Source: Sulfurovum sp.
GTDB lineage: Bacteria; Campylobacterota; Campylobacteria; Campylobacterales; Sulfurovaceae
Length of the DNA stretch: 39,315 nucleotides
NCBI GenBank assembly: GCA_027082955.1
Contig: JALWTA010000041.1
Location: 1-39,315, forward strand
Reading direction: 5' to 3'
Part shown: in pieces, positions 1 to 39,315 of the stretch
How positions within the stretch are numbered: position 1 is the first letter of the stretch
Layout: each line of letters opens with the position of its first letter
The notes under the pieces: generated by a model
Told to the model about the DNA's origin: nothing
Database searches by the model: none
What the model saw: only the letters and a program-made list of their open reading frames with translations
Translations under genes and position numbers: made by a program

Positions 1-10
1 TTGTCAAGTT

Positions 11-119
11 CCATAAAACAGGCTCCTTTATACAATGTGTGTGGTAACAAATTGTACGTAAATCTGCCTGTTTATGGGCTTTCGTAGATGGATTTTCCTT
101 TAGAATTTATGTGCGAAAG
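11..119. other. Nested inverted repeats downstream of dnaG
   Basis: No gene is seen in bases 1-150. CCATAAAACAGGC at 11-23 pairs with GCCTGTTTATGG at 66-77 with one bulged A. Nested inside, TACAAT (31-36) pairs with ATTGTA (51-56). A second short pair, CTTTCG (79-84) with CGAAAG (114-119), follows. Neither strand shows a clear T-tract after the stems, so a simple intrinsic terminator for dnaG is not established. It could be a 3' UTR structure, a small RNA or part of a mobile element cut off by the window edge. Confidence 0.35.
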
Positions 120-150
120 TTGAGATCCTTATCTGCCAAATCCCTCAGTA

Positions 151-1800
151 TCACAGGTTAAAAGAGACCAACTCCCCGCGTTTAAGGCGTGGGATAATAT
201 CGGTTTTGATCTTGCGAATCAGAAAACTTTTTTGGCTGAAGGGCATACTGCTGTCCGCAACAATCTGCCTCAGGCGTGTATCATAGTGCTTTATCAGGAA
301 GTTCCGCAATACCTCTTGAAGCTCTTTTTCATTCATCACTTTCAGGCTCTCATCGAGCGCAATACCCATCAGATGCGGATGCTCCTTCTCGTCATTGATC
401 AAGGCAGTAAACAAAGATGCATAGCCGCCAAACATTTTCGCATCGACCACATCCAGTACCGAATCGATCAGCTCCGGTCTCTCCAACAAGGTTTTAAGGA
501 TGCTCAGTTGTGCCACATCATCTTTTGGCTGAGAGAAGTTCTCTCTAGCACGTTCCGGTCTGCTCTGGCTTCCAAACATCACAGGCGAAACCCCCAACAG
601 GGTTGCTGCCATAGGAATGTAGGCATCTTTGATGATCTGGCTAAGCCCTGTAAGAAACTGTTTGAGCGTACCGAATGCTGCCTCTTTGGCACGGGGATCA
701 TGCAGATCGTACCCTTCGACGATCTTCTCCAGCACAAACGGAATGAGCGGTTTGGCATCCCGCAGCAAAGCAGCGACCTTCTCACTCTCCCCTTTTGCGA
801 TCAGGTCAGCAGGGTCCTGCCCGTCAGGGAAAAGCACTACGCCACCGTCAAAGTTGGCATGGGCAAGCATCTGTGCCGCTTTAAGCGCTGCAGCTACTCC
901 GGCTTTGTCTCCATCATACGCCAAAATGATCTTAGGCTCTCCCTTTCGCAACAGTGGCAAATGCTCCGTTGTCAGTGCTGTTCCAAGAGTCGCCACCGCC
1001 TCTGTAAAGCCTGCCTGATGAAACATCACCACATCCAGATATCCTTCACAGACAATGAGCTTTTTGTGCTTGTAGATACTCTCTTTGGCAAGATGGTAGC
1101 CATAGAGCAGCCGCGACTTGTTAAAAAGCTTGGTTTGTGGAGAGTTGATATATTTTGCCGGATGGTTGGTAATGGTACGTCCCCCAAAACCGACTGCCGC
1201 ACCGTTTGGAGAATAGATGGGAAAGGTGATACGCTCGACAAGACGGGCATAGTAGCCGCCATCTTCTCCCTGTGCCAAAATACCCGCTTCGACCGCCTGC
1301 GGTCTTGGCAGAGAGGTACTGTCGAGAAACCGCATCACCGAACGTCCATCCGGCACATACCCTATGCCAAAACGCTCGATAGAGTTTTGTGAAATACCCC
1401 GCTGACGCAGATAGTTTTTTGCCGTTTCGTGCTGTTCAAGATTTTTCACATACCAACGCTGAATTGCCTCAAGCACCCGCTTGGCATCGGAGTAGTCCGA
1501 ACTGCCTTTGGTATAGTTGAGCGAAAAGTTGAACATCGATGCCAGCTTCTCGATCGCTTCGGGATAGCTAAGCTTTTCAAGCTCCATCACGAACTTGATG
1601 GCATCCCCTCCCACACCACACCCAAAACAGTGGTATATCTGCTTGGAGGGGCTCACCACAAAAGAGGGGGTCTTCTCTCCGTGGAAAGGGCAGTTGGCTT
1701 TGTAGTTGGCACCTGCTTTTTTAAGCTCGACATAGTTGCCGACCACATCCACGATATCGATACTGTTTTTCAGTGATTCTATAGAGGCATTGTCTATCAT
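151..1800 (-). CDS. dnaG: DNA primase DnaG
   Basis: Synthesises RNA primers at the replication fork together with the DnaB helicase. The 549-aa product has the N-terminal CHC2 zinc site (C37, H40, C58, C61; CPFHGEKTPSF and HCFGCG), then the Toprim catalytic core with the glutamate motif KLIVCEGYLDVV and the acidic motif ILAYDGDKAG. The C-terminal helicase-binding part is short and divergent, as in other campylobacterotan primases. The start fits the conserved family N-terminus (SIDIVDVVG). A TATAAT lies only 6 bp upstream of the ATG and no convincing Shine-Dalgarno sequence is visible, so the mRNA may be leaderless. It is divergent from the lapB-like gene. Confidence 0.97.
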   Translation of the reverse strand: MIDNASIESLKNSIDIVDVVGNYVELKKAGANYKANCPFHGEKTPSFVVSPSKQIYHCFGCGVGGDAIKFVMELEKLSYPEAIEKLASMFNFSLNYTKGSSDYSDAKRVLEAIQRWYVKNLEQHETAKNYLRQRGISQNSIERFGIGYVPDGRSVMRFLDSTSLPRPQAVEAGILAQGEDGGYYARLVERITFPIYSPNGAAVGFGGRTITNHPAKYINSPQTKLFNKSRLLYGYHLAKESIYKHKKLIVCEGYLDVVMFHQAGFTEAVATLGTALTTEHLPLLRKGEPKIILAYDGDKAGVAAALKAAQMLAHANFDGGVVLFPDGQDPADLIAKGESEKVAALLRDAKPLIPFVLEKIVEGYDLHDPRAKEAAFGTLKQFLTGLSQIIKDAYIPMAATLLGVSPVMFGSQSRPERARENFSQPKDDVAQLSILKTLLERPELIDSVLDVVDAKMFGGYASLFTALINDEKEHPHLMGIALDESLKVMNEKELQEVLRNFLIKHYDTRLRQIVADSSMPFSQKSFLIRKIKTDIIPRLKRGELVSFNL

Positions 1801-1806
1801 GACCGC

Positions 1807-1828
1807 ATTATATCCAATTTGGTATAAT
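1807..1828. promoter_or_regulatory. Divergent TATAAT pair (dnaG / lapB-like)
   Basis: A minus-strand TATAAT occupies 1812-1807, placing the dnaG transcription start at about its ATG (1800). A plus-strand TATAAT occupies 1823-1828 and would start transcripts at about 1835, exactly where the heptamer array begins, giving the lapB-like gene a leader of roughly 245 nt. No good -35 boxes are seen, which is normal for sigma70 promoters of this class. Start sites are inferred from spacing only. Confidence 0.5.
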
Positions 1829-1832
1829 CTGC

Positions 1833-2035
1833 GGTAGGTAGTAGGTAGTAGGTAGTAGGTAGTAGGTAGAAGGTAGAAGGTAGAAGGTAGAAGGTAGAAG
1901 GTAGAAGGTAGAAGGTAGAAATGATAACAAGAGTAAAGTTTATGTCAACCCATTTTAAACATACTACATCTCACAACAAAAACATTGCAAAGCAATGCAT
2001 ACCAACACTCCTACCTCCTACTTCCTACCTCCTAC
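1833..2035. repeat. Intergenic element A with inverted heptamer arrays
   Basis: The left side holds four GGTAGTA units (1837-1864) followed by eight GGTAGAA units (1865-1920), a 12-copy 7-bp tandem array. The right side holds four 7-bp units CTCCTAC, CTCCTAC, TTCCTAC, CTCCTAC (2008-2035), whose reverse complements (GTAGGAG/GTAGGAA) resemble the left units. Between them lie about 87 bp with a CATTGC-AAA-GCAATG hairpin (1983-1997) and the decamer GTCAACCCAT (1944-1953), which recurs in inverse orientation in element B. The element fills most of the 278-bp gap between dnaG and the lapB-like gene. No ORF is supported inside. Confidence 0.75.
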
Positions 2036-2078
2036 TTAAACTAGCTCCTCACTCTTCTCTGTGCCAAAGGCATACATA

Positions 2079-3122
2079 ATGGAACACATTCTCCCCGCAT
2101 ACAACGATCCTCTTTTCAGTATTTTGCTGATCATCACCATCGGGCTGATCATTGCACTGGCAACCTACGGGTGGGGTCTCTACAAACAGCAAAAAGAGGC
2201 AGGTAATCTTTTGAAGTTCCTCGACAAATTTGAAAGTGCAGAATGTACACTTGATACCGAAGAGATGCCTTTTGAACCACATATGTTCAAACCACTTTCA
2301 CTGCTTGCAAAAGCCTTTGAAAACTCCGGAGAATACCACAAAGCCATCAACATCTATCTCTATCTTATCAAAAATGCACGTAATGAGGCAGCGAAAACAG
2401 AACTGATGGAACGGCTTGGAACAACCTATCTGCATGCCGGTTTTCTTGAACGTGCCAGAAGCATCTATGTAGAAATTCTTCGCAAAAAACCGCGCAGTAA
2501 AAAAGTTTTGTATGAGCTTGGTGTAGTTTACGAAGTGATGCAAGAATATGACAAAGCAAAAGAGATTATCGAACCTCTGGAACTGTTAAATGAGGATACT
2601 CGGCAGTTACAGCAGTTTTTGGCATTTTCCCAACTCTCCTCCAATAGAAATATGCCCGTAGACGAAAAACTGCAAAAACTGCAAAAACTGCTCGAAGAAG
2701 AGCCGGGACTCTATCGGCAGATCATCTCTGAAATGCTGCAACTGGATACACGGATCGCATGGGAGCACATTGATCCTAAGCGTATTAAAGAGATTCTAGA
2801 CATCCTCTGGTTCTTACCCAATTCACAACTCGATTTGGATATAATCTCGAACAATATGCAGCTAAGCACCCTCTATTATGCGAAAGGTTACCTGCAAAAG
2901 CCTATGTCTCAAAGCGGCATCTTTTCACTGGATCTGATCGCAAAGGCACGTGAAAACGGTTTTACCAATACGGATCTGCAGTTTTCCTACCTCTGCAAAA
3001 AGTGTAAACGAAGCTTTCCCGTTTCGTTTAAGCGGTGTCCTGGCTGTATGGCGATAAACTCTGTGGAAGTCGAGGAACAGATTGCAAAAGCAAGTACGCA
3101 AACAGATCACTCTTTACTCTGA
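2079..3122 (+). CDS. LapB-like TPR protein with C-terminal zinc ribbon
   Basis: Predicted membrane-anchored tetratricopeptide protein of 347 aa. An N-terminal transmembrane segment (about residues 10-32) is followed by TPR-type helical repeats (including SGEYHKAINIYLYLI, GFLERARSIYVEIL and MQEYDKAKEIIEPL) and a rubredoxin-like C-terminal metal site, CKKC at 306-309 and CPGC at 320-323. This order (one TM helix, TPRs, C-terminal Cys4 domain) matches LapB/YciM, which regulates LpxC turnover and LPS assembly in enterobacteria; the same role here is inference. The ATG at 2079 has AAAGG eight bases upstream and is preferred to an in-frame GTG at 2061. The 3' end overlaps rnhA by 41 bp. Confidence 0.8.
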   Translation: MEHILPAYNDPLFSILLIITIGLIIALATYGWGLYKQQKEAGNLLKFLDKFESAECTLDTEEMPFEPHMFKPLSLLAKAFENSGEYHKAINIYLYLIKNARNEAAKTELMERLGTTYLHAGFLERARSIYVEILRKKPRSKKVLYELGVVYEVMQEYDKAKEIIEPLELLNEDTRQLQQFLAFSQLSSNRNMPVDEKLQKLQKLLEEEPGLYRQIISEMLQLDTRIAWEHIDPKRIKEILDILWFLPNSQLDLDIISNNMQLSTLYYAKGYLQKPMSQSGIFSLDLIAKARENGFTNTDLQFSYLCKKCKRSFPVSFKRCPGCMAINSVEVEEQIAKASTQTDHSLL

Positions 3123-3534
3123 CGGATCGAGCCTTGGCAACCCCGGTCCAGGCGGTTATGGCGGCATTCTGGAGTACAATGGTCATACAAAGGAATACTC
3201 TGGAGGCGAAGCGCATACGACAAACAACCGTATGGAACTGCGCGGGGTCATTGAAGGGCTCAAACTTCTCAAAGAACCCTGTGAGGTTGAGATCGTCTCT
3301 GACAGCTCCTATGTCATCAAAGCCATAAACGAATGGCTTGACGGATGGGTCAAAAAAGGCTTCAAGAAGGTCAAGAACCCGGATCTTTGGAAAACCTACC
3401 TTGAGGTCGCAACCCCCCACATTATCCACGGGACATGGGTACGCGGTCACAATGGACATCCTCAAAACGAGCGGTGTGATGAACTTGCCAGACAAGAGGC
3501 TGAACGCATACAAAAAAGTTTACATCAGGAGTAA
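3082..3534 (+). CDS. rnhA: Ribonuclease HI
   Basis: Degrades the RNA strand of RNA-DNA hybrids (R-loops, primer remnants). The 150-aa protein keeps the DEDD catalytic set, D14 (YSDGSS), E52 (RMELRG), D74 (VSDSSYV) and D133 (ERCDELAR), plus the active-site-loop histidine H123 (RGHNGH). The gene begins inside the end of the lapB-like gene. The start is a TTG at 3082 with GAGGAA five bases upstream, and this start gives the family N-terminus. The next gene, rnc, follows after 2 bp, so the two RNases are almost certainly co-transcribed; rnhA-rnc-aroC is a known order in Helicobacter. Confidence 0.95.
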
Positions 3535-3536
3535 TT

Positions 3537-4211
3537 ATGACAGACTATACCGGTCTTGAAAAACGTCTGAACTATGTTTTTAAAGATAAGCAGTTGATTA
3601 TTGAGGCTTTAACCCACAAAAGCTACAAAAAGCCTTACAATAATGAGCGGCTCGAATTTCTTGGAGATGCCGTACTCGATCTGATTGTTGGGGAATATCT
3701 CTATAAAAAATTTCCCTCTTCCAATGAAGGTGTACTTTCCAAAATAAGAGCATCACTGGTCAATGAAAGTGGGTTTACCCTTCTTGCAAAATCCCTCTCT
3801 TTAGGAAACTATATTTATCTTTCCCCTGCTGAAGAGAACAATAACGGCAGAAACAAGCCTTCTCTTCTCTCGAATGCCTTTGAAGCGGTCATTGGTGCTA
3901 TCTATTTGGAGGCTGGCTTGGAAAAATCCAAAGAGATTGCTATTGCACTTTTGGAAAAAGCCCACCCGAAAATCGATCTCGATACCCTCTCAAAAGACTA
4001 TAAAACCGCTTTGCAGGAGCTCACTCAGGCATCACACGGTGTCACTCCACAGTATGAACTTCTGGGAAGTTCCGGCCCTGATCACAAAAAAGAGTTTGAG
4101 ATCGCTGTCAAACTCAACGGTGAGACCATTGCCTCAGCCAAAGGCAAAAGCAAAAAAGAGGCGCAGCAGAAAGCTGCAGAGATCGCGTTAAAAAAACTGA
4201 GGGTGTCATAA
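3537..4211 (+). CDS. rnc: Ribonuclease III
   Basis: Double-strand-specific endoribonuclease that matures rRNA precursors and processes structured mRNAs. The 224-aa protein has the N-terminal catalytic domain with the signature [12 protein letters not shown] (from residue 37) and the second acidic helix [13 protein letters not shown], then a C-terminal double-stranded-RNA-binding domain (KTALQELTQ... to [18 protein letters not shown]). Full family length. It follows rnhA by 2 bp and its stop shares one base with the aroC start (TAATG), indicating translational coupling. Confidence 0.97.
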
Positions 4212-5284
4212 TGAATACTTTCGGCAAACGACTCACCCTGACCACCTTTGGCGAATCGCACGGCAAAGCGATCGGCTGCATCCTTGACGGTATACCTGCC
4301 GGATTGAAGATAGATGAAGATTTCATCCAGTCCGAACTTGACCGCCGAAAACCCGGTAAAAGCAAACTGGAGACCGGACGCAAAGAGCCCGACAGAGTCG
4401 AGATACTCTCAGGTGTCTTTGAAGGGGTGAGTACCGGTACTCCCATTGCCATGGTGATCTTCAACACCAACCAAAAGAGCAAAGACTACGAAAATGTCAA
4501 AAACCTCTTCCGTCCCGGTCATGCGGACTTTACCTACTTTCACAAGTACGGACTGCGCGACTACCGCGGCGGCGGGCGAAGTTCTGCCAGAGAGACCGCT
4601 GCACGGGTTGCCGGTGGTGCCATTGCCAAACTGATGCTCAAAGAGATGGGCATTGCCATTCAAAGCGGTCTGTGTGAAGTCGATGGCATCAAAGCAGAGA
4701 CTATTGATTTTGACCATGCCAAAACCTCCAAACTCTGTGCACTTGACCCCAACAAAGAGATAGAACAAGAGAAAGCGATACTCAACGCAAAAGAGGCACA
4801 CGACTCTGTCGGCGGCGTGGTGCTCACCACCGCCACCGGTGTACCCGCAGGATTTGGTGAACCGCTCTACTACAAGCTTGATGCCCTGCTTGCCGATGCC
4901 ATGATGGGCATCAACGCCGCCAAAGCGGTCGAGATCGGTGACGGGATCGCCAGCACCCACCTCAAAGGCAGCCAAAACAACGACCCCATCACCTCTGAAG
5001 GCTTTGCCAGCAACCATGCCGGAGGCATCCTCGGCGGTATCAGCAACGGTGACACCATCATCGTCAAGACCCACTTCAAACCAACCCCGTCCATCTTTCA
5101 GGAGCAAGACACAGTTACAGTTGACAATGAACCTGTCAAATGCAACCTCAAAGGCAGACACGACCCCTGTGTCGCCATCCGCGGTGCTGTTGTCACTGAG
5201 GCGATGATGGCACTGGTACTTGCCGATATGGCACTGCTCAATATGGGCAGAAAGATGGAGCATCTTTCCAAAATTTACGGGTAA
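4211..5284 (+). CDS. aroC: Chorismate synthase
   Basis: Last step of the shikimate pathway, 5-enolpyruvylshikimate-3-phosphate to chorismate, using reduced FMN. The 357-aa protein has the family signatures GESHGKAIG near the N-terminus, RPGHADFTY and the glycine/arginine-rich DYRGGGRSSARETA, and the later VGGVV and NHAGGILGGISNG segments. No flavin reductase domain is fused, so it is probably a monofunctional enzyme. It is the last gene of the lapB-like-rnhA-rnc-aroC run and is followed by a pair of REP sequences rather than an obvious U-tract terminator. Confidence 0.97.
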   Translation: MNTFGKRLTLTTFGESHGKAIGCILDGIPAGLKIDEDFIQSELDRRKPGKSKLETGRKEPDRVEILSGVFEGVSTGTPIAMVIFNTNQKSKDYENVKNLFRPGHADFTYFHKYGLRDYRGGGRSSARETAARVAGGAIAKLMLKEMGIAIQSGLCEVDGIKAETIDFDHAKTSKLCALDPNKEIEQEKAILNAKEAHDSVGGVVLTTATGVPAGFGEPLYYKLDALLADAMMGINAAKAVEIGDGIASTHLKGSQNNDPITSEGFASNHAGGILGGISNGDTIIVKTHFKPTPSIFQEQDTVTVDNEPVKCNLKGRHDPCVAIRGAVVTEAMMALVLADMALLNMGRKMEHLSKIYG

Positions 5285-5318
5285 ATATTACCTACATGTA
5301 CTATTGATGCAGACACAC

Positions 5319-5411
5319 GTAGGGTGCGTACTCACGCACCTTCAAACCGTTTATCGAAAAGAACCGTGACTATCGACATACACTTCAAAGGTGCGAAACA
5401 TCGCACCCTAC
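5319..5411. repeat. Inverted pair of GTAG-type REP sequences
   Basis: REP1 (5319-5340, plus) reads GTAG, then GGTGCG-TACTCA-CGCACC. REP2 (5390-5411, minus) reads GTAG, then GGTGCG-ATGTTT-CGCACC. Both are a GTAG tetranucleotide followed by a perfect 6-bp-arm hairpin, the hallmark of REPs mobilised by RAYT (TnpA-REP) transposases. They point toward each other across a 49-bp spacer, forming a BIME-like unit between the convergent genes aroC and rnhB. No RAYT gene is in the window. It may act as a bidirectional 3'-end structure. Confidence 0.75.
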
Positions 5412-5430
5412 AGTCATCCCATACACCTTT

Positions 5431-5997
5431 TTAAAACAGTGTCGGTTCATCCACCCCTTTTACCCGGAAACTCTTTCGATGCACCGGACATCTTCCGTAC
5501 ACCTGCAACGCTTCAATATGCGCTTTGGTACCATACCCCTTATGCTTCTCAAACCCATACTCAGGATAGGTTTTAGCCAAAGCGATGATCTCTCTGTCAC
5601 GCGTCACCTTTGCCAAGATGCTCGCCGCTGAGACCTCCACAATCTTTGCATCAGCCTTGACCATGGTTGTAATGTTGTCAACCCCAAAAGTACTGTTGCC
5701 GTCAAAAAGATAGTCCACATCCGGTATATGCTTCTGTATAGACTGTAACCCGCGCCGAAGACACTCAGAAATACCAAGCTCATCAACATCCTGTGCCGAA
5801 AAAGAGACAATGTGATACAGCGCATTGCCCACAATCACCTCATAAAGCGTTTCCCTCCGCTTCTCCGTCAACTTTTTCGAGTCTGTCAACCCGTCAACCT
5901 CTCCTGTCAACACTACTCCCGCCATCACCAGCGAACCGGCAATGCAGCCTCTACCCGCCTCGTCAATACCGCAGAGGGGTTTGTTTTGTTGTTTCAT
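5431..5997 (-). CDS. rnhB: Ribonuclease HII
   Basis: Removes single misincorporated ribonucleotides and RNA primers from DNA. The 188-aa protein has the type 2 RNase H motif GIDEAGRGCIAG with catalytic D12 and E13, the central LFDGNSTFG acidic motif, and the VSAASILAKVTRDR segment. Length is normal. Its ATG overlaps the stop of the upstream RelE-type toxin gene (ATGA, 5994-5997) and it has only a weak Shine-Dalgarno sequence, so translation is probably coupled to the toxin gene. This is an odd position for a housekeeping nuclease. Confidence 0.96.
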   Translation of the reverse strand: MKQQNKPLCGIDEAGRGCIAGSLVMAGVVLTGEVDGLTDSKKLTEKRRETLYEVIVGNALYHIVSFSAQDVDELGISECLRRGLQSIQKHIPDVDYLFDGNSTFGVDNITTMVKADAKIVEVSAASILAKVTRDREIIALAKTYPEYGFEKHKGYGTKAHIEALQVYGRCPVHRKSFRVKGVDEPTLF

Positions 5998-6281
5998 TTT
6001 CTGTAAGCACCTTCCCGTGATTTCACAGAGAGCACCAATATCACCAGTATATCATTCTCTTTTTTGTAAATCACTCTGTATCGGCGAAGCTTTAATCGGT
6101 AAAGTATCGTTGATTCCCCTTGCAGTTTTTTAATCTTTCCGGTACGCATCAACTCCTGTTCATACGAAGCACAAAAGTGTTCTGCAAAGGTATAGAGCGA
6201 TTCTTTGATAAAAGCAATATCCGCTTTTGAAATATGTTTAAAGTCCTTTTTAACACTTGCTTTAAATGCCAATGTATACAA
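5994..6281 (-). CDS. RelE/ParE-family toxin
   Basis: Small basic 95-aa protein with the RelE/ParE fold pattern: an N-terminal strand and helices (LAFKASVKKDFKHI), then KKLQGESTILYRLKLRRYRVIYKKENDILVILVLSV-type strands carrying the conserved Y-R-x-R-Y-R-V-I-Y core, and a C-terminal KSREGAYR. Members cleave ribosome-bound mRNA or poison gyrase; which applies is not visible. The start is a TTG at 6281 with GTTAGGTG eight bases upstream, inside the end of the antitoxin gene; the intergenic gap is 3 bp. Function inferred from family and gene pairing. Confidence 0.85.
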   Translation of the reverse strand: MYTLAFKASVKKDFKHISKADIAFIKESLYTFAEHFCASYEQELMRTGKIKKLQGESTILYRLKLRRYRVIYKKENDILVILVLSVKSREGAYRK

Positions 6282-6284
6282 CGT

Positions 6285-6500
6285 TTATACACCTAACTCT
6301 TCAAAAAATGTATCTGCTTCAATTGTCGGCTCTTCCAGCCTTGCTTCTGCCTGTTTTAAATCATTCATATCCATATACATTTCCAAAGCTTCTGTGACAA
6401 TGGCTGTTTTCTTTTTACCTAAACTTTTTGCTAAATGATCCAACTCATCCAGTAGCGGCAATGGCAATGTAAAGGTAGTTGGTTTGACTGTTTTGTACAT
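6285..6500 (-). CDS. Ribbon-helix-helix antitoxin
   Basis: A 71-aa protein with an N-terminal ribbon-helix-helix pattern: a short strand (TTFTLPLPL) followed by LLDELDHLAKSLGKKKTAIVTEALEMYM. The acidic C-terminal tail (EEPTIEADTFFEELGV) probably wraps the toxin encoded immediately downstream. RHH antitoxins bind operator repeats at their own promoter, and two 12-bp direct repeats overlap the promoter here. AAGGAG stands seven bases before the ATG. Family assignment is from sequence pattern only. Confidence 0.85.
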   Translation of the reverse strand: MYKTVKPTTFTLPLPLLDELDHLAKSLGKKKTAIVTEALEMYMDMNDLKQAEARLEEPTIEADTFFEELGV

Positions 6501-6516
6501 AGCTTGACTCCTTTAT

Positions 6517-6552
6517 ATTGTTAATTATATTGTTAATTATATGAATTGTCAA
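6517..6552 (-). promoter_or_regulatory. Consensus sigma70 promoter and operator of the TA operon
   Basis: On the minus strand, TTGACA (6552-6547), a 17-bp spacer and TATAAT (6529-6524) form an exact sigma70 consensus. Two perfect 12-bp direct repeats ATATAATTAACA (6542-6531 and 6530-6519) plus a partial third (ATATAA) cover the spacer and the -10 box. The -35 box starts 2 bp after the recQ stop codon. The predicted start near 6517 leaves a leader of about 17 nt before the antitoxin ATG. The repeats are the likely antitoxin operators. Confidence 0.8.
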
Positions 6553-6553
6553 G

Positions 6554-8335
6554 TCATGTTCCTGTCAACACTTCCAAAAACGCCTCTCCGTACCGATCAT
6601 ATTTGACTTCACCAATGCCATGTACTTCCAGCATCTCATCTTTTGTAGATGGTTTTTTGGCACTGAGGTCTTTGAGGGTTTTGTCGGAAAATACGATGTA
6701 AGGGGGGATGCTATTTTCCGAGGCAATCTCTGTACGCAGGGCTTTGAGCTTGTCGTACATCTCTACATCATAGTCATCAAAGTAAGTTACTTTGCGTTTT
6801 GGTACACTTTTGCGCACCTCAAGACGCTCTTTTTTCATGGTTATGGTATGTGCCCCCTTGAGCACCTCTACCCCAAAGGGTGTCAAGGCGTACACTTTGA
6901 ACTCTCCTATCTGCACTGCTCCAAGCTCCAGCAGCTTGTCGGCAATGCTGAGCCACTGTGCCTTGCTGTAGTCCGTGCCAATGCCATACACACTTAGCCC
7001 GTCATGCCCGTTTTGCAAAATGCGCTGTTCTTTGCTTCCGCGTAAAATGTCAACAATGTAATGGATGCCAAACTTCTGTCCGGTACGCACCACTGCCGAG
7101 AGCATCATGCGTGCAGCCTGTGTGATGTCAACCCTCTCCTGATCGGGCATGATGCAGTTGTCACATTTGTCACCGCATGCTTCGATGCGGTCGTCAAAGT
7201 AAGCAGCGATGCTCTGGTGGCGACACCCCTCCGAGTTAGCAAACCGCACCATGCTCTCAAGCTTTCCAACGGCGTGTTCACGGTAGGGCGTATCGGGAAG
7301 ATCTTCAATGAATGCTTTTTGCTGTACGATATCCGCAGCCGAAAAGAGCAGTAGAGTCTCCGACTCCAGCCCGTCCCGTCCGGCACGGCCAATCTCCTGA
7401 TAGTAGTTCTCCAGTGTTTTGGGCATCGTCATGTGCACCACAAACCGGATGTTGCTCTTGTCTATGCCCATCCCAAACGCGATGGTAGCTACCACCACTT
7501 GCACTTTGTCTGCGACAAAATCACGGAAGGTGCCGTTTTTCTCCTCGATACTCAGCCCGGCATGGTAGGCACGCGCTTCAATCCCTTTCGTCTGCAAAAA
7601 GTGTGCCACCGCCTCAGTTGATTTGCGCGAAAGGGTGTAGATGATGCCAGACTCCCCCTCATGCTGCTGCAAAAACGCCAGCAGCTGTTCTCTGCCATCT
7701 TTGATGCGGTGCTTTGCATGGATGGTCAGATTTTCACGAAAGAGTGCCCCTCGTACCCGTTTTGGGTTTCGCAGTCCAAGGTTGGCGACAATATCCGCCT
7801 CGACCGCCTTGGTTGCCGTAGCGGTAAAGGCTGCTACAGGCACCTGCGGAAACTCAGCTTTAAGCAGTGAAAGCCGGCGGTAGTTTTCCCGAAACTCATG
7901 CCCCCACTCACTCACGCAGTGCGCTTCGTCAATAACAAAAAAATTGATCGTAAGACGATGCAGCAGATTGATAAAGTAGGGATTGGTCAAGCGTTCAGGC
8001 GCGACATAGAGCAGCTTTATGCTGCCATCATGCAACGCCTGCTCTATCTGCCGTGTCTGCTCCATATCCTGCATCGAAGAGAGCATGGCTGCCGAGATGC
8101 CGCCTGCTTTGAGTGCAGTAACCTGATCGTGCATGAGTGCCAGCAGCGGCGAAACCACCACCGTTACGCCTTCCATGAGCAGGGTTGGCAGCTGGTAACA
8201 GAGCGATTTTCCGCCGCCTGTCGGCAGGATCATCAGTACATCCTCTTTGGCGAGAATGGCATCGATCACCTCTTCTTGCAGCGGGCGGAATGCACTGTGT
8301 CCGAAATAGTGTTTTAACGCTTCATGTTTCTTCAT
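6554..8335 (-). CDS. recQ: ATP-dependent DNA helicase RecQ
   Basis: 3'-5' helicase of recombination and fork repair. The 593-aa protein contains helicase motif I (LPTGGGKSLCYQLP), the DEAH box with RecQ aromatic loop (VIDEAHCVSEWGHEF), motif VI (QEIGRAGRDG), the RQC zinc-binding cysteines (C of EGCRHQS, then CGDKCDNC), a winged-helix region and a C-terminal HRDC domain (from about residue 515, ...PPYIVFSDKTLKDL...). Length matches the family (E. coli 609 aa). It stands alone between the phosphate island and the TA promoter. Confidence 0.97.
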   Translation of the reverse strand: MKKHEALKHYFGHSAFRPLQEEVIDAILAKEDVLMILPTGGGKSLCYQLPTLLMEGVTVVVSPLLALMHDQVTALKAGGISAAMLSSMQDMEQTRQIEQALHDGSIKLLYVAPERLTNPYFINLLHRLTINFFVIDEAHCVSEWGHEFRENYRRLSLLKAEFPQVPVAAFTATATKAVEADIVANLGLRNPKRVRGALFRENLTIHAKHRIKDGREQLLAFLQQHEGESGIIYTLSRKSTEAVAHFLQTKGIEARAYHAGLSIEEKNGTFRDFVADKVQVVVATIAFGMGIDKSNIRFVVHMTMPKTLENYYQEIGRAGRDGLESETLLLFSAADIVQQKAFIEDLPDTPYREHAVGKLESMVRFANSEGCRHQSIAAYFDDRIEACGDKCDNCIMPDQERVDITQAARMMLSAVVRTGQKFGIHYIVDILRGSKEQRILQNGHDGLSVYGIGTDYSKAQWLSIADKLLELGAVQIGEFKVYALTPFGVEVLKGAHTITMKKERLEVRKSVPKRKVTYFDDYDVEMYDKLKALRTEIASENSIPPYIVFSDKTLKDLSAKKPSTKDEMLEVHGIGEVKYDRYGEAFLEVLTGT

Positions 8336-8368
8336 AAACGCAGTGTAGCGGATTTTGGGGAAGAGAGG

Positions 8369-8399
8369 GGTAAAATATGTCAGATTGACATATTTTACC
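8369..8399. other. Perfect 14-bp-arm inverted repeat
   Basis: GGTAAAATATGTCA (8369-8382), GAT, and TGACATATTTTACC (8386-8399) form a perfect 31-bp dyad between the phoU stop and the recQ start, both on the minus strand. There is no T-tract on the minus strand after it (CCCTCTCTTCC), so it may be a rho-dependent 3' end structure for the pst operon, or a protein-binding operator for recQ. Confidence 0.6.
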
Positions 8400-8411
8400 T
8401 ATGTAATAAGA

Positions 8412-9077
8412 TTAGAGTTTGCCACCCATACGGGCGAAGATTATACGCTGGGAGACACTGTCAAGACGGTCGATGATCTTGAGGTTTTTACGGATATATT
8501 TGAGCAGGTTGAAGTACTCTTCGGCATGACCGTCAGACTCATTCATCTTCTGCAGTACGCTCTTTTCAAGCACCGCATAGATATCGTCTGTTTTGGCATA
8601 CTCCACATCGATCTCAATGGCAAGCTGCTTGATAAGATCATTGTCATCAAAGGTCTGGAACATCTCAAGCGTCTTGTCAAAAGCATTGATCGTACAGCGG
8701 TTAATACTGAGTGACTCTTTGATGAATTGGGCGATATTCTCATCCTCTTCAGCTAGCATGCTCTGCATATTTTTGAGATAGTTGTTGATATTGGTCTTGA
8801 TACGGTTGAGTGCGGAAGTGATCTTGAGATAAGAGACCATTTCCCGAAGATCTTTCGCTTCAGGGGTATAGCGTGCGAAGATAAGCACAATATCATTGTC
8901 GATCTTCTCAGTACAATCTGAGACACACTTTACCGTTTTTCTGATCTTCTCAAGTGCATTGCTGTTTCCCGACTCAAGCGCTTTGAGTCCCTCTTTATTG
9001 GCATTTGCCAAAATCTCGACGGTTTCGACAACCTGTGCCCTTACGTCATGTCTAGCTTCCTGGTATTGTGTCAACAT
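8412..9077 (-). CDS. phoU: PhoU-family phosphate regulator
   Basis: 221-aa all-helical protein of the PhoU type: paired three-helix bundles with acidic metal-binding helices (EKIDNDIVLIFARY and the second-repeat region). PhoU connects the PstSCAB transporter with the PhoR/PhoB signalling pair and represses the Pho response when phosphate is plentiful. It is the last gene of pstC-pstA-pstB-phoU and its ATG overlaps the pstB stop by one base (TAATG). The sequence is somewhat divergent from enteric PhoU, so the family call comes partly from context. Confidence 0.88.
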   Translation of the reverse strand: MLTQYQEARHDVRAQVVETVEILANANKEGLKALESGNSNALEKIRKTVKCVSDCTEKIDNDIVLIFARYTPEAKDLREMVSYLKITSALNRIKTNINNYLKNMQSMLAEEDENIAQFIKESLSINRCTINAFDKTLEMFQTFDDNDLIKQLAIEIDVEYAKTDDIYAVLEKSVLQKMNESDGHAEEYFNLLKYIRKNLKIIDRLDSVSQRIIFARMGGKL

Positions 9078-9871
9078 TATCCAAATCTCCCTGTAATATA
9101 GTCTTCTGTCAGTTTCTCGGATGGGCTGAGGAAGATCTTTTCTGTTTTGTCATACTCGATCAGCTCTCCAAGATACATAAATGCCGTATAATCGCTCAAA
9201 CGGCTTGCCTGCTGCATGTTATGGGTCACAATCACCACGGAGACCTCCTCTTTCAGCTCAGCAATAAGCTCTTCGATCGCCCCGGTTGAGATAGGGTCAA
9301 GCGCGGAGGTAGGCTCATCAAAAAGCAGTACACGCGGTTTGAGTGCGACCGCTCTGGCAATACACAAACGCTGCTGCTGTCCTCCGGACATACCCAGTGC
9401 GTTTTCGTTGAGACGGTCTTTGGTCTCTTCCCATATCGCAGCACCCTTAAGCGCTGCCTCCACTCTGTCCTGAAGCTCTGTTTTGTTTTTAATGCCAGAG
9501 AGTCTCAACCCGTATGCAACATTGTCAAATATGCTCATAGGAAACGGGGTGGGCTTTTGGAAGATCATCCCCACTTCCTGACGCAGTCTGATAAAGTCAT
9601 TCTCTTTTTTAAGCTCGAGGATATTCTCCTGCTTTCCGCCTTTGTGGTGCAGAATGATCTCCCCTTCATATTTGTTTCCCGGGTAGAGATCATGAATACG
9701 GTTCATTGAACGTAGCAGTGTCGATTTTCCACATCCGCTCGGACCGATCATGGCAGTAATTTTGTTCTTTCTTACCGGTAGATTGATCTTCTTCAAAGAG
9801 GGCTTGGGTGCACCCGGATAGGTAAAAGAGAACTTCTTGACCTCCATCACTACATTGCTGTCTGACATCAT
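9077..9871 (-). CDS. pstB: Phosphate ABC transporter ATP-binding protein PstB
   Basis: ATPase subunit of the high-affinity phosphate importer. Within 264 aa are the Walker [10 protein letters not shown] (43-51), a Q-loop ([10 protein letters not shown], typical of PstB), the ABC signature MSGGQQQRL, Walker [12 protein letters not shown] and the switch histidine [10 protein letters not shown]. Two adjacent ATG codons compete (9871 and 9868); AAGGA is three bases from the first and six from the second, so the true start may be 9868. Lies 18 bp after pstA. Confidence 0.97.
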
Positions 9872-9889
9872 ACTTCCTTACACAATAAT

Positions 9890-10702
9890 TTATTTTTTCT
9901 TTCTTACGACAAAACGACCAAAGAGGTTGATACACAACACGATCATCGTCAAAATGAACGATGCTGCCCATGCCAGCTCCCTGCTTGGTGCATCGGGATA
10001 GGTCGCCAGATTATAGATACTGACCGTCAATGACGGGAACTGTTCATTCATATTCATAGTAAAGAACTGGTTGTTTGCCGAAGTAAAGAGCAGCGGTGCT
10101 GTTTCACCGATGATACGAGCAAACGAGAGCAGTACGCCTGTCATGATCCCTACTTTTGCCGCACGGATCACCACCTGCAAGATGATCTTATGCTTGCTGC
10201 CGCCAAGGGCGATACCCGCTTCACGCAGCTCTTGGGGTACCAATGCCAGCATATTGTCTGTTGTCGAGATGATGATAGGCACCATCATGATCGCCAATGC
10301 TACAGCCCCTGCCCAGCCGTTGTAACTCCCGACCGGATCGACCATAATGGCATAGACAAAAACACCGATGACGATGGAGGGGGCAGACATCATCACATCA
10401 CTGAGATTGCGAATGACCATTGAAAGTTTGCTGCCGTACCCATACTCACGCAGATAGATACCCGCCATCATACCCACCGGTACAGCAATGAGCGTCGCAA
10501 GCAGCGCCATGGTAAACTGTCCTACCAGCAGGTTTCTAATACCGCCTTCGACAAGATCTTTGGTAAAGGTCGTCCAGTGAATACTTGTGATGCCTTTGTA
10601 ACTGAGTGTCGCCAGAATCCAAAACAAAAATCCGATCCCGATCATTGCAGAAAGGGTGGAGAGTATCAAGATCACTTTATTTAAAATCAGTCTGTTCATC
10701 AT
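9890..10702 (-). CDS. pstA: Phosphate ABC transporter permease PstA
   Basis: 270-aa inner-membrane permease with about six transmembrane helices. The cytoplasmic EAA-type loop that contacts PstB is LREAGIALGGSKHKII, followed by the PstA hallmark ARIIGETAPLLFT. Paired with PstC it makes the phosphate channel. AGGAGAGG precedes two adjacent ATGs (10702, 10699). Six bases separate it from pstC, so co-transcription is expected. Confidence 0.96.
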   Translation of the reverse strand: MMNRLILNKVILILSTLSAMIGIGFLFWILATLSYKGITSIHWTTFTKDLVEGGIRNLLVGQFTMALLATLIAVPVGMMAGIYLREYGYGSKLSMVIRNLSDVMMSAPSIVIGVFVYAIMVDPVGSYNGWAGAVALAIMMVPIIISTTDNMLALVPQELREAGIALGGSKHKIILQVVIRAAKVGIMTGVLLSFARIIGETAPLLFTSANNQFFTMNMNEQFPSLTVSIYNLATYPDAPSRELAWAASFILTMIVLCINLFGRFVVRKKK

Positions 10703-10708
10703 CCTCTC

Positions 10709-11563
10709 CTATCTGCTTTTTCTACCCAAGAAGTAGAACTTTGCCAGTGAAATAATCACAAAACTTACCACAAACAAGATCAATGCCAGATAATACATAC
10801 TGCTTAGCTCCAGATCTTCTGCTTCGGCAAAGTTGTTTGCCAGCAGCACCGGTATGGAGGTGGTCGGGTCGGTCACTTTGTGTACCGTACTCATGACTGA
10901 GCCTATGAGGAAGGCAACTGCCATTGTCTCACCCAGCGCCCTTCCCAGCGCAAGGATGATAGAACCGATGATCCCCCCTTTGGCATAAGGCATAATGACA
11001 TCTTTGATCACCTCAAACTTGGTCGCCCCCATGGCATAGGCAGACTCTTTGAGCACCGCCGGAGTGGTGTTCATGGAGTCACGGGTAATGGCTGCCATAA
11101 ACGGAATGATCATGATCGCCAGTACGATACCAGCGGTGAGCAGCCCCACACCGTTGCCGCCAAAGACCTTCTGAACAATCGGCGCAAAGTAGAAAAGCCC
11201 CCACATCCCGTAGATAATACTCGGAATAGCGGCAAGCAGCTCAATGGCTATGGAGACCGGCTTGGAGACCTTCTCAGAAGCGATCTCTGTGAGGAAAATG
11301 GCGATCCCCATTGCAAGTGGTGTTGCGATCAGCATGGCAATCAACGTACTCAGCAGTGTTCCCATAATAGGGATAAACCCGCCAAACACACCGCCTTCGT
11401 CATCTTCACCCACTTCCCACTGATCTGTCCAAAGGAAGTCTATGCCAAAGGTATGCATGGCATCCTGAGCGTAGTGAAACAGTACCGCAAAAATCCCAGC
11501 CAGTAGAAAAAATGAAAGTGTTGCAGAGAAGAAAGAGAAGTTACGAAAGAGTTTTCCGCCCAT
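10709..11563 (-). CDS. pstC: Phosphate ABC transporter permease PstC
   Basis: 284-aa inner-membrane permease with six predicted helices. It has the EAA loop KESAYAMGATKFEVIKDV and the family motif LGRALGETMAVAFLIG. First gene of the pstCAB-phoU unit. It is separated from pstS by 347 bp holding a pstS terminator, an inverted-repeat element and its own Pho-box promoter, so pstC is probably transcribed independently of pstS. AAAAAAGG precedes the ATG. Confidence 0.96.
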   Translation of the reverse strand: MGGKLFRNFSFFSATLSFFLLAGIFAVLFHYAQDAMHTFGIDFLWTDQWEVGEDDEGGVFGGFIPIMGTLLSTLIAMLIATPLAMGIAIFLTEIASEKVSKPVSIAIELLAAIPSIIYGMWGLFYFAPIVQKVFGGNGVGLLTAGIVLAIMIIPFMAAITRDSMNTTPAVLKESAYAMGATKFEVIKDVIMPYAKGGIIGSIILALGRALGETMAVAFLIGSVMSTVHKVTDPTTSIPVLLANNFAEAEDLELSSMYYLALILFVVSFVIISLAKFYFLGRKSR

Positions 11564-11597
11564 ACCGTGCCTTTTTTGAAAATAAAATGCTTGAGGG

Positions 11598-11630
11598 ATT
11601 TTACCATAAAGTGGTTACATTTTGGTAACC
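11598..11630 (-). promoter_or_regulatory. Pho-box-type promoter of pstC
   Basis: Read on the plus strand, the repeat units GTTACA (11614-11619) and GTAACC (11625-11630) are 11 bp apart. Exactly 10 bp lie between the proximal unit and a minus-strand -10 box TAAAAT (11603-11598). The same geometry occurs at pstS and the porin gene. Binding by the PhoB-type regulator is inferred. Confidence 0.6.
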
Positions 11631-11796
11631 CAAATCTCGAAATAGAAAACTTGCAGTCGGTGCAACGCTCGTGTGTATGGGGTTTGTATGAAATTTGAGT
11701 CGCACCTGTAGGTTCAGCGATGATTTTATACGAAGTTCATGCACACAATAGTGGTATCGAATGCTGTTTTCTATCGAGAGATTTTGGTAACCACTG
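11611..11796. repeat. 186-bp inverted-repeat element (MITE-like) between pstS and pstC
   Basis: The right end reads, outward in, GTGGTTACCAAAATCTCTCG then ATAGAAAAC (complement of 11768-11796). The left end (11611-11650) has the same outer GTGGTTAC and inner CAAATCTCG...ATAGAAAAC with an extra 11 bp (ATTTTGGTAAC) between them. About 110 bp of interior includes a second near-inverted pair GTGTGTATG/CATGCACAC. No transposase and no clear target duplication are seen. The 11-bp excess equals one Pho-box period and makes the pstC Pho box. Together with the pstS terminator it fills the 347-bp gap; no credible gene lies there. Confidence 0.6.
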
Positions 11797-11848
11797 TATA
11801 TGCAACAAGATAACAATACAAAGGAAAAAACATGATACAGTGGTTACA
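11784..11848. repeat. Second inverted repeat around the pstS 3' region
   Basis: GTAACCACTGTAT (11787-11799) is matched by its exact reverse complement ATACAGTGGTTAC (11835-11847), with a 35-bp spacer. The left arm is shared with the right end of the neighbouring 186-bp element, so the sequence GTGGTTAC occurs three times in 240 bp in alternating orientation. Confidence 0.6.
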
Positions 11849-11889
11849 AAAACCTCCTTCCGCGAAGCGTGTGCGGAAGGAAAGAGGTT
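11848..11889 (-). terminator. Intrinsic terminator of pstS
   Basis: On the minus strand the outer stem AACCT/AGGTT and the inner stem CCTTCCGC/GCGGAAGG with a 9-nt loop are followed by TTT (AGGTTTTTG). It begins about 22 bases after the pstS stop and would separate pstS from pstCAB. Confidence 0.7.
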
Positions 11890-11910
11890 AATAAAAAAGG
11901 GGGGGAGGGA

Positions 11911-12912
11911 TTACTTGATCCCTTTGCTCTCCCAGTATTTTCTGATCTCATCTTTTGTAGAAGCAGGAAGCGGTACATACCCAAGGTCAGCAGCCGCTTT
12001 GTCTCCGTTTTTGTATGCCCAGTCAAAGAATGCTGTTACCTCTTTGTTTGTTTCTGTTTTCTCTTTTGGCAGCAAGATGAATGTCGCCGCTACGATAGGA
12101 TAAGAGGTTGCACCTGCAGGGTCACCAATGACGGCATAGAAATCATTTTCAGGTGTCCATGTTGCATATTTTGCAGCATCCTGGAAAGATTTGACTGTCG
12201 GTTTGATGAAGTTGCCCTCTTTGTTTTGTACCTGTGCAGCAGGCAAACCAAGCTTGATTTTGTAAGAGTACTCAATGTATCCGATGGAGTTTTTGATCTG
12301 CTGAATGTTCGCAGAGACACCGGAGTTTGATTTACCTGCAACCACTTTTGCCGCTTTCCATTTTGGCTTTTTGCTCACTTTGAATGCCGGGTCAATCTTG
12401 TTCAAGAAGTATGTAAAGTTGAATGTCGTACCGGATTTGTCCGCTCTAACACAGGTGGTGATAGGTGCGTGTGGCAGTTTAAGCCCTGCATTGTCTTTGG
12501 CAATGGCTGCATCATCCCAAAACTTCGCTTTTCCGCTAAAGATCGCATCGATCGCTGCACGTGAGAGTTTCAGTTCACCGTCTTTGACACCGTCGATGTT
12601 GTAGGCAAGGACAATGGACCCTACCACTGAAGGGAACATATAGAGCTTCTCTTTTGCCAGTTTTTTGGCTTTCAGAGGTTTGTCAGAACCGCCAAAGTCA
12701 ACCATACGCTTGGAGATAGACTTGATCCCGTCACCGGAACCTGTCGGTGTATAGTTTACTTTTTTGCCTGTTGCATCAAAATATCCTGCTGTCCATGCTT
12801 TGTATACCGGTCCAGGGAATGAAGCACCTCTACCTTTGATATCACTTGCATTGGCTGCTATCAACGCTACCGATGCCGCTACCGCAGCAGTTACGATTTT
12901 TTTGAATGTCAT
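11911..12912 (-). CDS. pstS: Phosphate-binding protein PstS
   Basis: Periplasmic phosphate receptor of 333 aa. It begins with a signal peptide (MTFKKIVTAAVAASVALIAA, cleavage likely after ANA), then GRGASFPGPVY, the phosphate-contacting TPTGSGDGIKSI, FGGSDKPL, and RADKSGTTFNFTYFL. Full length for the family. It follows the PhoB-type regulator gene by about 79 bp containing a Pho-box promoter, and it ends in a hairpin terminator, consistent with high separate expression of the binding protein. Confidence 0.97.
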   Translation of the reverse strand: MTFKKIVTAAVAASVALIAANASDIKGRGASFPGPVYKAWTAGYFDATGKKVNYTPTGSGDGIKSISKRMVDFGGSDKPLKAKKLAKEKLYMFPSVVGSIVLAYNIDGVKDGELKLSRAAIDAIFSGKAKFWDDAAIAKDNAGLKLPHAPITTCVRADKSGTTFNFTYFLNKIDPAFKVSKKPKWKAAKVVAGKSNSGVSANIQQIKNSIGYIEYSYKIKLGLPAAQVQNKEGNFIKPTVKSFQDAAKYATWTPENDFYAVIGDPAGATSYPIVAATFILLPKEKTETNKEVTAFFDWAYKNGDKAAADLGYVPLPASTKDEIRKYWESKGIK

Positions 12913-12956
12913 ATGTTTTCCTTCAAAATGATGTGTCCCTTACTTGGGCTGATGAA

Positions 12957-12990
12957 AGTATAGAATAACTTGGAAACAATTCGGTTACAG
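12957..12990 (-). promoter_or_regulatory. Pho-box-type promoter of pstS
   Basis: Plus-strand units GTTACA (12984-12989) and GAAACA (12973-12978) are 11 bp apart; on the coding strand they read CTGTAACC and TTGTTTCC. Exactly 10 bp lie between the proximal unit and a -10 box TATACT (12962-12957). The box starts just after the stop of the regulator gene. Confidence 0.65.
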
Positions 12991-12991
12991 A

Positions 12992-13675
12992 CTATACCAG
13001 TTTGTACCCCACGCCCCACACCGGGACAATATACTCTTTTTCGCCGCTGGGGTCGATCTTCTTCTTCAGGCGGTTCATTGCCACATTGATGGTTTTGTCA
13101 TGGAAACTGGCACTGTCATCTCCCCACACCTCATCACGCAGGAAATCACGGTCTAAGGGCTGATGCGGATTTTTTACAAATGTATAGAGCAGTCTGAACT
13201 CCAGATTGGTCAGCTCGACAGGGTTTCCCTCTATTGTCAAAAGATGCTGTTTTGTATCGAGCACCATATCGCGGTACTTGACCCTGTCGCTCTTTCGCAC
13301 ACCAGAACGTCTCAAAAGCGCTTCAATACGCAGCAGCAGCTCTTTGGGTTTGAAGGGTTTGGTCATATAGTCGTCCCCTCCGGAGGTAAAGCCCTCTTCA
13401 AGGTCTTTTTCCTGATCCATCGCGGTAAGGAAGATAACAGGAATGTCATACCCCTCGTCTCGAAGGTAAGCAACAAACTCACTCCCCTCTACACCGGGGA
13501 GGTTCCTGTCTACAACCATCAACGCCGGATTTTCTTCCTCCAAAAAGCGTTCTACATGCTCTGTGGAGAGAAATCCGGTAACACTGTAGCCCGTTTTTGA
13601 AAGGTGGTATTCCAGCAATTCGAGGATATCCTCTTCATCTTCAATGACGACAATTTCAATATCTTGGTTTTGCAT
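12992..13675 (-). CDS. PhoB-like OmpR-family response regulator
   Basis: 227-aa two-domain regulator. The receiver has the acidic pocket E12/D13, phospho-acceptor D56 (VVDRNLPG), T84 (IFLTAMD) and K106 (YMTKPFKP). The C-terminal OmpR/PhoB winged helix includes NLEFRLLYTFVKNP and a recognition helix region (HDKTINVAMNRLKKKI). Its place inside the pst/porin/PiT island and the repeated Pho-box-like sites argue that it is the phosphate regulator (PhoB/PhosR role). No histidine kinase gene is in the window, so the partner is elsewhere. Confidence 0.93.
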   Translation of the reverse strand: MQNQDIEIVVIEDEEDILELLEYHLSKTGYSVTGFLSTEHVERFLEEENPALMVVDRNLPGVEGSEFVAYLRDEGYDIPVIFLTAMDQEKDLEEGFTSGGDDYMTKPFKPKELLLRIEALLRRSGVRKSDRVKYRDMVLDTKQHLLTIEGNPVELTNLEFRLLYTFVKNPHQPLDRDFLRDEVWGDDSASFHDKTINVAMNRLKKKIDPSGEKEYIVPVWGVGYKLV

Positions 13676-13680
13676 ATGCT

Positions 13681-13713
13681 ATCCTACGATTTTACGGTAA
13701 CATTTTGGATACA
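13681..13713 (-). promoter_or_regulatory. Possible Pho-box promoter of the regulator gene
   Basis: Plus-strand units GTAACA (13697-13702) and GATACA (13708-13713) are 11 bp apart and lie 10 bp from a weak -10 TAGGAT (13686-13681). The geometry copies the pstS site and would give autoregulation, but the predicted start falls almost on the ATG, so this is tentative. Confidence 0.4.
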
Positions 13714-13728
13714 TACCCACACGTTGCA

Positions 13729-15267
13729 TCAGCCTCCTATACCCTTGATGACATAAAAGATGATTGCAGAGAGTACTGCTGCTGCAGGTACGGTAATGAC
13801 CCATGCTGCGATGATCTTTTTGACCATGCCACGCTTGACATAGTTCTCTCTGAGTGCTTTTTTGATACGTTTAACCTTCTTTTTCTGCGCTTTGTGCGCT
13901 TCGATCGCTGCAAGCTTTTTGGCTGGATCGGTCAATGCAGGATCATTCATCGCCTCTTTGAGCGCCTCAAGCTTTTGGCTCTCTTCTTGAAGTTCACGCT
14001 GTTTCTCATCCATCTTTTTGCTGTCAAGCCACTCACGCAGGAATCCTACACCAAAGACAGCGCCCACGGCAATGTGTGTTGAAGAGACCGGCAATCCAAG
14101 CTGAGAAGCGATGACCACAGTAATCGCTGCTGCCATCATGATCGAAAATGCTCTCATCTGATCAAGCTCAGTGATCTCGGAACCCACTGTTTTGATCAGT
14201 CTTGGACCAAAGAGTGCCAACCCCACAGAGATACCGATACCACCTGTGACCATGACCCATAAAGGAATGGCTGCTTTGTGCGAGATACTCATATGCATCA
14301 GTGCGTCATTGACAGCCGCAAGAGGTCCTACTGCATTGGCAACATCATTTGCACCATGTGCGAAACTAAGCAATGCTGCAGCAAATACCAAAGGAACGGT
14401 AAAGAGCAGATTGAGCGCATCACGGCTGTTATCCATCGCTACAACCTTTTTGGCAATACGGGGTTTAAGCCACAAAAAGCTGACGATACCGCCAATGACA
14501 CCTATAGTGAGTGCTGCACCAAAGGTCGGCTTTTTGGTTTGTGGCAGAAAACCAAGCACAGCAGTCAGATCTTTCCATACATGCTTAAGCCCTTTGAGTG
14601 TCAGGTAGGTCAAAAAGGCTGCTGTCATGATTGCAACCAGTACCGGCACTACCTTTTTGGCTGCTGTCAATTTGTCCTCTTTGTAGAGGATCTGGGATTT
14701 GATGATATACAAGAATACCGCAGCGATAAGTCCCCCCAGTATCGGAGAGATGATCCATGAAGCTACGATCTTGCCCATCGTACCCCATGAGACGATCGCA
14801 AATCCGCCTGCTGCAATCCCACCGCCCAGTACGCCACCGACGATAGAGTGTGTCGTAGAGACAGGTGCTTTAAGCCATGTTGCGAGGTTAAGCCAGAGTG
14901 CTGCTGCAAGCAGTGCAGCAGACATTGCATAGACAAAGAGCATCGGGTCACCGCCAAAGGCAGCGGGGTCAATAATGCCTTTTTTGATGGTACCGACCAC
15001 ATCTGCACCGGCTACCAGCGCTCCCATCGCTTCAAAGATCGCTGCGATAATAATTACACCCGTCATGGAGATCGCACCGGAACCATAGGCGGGTCCGACA
15101 TTGTTGGCAACATCATTTGCACCGATGTTCATCGCCATATAGGCACCAAAAAGTGCTGCAAGTACCAAAAAACCTGCGTGGGTGCTATCTCCCATAATAC
15201 GACTGGCATAAAAACCTATTGCCGTTGCGAAAAGTGCTCCCACTATTATTTTGAATATTTGATTCAT
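13729..15267 (-). CDS. PiT-family inorganic phosphate transporter
   Basis: 512-aa polytopic inner-membrane carrier for metal-phosphate/H+ (or Na+) symport. Both copies of the family signature are present, GANDVANNVGPA (49-60) and HGANDVANAVGPLAAV in the second half, with the paired PVSTTHS and LPVSSTHIAVG motifs. A charged, coiled-coil-like cytoplasmic insert (about 415-480, rich in K/E/Q) precedes the last transmembrane helix. PiT carriers are usually low-affinity and constitutive; here the gene lies between the porin and the regulator of the Pst system. TATACT at 15306-15301 is a plausible -10 box. Confidence 0.95.
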   Translation of the reverse strand: MNQIFKIIVGALFATAIGFYASRIMGDSTHAGFLVLAALFGAYMAMNIGANDVANNVGPAYGSGAISMTGVIIIAAIFEAMGALVAGADVVGTIKKGIIDPAAFGGDPMLFVYAMSAALLAAALWLNLATWLKAPVSTTHSIVGGVLGGGIAAGGFAIVSWGTMGKIVASWIISPILGGLIAAVFLYIIKSQILYKEDKLTAAKKVVPVLVAIMTAAFLTYLTLKGLKHVWKDLTAVLGFLPQTKKPTFGAALTIGVIGGIVSFLWLKPRIAKKVVAMDNSRDALNLLFTVPLVFAAALLSFAHGANDVANAVGPLAAVNDALMHMSISHKAAIPLWVMVTGGIGISVGLALFGPRLIKTVGSEITELDQMRAFSIMMAAAITVVIASQLGLPVSSTHIAVGAVFGVGFLREWLDSKKMDEKQRELQEESQKLEALKEAMNDPALTDPAKKLAAIEAHKAQKKKVKRIKKALRENYVKRGMVKKIIAAWVITVPAAAVLSAIIFYVIKGIGG

Positions 15268-15371
15268 ACTAACTGCCCTTCTGCATGATACTATTACAAA
15301 AGTATAGGGAAAAGCATCTTATAGTTATTGGTCAGTTGCTAAAAACAGATTAAAAAAAGAGGAGAGATCAT

Positions 15372-15391
15372 GCGCAGACATACGTCTGCAC
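15372..15391 (-). terminator. Hairpin after the porin gene
   Basis: GCAGAC-GTAT-GTCTGC (minus strand, 15389-15374) with flanking wobble pairs lies about 40 bases after the porin stop. A T-rich stretch (CTCTTTTTTT) follows only some 15 bases later, so termination here is likely but not classic. Confidence 0.5.
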
Positions 15392-15427
15392 ATTGTAAAA
15401 TGAAAAGAGTGCTTTTTGCTGCAACAA

Positions 15428-16504
15428 CTACCAGTTGATTTCAGCAGTTAGAAGATATTTTTTATCGTTATTGTTATCTTTTTCATCTTTTTGGTAGTTT
15501 GCTACAAACTCAACATATTTATTGTACTGATATGCAATACCTGCAAAGGTTGTTTTCTTCTCAGTACCGCTATCGAGGGTATAGTCATCATAACGTCCAA
15601 GCACATTCCACTTGTTCAAACTCTCAGAGAGTGTACCAAGTCTGAATTCACCATTGACTGACCATCCGTCACCTTGTCTGCTTGCGCCTGCTTTATCGGC
15701 TTTAAGATACATACCTGCAAGCAAAAATTCAGGCTGATTATAGACAGCATGCAGACCATACCATACATAGTCACCATCTACATTGCCAAAACCTGTGTCA
15801 TTTTTACCATAGCTACCAAAGAAAGATACGTCTGCATAAGTATCGGACTTATGTACGTGTTTTTTACCTGTACCAAGAAGGTGTCCTGTAAGTCTCCACT
15901 CACCTCTTAGTCCTTTACCATCTTCTACCCCATGATATCCTGCACCATTAAACACACCGATTTCAGAGGAGAAATAGTCTGTTTTTGTCTTAAAGTTGAT
16001 CCCATAATCAGAAGAATTTTGCAAATGACCGCCATTGTGCTGTTCACTGAACGTTTCGCTGATAGATCTGTAGTACCATCCGTGGTGCTCTTCATAGTCA
16101 AGCCAAGGTGTGTGTGCCAGACCGATTTCTACACCTGTTGAAGGAAGGATATTATCAAGATAGAGGAATGCATATTTTACCCGTACATCCAATGAACCAC
16201 CATCAAAATTACTGTTTTGCTTTGCATCAAGTGTAACTCTCATGTAACTTTTTGGCTCATCTGCAAAATAGGCTTTTACTTGAACATAGTTCCTGCTAAG
16301 CCCAAATTTGTTTGTTACATTACCATCAACATCTCGGTTCTGATAGTGAAGATAGTGCTGCCCTGAAAATTTAAGTACTGCTGCACCGGATTTTACCGTT
16401 ACACCTGCCGGTGCCTCTGTATGTGTTGGTGCTACCGGAGCAATATCTCCGCCTGCTACTGCTACTGCAGCCACTGCTGCCATAGATAATGCGATTTTTT
16501 TCAT
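15428..16504 (-). CDS. OprO/OprP-like porin, probably phosphate-selective
   Basis: 358-aa outer-membrane beta-barrel. A signal peptide (MKKIALSMAAVAAVAVAGG) precedes amphipathic strands and a terminal strand ending in a hydrophobic residue (LLTAEINW). The middle resembles the phosphate/polyphosphate porin family: RVKYAFLYLDNILPSTGVEIGLAHTPWLD, YGINFKTKTDYFSSEIGVFNG (in parts). Strong SD AAGGAAGGA. The promoter carries the best Pho-box array of the island (four units), so a role in phosphate entry under starvation is likely. Substrate selectivity is inferred, not shown. Confidence 0.85.
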   Translation of the reverse strand: MKKIALSMAAVAAVAVAGGDIAPVAPTHTEAPAGVTVKSGAAVLKFSGQHYLHYQNRDVDGNVTNKFGLSRNYVQVKAYFADEPKSYMRVTLDAKQNSNFDGGSLDVRVKYAFLYLDNILPSTGVEIGLAHTPWLDYEEHHGWYYRSISETFSEQHNGGHLQNSSDYGINFKTKTDYFSSEIGVFNGAGYHGVEDGKGLRGEWRLTGHLLGTGKKHVHKSDTYADVSFFGSYGKNDTGFGNVDGDYVWYGLHAVYNQPEFLLAGMYLKADKAGASRQGDGWSVNGEFRLGTLSESLNKWNVLGRYDDYTLDSGTEKKTTFAGIAYQYNKYVEFVANYQKDEKDNNNDKKYLLTAEINW

Positions 16505-16538
16505 GTCGTATCCTTCCTTGTTTGATTTGGATGCCGGA

Positions 16539-16593
16539 AGTATAAAAAAAAAGGGTTACAGAAATGTTACAAAAGGATTACAGAAAGATTACA
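16539..16593 (-). promoter_or_regulatory. Four-unit Pho box and -10 box of the porin gene
   Basis: Plus-strand units GTTACA (16555-16560), GTTACA (16566-16571), ATTACA (16577-16582) and ATTACA (16588-16593) recur at exactly 11 bp. On the coding strand each reads [C/T]TGTAA[T/C]. The -10 box TATACT (16544-16539) is 10 bp from the proximal unit, like the E. coli Pho-box layout in which the repeats replace the -35 element. Confidence 0.75.
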
Positions 16594-16597
16594 GGGT

Positions 16598-16753
16598 GGG
16601 TAGTGGGTAGTGGGTAGTGGGTAGTGGGTAGTGAATTTTACATGGGTTGACTGAAAGGAGAGTTGCATTTTTGCGGGGCTAAAGCCTCCGATTCCAAACA
16701 TATCTCCGGTTCAAATAGAAAAAAGCAAATCACCAATACGCCAGTTACCAATA
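16598..16753. repeat. Intergenic element B with heptamer ends and REP-like core
   Basis: Five GGGTAGT units (16598-16632) form the left end, abutting the porin Pho box. The core includes ATGGGTTGAC (16642-16651) and GCGGGGCTAAAGCCTCCG followed by ATTCC (16673-16695). The right end has two ACCAATA units (16732-16738 and 16747-16753), the same type as the right array of element D. The element ends 6 bp before the ankyrin gene stop. No ORF is supported. Confidence 0.7.
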
Positions 16754-16759
16754 ACACCC

Positions 16760-17287
16760 TTAATCCCGATAGGCAGCATGTTTGGCACCGCGCTCTTCAA
16801 GATAGGCTTTCATCTGTTTCTGTCCAAGTTTTCGGGCATAGTCAAGCGGGCTCATGCCTGCACTGTCAGTAGCGTTAATGTCACCGCCTGCATCCAGCAG
16901 CATCTGCATCATATCTATATCGGAAAAACAGGCAGCAAGCATTACAGGCGTAATACCGCTTTTGCGTTTTGTGTTGTTTAGATCAAATCCGGCATCTAGA
17001 CACAACTGTATCACATCTTTGCGTTTGAACTTGATCGCCATATCGAGTGCGGAGATACCGTCACTGTCTGTTGCAAAGAGGTCAACACCATTCTCAAGCA
17101 TAAAAGATATCAACTCCAAAGAGGCATATTTACGTATGGCATAAAAAAGAGGAGAGATTTCATCATACTCTTCAAGATCATACTCTTCCCCTATTAATAT
17201 AGGTTTATTTAGATCGATCCCCTCTTTCACCAATGCCTTTAATGCGGCAATGGAGTCATGTTCTATTGCTTCTGTTACCTTGTTCAT
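16760..17287 (-). CDS. Ankyrin-repeat protein
   Basis: Small soluble protein of 175 aa with no signal peptide or TM helix. It is built of about four ankyrin repeats, for example DSDGISALDMAIKFKRKDVI, KSGITPVMLAACFSDIDMMQ and DSAGMSPLDYARKLGQKQMK, with the usual G-x-(T/S)-(P/A)-L-x-x-A pattern and helix pairs. Ankyrin folds mediate protein binding; the partner is unknown. The ATG at 17287 has AAGGAG five bases upstream and is preferred to a GTG at 17293 that overlaps that SD. Upstream, divergently, is a 41-aa small ORF. Confidence 0.88.
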   Translation of the reverse strand: MNKVTEAIEHDSIAALKALVKEGIDLNKPILIGEEYDLEEYDEISPLFYAIRKYASLELISFMLENGVDLFATDSDGISALDMAIKFKRKDVIQLCLDAGFDLNNTKRKSGITPVMLAACFSDIDMMQMLLDAGGDINATDSAGMSPLDYARKLGQKQMKAYLEERGAKHAAYRD

Positions 17288-17339
17288 GCTCACTCCTTTG
17301 CGTGTTACCGTTATGTTGCCAATCCTTGTTAGTATGGCG

Positions 17340-17353
17340 TGTCCTATAGGACA
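17340..17353. promoter_or_regulatory. Perfect 14-bp palindrome in a divergent gap
   Basis: TGTCCTATAGGACA is an uninterrupted palindrome in the 97-bp gap between the ankyrin gene (-) and the small ORF (+). A dimeric repressor or activator site is plausible; no known motif is recognised. Confidence 0.4.
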
Positions 17354-17384
17354 TCAATCAATTTCAATAGTGAAAGGAGAAAGC

Positions 17385-17510
17385 ATGAAACTCAGCAGCA
17401 CAATCAGAAGAGTGACAAAGCAGGAAGGCAGACATGCCATGAGCACCAAAGTCATCTTGAAACTGAAGTGTTCCAAAGAATTTGGCTATCTCGTCGATAT
17501 CAAACGTTAA
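17385..17510 (+). CDS. Small basic protein of unknown function (41 aa)
   Basis: The ORF starts at an ATG with AAAGGAGA five bases upstream, one of the best SDs in the region, and stops at 17510, 1 bp before the convergent ebfC stop. The product is lysine/arginine-rich, starting MKLSSTIRRVTKQEG and ending FGYLVDIKR, with one cysteine. I do not recognise the family. Longer in-frame extensions upstream (to 17250) run antisense into the ankyrin gene and lack an SD. Support is the SD, the neat packing and the upstream palindrome; conservation is untested. Confidence 0.5.
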   Translation: MKLSSTIRRVTKQEGRHAMSTKVILKLKCSKEFGYLVDIKR

Positions 17511-17511
17511 C

Positions 17512-17826
17512 TTACGACCCAAACGGGTTCATGCCGCCAAGCATTCCCATTGCCTGAGACTTTTTATTGTCCTCGACCATCTTATTGACATCATTCATTG
17601 CTGAAATCAACAGTATCTGCAGAGACTCTTTGTCCTCAAGCAGCGAATCATCAATATTGATATCAATGATCTCCCCCGCGCCATTGGCACGCACTTCAAC
17701 CATACCGCCGCCTGCTTTGGCCGTCAACTCAACATTTTTCGCCTGTTCCTGCAGCGCTTTGGCTTTCTCCTGCATCTGAGACATCATCTCAGTCATCTTA
17801 CCCATATCAAAGCCGTTGCCAAACAT
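17512..17826 (-). CDS. ebfC: YbaB/EbfC nucleoid-associated protein
   Basis: 104-aa DNA-binding protein of the YbaB/EbfC family, which forms tweezer-like dimers on DNA and is often near recombination genes. Visible features are the N-terminal helix (MSQMQEKAKALQEQAKNVEL), the AGGGMVEVRANGAGEI strand region and the conserved LLISAMNDVNKMVED helix. Its start overlaps the panD stop by one base, so the two are co-transcribed. Confidence 0.93.
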   Translation of the reverse strand: MFGNGFDMGKMTEMMSQMQEKAKALQEQAKNVELTAKAGGGMVEVRANGAGEIIDINIDDSLLEDKESLQILLISAMNDVNKMVEDNKKSQAMGMLGGMNPFGS

Positions 17827-18194
17827 TATTCCAATCCTTCAAATGCCTGAGCAATGGTGTTGTCATCATTCAAAATGACGATTTTGGGCTTGTAGCTGTC
17901 CGCTTCTTCTTCACTCATCGTTGCGTAGGCGATGATGATGATCTTGTCACCTTTGTGCACTTTTCGCGCAGCTGCACCGTTGAGACAAATATCACCTTTG
18001 CCCCGCTCTCCGGAAATAATATAGGTAGAAAAACGTTCCCCGTTATTGATATTGACAATATCGATCTTCTGTCCGACACGCATCGCTGCCGCATCGAGAA
18101 GATCCTGATCGATCGTAATGGACCCCACATAGTTAAGGTTCGCATCGGTTACGGTCGCTCTGTGTAACTTGGAATAAAGCATGGTAATGTTCAT
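17826..18194 (-). CDS. panD: Aspartate 1-decarboxylase
   Basis: Makes beta-alanine from L-aspartate for pantothenate and coenzyme A. The 122-aa proenzyme has the self-cleavage site G24-S25 (NYVGSITID) whose serine becomes the pyruvoyl group, the conserved K9 in [12 protein letters not shown], and the later [17 protein letters not shown] and [10 protein letters not shown] segments. Full length. AGGA lies upstream of the ATG. First gene of a panD-ebfC pair. Confidence 0.97.
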
Positions 18195-18284
18195 ATCATC
18201 CTGCCTGCTTGGTAAAAATTGACGGAATTATACCGAAATTCTATCTATATTATACAGTAATTGTGAAGAAATTGTAATGGGGCA

Positions 18285-18308
18285 AAGCAGTGTATCCATA
18301 CACTGCTT
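18285..18308 (-). terminator. Hairpin after the ferredoxin gene
   Basis: AAGCAGTGTAT and ATACACTGCTT are perfect 11-bp arms around a 2-nt spacer, starting about 12 bases after the stop of the [2Fe-2S] protein gene. No U-tract follows on the minus strand, so it may be a stabilising 3' hairpin or rho-assisted terminator. Confidence 0.5.
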
Positions 18309-18319
18309 CACAGACACCC

Positions 18320-18697
18320 TTAGCGTGCCATTTGTGAAGGAGGAACGGGTTCGCCCCACATCTCGTCAGGGATCACATACTCTTCGACAACCTTGCCGCC
18401 GATAATATGCTCATCAATAATACGGTCAATCTTCTCTTTGGTCAAACCGACATACATGGTATGCCCCGGCTCAACAAGCATCACCGGTCCTAGTTGGCAT
18501 CGGTTGAGACATCCTGTCTGAATCGGCTGAACCGTGCCGATAATTCCCTTCATCATCAGCTGCTGTGCCAAATGCTGGAAAAGCTGTTGAGACTCCGGAT
18601 CATTCTGGCTGACACAGCTTGGTTTTGGCATGCCCGGAGGTGCCGACTGCTGACATTTGAAAATATAGAAGGCCGGTTGTGGTACACCTTGCATCAT
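18320..18697 (-). CDS. Thioredoxin-fold [2Fe-2S] ferredoxin
   Basis: 125-aa protein with the cysteine spacing of thioredoxin-like ferredoxins: C15 (YIFKC), C28 (PKPSC), C63 and C67 (TGCLNRCQLGP). These carry electrons or an [2Fe-2S] sensor function. The C-terminal part VGLTKEKIDRIIDEHI is also typical. An extra tail (about residues 108-125, proline-rich) is not part of the fold. It is divergent from the FmdE-like gene across a strong dyad at 18721-18747, which hints at joint redox or nitric-oxide control. Partner unknown. Confidence 0.88.
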   Translation of the reverse strand: MMQGVPQPAFYIFKCQQSAPPGMPKPSCVSQNDPESQQLFQHLAQQLMMKGIIGTVQPIQTGCLNRCQLGPVMLVEPGHTMYVGLTKEKIDRIIDEHIIGGKVVEEYVIPDEMWGEPVPPSQMAR

Positions 18698-18720
18698 AGG
18701 AAATCCTTTTATAGTGAATT

Positions 18721-18747
18721 TAATTAAGAGTATTTTACTCTTAATTA
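18721..18747. promoter_or_regulatory. Perfect 12-bp-arm dyad, candidate operator
   Basis: TAATTAAGAGTA (18721-18732), TTT, TACTCTTAATTA (18736-18747) form a 27-bp perfect inverted repeat in the 145-bp region between two divergent genes. The size and AT-rich symmetric arms would suit a dimeric regulator such as an Rrf2-family sensor, but no specific regulator can be named. Confidence 0.5.
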
Positions 18748-18770
18748 CTTAAATCATCTTTAACCAATGA

Positions 18771-18812
18771 TTGACGCAGGTCAACGCTTTATTACATCTT
18801 TTTGTTTATAAT
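18771..18812 (+). promoter_or_regulatory. FNR/CRP-type site and -10 box of the hemerythrin cluster
   Basis: TTGACGCAGGTCAA (18771-18784) is a perfect TTGAC-N4-GTCAA dyad of the CRP/FNR superfamily. TATAAT lies at 18807-18812, predicting a start near 18819, so the dyad is centred at about -41.5, the class II activator position. The regulator could be FNR-like or an NO-responsive CRP/FNR relative. Confidence 0.7.
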
Positions 18813-18842
18813 CCCATCAGTATAACCAAGGAGAATCATACA

Positions 18843-19445
18843 ATGAATTATCCTTATTTTTTTGACAAGGTACCCTCCATCAGACTCTACGACCCGCTCA
18901 GTGATTTTCTCGGAGCATTTACAAATGGAGAGATGGAGATCAGCTATCTTGAGTGTGTCAAGCTTGCAGGGCACTCCTGCCCGACAGTTGCGGGGGCATA
19001 CCTGATGGCACACAAAGGGCTTCAATATCTCTACACCGATACACTGCCGCAAAGAGGAATGGTTCATGTCTCAATGCGAGAGGGCGAAAGAGAAGGTGTT
19101 ACCGGTGTGATCTGCAATGTCATCTCCTTTATTGCCGGTGCCGGCGGGGTTGGTGGTTTTAAAGGCATACAGGGGAACTTTTCCAGAGACAACCTAGTCA
19201 GCTACAATGTGCCCATGGAGGGAGAGGTAACGCTGACAAGACTCGATACCCAAGAGCATGTCTCCCTCAGCTACGATCCTTCCATTGTTCCGTCCGATCC
19301 GGCGATGAAACCCTTAATGGGGAAAGCCCTTCAAGGCATTGCAACAAACGAAGAGAAAGAGAAGTTCGGAGAACTCTGGCAGGCACGTGTAGAGAAGATT
19401 TTACTTTCAGAAACACTGTGGGATCAGATGATCACCATCCATTAA
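18843..19445 (+). CDS. FmdE-domain-like protein
   Basis: 200-aa cytoplasmic protein. The segment YLECVKLAGHSCPTVAGAYL resembles the FmdE (formylmethanofuran dehydrogenase subunit E-like) metal-binding motif with its His and Cys-Pro. No C-terminal zinc ribbon is present. A glycine-rich stretch (AGAGGVGGFKGIQGNF) follows. The biochemical role of such bacterial FmdE-like proteins is not established. AAGGAG nine bases before the ATG fixes the start; an upstream in-frame TTG at 18771 falls in the FNR-type site and is rejected. First gene of a cluster with hemerythrin, DUF2249 and a 12-TM protein. Confidence 0.7.
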   Translation: MNYPYFFDKVPSIRLYDPLSDFLGAFTNGEMEISYLECVKLAGHSCPTVAGAYLMAHKGLQYLYTDTLPQRGMVHVSMREGEREGVTGVICNVISFIAGAGGVGGFKGIQGNFSRDNLVSYNVPMEGEVTLTRLDTQEHVSLSYDPSIVPSDPAMKPLMGKALQGIATNEEKEKFGELWQARVEKILLSETLWDQMITIH

Positions 19446-19462
19446 AAAGAAGAGGAGATACA

Positions 19463-19903
19463 ATGAGCATTTCACAATTTATGACAAACGAACACAGAGA
19501 GTGTGATACCCACTTTGCCGCAGCAGAGCAGGCTGCTGCCAACGGTAACTGGGAAGAAGCCGAAAAAGCGTTTTTGACATTTTCAAACGAAACCCTCACC
19601 CACTTTAAGCGAGAAGAGGATGAACTTTTCCCCGCCTTTGAAACCCAGACAGGCAATACTCAGGGACCTACTCAGGTCATGCGCTATGAACATGAGCAGG
19701 TAAAAGGGCTGATCAGGAAAATGGCTGAAGCACTGGAAGCACAGGATAAAGATGCCTACCTCTCCCTGTGCGAATCAATGATGATTTTATTGCAGCAGCA
19801 CAACATGAAAGAGGAACAGATGCTCTATGCTATGTGCGAAAGACTGCTTCCGCCTGATCTAAAAGAGGCGACACTGGACAAAATGAAACAGGTGGTACTT
19901 TAA
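19463..19903 (+). CDS. Hemerythrin-like HHE-domain protein
   Basis: 146-aa four-helix-bundle protein with the diiron ligand set H11 or H17 (NEHRECDTH), H47 and E51 (HFKREEDE), H77 (YEHEQ), H113 and E117 (QHNMKEE). Hemerythrin-type proteins bind O2 or NO, or repair damaged Fe-S clusters (YtfE-like). AGGAG five bases before the ATG supports this start over an upstream in-frame alternative. It lies 17 bp after the FmdE-like gene and 3 bp before the DUF2249 gene. An NO-protection or oxygen-sensing role fits the neighbours but is inference. Confidence 0.88.
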   Translation: MSISQFMTNEHRECDTHFAAAEQAAANGNWEEAEKAFLTFSNETLTHFKREEDELFPAFETQTGNTQGPTQVMRYEHEQVKGLIRKMAEALEAQDKDAYLSLCESMMILLQQHNMKEEQMLYAMCERLLPPDLKEATLDKMKQVVL

Positions 19904-19906
19904 TAC

Positions 19907-20167
19907 ATGCCAGAGCCGACAAAGATCTTTTTGGATGCACGAGAGCTGGAACATCCTGCTCCACTCGAACGTGCCATTGCTGCCATACGTGAACTAGGAA
20001 ATGGGAATTACTTCTATATGATCCATCGTAAAAATCCTATTCCCCTTATTGAACTGGCAAAAGAACAGGGATTTACAGTCTTTAGCAAAGAAGACAGCGA
20101 TGGCATCTGGCACGTTCTGATCACACGTGACAAATCATTGACACTTGAGGCACTGTGTAATGTTTAG
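19907..20167 (+). CDS. DUF2249-type small protein
   Basis: 86-aa protein with the pattern of DUF2249 (SirA/TusA-like alpha-beta fold): an N-terminal LDARELEHPAPLERAIAAI and a GNYFYMIHRKNPIPLIELA core, followed by a WHVLITR strand. The usual TusA cysteine (CPxP) is absent. DUF2249 genes commonly accompany hemerythrin and nitrosative stress genes in denitrifiers, as here. The downstream membrane-protein gene begins 8 bp before its stop, so translation is coupled. Confidence 0.8.
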   Translation: MPEPTKIFLDARELEHPAPLERAIAAIRELGNGNYFYMIHRKNPIPLIELAKEQGFTVFSKEDSDGIWHVLITRDKSLTLEALCNV

Positions 20168-21452
20168 CCAAAACGGTCTTTCACTCGATCAGGCACCGCC
20201 CATTTCTGTCGTTTTCCGATTCTTTCTCTCAGGGAGTCTCTTTGGCGTACTTACAGGAGCATTCGTACTCTACTTTGGCAGTGATATTTTCAACGCTGAC
20301 AGCACAAAAGCATTAATAGTTACCCACACGTTGACACTTGGGGTCATGCTTTCATTTATGCTTGGTGCACTTTTTCAGATGCTGCCTGTCATTGCCGGGA
20401 TCAAACTCACCTCACCGGTCAAAAAAGCAAACCTCGTTCAGTACCCATTGGTACTTGGCATACTCTCTTTGCTAAGTGCCTTCTATAGCGGGGAACCGGC
20501 ACTTTTCATAAGTGCTTCTCTGCTGCTTGGTGTCACCATACTCGGCATTGCATCCATCATGCTGAAAAATCTGCTTGCCCTGCCAAACCACAGCAACTCC
20601 TCGAAAGGTATGACGATTGCACTTGGATCGCTCATACTGCTGACCCTATTTGCGCTTTACCTTACCGGTACGCTCTCTGGTTTTTTTGAAGGCACTTTTT
20701 ACGGTCAGATTAAAACAGCGCACTACTCTTTTGGGCTCTTTGGCTGGATTGCCCTCTTGATCATCTCTATCTCCTTTCAGGTGATTGAGATGTTCTATGT
20801 AACACCCCCCTATCCGGACTTCATAGGCAAATCACTGCCAATGCGCCTCTTTGGACTGCTCTTGATTGGGCTGGTATTTGGATTTTTCTTTGCAAACATA
20901 TGGAGGATCGTCGATCTGTTCATCATCGTGTTTATGCTCTGTTATGCGCTGATGACCCTCCGCCGTCTCTCTCAGCGTAAACGCCCTATTGCTGACGCTA
21001 CAGTTTGGCTCTGGCGCCTTGGCATGGTGCTTCTGGTGCTGAGTATGGCTGCCATGCTGACCACCCGTTTTTATACACTACCCCCTCTTAATTCACTTAA
21101 CTACATCTTTTTCGCGGGCTTTGCACTGAGTATCGTTTTTGCCATGTTCTACAAGATCGTACCTTTTCTGACATGGTTTCACCTTAACGCACAAGGCTAT
21201 TTCACCGCCCCCATGATGCATGAGGTCATCCACCCCAAAACGGCAATGAAACACCTCTACATTCACCTTGCTACCCTTACGGCATTTCTGGTATCAGTCT
21301 ATTACGCACCGGTCATCTACCTTGCCGGCTCCCTGCTGATACTCTCTTTTGGCTGGATGCTATGGCAGATCGTCCATGCGTGGAAGCTCTACATACATAC
21401 GCAGAAAACGGGAGAGAAGTTTGAAATGACGATGCCAGAGGTAGAGGGCTAA
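20160..21452 (+). CDS. 12-TM membrane protein, NnrS/heme-copper-oxidase-like
   Basis: 430-aa integral membrane protein with about twelve hydrophobic helices. Histidines near helix ends, as in VTHTLTLGVMLSFMLGALFQ, KTAHYSFGLFGWIAL and FLTWFHLNAQ, recall NnrS and heme-copper oxidase subunit I folds, but the full metal-ligand set of an oxidase or NO reductase is not evident, so the exact activity is unknown. The ATG at 20160 overlaps the DUF2249 gene by 8 bp with GAGG nine bases upstream. Its stop codon is itself part of the first GGGCTAA heptamer of repeat element C. Confidence 0.75.
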   Translation: MFSQNGLSLDQAPPISVVFRFFLSGSLFGVLTGAFVLYFGSDIFNADSTKALIVTHTLTLGVMLSFMLGALFQMLPVIAGIKLTSPVKKANLVQYPLVLGILSLLSAFYSGEPALFISASLLLGVTILGIASIMLKNLLALPNHSNSSKGMTIALGSLILLTLFALYLTGTLSGFFEGTFYGQIKTAHYSFGLFGWIALLIISISFQVIEMFYVTPPYPDFIGKSLPMRLFGLLLIGLVFGFFFANIWRIVDLFIIVFMLCYALMTLRRLSQRKRPIADATVWLWRLGMVLLVLSMAAMLTTRFYTLPPLNSLNYIFFAGFALSIVFAMFYKIVPFLTWFHLNAQGYFTAPMMHEVIHPKTAMKHLYIHLATLTAFLVSVYYAPVIYLAGSLLILSFGWMLWQIVHAWKLYIHTQKTGEKFEMTMPEVEG

Positions 21453-21523
21453 GGGCTAATTTTCAAGGTTGGACTGAAGCAAATCTTAACTACCTTTCGG
21501 AACCGAGTGCTTTAGCCTCGCCC
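21446..21523. repeat. Short intergenic element C (heptamers and REP-like core)
   Basis: Two GGGCTAA units (21446-21459) start inside the stop of the 12-TM gene. GGTTGGACTGAAG follows, similar to GGTTGACTGAAAG in element B. The inverted core GGAACCGAGTGCTTTAGCCT then CGCCC (21499-21523) is the complement of the GGGGCTAAAGC-type core of elements B and D. It lies between convergent genes and has no right-hand heptamer array. Confidence 0.55.
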
Positions 21524-21547
21524 TAATGTTAATTGACTCGATAACGG

Positions 21548-22846
21548 CTACGCCTCTTTTTCTGCCAAAAGCTCCCGTACCACTTCGCGATCATCAAACG
21601 GATACTTCACCCCCTTGACCTCTTGGTAGTCCTCATCGCCTTTTCCAAGGATCAGCAGTACTTCATTGGGTTCAAGCGCATCAAGTGCCATTTTAATCGC
21701 CAATCGTCTGTCCGGACAGGCAGTAACATTCTCCTTGCCTACAAGCCCCTTGAGGATATCTTCAAGGATCATCTCGGGTACTTCATCCCGAGGATTGTCG
21801 GAGGTCACGTAGATCTTGTTGGCATAGCGTCCGGCAACGGCACCCATACGCGGTCGCTTCCCCTTATCGCGGTTTCCTCCGGCACCGAATACAACAGAGA
21901 TATCCCTGTCTTTCATTGACTCAAGCACAGCATACATTCCATCATCAGTATGGGCAAAATCAACAATCACCAGTGGATCACGGCTGACTACTTCCATGCG
22001 TCCGGATACACCTGCGAAGTTCTCTACAACATCACACACTTCCTGAAGCGGTCGCTTGGTAAGTAGGTGCACAGAGCCCACTGCTGCCATCAGGTTAAAC
22101 AGATTAAAAAGGCCTACCATCGGTGAGTGAAAGGTCGCTTCTTCCCTCAGGTGTTTGATACCTGCCGTAATCCCATGCAACAGTGAGAATGCCTGCACTT
22201 TGTAGGTTGCCGGTTCATCTACCCCGTAACTGTAGGCATTTTTAGGATTATAGGCGATATGTTTTATATCGTCTTTATTCAGCAACTTCATCGTATTATC
22301 GGCAAAAAAGAGGCTTTTGACACGTCTATACTCCTCGATCGTACCATGATAATCCAAATGATCACGGGTCACATTGGTATGTACCTTCAATGCGAACGTG
22401 ATCCCCTCGATGCGCTGCTGATGTATGGCATGGGAGCTTACTTCCATAATGAAATAGTTACACCCCATATCCGCTGTCTGCTTCATATTATGCAATGTTT
22501 CAAGGATGGAAGGCGTGGTCATACTTTTTTCTTCTATACGCTCTTCATGGGCAAACAGCCCGCGCGTCCCCTGAAGTGCCGGTTTTTCACCAAGATCAAG
22601 CAAAAAGGAATAAATAGCAGCTGTAACGGTCGTTTTACCGTTTGTCCCAGTCACACCGACAACACGCATGTCGGACAATCCCCATATCTCTATAAGTTCT
22701 TGAGGTGTGATCGTATCAGGCTTTTCTGTGAGAGCATCGAAATAGGAGCTGTTCTGTACTGTTTTCAAAAACAGCGTATCATGCGCAATTGCTGTTGTAT
22801 CATCCGTAATAAAGGCATACCCTTTTACATTCAAGGGCACTTTCAC
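21548..22846 (-). CDS. murE: UDP-MurNAc-L-Ala-D-Glu:meso-diaminopimelate ligase
   Basis: Adds meso-DAP to the peptidoglycan stem peptide with ATP. The 432-aa protein has the Mur-ligase P-loop GVTGTNGKTT (64-73), the central HTNVTRDHLDYHGT motif, SGRMEVV at the start of the third domain and the DNPR motif (TSDNPRDEVPEMI) diagnostic of DAP specificity. It is shorter than E. coli MurE (495 aa) mainly at the N-terminal domain, as is common in this class. Overlaps the upstream TPR-like gene by 4 bp (ATGA). It stands outside any mur cluster. Confidence 0.95.
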   Translation of the reverse strand: MKVPLNVKGYAFITDDTTAIAHDTLFLKTVQNSSYFDALTEKPDTITPQELIEIWGLSDMRVVGVTGTNGKTTVTAAIYSFLLDLGEKPALQGTRGLFAHEERIEEKSMTTPSILETLHNMKQTADMGCNYFIMEVSSHAIHQQRIEGITFALKVHTNVTRDHLDYHGTIEEYRRVKSLFFADNTMKLLNKDDIKHIAYNPKNAYSYGVDEPATYKVQAFSLLHGITAGIKHLREEATFHSPMVGLFNLFNLMAAVGSVHLLTKRPLQEVCDVVENFAGVSGRMEVVSRDPLVIVDFAHTDDGMYAVLESMKDRDISVVFGAGGNRDKGKRPRMGAVAGRYANKIYVTSDNPRDEVPEMILEDILKGLVGKENVTACPDRRLAIKMALDALEPNEVLLILGKGDEDYQEVKGVKYPFDDREVVRELLAEKEA

Positions 22847-23424
22847 GATTTCGCCTTCTCTACAACATAATAGAGGCTCAAGACATCCTGATCATTGCCA
22901 AAAAGTCCGGCTGTGGAATCAAGATAGTTCAATGCCATATCGTAAAATCCTTCCTCTGCAAGACGTGTGACAAAATCAACAAACTCAGTCTTGTCGGTAA
23001 TGACAACCTTGGTTGAAAACATAATATCTTCAAACGCTTTCCTGAAACTCCCTCTGCTTCCGACAAGTTCGACAAAATCACTGTATCGAATACCATCGCT
23101 GTATTCAACCTGTTCTTCCACAGGTTCAATAAGCAGTTCATTCAACTGCTGTTTTGTGGTAGAAAGCGTTTCGATCAGATTGTCAATAATATCTGCAGCA
23201 TTCTCCTTCTCTTGTTTGATCACCTGATAGTAGTCAAATAACGCCTGTGCTTCTTCTGCGCTCTCTATTCCAAGATCACTTAAATAGACGCCGACCTTTG
23301 CCTCATCCAATCCAGGATAGTCTTTCAATACCAATCCGTATGTCTGCAGCGCCATACGGAAATCACCTTGCATAAACTCTTCTTCTGCACGTTTTAACAA
23401 TCTGTTTGGACTGACTTTACTCAT
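22843..23424 (-). CDS. TPR-like helical protein of unknown function
   Basis: 193-aa soluble, acidic, mostly helical protein. The N-terminus (NRLLKRAEEEFMQGDFRMAL then QTYGLVLKDYPGLDEAKVGV) is one clear TPR-like unit; a predicted coiled coil (KQEKENAADIIDNLIETLST) and a C-terminal helical pair (EEGFYDMALNYLDSTAGLF) follow. I recognise no specific family. It sits between nfu (1-bp gap) and murE (4-bp overlap), so it is translated from the same mRNA. Confidence 0.8.
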   Translation of the reverse strand: MSKVSPNRLLKRAEEEFMQGDFRMALQTYGLVLKDYPGLDEAKVGVYLSDLGIESAEEAQALFDYYQVIKQEKENAADIIDNLIETLSTTKQQLNELLIEPVEEQVEYSDGIRYSDFVELVGSRGSFRKAFEDIMFSTKVVITDKTEFVDFVTRLAEEGFYDMALNYLDSTAGLFGNDQDVLSLYYVVEKAKS

Positions 23425-23425
23425 A

Positions 23426-23704
23426 TTATCCTAATTGATCCAGTTTATCTTCAAACCCTTGCGGCACATTCACTACTGTCAATTCAGGGTGAATGAGCGT
23501 TTTCAGTTGACGCTCTACACCAAACTTCAAGGTTGTACCACTGCTGCCGCAGCCAACACAAGCCCCTTGAAGCTGCACATACACTACGCCGTCTTTAATA
23601 CCGACTAGATGGATATCACCTCCATCGAGCTTGATTGAGGGGCGTACTTTTTCAATGACATCCTGTACCGGGGGCAATAATTCTTCATCTGTAAACGGGA
23701 TCAA
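23426..23704 (-). CDS. NifU C-terminal-domain (Nfu-type) Fe-S scaffold
   Basis: 92-aa single-domain protein that would carry or deliver an Fe-S cluster. It has the family motif LDGGDIHLVGIKDGVVYVQL and the cluster-binding CxxC, C49/C52 (GACVGCGSSG). It has no A-type domain and so is not full NfuA. The start is a TTG at 23704 with AAGGAG five bases upstream; no ATG is available. TATAAT at 23738-23733 is the probable promoter of the nfu-TPR-murE operon. Confidence 0.9.
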   Translation of the reverse strand: MIPFTDEELLPPVQDVIEKVRPSIKLDGGDIHLVGIKDGVVYVQLQGACVGCGSSGTTLKFGVERQLKTLIHPELTVVNVPQGFEDKLDQLG

Positions 23705-23732
23705 TGTTTCTCCTTCATATAGTTATAGTAAT

Positions 23733-23738
23733 ATTATA
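23733..23738 (-). promoter_or_regulatory. -10 box for nfu-TPR-murE
   Basis: Minus-strand TATAAT (23738-23733) about 29 bp before the TTG start. No -35 consensus is evident. Confidence 0.5.
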
Positions 23739-23829
23739 TCTTAATCAGAGCGAACTTACTCTTTATTCGTGTTTATACACTAAATGTCGTATTTTGTCAA
23801 TGGGGTTTTAAAATAAATTTGTAGATTGT

Positions 23830-23852
23830 ATCACAAGACAGAGCCTTGTGAT
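23830..23852 (-). terminator. Hairpin after rplQ
   Basis: ATCACAAG and CTTGTGAT (8-bp perfect arms, 7-nt loop) lie 15 bp after the rplQ stop and are followed by ACAATCTACAAATTTATTTT. It probably ends the ribosomal supercluster transcript. Confidence 0.6.
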
Positions 23853-23866
23853 AGGAAGATGAACAA

Positions 23867-24217
23867 TTATACCAGTTCGATAATTGCCATAGGTGCCGCG
23901 TCACCTCGTCTTGTACGTGTTTTAATAATACGTGTATAACCACCGTTACGTTCAGCGTAATTCGGTGCAATTTCGTTTACGATCTTATTTGTACATGCTT
24001 TGTCTTGAAGCAGTGCAAAAACTGCTCTGTGTGCATTTGAATCTCCGGCTGATGCTTTGGTGATCAGTTTTTCATAGTAGCTTCTCAACTCTTTTGCTTT
24101 AGGCAGTGTTGTCTCAATTCTTCCCTCTTTTGTCAATGCAATAGCGAGATTCTTGAGCAGCGCTGCTCTATGAGAAGACGTTCTGTTCAGTTTACGATAT
24201 CCGTGTTTATGTCTCAT
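23867..24217 (-). CDS. rplQ: 50S ribosomal protein L17
   Basis: 116-aa large-subunit protein. It begins with the universally conserved [20 protein letters not shown] and contains [14 protein letters not shown] and [17 protein letters not shown]. Last gene of the alpha operon, 25 bp after rpoA, followed by a hairpin. Confidence 0.98.
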
Positions 24218-24242
24218 CTCTTTCCTTTTATACTACAACAGC

Positions 24243-25244
24243 CTATACTTTAAGCTGCTCGATTTTTTTCACAAGTGCTGTTCTTGTGCTGTCCGCCAAT
24301 TCAAACTCTGGTCCAAATCCATGTTCGACAAGACATTCATTGATCTCATCGAGAGATTTTTTCCCAAGATTTTTAATATTTTTAATCTCATTCTCACTCA
24401 TCAACACCAGTTCACCAAGATATTTGATGCCGGCTCTATCCAGCGAGTTGAATGAACGTGCGCTCAATCCAAGTGAGTCAACGGTTTGCAGGAAAGGTTT
24501 CAGTGCACTTTCATCACCGCTCTTTTTGGGAGAAGGAGCACTGATATCCACATCCAGTACGCCATTGAAAACTGAAAGCTGTTTATTCATCACTTCCAGT
24601 GCATTGGTAAACGCCTCAACAGGACCGATCTGTGCATCCGTTTCGATATCAAATGTGATCTTTTCGAAATTAGGATTGTCTTCTACCAGCACAGGATCAA
24701 TCTTGTAGTTTGCTTTTCTTACAGGGGTAAAGAATGCATCAAGTGCGATTGCATCTGATGCAACATCATCCCTAAGATCTTCACTTGGCACATATCCAAT
24801 ACCCTTGGCAATCACAACAGTGAAGTTCAGCTCGGCATCTTCATTGAGTGTTGCAAGAGGAAGATCGCCATTTACCACTTCGATCTGGTCATTGTTGAGA
24901 TCCTGAGCCGTGACTTCTTTGTGCCCCGTAAAACTGTACTTCAATTCAACCCTGTCACTTCCGTCTTTGATTTTGAAACGGATGTTTTTCAGGTTGATAA
25001 TAAATACAGCCACATCTTCGTGCATACCCCTAATGGTGTCAAACTCGTGCGCAGCGCCTTCAATCTTTACAGAGATAGGTGCATACCCGATAGACGAACC
25101 AAGGATCAGTCGTCTAAGCGGATGCGCAAGCGTAACAGCATAACCGCTTTCAAAAGGGTAAGCAACGATTTCAGCACGGTTGGCACTGATCTCGTTTACT
25201 TCCACTTCTGTCGGCATAAACGGTGCAACTTTAATTTTTCTCAT
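24243..25244 (-). CDS. rpoA: RNA polymerase subunit alpha
   Basis: 333-aa subunit that nucleates RNA polymerase assembly and contacts UP elements and activators. The N-terminal dimerisation domain shows [20 protein letters not shown] and the beta/beta'-binding region; the linker is at about 235-245; the C-terminal domain carries helix-hairpin-helix motifs ([20 protein letters not shown] and [11 protein letters not shown]). Lies between rpsD and rplQ in the usual alpha-operon order. Confidence 0.98.
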
Positions 25245-25268
25245 TCACTAGCCTTTACTTAACTACGA

Positions 25269-25895
25269 TTATTTAGAGTACAGCTCAACGATTAGACGCT
25301 CTTCCACAGGAATTGAAATCTCATCTCTTTCCGGCACTCTGGTAAAGATTCCGAAAAGTTTCTCTTTGTCAACATCAACCCACTCAACCATACCAGTCTG
25401 GTTTGTCAGCTCAAGTGCTCTGAGGATCTGAGGGTTGTTCTTGCTCTTCTCTCTTATCTCGATCTTCTGTCCCGCTTTTACACGGTAAGAAGGGATATCA
25501 ACACGCTTTCCGTCAACAAGAACATGTCCATGGTTGACAAATTGGCGTGCTGCCGCTCTGGTAGTGGCAAATCCCATTCTGTAAACAACATTGTCAAGAC
25601 GCTGTTCAAGCAGTTGGATCAAAATCGCACCGGTATTTCCTTCTCTTCTGTTTGCTTCTTTAAAGAGTGTTCTAAACTGCTTTTCAGAAACACCATACAT
25701 AAACTTCGCTTTCTGCTTTTCCTGAAGCTGAAGACCGTATTCGCTGATTTTTGAACGTCTTTGCCCATGCTGTCCCGGTGCATATGGACGTTTTTCCAAA
25801 GCCGATTTACCGGCAAGTCTTCTCTCACCCTTGAGACCAAGGTCTACACCAAGTCTTCTTTCTAGTTTTTCAACTGGACCTCTATATCTTGCCAT
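25269..25895 (-). CDS. rpsD: 30S ribosomal protein S4
   Basis: 208-aa primary 16S rRNA-binding protein. It has the [21 protein letters not shown]-terminus without the zinc-binding cysteines of the C+ form, and the S4 RNA-binding domain ([35 protein letters not shown]). In many bacteria S4 represses its own operon by binding the leader; a candidate pseudoknot lies before rpmJ in the same transcript. Confidence 0.98.
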
Positions 25896-25897
25896 GC

Positions 25898-26272
25898 TTA
25901 TACCCTTCTCTTCTTAGGTGGTCTACAACCATTGTGTGGTAGCGGAGTGATATCCTTGAGGAATGTCACACGGATACCTTCTGTCGCACCAATTGCTTTA
26001 ACCGCAGTATCTCTACCAGAACCAGGACCTTGTACTTTAATCCCAACCTCTTTGATACCGTTCTCTTTCGCTTTTGCCATTGCATCTGCAACCGCTTCTG
26101 TTGCTGCAAACGGCGTTGATTTCTTGGAACCTTTGAAGCCAAGTGCTCCTGCGGAACTCCATGAGATGACATTTCCCATCTCGTCTGTTACTGTAATCAC
26201 AGTATTGTTAAATGTCGCCGCTACGTAGACAACACCTTTTGCAATACTCTTTTTTGCTTTTTTCTTAGCCAT
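25898..26272 (-). CDS. rpsK: 30S ribosomal protein S11
   Basis: 124-aa platform protein with [19 protein letters not shown], the [14 protein letters not shown] loop and the basic C-terminus [13 protein letters not shown]. Two bp precede rpsD and 13 bp follow rpsM. Confidence 0.98.
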
Positions 26273-26285
26273 ACTTCGCTACTCC

Positions 26286-26648
26286 TTACGCTGCACCGAC
26301 AGTTTTACGCTTCCCTTTTCTGGTACGCGCATTTGTCTTTGTTTTTTGTCCACGGACAGGCAGTCCTCTTCTGTGTCTAAGTCCTCTATAGTTACCAAGG
26401 TCCATCAATGCCTTGATATCCATCGCAACTTTTTTACGAAGATCTCCTTCTACCATAACGTTTTCCTGAATATCGTTACGGATCGTTGCTGCTTCTGCAT
26501 CTGTCAGTTCAAAGACTCTTTTGTCATAGCTGATACCTGTTCTGTCAAGAATTTTTCTTGACGTTGTCAAACCGATACCATAGATGTATGTCAGTGCATA
26601 CTCCATTCTCTTTTTCTGTGGTAAATCAACACCTGCAATACGTGCCAT
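26286..26648 (-). CDS. rpsM: 30S ribosomal protein S13
   Basis: 120-aa head protein contacting L5 and P-site tRNA. Features are [20 protein letters not shown], the helix-two-turn-helix [12 protein letters not shown], the conserved [20 protein letters not shown] and a basic C-terminal tail. Two bp separate it from rpmJ. Confidence 0.98.
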
Positions 26649-26650
26649 GT

Positions 26651-26764
26651 TTATCCTTGTCTCTGTTTATGTTTTGGATTTTTACAAATCACGCGTACGA
26701 TACCTTTGCGCTTAATGATCTTGCAATCATCGCACATCTTCTTAACTGATGGTCTAACCTTCAT
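26651..26764 (-). CDS. rpmJ: 50S ribosomal protein L36
   Basis: 37-aa zinc-binding protein of the C+ type, [17 protein letters not shown] with C11, C14, C27 and H32 as ligands. AGGAG five bases upstream fixes the ATG at 26764; the longer open frame up to 26851 is only leader sequence. It is the first gene after the internal promoter at 26902-26907. Confidence 0.97.
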
Positions 26765-26801
26765 GGTGACTCCTGTAAATTTTTGCACCCTGTTGTTGCG
26801 T

Positions 26802-26842
26802 GGATGACCGAGTTTAGGGCATCCAACCCTTGAGTGATCGGT
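26802..26842 (-). promoter_or_regulatory. Candidate pseudoknot in the alpha-operon leader
   Basis: Minus-strand RNA: ACCGA (26842-26838) pairs with TCGGT (26811-26807); inside it AGGG (26830-26827) pairs with CCCT (26819-26816) around the loop TTGGATG; loop GGATG can pair with CATCC (26806-26802) just downstream, giving an H-type pseudoknot. An alternative stem joins GCACC upstream with GGTGC near 26785. The leader is about 130 nt long. Analogy with the S4-binding pseudoknot of the E. coli alpha mRNA is inference. Confidence 0.45.
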
Positions 26843-26901
26843 GCGAATCAATCAAAGATTCTTCGCGCAGTTTCCCACTACCTACAGTAATAGGGACAGG
26901 G

Positions 26902-26907
26902 ATTATA
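26902..26907 (-). promoter_or_regulatory. Internal promoter for rpmJ-rpsM-rpsK-rpsD-rpoA-rplQ
   Basis: Minus-strand GGTATAATCCC with TATAAT at 26907-26902, preceded by an A/T-rich stretch. The predicted start is near 26895, leaving about 130 nt of leader before rpmJ. The 266-bp gap between infA and rpmJ otherwise holds a REP-like hairpin and the structured leader. Confidence 0.6.
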
Positions 26908-26998
26908 CCGAAAATATTTTTAATGTTTTCTTATATTGTGAAATTTCGTGTAGCGTGCTTCGTTCTGCACAATGATTGTAGCATTTTCATGTGAATAA

Positions 26999-27024
26999 GG
27001 TGCGCTATACATAACGCACCCTGT
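26999..27024. repeat. REP-like hairpin after infA
   Basis: Minus strand: ACAG, then GGTGCG-TTATGTATAG-CGCACC. The stem arms are identical to those of the two GTAG REPs after aroC, but the leading tetranucleotide is ACAG. It begins 7 bp after the infA stop and may serve as its 3'-end structure. Confidence 0.55.
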
Positions 27025-27030
27025 GTGATT

Positions 27031-27249
27031 TTATTTGTATCTGAAGGTGATACGCCCTTTGTCCAGGCTGTATGGAGTCAATTCTACTTTTACTTTATCG
27101 CCGGGAAGAATTTTAATGTAGTGCATTCGCATCTTTCCTGCAATGTGACAAAGTACCACATGCCCGTTATCCAGTTCTACTCTGAAGGTTGCGTTTGGCA
27201 ACGCTTCAACCACTTTTCCGTCAATTTCGATTACGTCATCTTTTGCCAT
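27031..27249 (-). CDS. infA: Translation initiation factor IF-1
   Basis: 72-aa OB-fold factor that occupies the ribosomal A site during initiation. Sequence [20 protein letters not shown] and the typical [20 protein letters not shown] then [20 protein letters not shown]. Lies 24 bp after map. Confidence 0.98.
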
Positions 27250-27273
27250 GTCGTCTATCCTTCTTTCTAACGT

Positions 27274-28041
27274 TTACAGAGAAGCTGTTGCTTCGGTCAA
27301 TATAACGGCTTTCCCGTCAACTACCGCAACCTGATGTTCATAATGTGATGTTCTTAGTCCGTCATCACTGACTACGGACCACTCATCCGCCAATAAGACC
27401 GGGGTGCCGCTTTTCTGACAGACCATTGGCTCAAGACAGAAAACCATACCGTTCTTGATCTTTGGTCCTTGATTGGGTTTGCCTTCAAGATAGTTTGGGA
27501 TATTGGGTTCATCATGCGGTTTGGTTCCAATACCGTGTCCGCAATAGTCACGCAAAGGCACATAGCCTGCCGAGACGATATAATCTTCAAGGATTTTAGT
27601 CAGCTCCTTAAATCGCATACCTGGCTTGATCGCTTCGATGGCATGATAGAGCGCTCCTCTGGAACACTCTATCAATGCTTTATCTTCTTCAGATACATTT
27701 CCTATAGCCATTGTGATTGCTGCATCACCATAATATCCGTCAAGTTTCGTCCCAATATCCAGTCCGAGAATATCGCCCTCTTTGACTACCGTATCATCCG
27801 GAACGCCGTGAATACACACCTCGTTTAGCGAGGTACAGACAGAACCGGTAAAACCATACAAACCCTTGAATGAAGGTTCCGCACCGGCTTCACGAATATA
27901 CTTTTCACCAAGTGCATCGATCTCTTTGAGCGTCATACCGGGTTTGACAATAGACTGAAGATATTGGAGTGTGTTCCCGACAATTTCACCTGCTCTTTTG
28001 AGCTTGGTGATCTCGTCTGGTTTTCGAATTGCTATAGCCAT
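27274..28041 (-). CDS. map: Methionine aminopeptidase type I
   Basis: Removes N-terminal methionine from nascent proteins. The 255-aa enzyme has the dimetal ligands in GDILGLDIGTKLDGYYGDAA (two Asp), GHGIGTKPHDEPNIPN (His), FCLEPMV (Glu) and the final SHYEHQVAV (Glu), and the substrate-contacting ICTSLNEVCIHG-like segment VCTSLNEVCIHGVP. The ATG overlaps the secY stop by one base. Confidence 0.97.
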   Translation of the reverse strand: MAIAIRKPDEITKLKRAGEIVGNTLQYLQSIVKPGMTLKEIDALGEKYIREAGAEPSFKGLYGFTGSVCTSLNEVCIHGVPDDTVVKEGDILGLDIGTKLDGYYGDAAITMAIGNVSEEDKALIECSRGALYHAIEAIKPGMRFKELTKILEDYIVSAGYVPLRDYCGHGIGTKPHDEPNIPNYLEGKPNQGPKIKNGMVFCLEPMVCQKSGTPVLLADEWSVVSDDGLRTSHYEHQVAVVDGKAVILTEATASL

Positions 28042-29303
28042 TACAAACCTACATTTCCGAGTGTATCGTACTGGTTCATGGTTCTTTGTGCTTCGATTTT
28101 TCTCATCGTATCAAGTGCAACTTGTACAATGATCAATACCGAAACGCCACCAAAATAGAAGCTGGCACCCATACCTGAGATAATAGCAAACGGCACAGTC
28201 GCAATAATACCGAGATAAACAGCTCCCGATACGGTCAATCGGCTTGCCACTTCATTTAGGAACTCTTTGGTATGCTCACCCGGTCTTACTCCAGGGATAA
28301 ATCCGCCCTGTCTCTTTAGGTTATCTGCGATATCCTTTGCGTTAAATGCGATTGAAGCATAAAAAAATGCAAAGAAGATGATTAGCAAGAAAGTCGCTAC
28401 ACCAAAAACAAGTCCTCCAGGTGAAAGTGTATCGGCAATTGCTGTAAGGATACTGTTGTGGCTAGCCTGAAGCATTGTCAGAGGGAACATCAAAACTGCC
28501 GAGGCAAAAATAGGGGGAATGACTCCTGAAAGGTTTACCTTGACAGGAATATAGTTCATCACACGTTTGGTTTGATTCTGCATGATCGTTTTACGTGAAT
28601 AGGAGATCGGTACACGTCTTTCTCCAAGTTCAACATAGATGATTGCCAAAATTGTAATCAGCATCACTGCAAGAATACCAAGTACTGCCAAGAAATTCAT
28701 TTCACCTGCATTGACTGCCCGTATCGTATTGCCGATGGCAGCAGGAAGACCTGATACGATACCCGCAAAGATAATAAGTGATATACCGTTTCCTATCCCT
28801 TTTTGTGTAATCTGCTCACCAATCCACATCAACAACATTGTTCCTGTCAACATTGAAAAGGTTGTCAACACAGTAAATGTCATAGGATCGATTGTCACGG
28901 CACTTTCACCTGCACGTCCAGTCATACTTTGAAGCCCCATAGAGACACCAATTGCCTGAACAACTGTAATGAAAATAGTGAAATAACGAATGATCTGCAT
29001 ATATTTTTGCATACCGTCACGTTCTTTCTTCATTTGACCAAGTGTAGGGAAAGTAGCTGCGAGAAGCTCCATAACGATGGAAGCTGTAATGTAAGGCATG
29101 ATACCAAGGGAGATGATACTCAGACGTCGAACCGCGTTTCCAGAGAACATATTCATCATCCCCAGGGCGTTGTTGGAGTTGTTATCAAAGAACTCTTTGA
29201 TAACATGCAAATCAACACCCGGTGTAGGAATATAGGCTAAAACTCTGTACGCAAAAAGAAATCCCAATGTGATCAGGATTTTTTGAGTTAAAGCGTTACC
29301 CAT
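28041..29303 (-). CDS. secY: Preprotein translocase subunit SecY
   Basis: 420-aa channel subunit of the Sec translocon with ten transmembrane helices. Conserved parts include AYIPTPGVD, the plug-region FSGNAVRRLSIISLGIMPYI, GIGNGISLIIFAGIV, the cytoplasmic ERRVPISYSRKTI loop and FIPGVRPGEHT. Two bp after rplO, within the spc part of the supercluster. No adk gene follows, unlike in enterobacterial-type or Gram-positive clusters. Confidence 0.98.
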   Translation of the reverse strand: MGNALTQKILITLGFLFAYRVLAYIPTPGVDLHVIKEFFDNNSNNALGMMNMFSGNAVRRLSIISLGIMPYITASIVMELLAATFPTLGQMKKERDGMQKYMQIIRYFTIFITVVQAIGVSMGLQSMTGRAGESAVTIDPMTFTVLTTFSMLTGTMLLMWIGEQITQKGIGNGISLIIFAGIVSGLPAAIGNTIRAVNAGEMNFLAVLGILAVMLITILAIIYVELGERRVPISYSRKTIMQNQTKRVMNYIPVKVNLSGVIPPIFASAVLMFPLTMLQASHNSILTAIADTLSPGGLVFGVATFLLIIFFAFFYASIAFNAKDIADNLKRQGGFIPGVRPGEHTKEFLNEVASRLTVSGAVYLGIIATVPFAIISGMGASFYFGGVSVLIIVQVALDTMRKIEAQRTMNQYDTLGNVGL

Positions 29304-29305
29304 GA

Positions 29306-29704
29306 TTATTTTCCGCTTGTGGTTACAGCGTCATCTTTGATCTTGTCTGCAAGATCTTTGGCAGATGCACCGATGAGTTTCACTCTTTTAACTGTTTTTT
29401 GCAATTTGTGAACAGATCTGATACTCTCAAGCGTGATCTCATCCAATTCTGCCACTGCTTTGATCTTCTCAACATTGATCACATACGGTTTTTCTATTTT
29501 AGAAGTGAATCCAACTTTTGGCAATCTCTTCTGAAGTGGCATTTGTCCACCTTCAAAACCTCTTTTTTTGCTGTAACCTGATCTTGCTTTCTGACCTTTG
29601 TTACCGCGTCCTGCTGTTTTACCTGTGCCTGACCCCTGTCCGCGTCCGACTCTTTTTCTATTGCGAGTCGATCCCGGAGCAGGCTGTAAATTATGTAGAC
29701 CCAT
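29306..29704 (-). CDS. rplO: 50S ribosomal protein L15
   Basis: 132-aa protein with the glycine/arginine-rich N-terminal extension [20 protein letters not shown] and [20 protein letters not shown], then [17 protein letters not shown]. It follows rpsE directly; no rpmD (L30) lies between, as in other members of the class. Confidence 0.98.
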
Positions 29705-29714
29705 ACTTTACCCC

Positions 29715-30164
29715 TTATGCTTTGATTCTGGTAAGTGCCTGAATTGCACATCTTACCAGGTTATTTGGGTTGTTTGAACCAATAGACTTGCACAGTACAT
29801 CCTGTACCCCTGCAAGTTCAAGTACCGGACGAGCGGCACCACCGGCAATAACCCCTGTACCTTCACTCGCTGGTCTAAGCACAATTCTACTTGCGTTGAA
29901 CTTGTGCTCAATGTCGTGAGCAATAGTTGTTCCTTTGATGTTGACTTTCACAAGGTTCTTGTGTGCATCATCGACCGCTTTTTTGATCGCATCTGGAACC
30001 TCTTTGGCTTTCCCAAATCCGTATCCGACTGTACCTTTCTTGTCGCCAATTACAACAAGTGCAGTAAATCTGAATCGTCTACCACCCTTGACAACTTTGG
30101 TAACACGACCGATATTTACGATCACTTCTTCGAATTCATTTTCGATTTCTTGATTTTCCATCAT
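29715..30164 (-). CDS. rpsE: 30S ribosomal protein S5
   Basis: 149-aa protein with the S5 double-stranded-RNA-binding motif [38 protein letters not shown] and the C-terminal [20 protein letters not shown]. Mutations in this protein affect decoding accuracy. Six bp after rplR. Confidence 0.98.
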
Positions 30165-30170
30165 GCTTCC

Positions 30171-30527
30171 TTAAAACTTAATTCCGGCTTCTCTAAGACC
30201 ATCTGCAAATGCAGCAACAACACCATGGTACAGGTAACCGTTTCTGTCAAACACAATTGTCTCAATGTTTTTAGAAGCAAGTGCTTTTGCCATTTCGGCT
30301 GCCACTTTCTTCGCATCTTCTCTATTTGCTTTAAGTCCAAGCTTTCTACCGTCTACTGCTGCAAGTGTCATACCGGCATTGTCATCAATCGCTTGTGCAT
30401 AGACATACTTGTTTGACTTATAGATGGAGAGTCTTGGCAATTCAGCCGTACCAAAAATCTTACCTCTCACTCTCGCTTTTCTTTGAGCGCGAAGTTTATT
30501 TTTTCTTTTTTGAATACTTTTTAACAT
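30171..30527 (-). CDS. rplR: 50S ribosomal protein L18
   Basis: 118-aa 5S rRNA-binding protein. Basic N-terminus ([20 protein letters not shown]), then [18 protein letters not shown], and the conserved [20 protein letters not shown]-like end ([10 protein letters not shown]...[11 protein letters not shown]). Confidence 0.98.
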
Positions 30528-30537
30528 CTATCGCCCC

Positions 30538-31074
30538 TTACTTACCTGCCGCTTTACCGGCTTTTCTGATGATCACTTCATCGGTATACTTCACACCTTT
30601 TCCTTTATAAGGCTCAGGTGGTCTGAACGCTCTGATCTCAGCTGCTGCCTGACCGACTGCCTGCTTGTCAGTACCCTTGATGGTAATGATGTTTTTGTCT
30701 ACAGAGATCTCAAGTCCTTCAGGGATATCAAAGTTGATATCGTGAGAGAATCCAAGCTGCAGGTTCAGTACTTTTCCTTGAACTGCCGCTCTGTAACCGA
30801 CACCGTTGATCTCGAGAGATTTCTGGAATCCTTTGTCGAGTCCTACGATGATATTGTTGAAAAGGGCTCTGTATGTTCCCCAGTAGGCAGCAGACTGCTT
30901 GTCATCACCTTTTCTGGTAAAAACCACTTCATTCCCGTCAATGTTCACATCGACACGTCCGTGTGTTTCAAGTCTCTTTTCAAGATTGCCTTTTTTAGCC
31001 ACGAGAGTCGTACCGTCGAGGGATACTTCGATACCGCTAGCGACAGTTACTGGTCTTTTTCCTATTCTTGACAT
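30538..31074 (-). CDS. rplF: 50S ribosomal protein L6
   Basis: 178-aa two-domain protein near the sarcin-ricin loop. [20 protein letters not shown] at the start, [20 protein letters not shown] in the middle and the signature [20 protein letters not shown] near the C-terminus. Ten bp before rplR. Confidence 0.98.
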
Positions 31075-31083
31075 CTTGTCTCC

Positions 31084-31479
31084 TTACCAAATACTACAGA
31101 TTACTTCGCCACCGATACCGCGCTTGTACGCTTCGTCGTTGGCAAGTACGCCTTGGCTTGTCGAAACAACCAGTGTACCGTAACCGTTCTTGAATGTTCT
31201 GATTTCATCTTTACCCTGGTGAACACGTCTTCCGGGCTTGGAAATCTTCTTGATCTCATTAATGACACTTTTTTCGTTGTCATCATACTTCAGTACCACT
31301 TTAATGGTCTTCTTGTTTCCGTCTTCCTTCACTTTGTAGCTCTCAAGGTATCCTTTGTCTACAAAAATCGCAACGATCGCTTCGATCATGTTGGAGTGAA
31401 GGAGTGTTGTTGTGTCCAGTCTTCTCTGCGCAGCGTTTCTGATACGAGTCAGTGAGTCTGCAATAATATCTGTCATCAT
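31084..31479 (-). CDS. rpsH: 30S ribosomal protein S8
   Basis: 131-aa central-domain binder. [20 protein letters not shown] at the start, [13 protein letters not shown], and the signature [20 protein letters not shown] then [11 protein letters not shown]. In E. coli S8 represses the spc operon; no equivalent target was recognised here. Confidence 0.98.
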
Positions 31480-31492
31480 CTTTTACTTCTCC

Positions 31493-31678
31493 TTACCAGC
31501 TTGCTTTACGCATACCAGGAATAAGACCTTCATTGGCCATTTTTCTCAAACATACACGGCACAGACCAAAATCTCTGTATACAGAGTGTGGTCTACCGCA
31601 GATGTTACATCTTGTGTACGCTTGAACAGCGAACTTTGGTTTTCTTTTCTGCTTTGCGATCATAGATTTCTTAGCCAT
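31493..31678 (-). CDS. rpsN: 30S ribosomal protein S14, zinc type
   Basis: 61-aa short (type Z) S14 with two CxxC pairs ([20 protein letters not shown]), hence zinc-dependent, unlike the longer zinc-free paralogue of many bacteria. Begins [20 protein letters not shown] and ends [11 protein letters not shown]. Its start shares one base with the rplE stop. Confidence 0.98.
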
Positions 31679-32223
31679 TAGTTTCTCCCTTTAGCGAAAG
31701 GCATACCAAGCTTCTCTAAAAGCGTGAATGCTTCTTTGTCATCTTCTGTGCTTGTGACGATCGTAATGTTCATACCGTGTGTTTTGATAATGTTGTCAAA
31801 TTCAACTTCCGGGAACATCAACTGTTCTTGAAGACCAAAGTTATAGTTTCCACGACCATCAAAGCCCTTTCTCGGCACACCTCTGAAGTCTTTCACTCTT
31901 GGCAGTGCGATTGAAACGAGTTTGTCAAAGAAGTTATACATATTCTCTCCTCTGAGCGTTACTCGGATTCCTGACGGTGCCCCTTCTCTTGCTTTAAATC
32001 CTGCAACGGATTTTTTGGCGTTAACGATCACTGCTTTCTGTCCGGCAATAAGAGAAATCGTATCTGCCATGTTTGCGATGAGTTTGGAGTCTCTTCCTTC
32101 CTCACCGGCACCGACAGAGATAACGATCTTTTCAAGCTTCGGTGTCTGCATCGGATTTTTTACCCCGCACTCTTCTCTCAGTGCAGGCACGATGTCATTG
32201 TACTTTTGCTTCATTCTGCTCAT
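31678..32223 (-). CDS. rplE: 50S ribosomal protein L5
   Basis: 181-aa central-protuberance protein binding 5S r[23 protein letters not shown], the [20 protein letters not shown] segment and [20 protein letters not shown] are all family hallmarks. Four bp after rplX. Confidence 0.98.
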
Positions 32224-32227
32224 AGGA

Positions 32228-32461
32228 TTAACCCTCTACTTTTTTTACATTGGAGATGTGGATAGGCATCTCTTTGTTGACAAATCCACCCTCTTTATTC
32301 TGTTCGCTCGGTTTAACCGCTTTTTTGGCCAGTTTACATCCCGCAACGATCACAGCATCTTTTTTTGGAAGTACCTGAAGAACTTCTCCGGTCTTTCCTT
32401 TGTCATCACCAGCGATGATCTGTACTTGATCACCCTTTTTGATTTTGAATTTCTTCGCCAT
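32228..32461 (-). CDS. rplX: 50S ribosomal protein L24
   Basis: 77-aa assembly-initiating protein with a KOW motif ([20 protein letters not shown]) and the C-terminal [15 protein letters not shown]. The ATG at 32461 overlaps the rplN stop (TAATG) with GGAGG seven bases upstream; an in-frame ATG at 32467 sits one base from that SD and is less likely. Confidence 0.97.
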
Positions 32462-32829
32462 TACCATACCTCCGGTGCGAGGGATACGATTTTCATGAAC
32501 CCTGCATATCTTGTTTCACGACTGACAGGACCGAAGATACGTGTACCGATCGGCTCCTTTTTGTCATCGATGATTACCGCTGCGTTGTCGTCGAATCTAA
32601 TAAGGGAACCATTCTCTCTCTGGATCTCTTTTTTCGTTCTTACAACTACCGCTTTGACAACCTTACCTTTTTTTACTTTACCTGTTGGAAGTGCCTTCTT
32701 TACAGAAGCAACGATCACATCACCCACAGATGCGTATCTTCTTTTGGATCCGCCAAGAACTTTGATACACATAATCTCTTTTGCACCGGAGTTGTCCGCT
32801 ACATTCAGTCTAGTAAATCCCTGGATCAT
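32461..32829 (-). CDS. rplN: 50S ribosomal protein L14
   Basis: 122-aa intersubunit-bridge protein. [20 protein letters not shown] at the start, [13 protein letters not shown], the [20 protein letters not shown] segment and [11 protein letters not shown]. One-base overlaps with both rpsQ and rplX show tight coupling. Confidence 0.98.
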
Positions 32830-33077
32830 TACACTTCTCCTCTCTTCACGATTTCAAGAAGTCTGAAGCTTTTGTTCTTGGAGAGTGGTCTGCACTCGAT
32901 CGCTGTGATCGTATCTCCAACATTCACTGCATTCTTCTCATCATGAACAAGATATTTTTTAAATCTTTTTACTGTCTTGTGATATCTTGGGTGAAGTACA
33001 CGACGCTCAACCAGTACGGTTGCGGTCTTGTCTCCAGCCTTTTTGATCACTGTTCCTTGTATTTGTCTTTTTGGCAT
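32829..33077 (-). CDS. rpsQ: 30S ribosomal protein S17
   Basis: 82-aa OB-fold 16S rRNA binder: [40 protein letters not shown] and the signature [20 protein letters not shown]. Follows rpmC by 10 bp. Confidence 0.98.
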
Positions 33078-33087
33078 AGGTGACCCC

Positions 33088-33279
33088 TTACTTCGATCTT
33101 ACAGCAGTGAGTGCTGTCTGGATTCTAGCGATATCTTTTTTCGCTGTTCTCAACTCAGAAGTGTTTGTAAGCTGCATTGTTTTCAACTTTGCATTCAGTG
33201 TAAACAGTTCAAGCTTCTTCTCTTTGAGCATCTCAAGCAGTTCTGCTTCGCTCTTCTCTTTCAAATCAATATATTTCAT
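33088..33279 (-). CDS. rpmC: 50S ribosomal protein L29
   Basis: 63-aa two-helix protein at the polypeptide exit tunnel: [20 protein letters not shown] and the signature [18 protein letters not shown]. Its ATG lies 14 bp inside the end of rplP, an unusually long overlap within this operon. Confidence 0.97.
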
Positions 33280-33691
33280 TACTGTCCTTTGAAGTGATGA
33301 TTTTACACTTGAATGGCAGTTTATGGATCGCCAGTGTCAATGCCTCACGTGCAAGAGACTCTTCAACACCTGCCATTTCAAAGATGATACGTCCGGGTTT
33401 GATATTCATCACCCATCTGTCCACAGCACCTTTACCTTTACCCATTCTTGTTTCAAGTGGTTTGGCAGTAAGAGGCTTGTCCGGGAATACACGGATCCAT
33501 GTCTTACCGGTTCTGCTGATCTTTCTTGTCATGGTAATACGCGCCGCTTCGATCTGGCGTGAATCAATACGTCCAGCCTCTACCGCTTTGATCGCAATAT
33601 CGCCGAACTCGATTTTGTTACCTCTGAAAGACTTACCGCGGTTACGGCCTTTTTGCTGCTTTCTCCATTTGGTTCTTTTAGGCATCAACAT
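33266..33691 (-). CDS. rplP: 50S ribosomal protein L16
   Basis: 141-aa protein organising the A-site region of the peptidyl transferase centre. [20 protein letters not shown] is the expected N-terminus and AGGTG lies seven bases before this ATG. Other features: [37 protein letters not shown]. Two bp after rpsC. Confidence 0.98.
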
Positions 33692-33693
33692 GG

Positions 33694-34392
33694 TTATTCA
33701 CCTCTCTTTCTGGAAGGTCTACGACCACCCTTTTTCTCTTCTTTCGGCTCTGCCTGAATCCCTTTTGCAAGTACTTCACCTTTGAAGATCCAGACCTTGA
33801 TACCGATGATTCCGTATGTGGTGTGCGCTTCAGCAAAACCGTAATCGATTTTCGCTCTAAGAGTATGCAGTGGCACACGACCTTCAAGATACCACTCGGT
33901 TCTTGCCATTTCAGCACCGCCAAGTCTTCCTGATACAGAGATTTTGATCCCTTTTGCACCAGACTTGAGTGCACCCTGAATCACTTTTTTCATTGCACGT
34001 CTGAAGGCAACACGGCGCTCAAGCTGTGTTGCAACGTTCTCTGCTGCAAGCTGAGCAGACGCCTGAGGACGCTTCTCTTCTTTGATGTTGATCGCAACAT
34101 CTTTGCCAAGCATTTTGGTCAGAGTCGCTTTCAGTTTTTCGATATCTGCACCCTTTTTACCAATGATGATACCAGGACGTGCAGTAACGATGTTGATTCT
34201 GAGTTTCTTGACAGTTCTTTCAATGATGATGTTGGAAACACCTGCATAGAAAAGCTCTTTTTTCAGGAACTTTCTGATTTTGTAGTCTTCTGCAAGAAAA
34301 TCAGCTGCTCTTGTTTTTGCAGGGAACCATCTTGACTCCCAGTTTCTGTTGATCCCTAGTCTAAGACCTATCGGATTGACTTTCTGACCCAT
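33694..34392 (-). CDS. rpsC: 30S ribosomal protein S3
   Basis: 232-aa mRNA-entry protein. N-terminal [20 protein letters not shown], a KH domain with the GxxG loop ([17 protein letters not shown]) and the C-terminal [21 protein letters not shown] basic C-terminal tail ([16 protein letters not shown]) follows. The start is directly adjacent to the rplV stop. Confidence 0.98.
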
Positions 34393-34731
34393 TTACGCTT
34401 CCTTTCCGTCTTTTTTCGCTGGACCAACTTCAACAAGGATGTGTGCTGTTGGTTTAATGATTCTTGACGCAGTACCTCGTGCTCTTGGTCTCCATCGTTT
34501 CATTACCGCTGCTTTGTCCACTCTACAAGAAGTGATCTCTACCTCTTCAGGTTCATAGTCGCCATTAGCTACAGCTGATGCAATCACCTTGGAGATGATA
34601 CCTGCTGCTTTGTTAGGCATGAACTCAAGCGATGCAAGTGCAAGCTCTGCATTCATACCCTGTACTTCTTTTGCGATCAATCTGGCTTTAGTAGGAGATA
34701 CTCTTACGAATTTCAATAGTGCTCTACTCAT
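34393..34731 (-). CDS. rplV: 50S ribosomal protein L22
   Basis: 112-aa exit-tunnel protein: [40 protein letters not shown] and the tunnel hairpin [20 protein letters not shown]. One bp after rpsS. Confidence 0.98.
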
Positions 34732-34732
34732 A

Positions 34733-35011
34733 TTAACCTACCTTCTTCTGAACAGAACCTTTGTGGCCCTTGAATGTTCTTGTTGGTGCAAATTCACCAA
34801 GCTTGTACCCTACATGGTTCTCAGTGATAAACACAGGAACGAACTGGCGTCCGTTGTGTACATTGATTGTCAAACCGATGAATTCAGGGAAGATCACAGA
34901 TCTTCTTGACCATGTTTTGATCGGTTTGTTAGAACCTTCTTCTTTTGCCTTAAGCACTTTTTTCATTAGGTGACCATCGATGAATGGACCTTTTTTTAAC
35001 GATCTTGCCAT
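34733..35011 (-). CDS. rpsS: 30S ribosomal protein S19
   Basis: 92-aa head protein that pairs with S13: [40 protein letters not shown] and [19 protein letters not shown]. Eleven bp after rplB. Confidence 0.98.
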
Positions 35012-35022
35012 ATCTTAGCCCC

Positions 35023-35850
35023 TTACTTTTTTCTCTTGCTAATGATGAGTTTGTCACTAGCTTTTTTCTTACGAGTCTTAAACCCTTTGGTTGGCATACC
35101 CCAAGGAGATACCGGGTGACGACCAGAGTTTGTCTTACCTTCACCACCACCGTGTGGGTGATCGATCGGGTTCATTGCAGAACCACGTGTCTGAGGTCTA
35201 ATACCAAGGTGTCTGCTTCTACCGGCTTTACCAATGACGATGTTTGCAAAGTCTTCGTTACCTACGGTACCGATGGTTGCAAGACACTCACCAAGTACAT
35301 ATCTCATCTCACCGGAAGGAAGTCTGAGAGAGACATATTTTCCATCTCTACCCATGATCTGAGCGTAACCGCCTGCTGAACGTGCGATCTGACCACCGTG
35401 TCCCGGGCTGAGCTCAATGTTGTGTACCAGTGTACCCACAGGGATGTTCTTTAGCTTCATTGCGTTACCGGTTTTAATGTCAAGTCCAGCTTCCGCTGCC
35501 ATAATTTTGTCACCGACATTAAGCCCTTTTGGTTGAAGGATATATCTTCTGTCACCATCTGTATATTTGACCAGACAAATTCTACAGTTTCTGTATGGAT
35601 CGTACTCAACAGTTGCTACAGTACCTTCTACGCCAAACTTATTTCTTTTGAAATCAATGATTCTGTAGAGTTTCTTTGCACCCGCTTCTTTGTGGCGTGA
35701 AGTAATTCTACCGTTACTGTTTCTACCAGCTTTTCTTGAAATGTTTACAAGCAGTGATCTCACGCTGGCTTTAGCGGTAATATCGCTGCTGTCAAGGTTT
35801 GTCATGTACCTTCTTGAAGGTGTATATGGTTTATATGATTTGATTGCCAT
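35023..35850 (-). CDS. rplB: 50S ribosomal protein L2
   Basis: 275-aa protein essential for subunit joining and peptidyl transfer. Contains [20 protein letters not shown] and [20 protein letters not shown] with the conserved histidine of the PHGGG motif, and a basic C-terminal [17 protein letters not shown]. Nine bp after rplW. Confidence 0.98.
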
Positions 35851-35859
35851 TTTCTATCC

Positions 35860-36141
35860 TTATACCGCTAAGCTTTCGATCTTCGCATCTTCAGGAAGTT
35901 TGACATAGAACTTTTTTGTGTCCGGTCGCTTTCCTTCGATACCTTTAAATCGCTTCACTTTTCCGTTTACTCTCATAGAGTTCACTTTCAGTGGTGTGAT
36001 CCCGAAGAACTCTTTAAAGACCTCTTTAAGACCATTTTTAGTCATTCTTGGAGTTGTTTGAACTACGATGACACCGTCTTCTTGAAGAGCGAGACTCTTC
36101 TCTGTATACATGATTGATTTAATATCTGTGATATCTGCCAT
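35860..36141 (-). CDS. rplW: 50S ribosomal protein L23
   Basis: 93-aa exit-tunnel protein that docks SRP and trigger factor. Shows [20 protein letters not shown] and the conserved [20 protein letters not shown]. One bp after rplD. Confidence 0.97.
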
Positions 36142-36142
36142 C

Positions 36143-36736
36143 TTAAGCCTCTTTTGTCAATTTGTCAAATACAGCTTTTTCGATCACGACTGAGTGATAC
36201 GCTGCTGCAAGGTAAGCATTAAGCTCATTTGCTTCGATCAAGTAAGCATTTTGCAGGTTTCGGAATGCCAAGAATGTCTTATCGTCGATCATCTCCTTGA
36301 CTACCAGTACATCTCTTTGTCCAAGACCATTTACAAATGCAGAGGCATCCTTTGTCTTACCGGACTCGATTACAATACTGTCCACAACAAACAGTGCCTC
36401 ATTGGCTGCTTTTTCTGCCAATGCATGATAAAGTGCCAATTTTTTCTGTTTTTTATTGACTTTCAGATCATAATTTCTATTCGTGCTTGGTCCAAAAACA
36501 ACACCACCGCCAACATAGTGTGGTGCTCTAATGGATCCTTGTCTCGCACGACCGCCGCCTTTTTGTGCAAATGGTTTTTTACCACCGCCGCTGACTGCAG
36601 ATCTGTTCTTTGTCTGTGCCGTATTTGCTCTGAGTCCAGACGCATATGCTTTACAGTAAAGGTAAAGGTTGTGCGGATGAACTTCCAAAAACTTCTGAGG
36701 AAGGTCTGTTGTTTTAATAGTTGTTACATTGCTCAT
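36143..36736 (-). CDS. rplD: 50S ribosomal protein L4
   Basis: 197-aa protein with the tunnel-lining loop [20 protein letters not shown] and [12 protein letters not shown]. In E. coli L4 represses the S10 operon; no leader target was recognised here. The ATG overlaps the rplC stop by 4 bp. Confidence 0.98.
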
Positions 36737-37314
36737 TTAACGATCCTTACCAATCCTCTGGCACCGTTGTGTCCAGGAATTGAACCTTTTAGTACTAAAA
36801 TGCCGTTCTCGGCATCGAATGAGATCACATCATTTTTAACTGTGACTTTGGTATTTCCGTACTGTCCGGGCATTTTACGACCCTTCTGTACACGTCCTGG
36901 CCACTCGGCATTACCGATAGAACCGATACGTCTTCCGAATCTGTGTCCGTGAGAACCAGGTCCGCCACCAAATCCGTGACGCTTCATACCACCTTGGAAA
37001 CCTCTACCTTTGGTATTCAAAGATGTTTTGACAACCGCTGCTTCAGCAAGTGGTGCCGGGTTCAGGTCACCTGCTTCAGTGCCTTCAGCCACTTCGATGG
37101 TCATGAACTTGTTGAACTCTTTAGAGATACCATACTTGTTCTGCTGACCTTCGATCGCTTTGTTGATCTTCTTGCTGCTGTTGTAGGCAACGAGTGCTTT
37201 TCCGTCTTCTCTTACTTCACACACTTTTGCATCAACGACTTTGAGAAGTGTAACTGGAACACTTGGTACGTCGATGGTTCTGCTCATACCAATTTTTTCT
37301 ACGATAAATTCCAT
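36733..37314 (-). CDS. rplC: 50S ribosomal protein L3
   Basis: 193-aa early-assembly protein whose extended loop reaches the peptidyl transferase centre: [20 protein letters not shown] then [36 protein letters not shown] near the N-terminus replaces the common GMTRIF form. Nine bp after rpsJ. Confidence 0.97.
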
Positions 37315-37323
37315 TCTTTACTC

Positions 37324-37635
37324 CTACTTGTCCATTGATCTGATCTCAACTTCGATCTCAGGCGCAAGATCCAACTTCATCAGTGAGTCGATGGTGTCGG
37401 AAGTGGCTGAAACGATGTCGATCATTCTGCCGTGAATTCTGATCTCGAACTGTTCGCGAGAATCTTTGTTCACGTGTGGTGATTTCAGTACGGTATAACG
37501 CTTGATTTTAGTTGGCATTGGAATTGGCCCTCTAATCTCTGCACCTGTACGCTTGACTGCATCTACGATAGCAGCAACTGATCTGTCTAAAACACGGTGA
37601 TCATAAGCTTTAAGCTTCAATCTGATTTTTTCCAT
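37324..37635 (-). CDS. rpsJ: 30S ribosomal protein S10 / NusE
   Basis: 103-aa protein of the 30S head, also the NusE antitermination factor. [40 protein letters not shown] and [16 protein letters not shown] are present. First gene of the 29-gene ribosomal supercluster. A minus-strand TATAAT at 37729-37724 gives a leader of about 80 nt. Confidence 0.98.
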
Positions 37636-37723
37636 TTTTACCCTTTAAAGAACTCGTTAGCCATACCCGAAACGTCCGCTTTGCAGGGCTTTTGGTACGC
37701 CTAACATAAATTTAGGAACGCGA

Positions 37724-37729
37724 ATTATA
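37724..37729 (-). promoter_or_regulatory. -10 box of the S10 operon
   Basis: Minus-strand GGGTATAATTCGCG with TATAAT at 37729-37724. The predicted start is near 37717. No -35 consensus is seen at 16-18 bp. Confidence 0.6.
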
Positions 37730-37773
37730 CCCAAACTTTCTCAAAGGTGCAATACTTTTTAGCCTCCAAATGG

Positions 37774-37779
37774 TACAAT
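37774..37779 (+). promoter_or_regulatory. Possible -10 box for the P-loop ATPase gene
   Basis: Plus-strand GGTACAATG (TACAAT at 37774-37779), about 45 bp before the ATG and divergent from the S10 operon promoter. Confidence 0.4.
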
Positions 37780-37824
37780 GTTAAAAATTATTTCCTTATA
37801 AAAAGGAAACTTATAGGGATTTTT

Positions 37825-38904
37825 ATGGATTTGCTTGAACATTATCACACCCATCCTCCCCAAAATGACCACTATATTGTACGGAAGACTACCCTGCCCG
37901 AAAATGGCAATATCAACCTTTACGGTGCAAGGGGCAGCGGCAAAACCGCACTGGTACTGGACTACCTCAAAAACAGGGATGAACACACACTCTACATTGA
38001 CCTCGAAGATCCAAACCTCATCCTCAACACCCTTGATACCCTTCCCCTTGAAGCATTCATTGAAGAGTATGACATTACAGAACTCATCCTCGACCATTAT
38101 GAACCGGGCATGATAGACATCTTTCCCGATGTTGCACGCATCATACTGATCAGCCGTACGCCCGTTGAAGAAAAAGGATACCGAGTTGTACAGCTCTTTC
38201 CGCTTGACTATGAGGAGTTCATCGCCTTTGAACACAGCAGTTTGGCTTCAGTTGCTTTCAACCACTTCCTCAAAGCCGGTACGCTTCCTGCCATGGCGGG
38301 GCATACCCAAAACACAACCCTGAAGATGAAGCAGTTTTTCCAGCAGCAGTTCTCTCCAAACGAGCAGTCTCTCATCCTCATACTCGCCCGCTACAACACA
38401 CAGCCAATGACCGTGCATCAGATCTATACCTTTACCAAGGAGTATTTCCGTATCTCCAAAGATTTCGTCTACAGTGCCATCAAGCGCTTTGAACAGGAGG
38501 GGCTGCTCTACTTCATCGACAATGCCATCAAGCGCAGCGGTAAAAAGATGATTATGTACGATTTTGCTTTTGTCAAATACCTGACTGCCCATCAGCCTTT
38601 CGGTACACAGTTTGACAGCATGATCGCGCTGACACTTATCAAACACGGCATCGACTTTCAAACACTGGGCATACACGGCTACATCACTGCTGACAATGAA
38701 CTGATCATCCCTGCCCCGTTTGAAAGTGAAGAGAGCGTCTGGGTCAAATCACAAAAGAAGTTTGCCATCTACAAAAAACACGGCATTGCCAAAATCACCA
38801 TTGTCACCGTTGCGAACAGCTATGCCTTCGACATCGAAAAACTGCACTTTGAAGCGATACCTTTTAATGAATGGAGTATTGCGCACACGGAAAGCGAGGA
38901 ATGA
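37825..38904 (+). CDS. P-loop ATPase with winged-helix region
   Basis: 359-aa protein. Walker A is GARGSGKT (34-41), Walker B-like ELILDHY (86-92), and an ILISRT sensor-1-like strand follows. A winged-helix-like segment (MTVHQIYTFTKEYFRISKDF then VYSAIKRFEQEGLLYFI) comes in the middle. The layout resembles archaeal-type/DUF4143-like ATPases of the STAND/AAA group, but the C-terminal PD-(D/E)xK nuclease-like residues are not clear. The function is unknown. The ATG at 37825 has AGGGA seven bases upstream; an in-frame extension to 37747 runs through the promoter region and is rejected. Heptamer repeats begin at the base after its stop. Confidence 0.75.
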   Translation: MDLLEHYHTHPPQNDHYIVRKTTLPENGNINLYGARGSGKTALVLDYLKNRDEHTLYIDLEDPNLILNTLDTLPLEAFIEEYDITELILDHYEPGMIDIFPDVARIILISRTPVEEKGYRVVQLFPLDYEEFIAFEHSSLASVAFNHFLKAGTLPAMAGHTQNTTLKMKQFFQQQFSPNEQSLILILARYNTQPMTVHQIYTFTKEYFRISKDFVYSAIKRFEQEGLLYFIDNAIKRSGKKMIMYDFAFVKYLTAHQPFGTQFDSMIALTLIKHGIDFQTLGIHGYITADNELIIPAPFESEESVWVKSQKKFAIYKKHGIAKITIVTVANSYAFDIEKLHFEAIPFNEWSIAHTESEE

Positions 38905-39120
38905 GGATTAAGGATTAAGGATTAAGGAAATTTTTTATACATTTGTTGAAATAAGGCTTAACAAACCACTTCAGGAACCGAAAGCTTCGGCTATACGTTC
39001 TATAACTTTAGCGGGGCTATCCCGCAAGGGGATACACTACAATAAAGCCTTCGATTCCAAAAGATTACATAAGCTAACGTGAGCCAAACACCCAATAACC
39101 AATATACCAATTACCAATAA
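38905..39120. repeat. Intergenic element D with inverted heptamer ends
   Basis: Three GGATTAA units (38905-38925) begin at the first base after the ATPase stop. The right end has four CCAATAA-type units (39092-39098, 39099-39105, 39107-39113, 39114-39120), whose complements are GG-headed heptamers. The core is a long imperfect inverted repeat: GGAACCGAAAGC (38974-38985) against GCCTTCGATTCC (39047-39058). The shared GCGGGGCTA/AAAGCC core is split at 39020-39043 by 24 bp that include TATCCC-GCAA-GGGGATA. No ORF is supported in this 285-bp gap. Confidence 0.7.
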
Positions 39121-39176
39121 CAAACCGAAAGCCATAGCAAATATTTCACCGTATATTGCTATAAGCTTCCCTCTGC

Positions 39177-39182
39177 TATAAT
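39177..39182 (+). promoter_or_regulatory. -10 box of ffs
   Basis: TATAAT (39177-39182) 7 bp before the predicted 5' end of the SRP RNA; TTGCTA at 39156 is a poor -35. Confidence 0.65.
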
Positions 39183-39189
39183 TCGCGTG

Positions 39190-39292
39190 CCTCTTTTCAG
39201 ACCTGTGCAACGGGACTGAGGGACAACGGGTCAGGACGGGAACGTAGCAGCCCACCCCTCTTTCTCGTGTGCCGCAGCCATCTGGGAAGAGG
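39190..39292 (+). ncRNA. ffs: Signal recognition particle RNA (4.5S)
   Basis: The Ffh-binding domain IV is visible as GGGTCAGGACGGGAACGTAG then CAGCCC (39228-39253), with the family's GGAA-type tetraloop slot (here GGAA within CGGGAACG) and the symmetric and asymmetric internal loops. The ends close perfectly: CCTCTTTTCAGA (39190-39201) pairs with TCTGGGAAGAGG (39281-39292) allowing G-U pairs. The length of about 103 nt fits a short bacterial SRP RNA without an Alu domain. Confidence 0.93.
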
Positions 39293-39315
39293 TCTTACAA
39301 CTGCAGACAGGTGGC

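Follow-up and report, generated by a model that had tools for sequence, protein, structure and literature searches.

Between an ankyrin-repeat gene and a porin-like gene of this Sulfurovum sp. lies a composite repeat, here called element B, in which two different heptamer arrays enclose a palindromic core. Is such a structure a member of one mobile or recombination-generated family, as an earlier note made from the sequence alone had suggested, or an assembly of distinct repeats? We analysed it in its window (the whole stretch of DNA, 39,315 nucleotides), in the rest of the genome and in related genomes. The reading that we favour, with a probability of about 0.8, is that in element B two independent systems of intergenic repeats form a mosaic between the ankyrin gene and a putative Pho box.

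Anatomy of element B and of similar elements in the window

Read from left to right (Table 1), element B consists of a GGGTAGT array, a linker, a palindromic core, an AT-rich stretch and right-hand heptamers. The left array is as regular as the earlier note had described it, its purine-rich strand reads into the element, and it is indeed joined to the repeat that the note had called the Pho box of a porin: it directly abuts TGTAA motifs spaced by 11 bp upstream of the porin-like gene. These motifs are kept in orthologs and look like a Pho box, a function that we infer from their sequence. The gene itself, for which the name "porin" comes from the earlier note, has orthologs within the genus and gave no family match in Pfam and NCBIfam searches. 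The ACCAATA units claimed for the right side are real but degenerate: they read CCAATAC-G-CCAGTTA-CCAATAA, three degenerate CCAATAx units, which must contain one indel since two exact ACCAATA copies stand 15 nt apart, and Tandem Repeats Finder did not report them. They are backed by CCAATAA arrays in element D and at locus L006, as well as by TATTGG units in the ortholog of the relative G009. On this side the element ends at the stop codon of the ankyrin-repeat gene. The motif ATGGGTTGAC, which had been noticed in inverted form in element A, is common to both elements; in element B it is part of the linker conserved in the orthologous gap (CATGGGTTGGCTGAAA in G016), and in element A it may be due to chance or represent a decayed linker. 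A search of the window for the core GGGGCTAAAGCCTCCGATTCC (16675-16695), allowing up to three mismatches, matched only the core itself (0 matches expected from shuffles).

Table 1. Positions of element B, its parts and neighbours, and of the other heptamer elements in the window.
Feature	Positions	Strand	Basis
Porin-like gene, putative, 358 aa; downstream of element B	15428..16504	-	ORF
Putative Pho box, TGTAA(T/C) repeats, 11-bp period	16553..16593	-	Tandem Repeats Finder, orthologs
Heptamer array, GGGTAGT x5.4, exact copies, period 7	16596..16633	+	Sequence reading, Tandem Repeats Finder
Class II linker GAATTTTACATGGGTTGACTGAAA..., 39 nt	16634..16672	+	Orthologous gap comparison, array survey
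Solo REP, 23 nt, right half of REPIN, GGAATCGGAGGCTTTAGCCCCGC	16673..16695	-	Flank reading, folding, pair search
Right-hand heptamers, degenerate, TTATTGG TAACTGG C GTATTGG; partner array facing inward	16732..16753	-	Sequence reading
Ankyrin-repeat gene, other boundary of the element B gap	16760..17293	-	Kept beside the gap in relatives
Element A: inward pair AGGTAGT/A x12 + GTAGGAG x4	1834..2037	.	Tandem Repeats Finder, sequence reading
Composite as in element B: AGGGCTA x2 + linker (TTTTCAAGG..CTTAAC) + left REP half	21445..21530	+	
Element D: AGGATTA array + linker + full 89-bp REPIN + CCAATAA array	38902..39121	+	

Element A holds a hairpin of class I (see below), GGTATGC-ATTGC-TTT-GCAAT, which is kept inside its G016 ortholog together with different heptamers. 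Just downstream of element D, a bacterial small SRP RNA gene (39194-39291, RF00169, 64.5 bits) was the sole match in an Rfam search of the window.

The core as half of a REPIN and the associated transposase

In the whole 2.1-Mb genome, GGGGCTAAAGC with at most one mismatch has 56 matches, against 10 for the reversed control, and the strict half pattern GGAAYCGNNNGCTTYAGC has 50, against 0. The flanks of these matches reveal an inverted pair, TTGGAACCGAAAGCTTTAGCTTCG..~30 nt..CGGGGCTAAAGCCTCCGATTCCAA, of which the core is mostly the right half; the 34 non-redundant pairs are mostly 77-80 bp long, with 24 of them between 76 and 81 bp. The whole REPIN folds into a long hairpin (z -3.3), 84-bp and 78-bp tandem runs of copies are also present, and exact REP matches are intergenic or lie within short, doubtful ORFs. 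The core of element B is one half of such a REPIN (for the definition, see PMC3116915; for REP and BIME, PMC8266576), a solo REP that has kept the foot GGAA and an imperfect palindrome and has lost the left half and the spacer. The system is of the known REPIN/RAYT kind (Bertels and Rainey 2011, PMC3116915; TnpA-REP, PMC8266576), with which it shares short imperfect palindromes (20-50 nt) behind a conserved 5' tetranucleotide, high copy number, intergenic location, inverted pairs and tandem copies, a cognate Y1 transposase flanked by its own repeats, and the parallel divergence of REP and RAYT. It differs in its foot, GGAA instead of the usual GTAG, in its two unequal halves (GGAACCGAAAGC.. 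and GGAATCGGAGGC..) and in that its REPINs often dock to heptamer elements at a constant distance. Short palindromic repeats are also reported for Sulfurovum sp. NBC37-1, of the same genus, with the tags GTAG and CGTC (PMC3733652), whereas the REPs of our genome carry neither tag. This family gives the Campylobacterota a REPIN/RAYT pair that is well delimited and has a foot other than GTAG.

Three Y1_Tnp genes are present in the genome, on contigs C33, C29 and C30. The C33 ORF (177 aa, with the HUH motif HVH and Tyr..NP visible in its translation) has tandem REPINs of the core's family on both sides. It exceeds the Pfam Y1_Tnp cut-off, and among NCBIfam families it matches the REP-associated tyrosine transposase best (67 bits for a cut-off of 80, E 1.5e-18). 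This RAYT-like protein is probably, as its sequence and surroundings suggest, the spreader of these REPINs, which would be non-autonomous hairpin elements of ~79 bp mobilized as single-stranded DNA, in line with what is established for other REPINs and their RAYTs (PMC3116915, PMC8266576); the GGAA foot in place of the usual GTAG counts against this reading. A search of named genomes for the RAYT retrieved only four relatives, one of them a Campylobacterales MAG. The RAYTs of G001, G017 and G024 are 49-54% identical to the C33 protein. REPs of the GGAAGTGGAGACTTTAGTCCCACC type, with the same foot and layout and a changed stem, adjoin the RAYTs of G001 and G017, and a more diverged GGAAGTGGAGACTTTAGTCCCACC version adjoins that of G024. 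The presence of such REPs beside RAYTs of ~50% identity (only partly so in G024) indicates that REP and RAYT diverged together. The REP of our own genome has only two matches in G024 and none in G016. A further point against spread by the RAYT is that G002 and G009 contain these REPs without a close RAYT, so that either REPs can outlive their RAYT or the RAYT is missing there.

The transposases on C29 and C30 were rejected as the source of the core, as their flanking repeats differ and show no link to element B. The C30 gene (L033 1250-1960; C30 ~33150-33860) is a second RAYT-type gene, scoring 98 bits and thereby exceeding the NCBIfam cut-off, and is flanked by the perfect palindromes TTCCACATC-GGGA-GATGTGGAA, a separate REP family. 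The C29 protein (L065 960-1760; 256 aa), which weakly matches an HTH domain at its C-terminus, is encoded between inverted repeats GGGGTCAGGTGATAATGATAAC.

Heptamer arrays and the sequences at their ends

Heptamer repeats are known from several bacterial phyla, and to our knowledge no explanation of their period of 7 is generally accepted. We compared periods 3 to 24 in a 439-kb sample of our genome and in 400 kb of G016, counting as exact arrays runs of 14 or 17 matching bases at a given period. Period 7 stood out above all others: it yielded 25-28 exact arrays in our genome (0-3 at any other period) and 15-19 in G016 (0-2), shuffles giving none in either case. The unit-independent pattern TRRnnnn x5 had 271 matches in our genome at period 7 and two at period 8, which was taken as control instead of the reversed pattern because purine-rich arrays match the latter as well. 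Within the genus, period-7 TRR matches are most numerous in our genome, G002 and G009, also the richest in REPs; G016 has 71 and no REP match. The sampled stretches of G024 and G031 are almost devoid of arrays, and G027, from another family, has many. The distribution across genomes of neither DinB-type polymerases (PF00817) nor MutS (PF01624) tracks heptamer abundance. In the sample, the many units fall into 33 rotation classes, the commonest being AGTGAAG, and arrays form inward-facing pairs. A stop codon occurs on the purine-rich inward strand of 31 of the 33 units, for 23.2 ± 2.2 expected from base composition, which accounts for most of this count. Of 98 Tandem Repeats Finder arrays, 20 contain an indel, so that the 7-nt step, though strict, has exceptions. 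Among particular cases, G027 (contig C1, e.g., 766173-766287 and 84733-84869) carries very long TGAGAAG, TGAGCAG and TGGGCAT arrays, as well as a separate set of octamer arrays (TGAGAAGG), and one heptamer array of locus L080 (451-482, C14:17600; GAATTAGGAATGAGG) apparently lies inside a HypF-like coding sequence.

The GGGAATC heptamers of Xanthomonas and GGGGATT heptamers of Nostoc (PMC4692102) resemble those described here in their 7-nt period, their intergenic location, their sometimes convergent pairs and the variation of array size and sequence between related species. However, one unit type is described per genome there, against dozens in a single genome here, where most units have no G-runs and the arrays adjoin either a hairpin with covariation or a linker that is conserved. 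The same source cites an earlier proposal that explains period 7 by a polymerase footprint. Because G-rich heptamers of this type have been studied in those genera, and because GGG-N4 x5 can form a G-quadruplex as judged from its sequence, the GGGTAGT array might be kept as a G4 controlling the Pho-regulated gene. We regard this as very improbable, since G-runs are absent from the orthologous arrays of G016 (ATGAGTT) and G020 (TGTGATT) and from most other arrays, including those of the commonest unit. In Beggiatoaceae, TAACTGA direct repeats (PMC4679880) are likewise intergenic heptamers, often just upstream of start codons, but they consist of one invariant unit, whereas units vary here and TAACTGA is absent from those listed.

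A recognizable type of core lies just inside the array in 44 of 69 exact arrays. In class I (25 of 69), a hairpin, GGTWTGC-stem-loop-GCTTTTATT, follows, mostly at a distance of 1-6 nt from the array end; class II arrays (19 of 69) run, usually after 0-4 nt, into an AATTTT run, and the class II linker, AATTTTnCAT, continues as TTTT(T/G)CAT..about 20 nt..CTTAA. Element B belongs to class II. In 22 class I sequences, all 147 cells of the 7-bp stem are paired (100%), a proportion that is partly built in as the sequences were picked for forming a hairpin; the informative part is the variety of compensating pairs, both sides having changed in five of seven pairs with a covariation score reached in 0 of 500 shuffles. 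A heptamer element, of a kind spread throughout this genome, comprises an array, a conserved linker or hairpin and an inverted second array, GGGTAGT and ACCAATA being the two inward-facing arrays of element B. Such arrays would lengthen, shorten and change unit stepwise, slipping by 7 nt at a time from an anchor at the inner hairpin or linker, and they would stop at functional boundaries such as stop codons, Shine-Dalgarno sequences or the Pho box. Growth by 7-nt slippage next to a structure that stalls synthesis might conceivably explain the step; along the 69 exact arrays, no clear gradient of age in the direction of the hairpin was seen, so that hairpin-anchored growth gains no support from them.

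For arrays that could be assigned to a gene, the outer edge falls either around a stop codon, in most cases from -27 to +44, or ahead of a start codon, mostly by 12-34 nt. Hairpins of at least six pairs are found at 44% of gene starts behind arrays versus 8%, and hairpins containing a Shine-Dalgarno-like sequence at 9 of 25 gene starts beside arrays versus 31 of 741, figures that are approximate because start codons were taken from a simple ORF rule. The latter hairpins may be regulatory or a fold-back scar. In our genome and in G016 (e.g., L142 13500-13530, C38:93500), they pair the Shine-Dalgarno sequence with a gene-specific upstream sequence (AAAAACTCCAAAGGAGTTTTTAATG), and in one ortholog pair the arms differ with the pairing kept. 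These placements and gene-start hairpins, together with the stop codons within units and with inner hairpins that end in TTTTATT, are compensatorily conserved and in some cases score as terminators, could mean that heptamer elements are kept for a function at gene ends, where T-tailed inner hairpins would terminate transcription and arrays would serve as spacers or Rho/translation signals. We find this doubtful: many orthologous gaps do without the element, the stretches sampled in G024 and G031 have almost none, terminator-like matches in the tested 10 kb are in modest excess (13 versus 8.5 ± 3.0 in shuffles) and element B has no terminator-like hairpin. Functional maintenance concerns the persistence of heptamers and is compatible with the mosaic view.

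Orthologous gaps and the relation between REPINs and arrays

The order ankyrin gene, Pho box and porin is syntenic in seven relatives, and the ankyrin side is also found in G009. There is almost no gap in G006, G018 and G017, and the gap is short and without array in G015 and G024. It holds AATCAC(A/T) x6 in G020 and, in G016, AACTCAT x7.6 beside CAGCCAACCCATGCAAAATTT, identical except at three positions to CAGTCAACCCATGTAAAATTC of element B, the linker being kept beside a different heptamer. In G009, TATTGG heptamers stand at the corresponding ankyrin stop codon, a full REPIN has the place and orientation of the solo half in element B, and further repeats lie between this REPIN and the homologous Pho box. 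The gene behind that box (L206 2108-3018) resembles the porin-like gene of the window in its signal-peptide region and differs from it in its body. Since both halves occur in G009 at the same place and in the same orientation, the simplest reading is that the solo REP would be the remnant, after deletion, of a REPIN predating the split from G009. It is likewise simplest to assume that array unit and REPIN vary independently in this gap.

Among 94 gaps syntenic between our genome and G016, five contain arrays in both, and the units are clearly different in four of the five; between species, orthologous gaps differ in heptamer unit while their flanks persist. The element B gap can be read across nine related genomes, in states that range from hardly any gap through array only to array plus REPIN, and in four further gaps arrays of clearly different unit occupy one place in two species; the origin and turnover of heptamer arrays thereby become directly testable by strain-level sequencing. 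Tentatively, the heptamer-hairpin elements may constitute a distinct intergenic class, characterized by a self-renewing 7-nt array, an inner end fixed by a covarying hairpin or linker, a unit that is exchanged as a whole from one species to another at one and the same site and, by gene starts, a Shine-Dalgarno-pairing hairpin at the outer end; they could be made by a mode of DNA synthesis that measures out 7 nt, as would a polymerase stalling at the hairpin and re-priming 7 nt back.

Two predictions attached to the earlier note were borne out. Presence/absence variation and different heptamers are seen in orthologous gaps (G006, G017, G018, G016, G020 and G009), and the core is found together with heptamers at other loci: of the 28 REP half-site matches in the 439-kb sample, about four of which probably fall in coding sequence by chance, 15 are no more than 160 bp away from an array, a share far above the 12.6% of random intergenic positions. 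Moreover, in 12 copies of our genome a class II linker is followed by a REPIN at 39-45 or 67 nt, the longer spacing corresponding to extra inverted units in between, and the GGAACC-type half always faces the linker. Such co-location, constant spacing and identical orientation are what a single composite mobile element (array, linker, REPIN, array) would produce if it transposed as a unit and its heptamers diverged later by slippage. We nevertheless consider this unlikely, because linker and heptamers are missing from roughly half of the REPIN loci, the ones beside the RAYT included, because G016 has linkers and many arrays without any REP of this family, and because in G009, G002 and G016 the end of the linker is occupied by other palindromes instead of the REPIN, as expected of a preferred insertion site rather than of a fixed unit. 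Arrays without REPINs and REPINs without arrays both being common, the idea of one mobile family with microsatellite ends does not hold, nor do core and ends always form one unit, as a MITE-like element with such ends would require.

In the mosaic that we favour, the association of REPINs with arrays is real, not obligatory, and fits REP docking at the linker end: REPINs would settle preferentially at the inner end of the linker with one constant half towards it. The statement that no described family has this design applies only to the combination, which we did not find in the searchable literature, as both REPIN/RAYT systems and heptanucleotide repeats have been described. In the same gaps as REPINs, G009 and G002 also show dispersed palindromes (e.g., GTCATCCCGCA..TGATGCGGGATCTTGACG; L206 1430-1465, L211, L214 and L215) inserted beside them.
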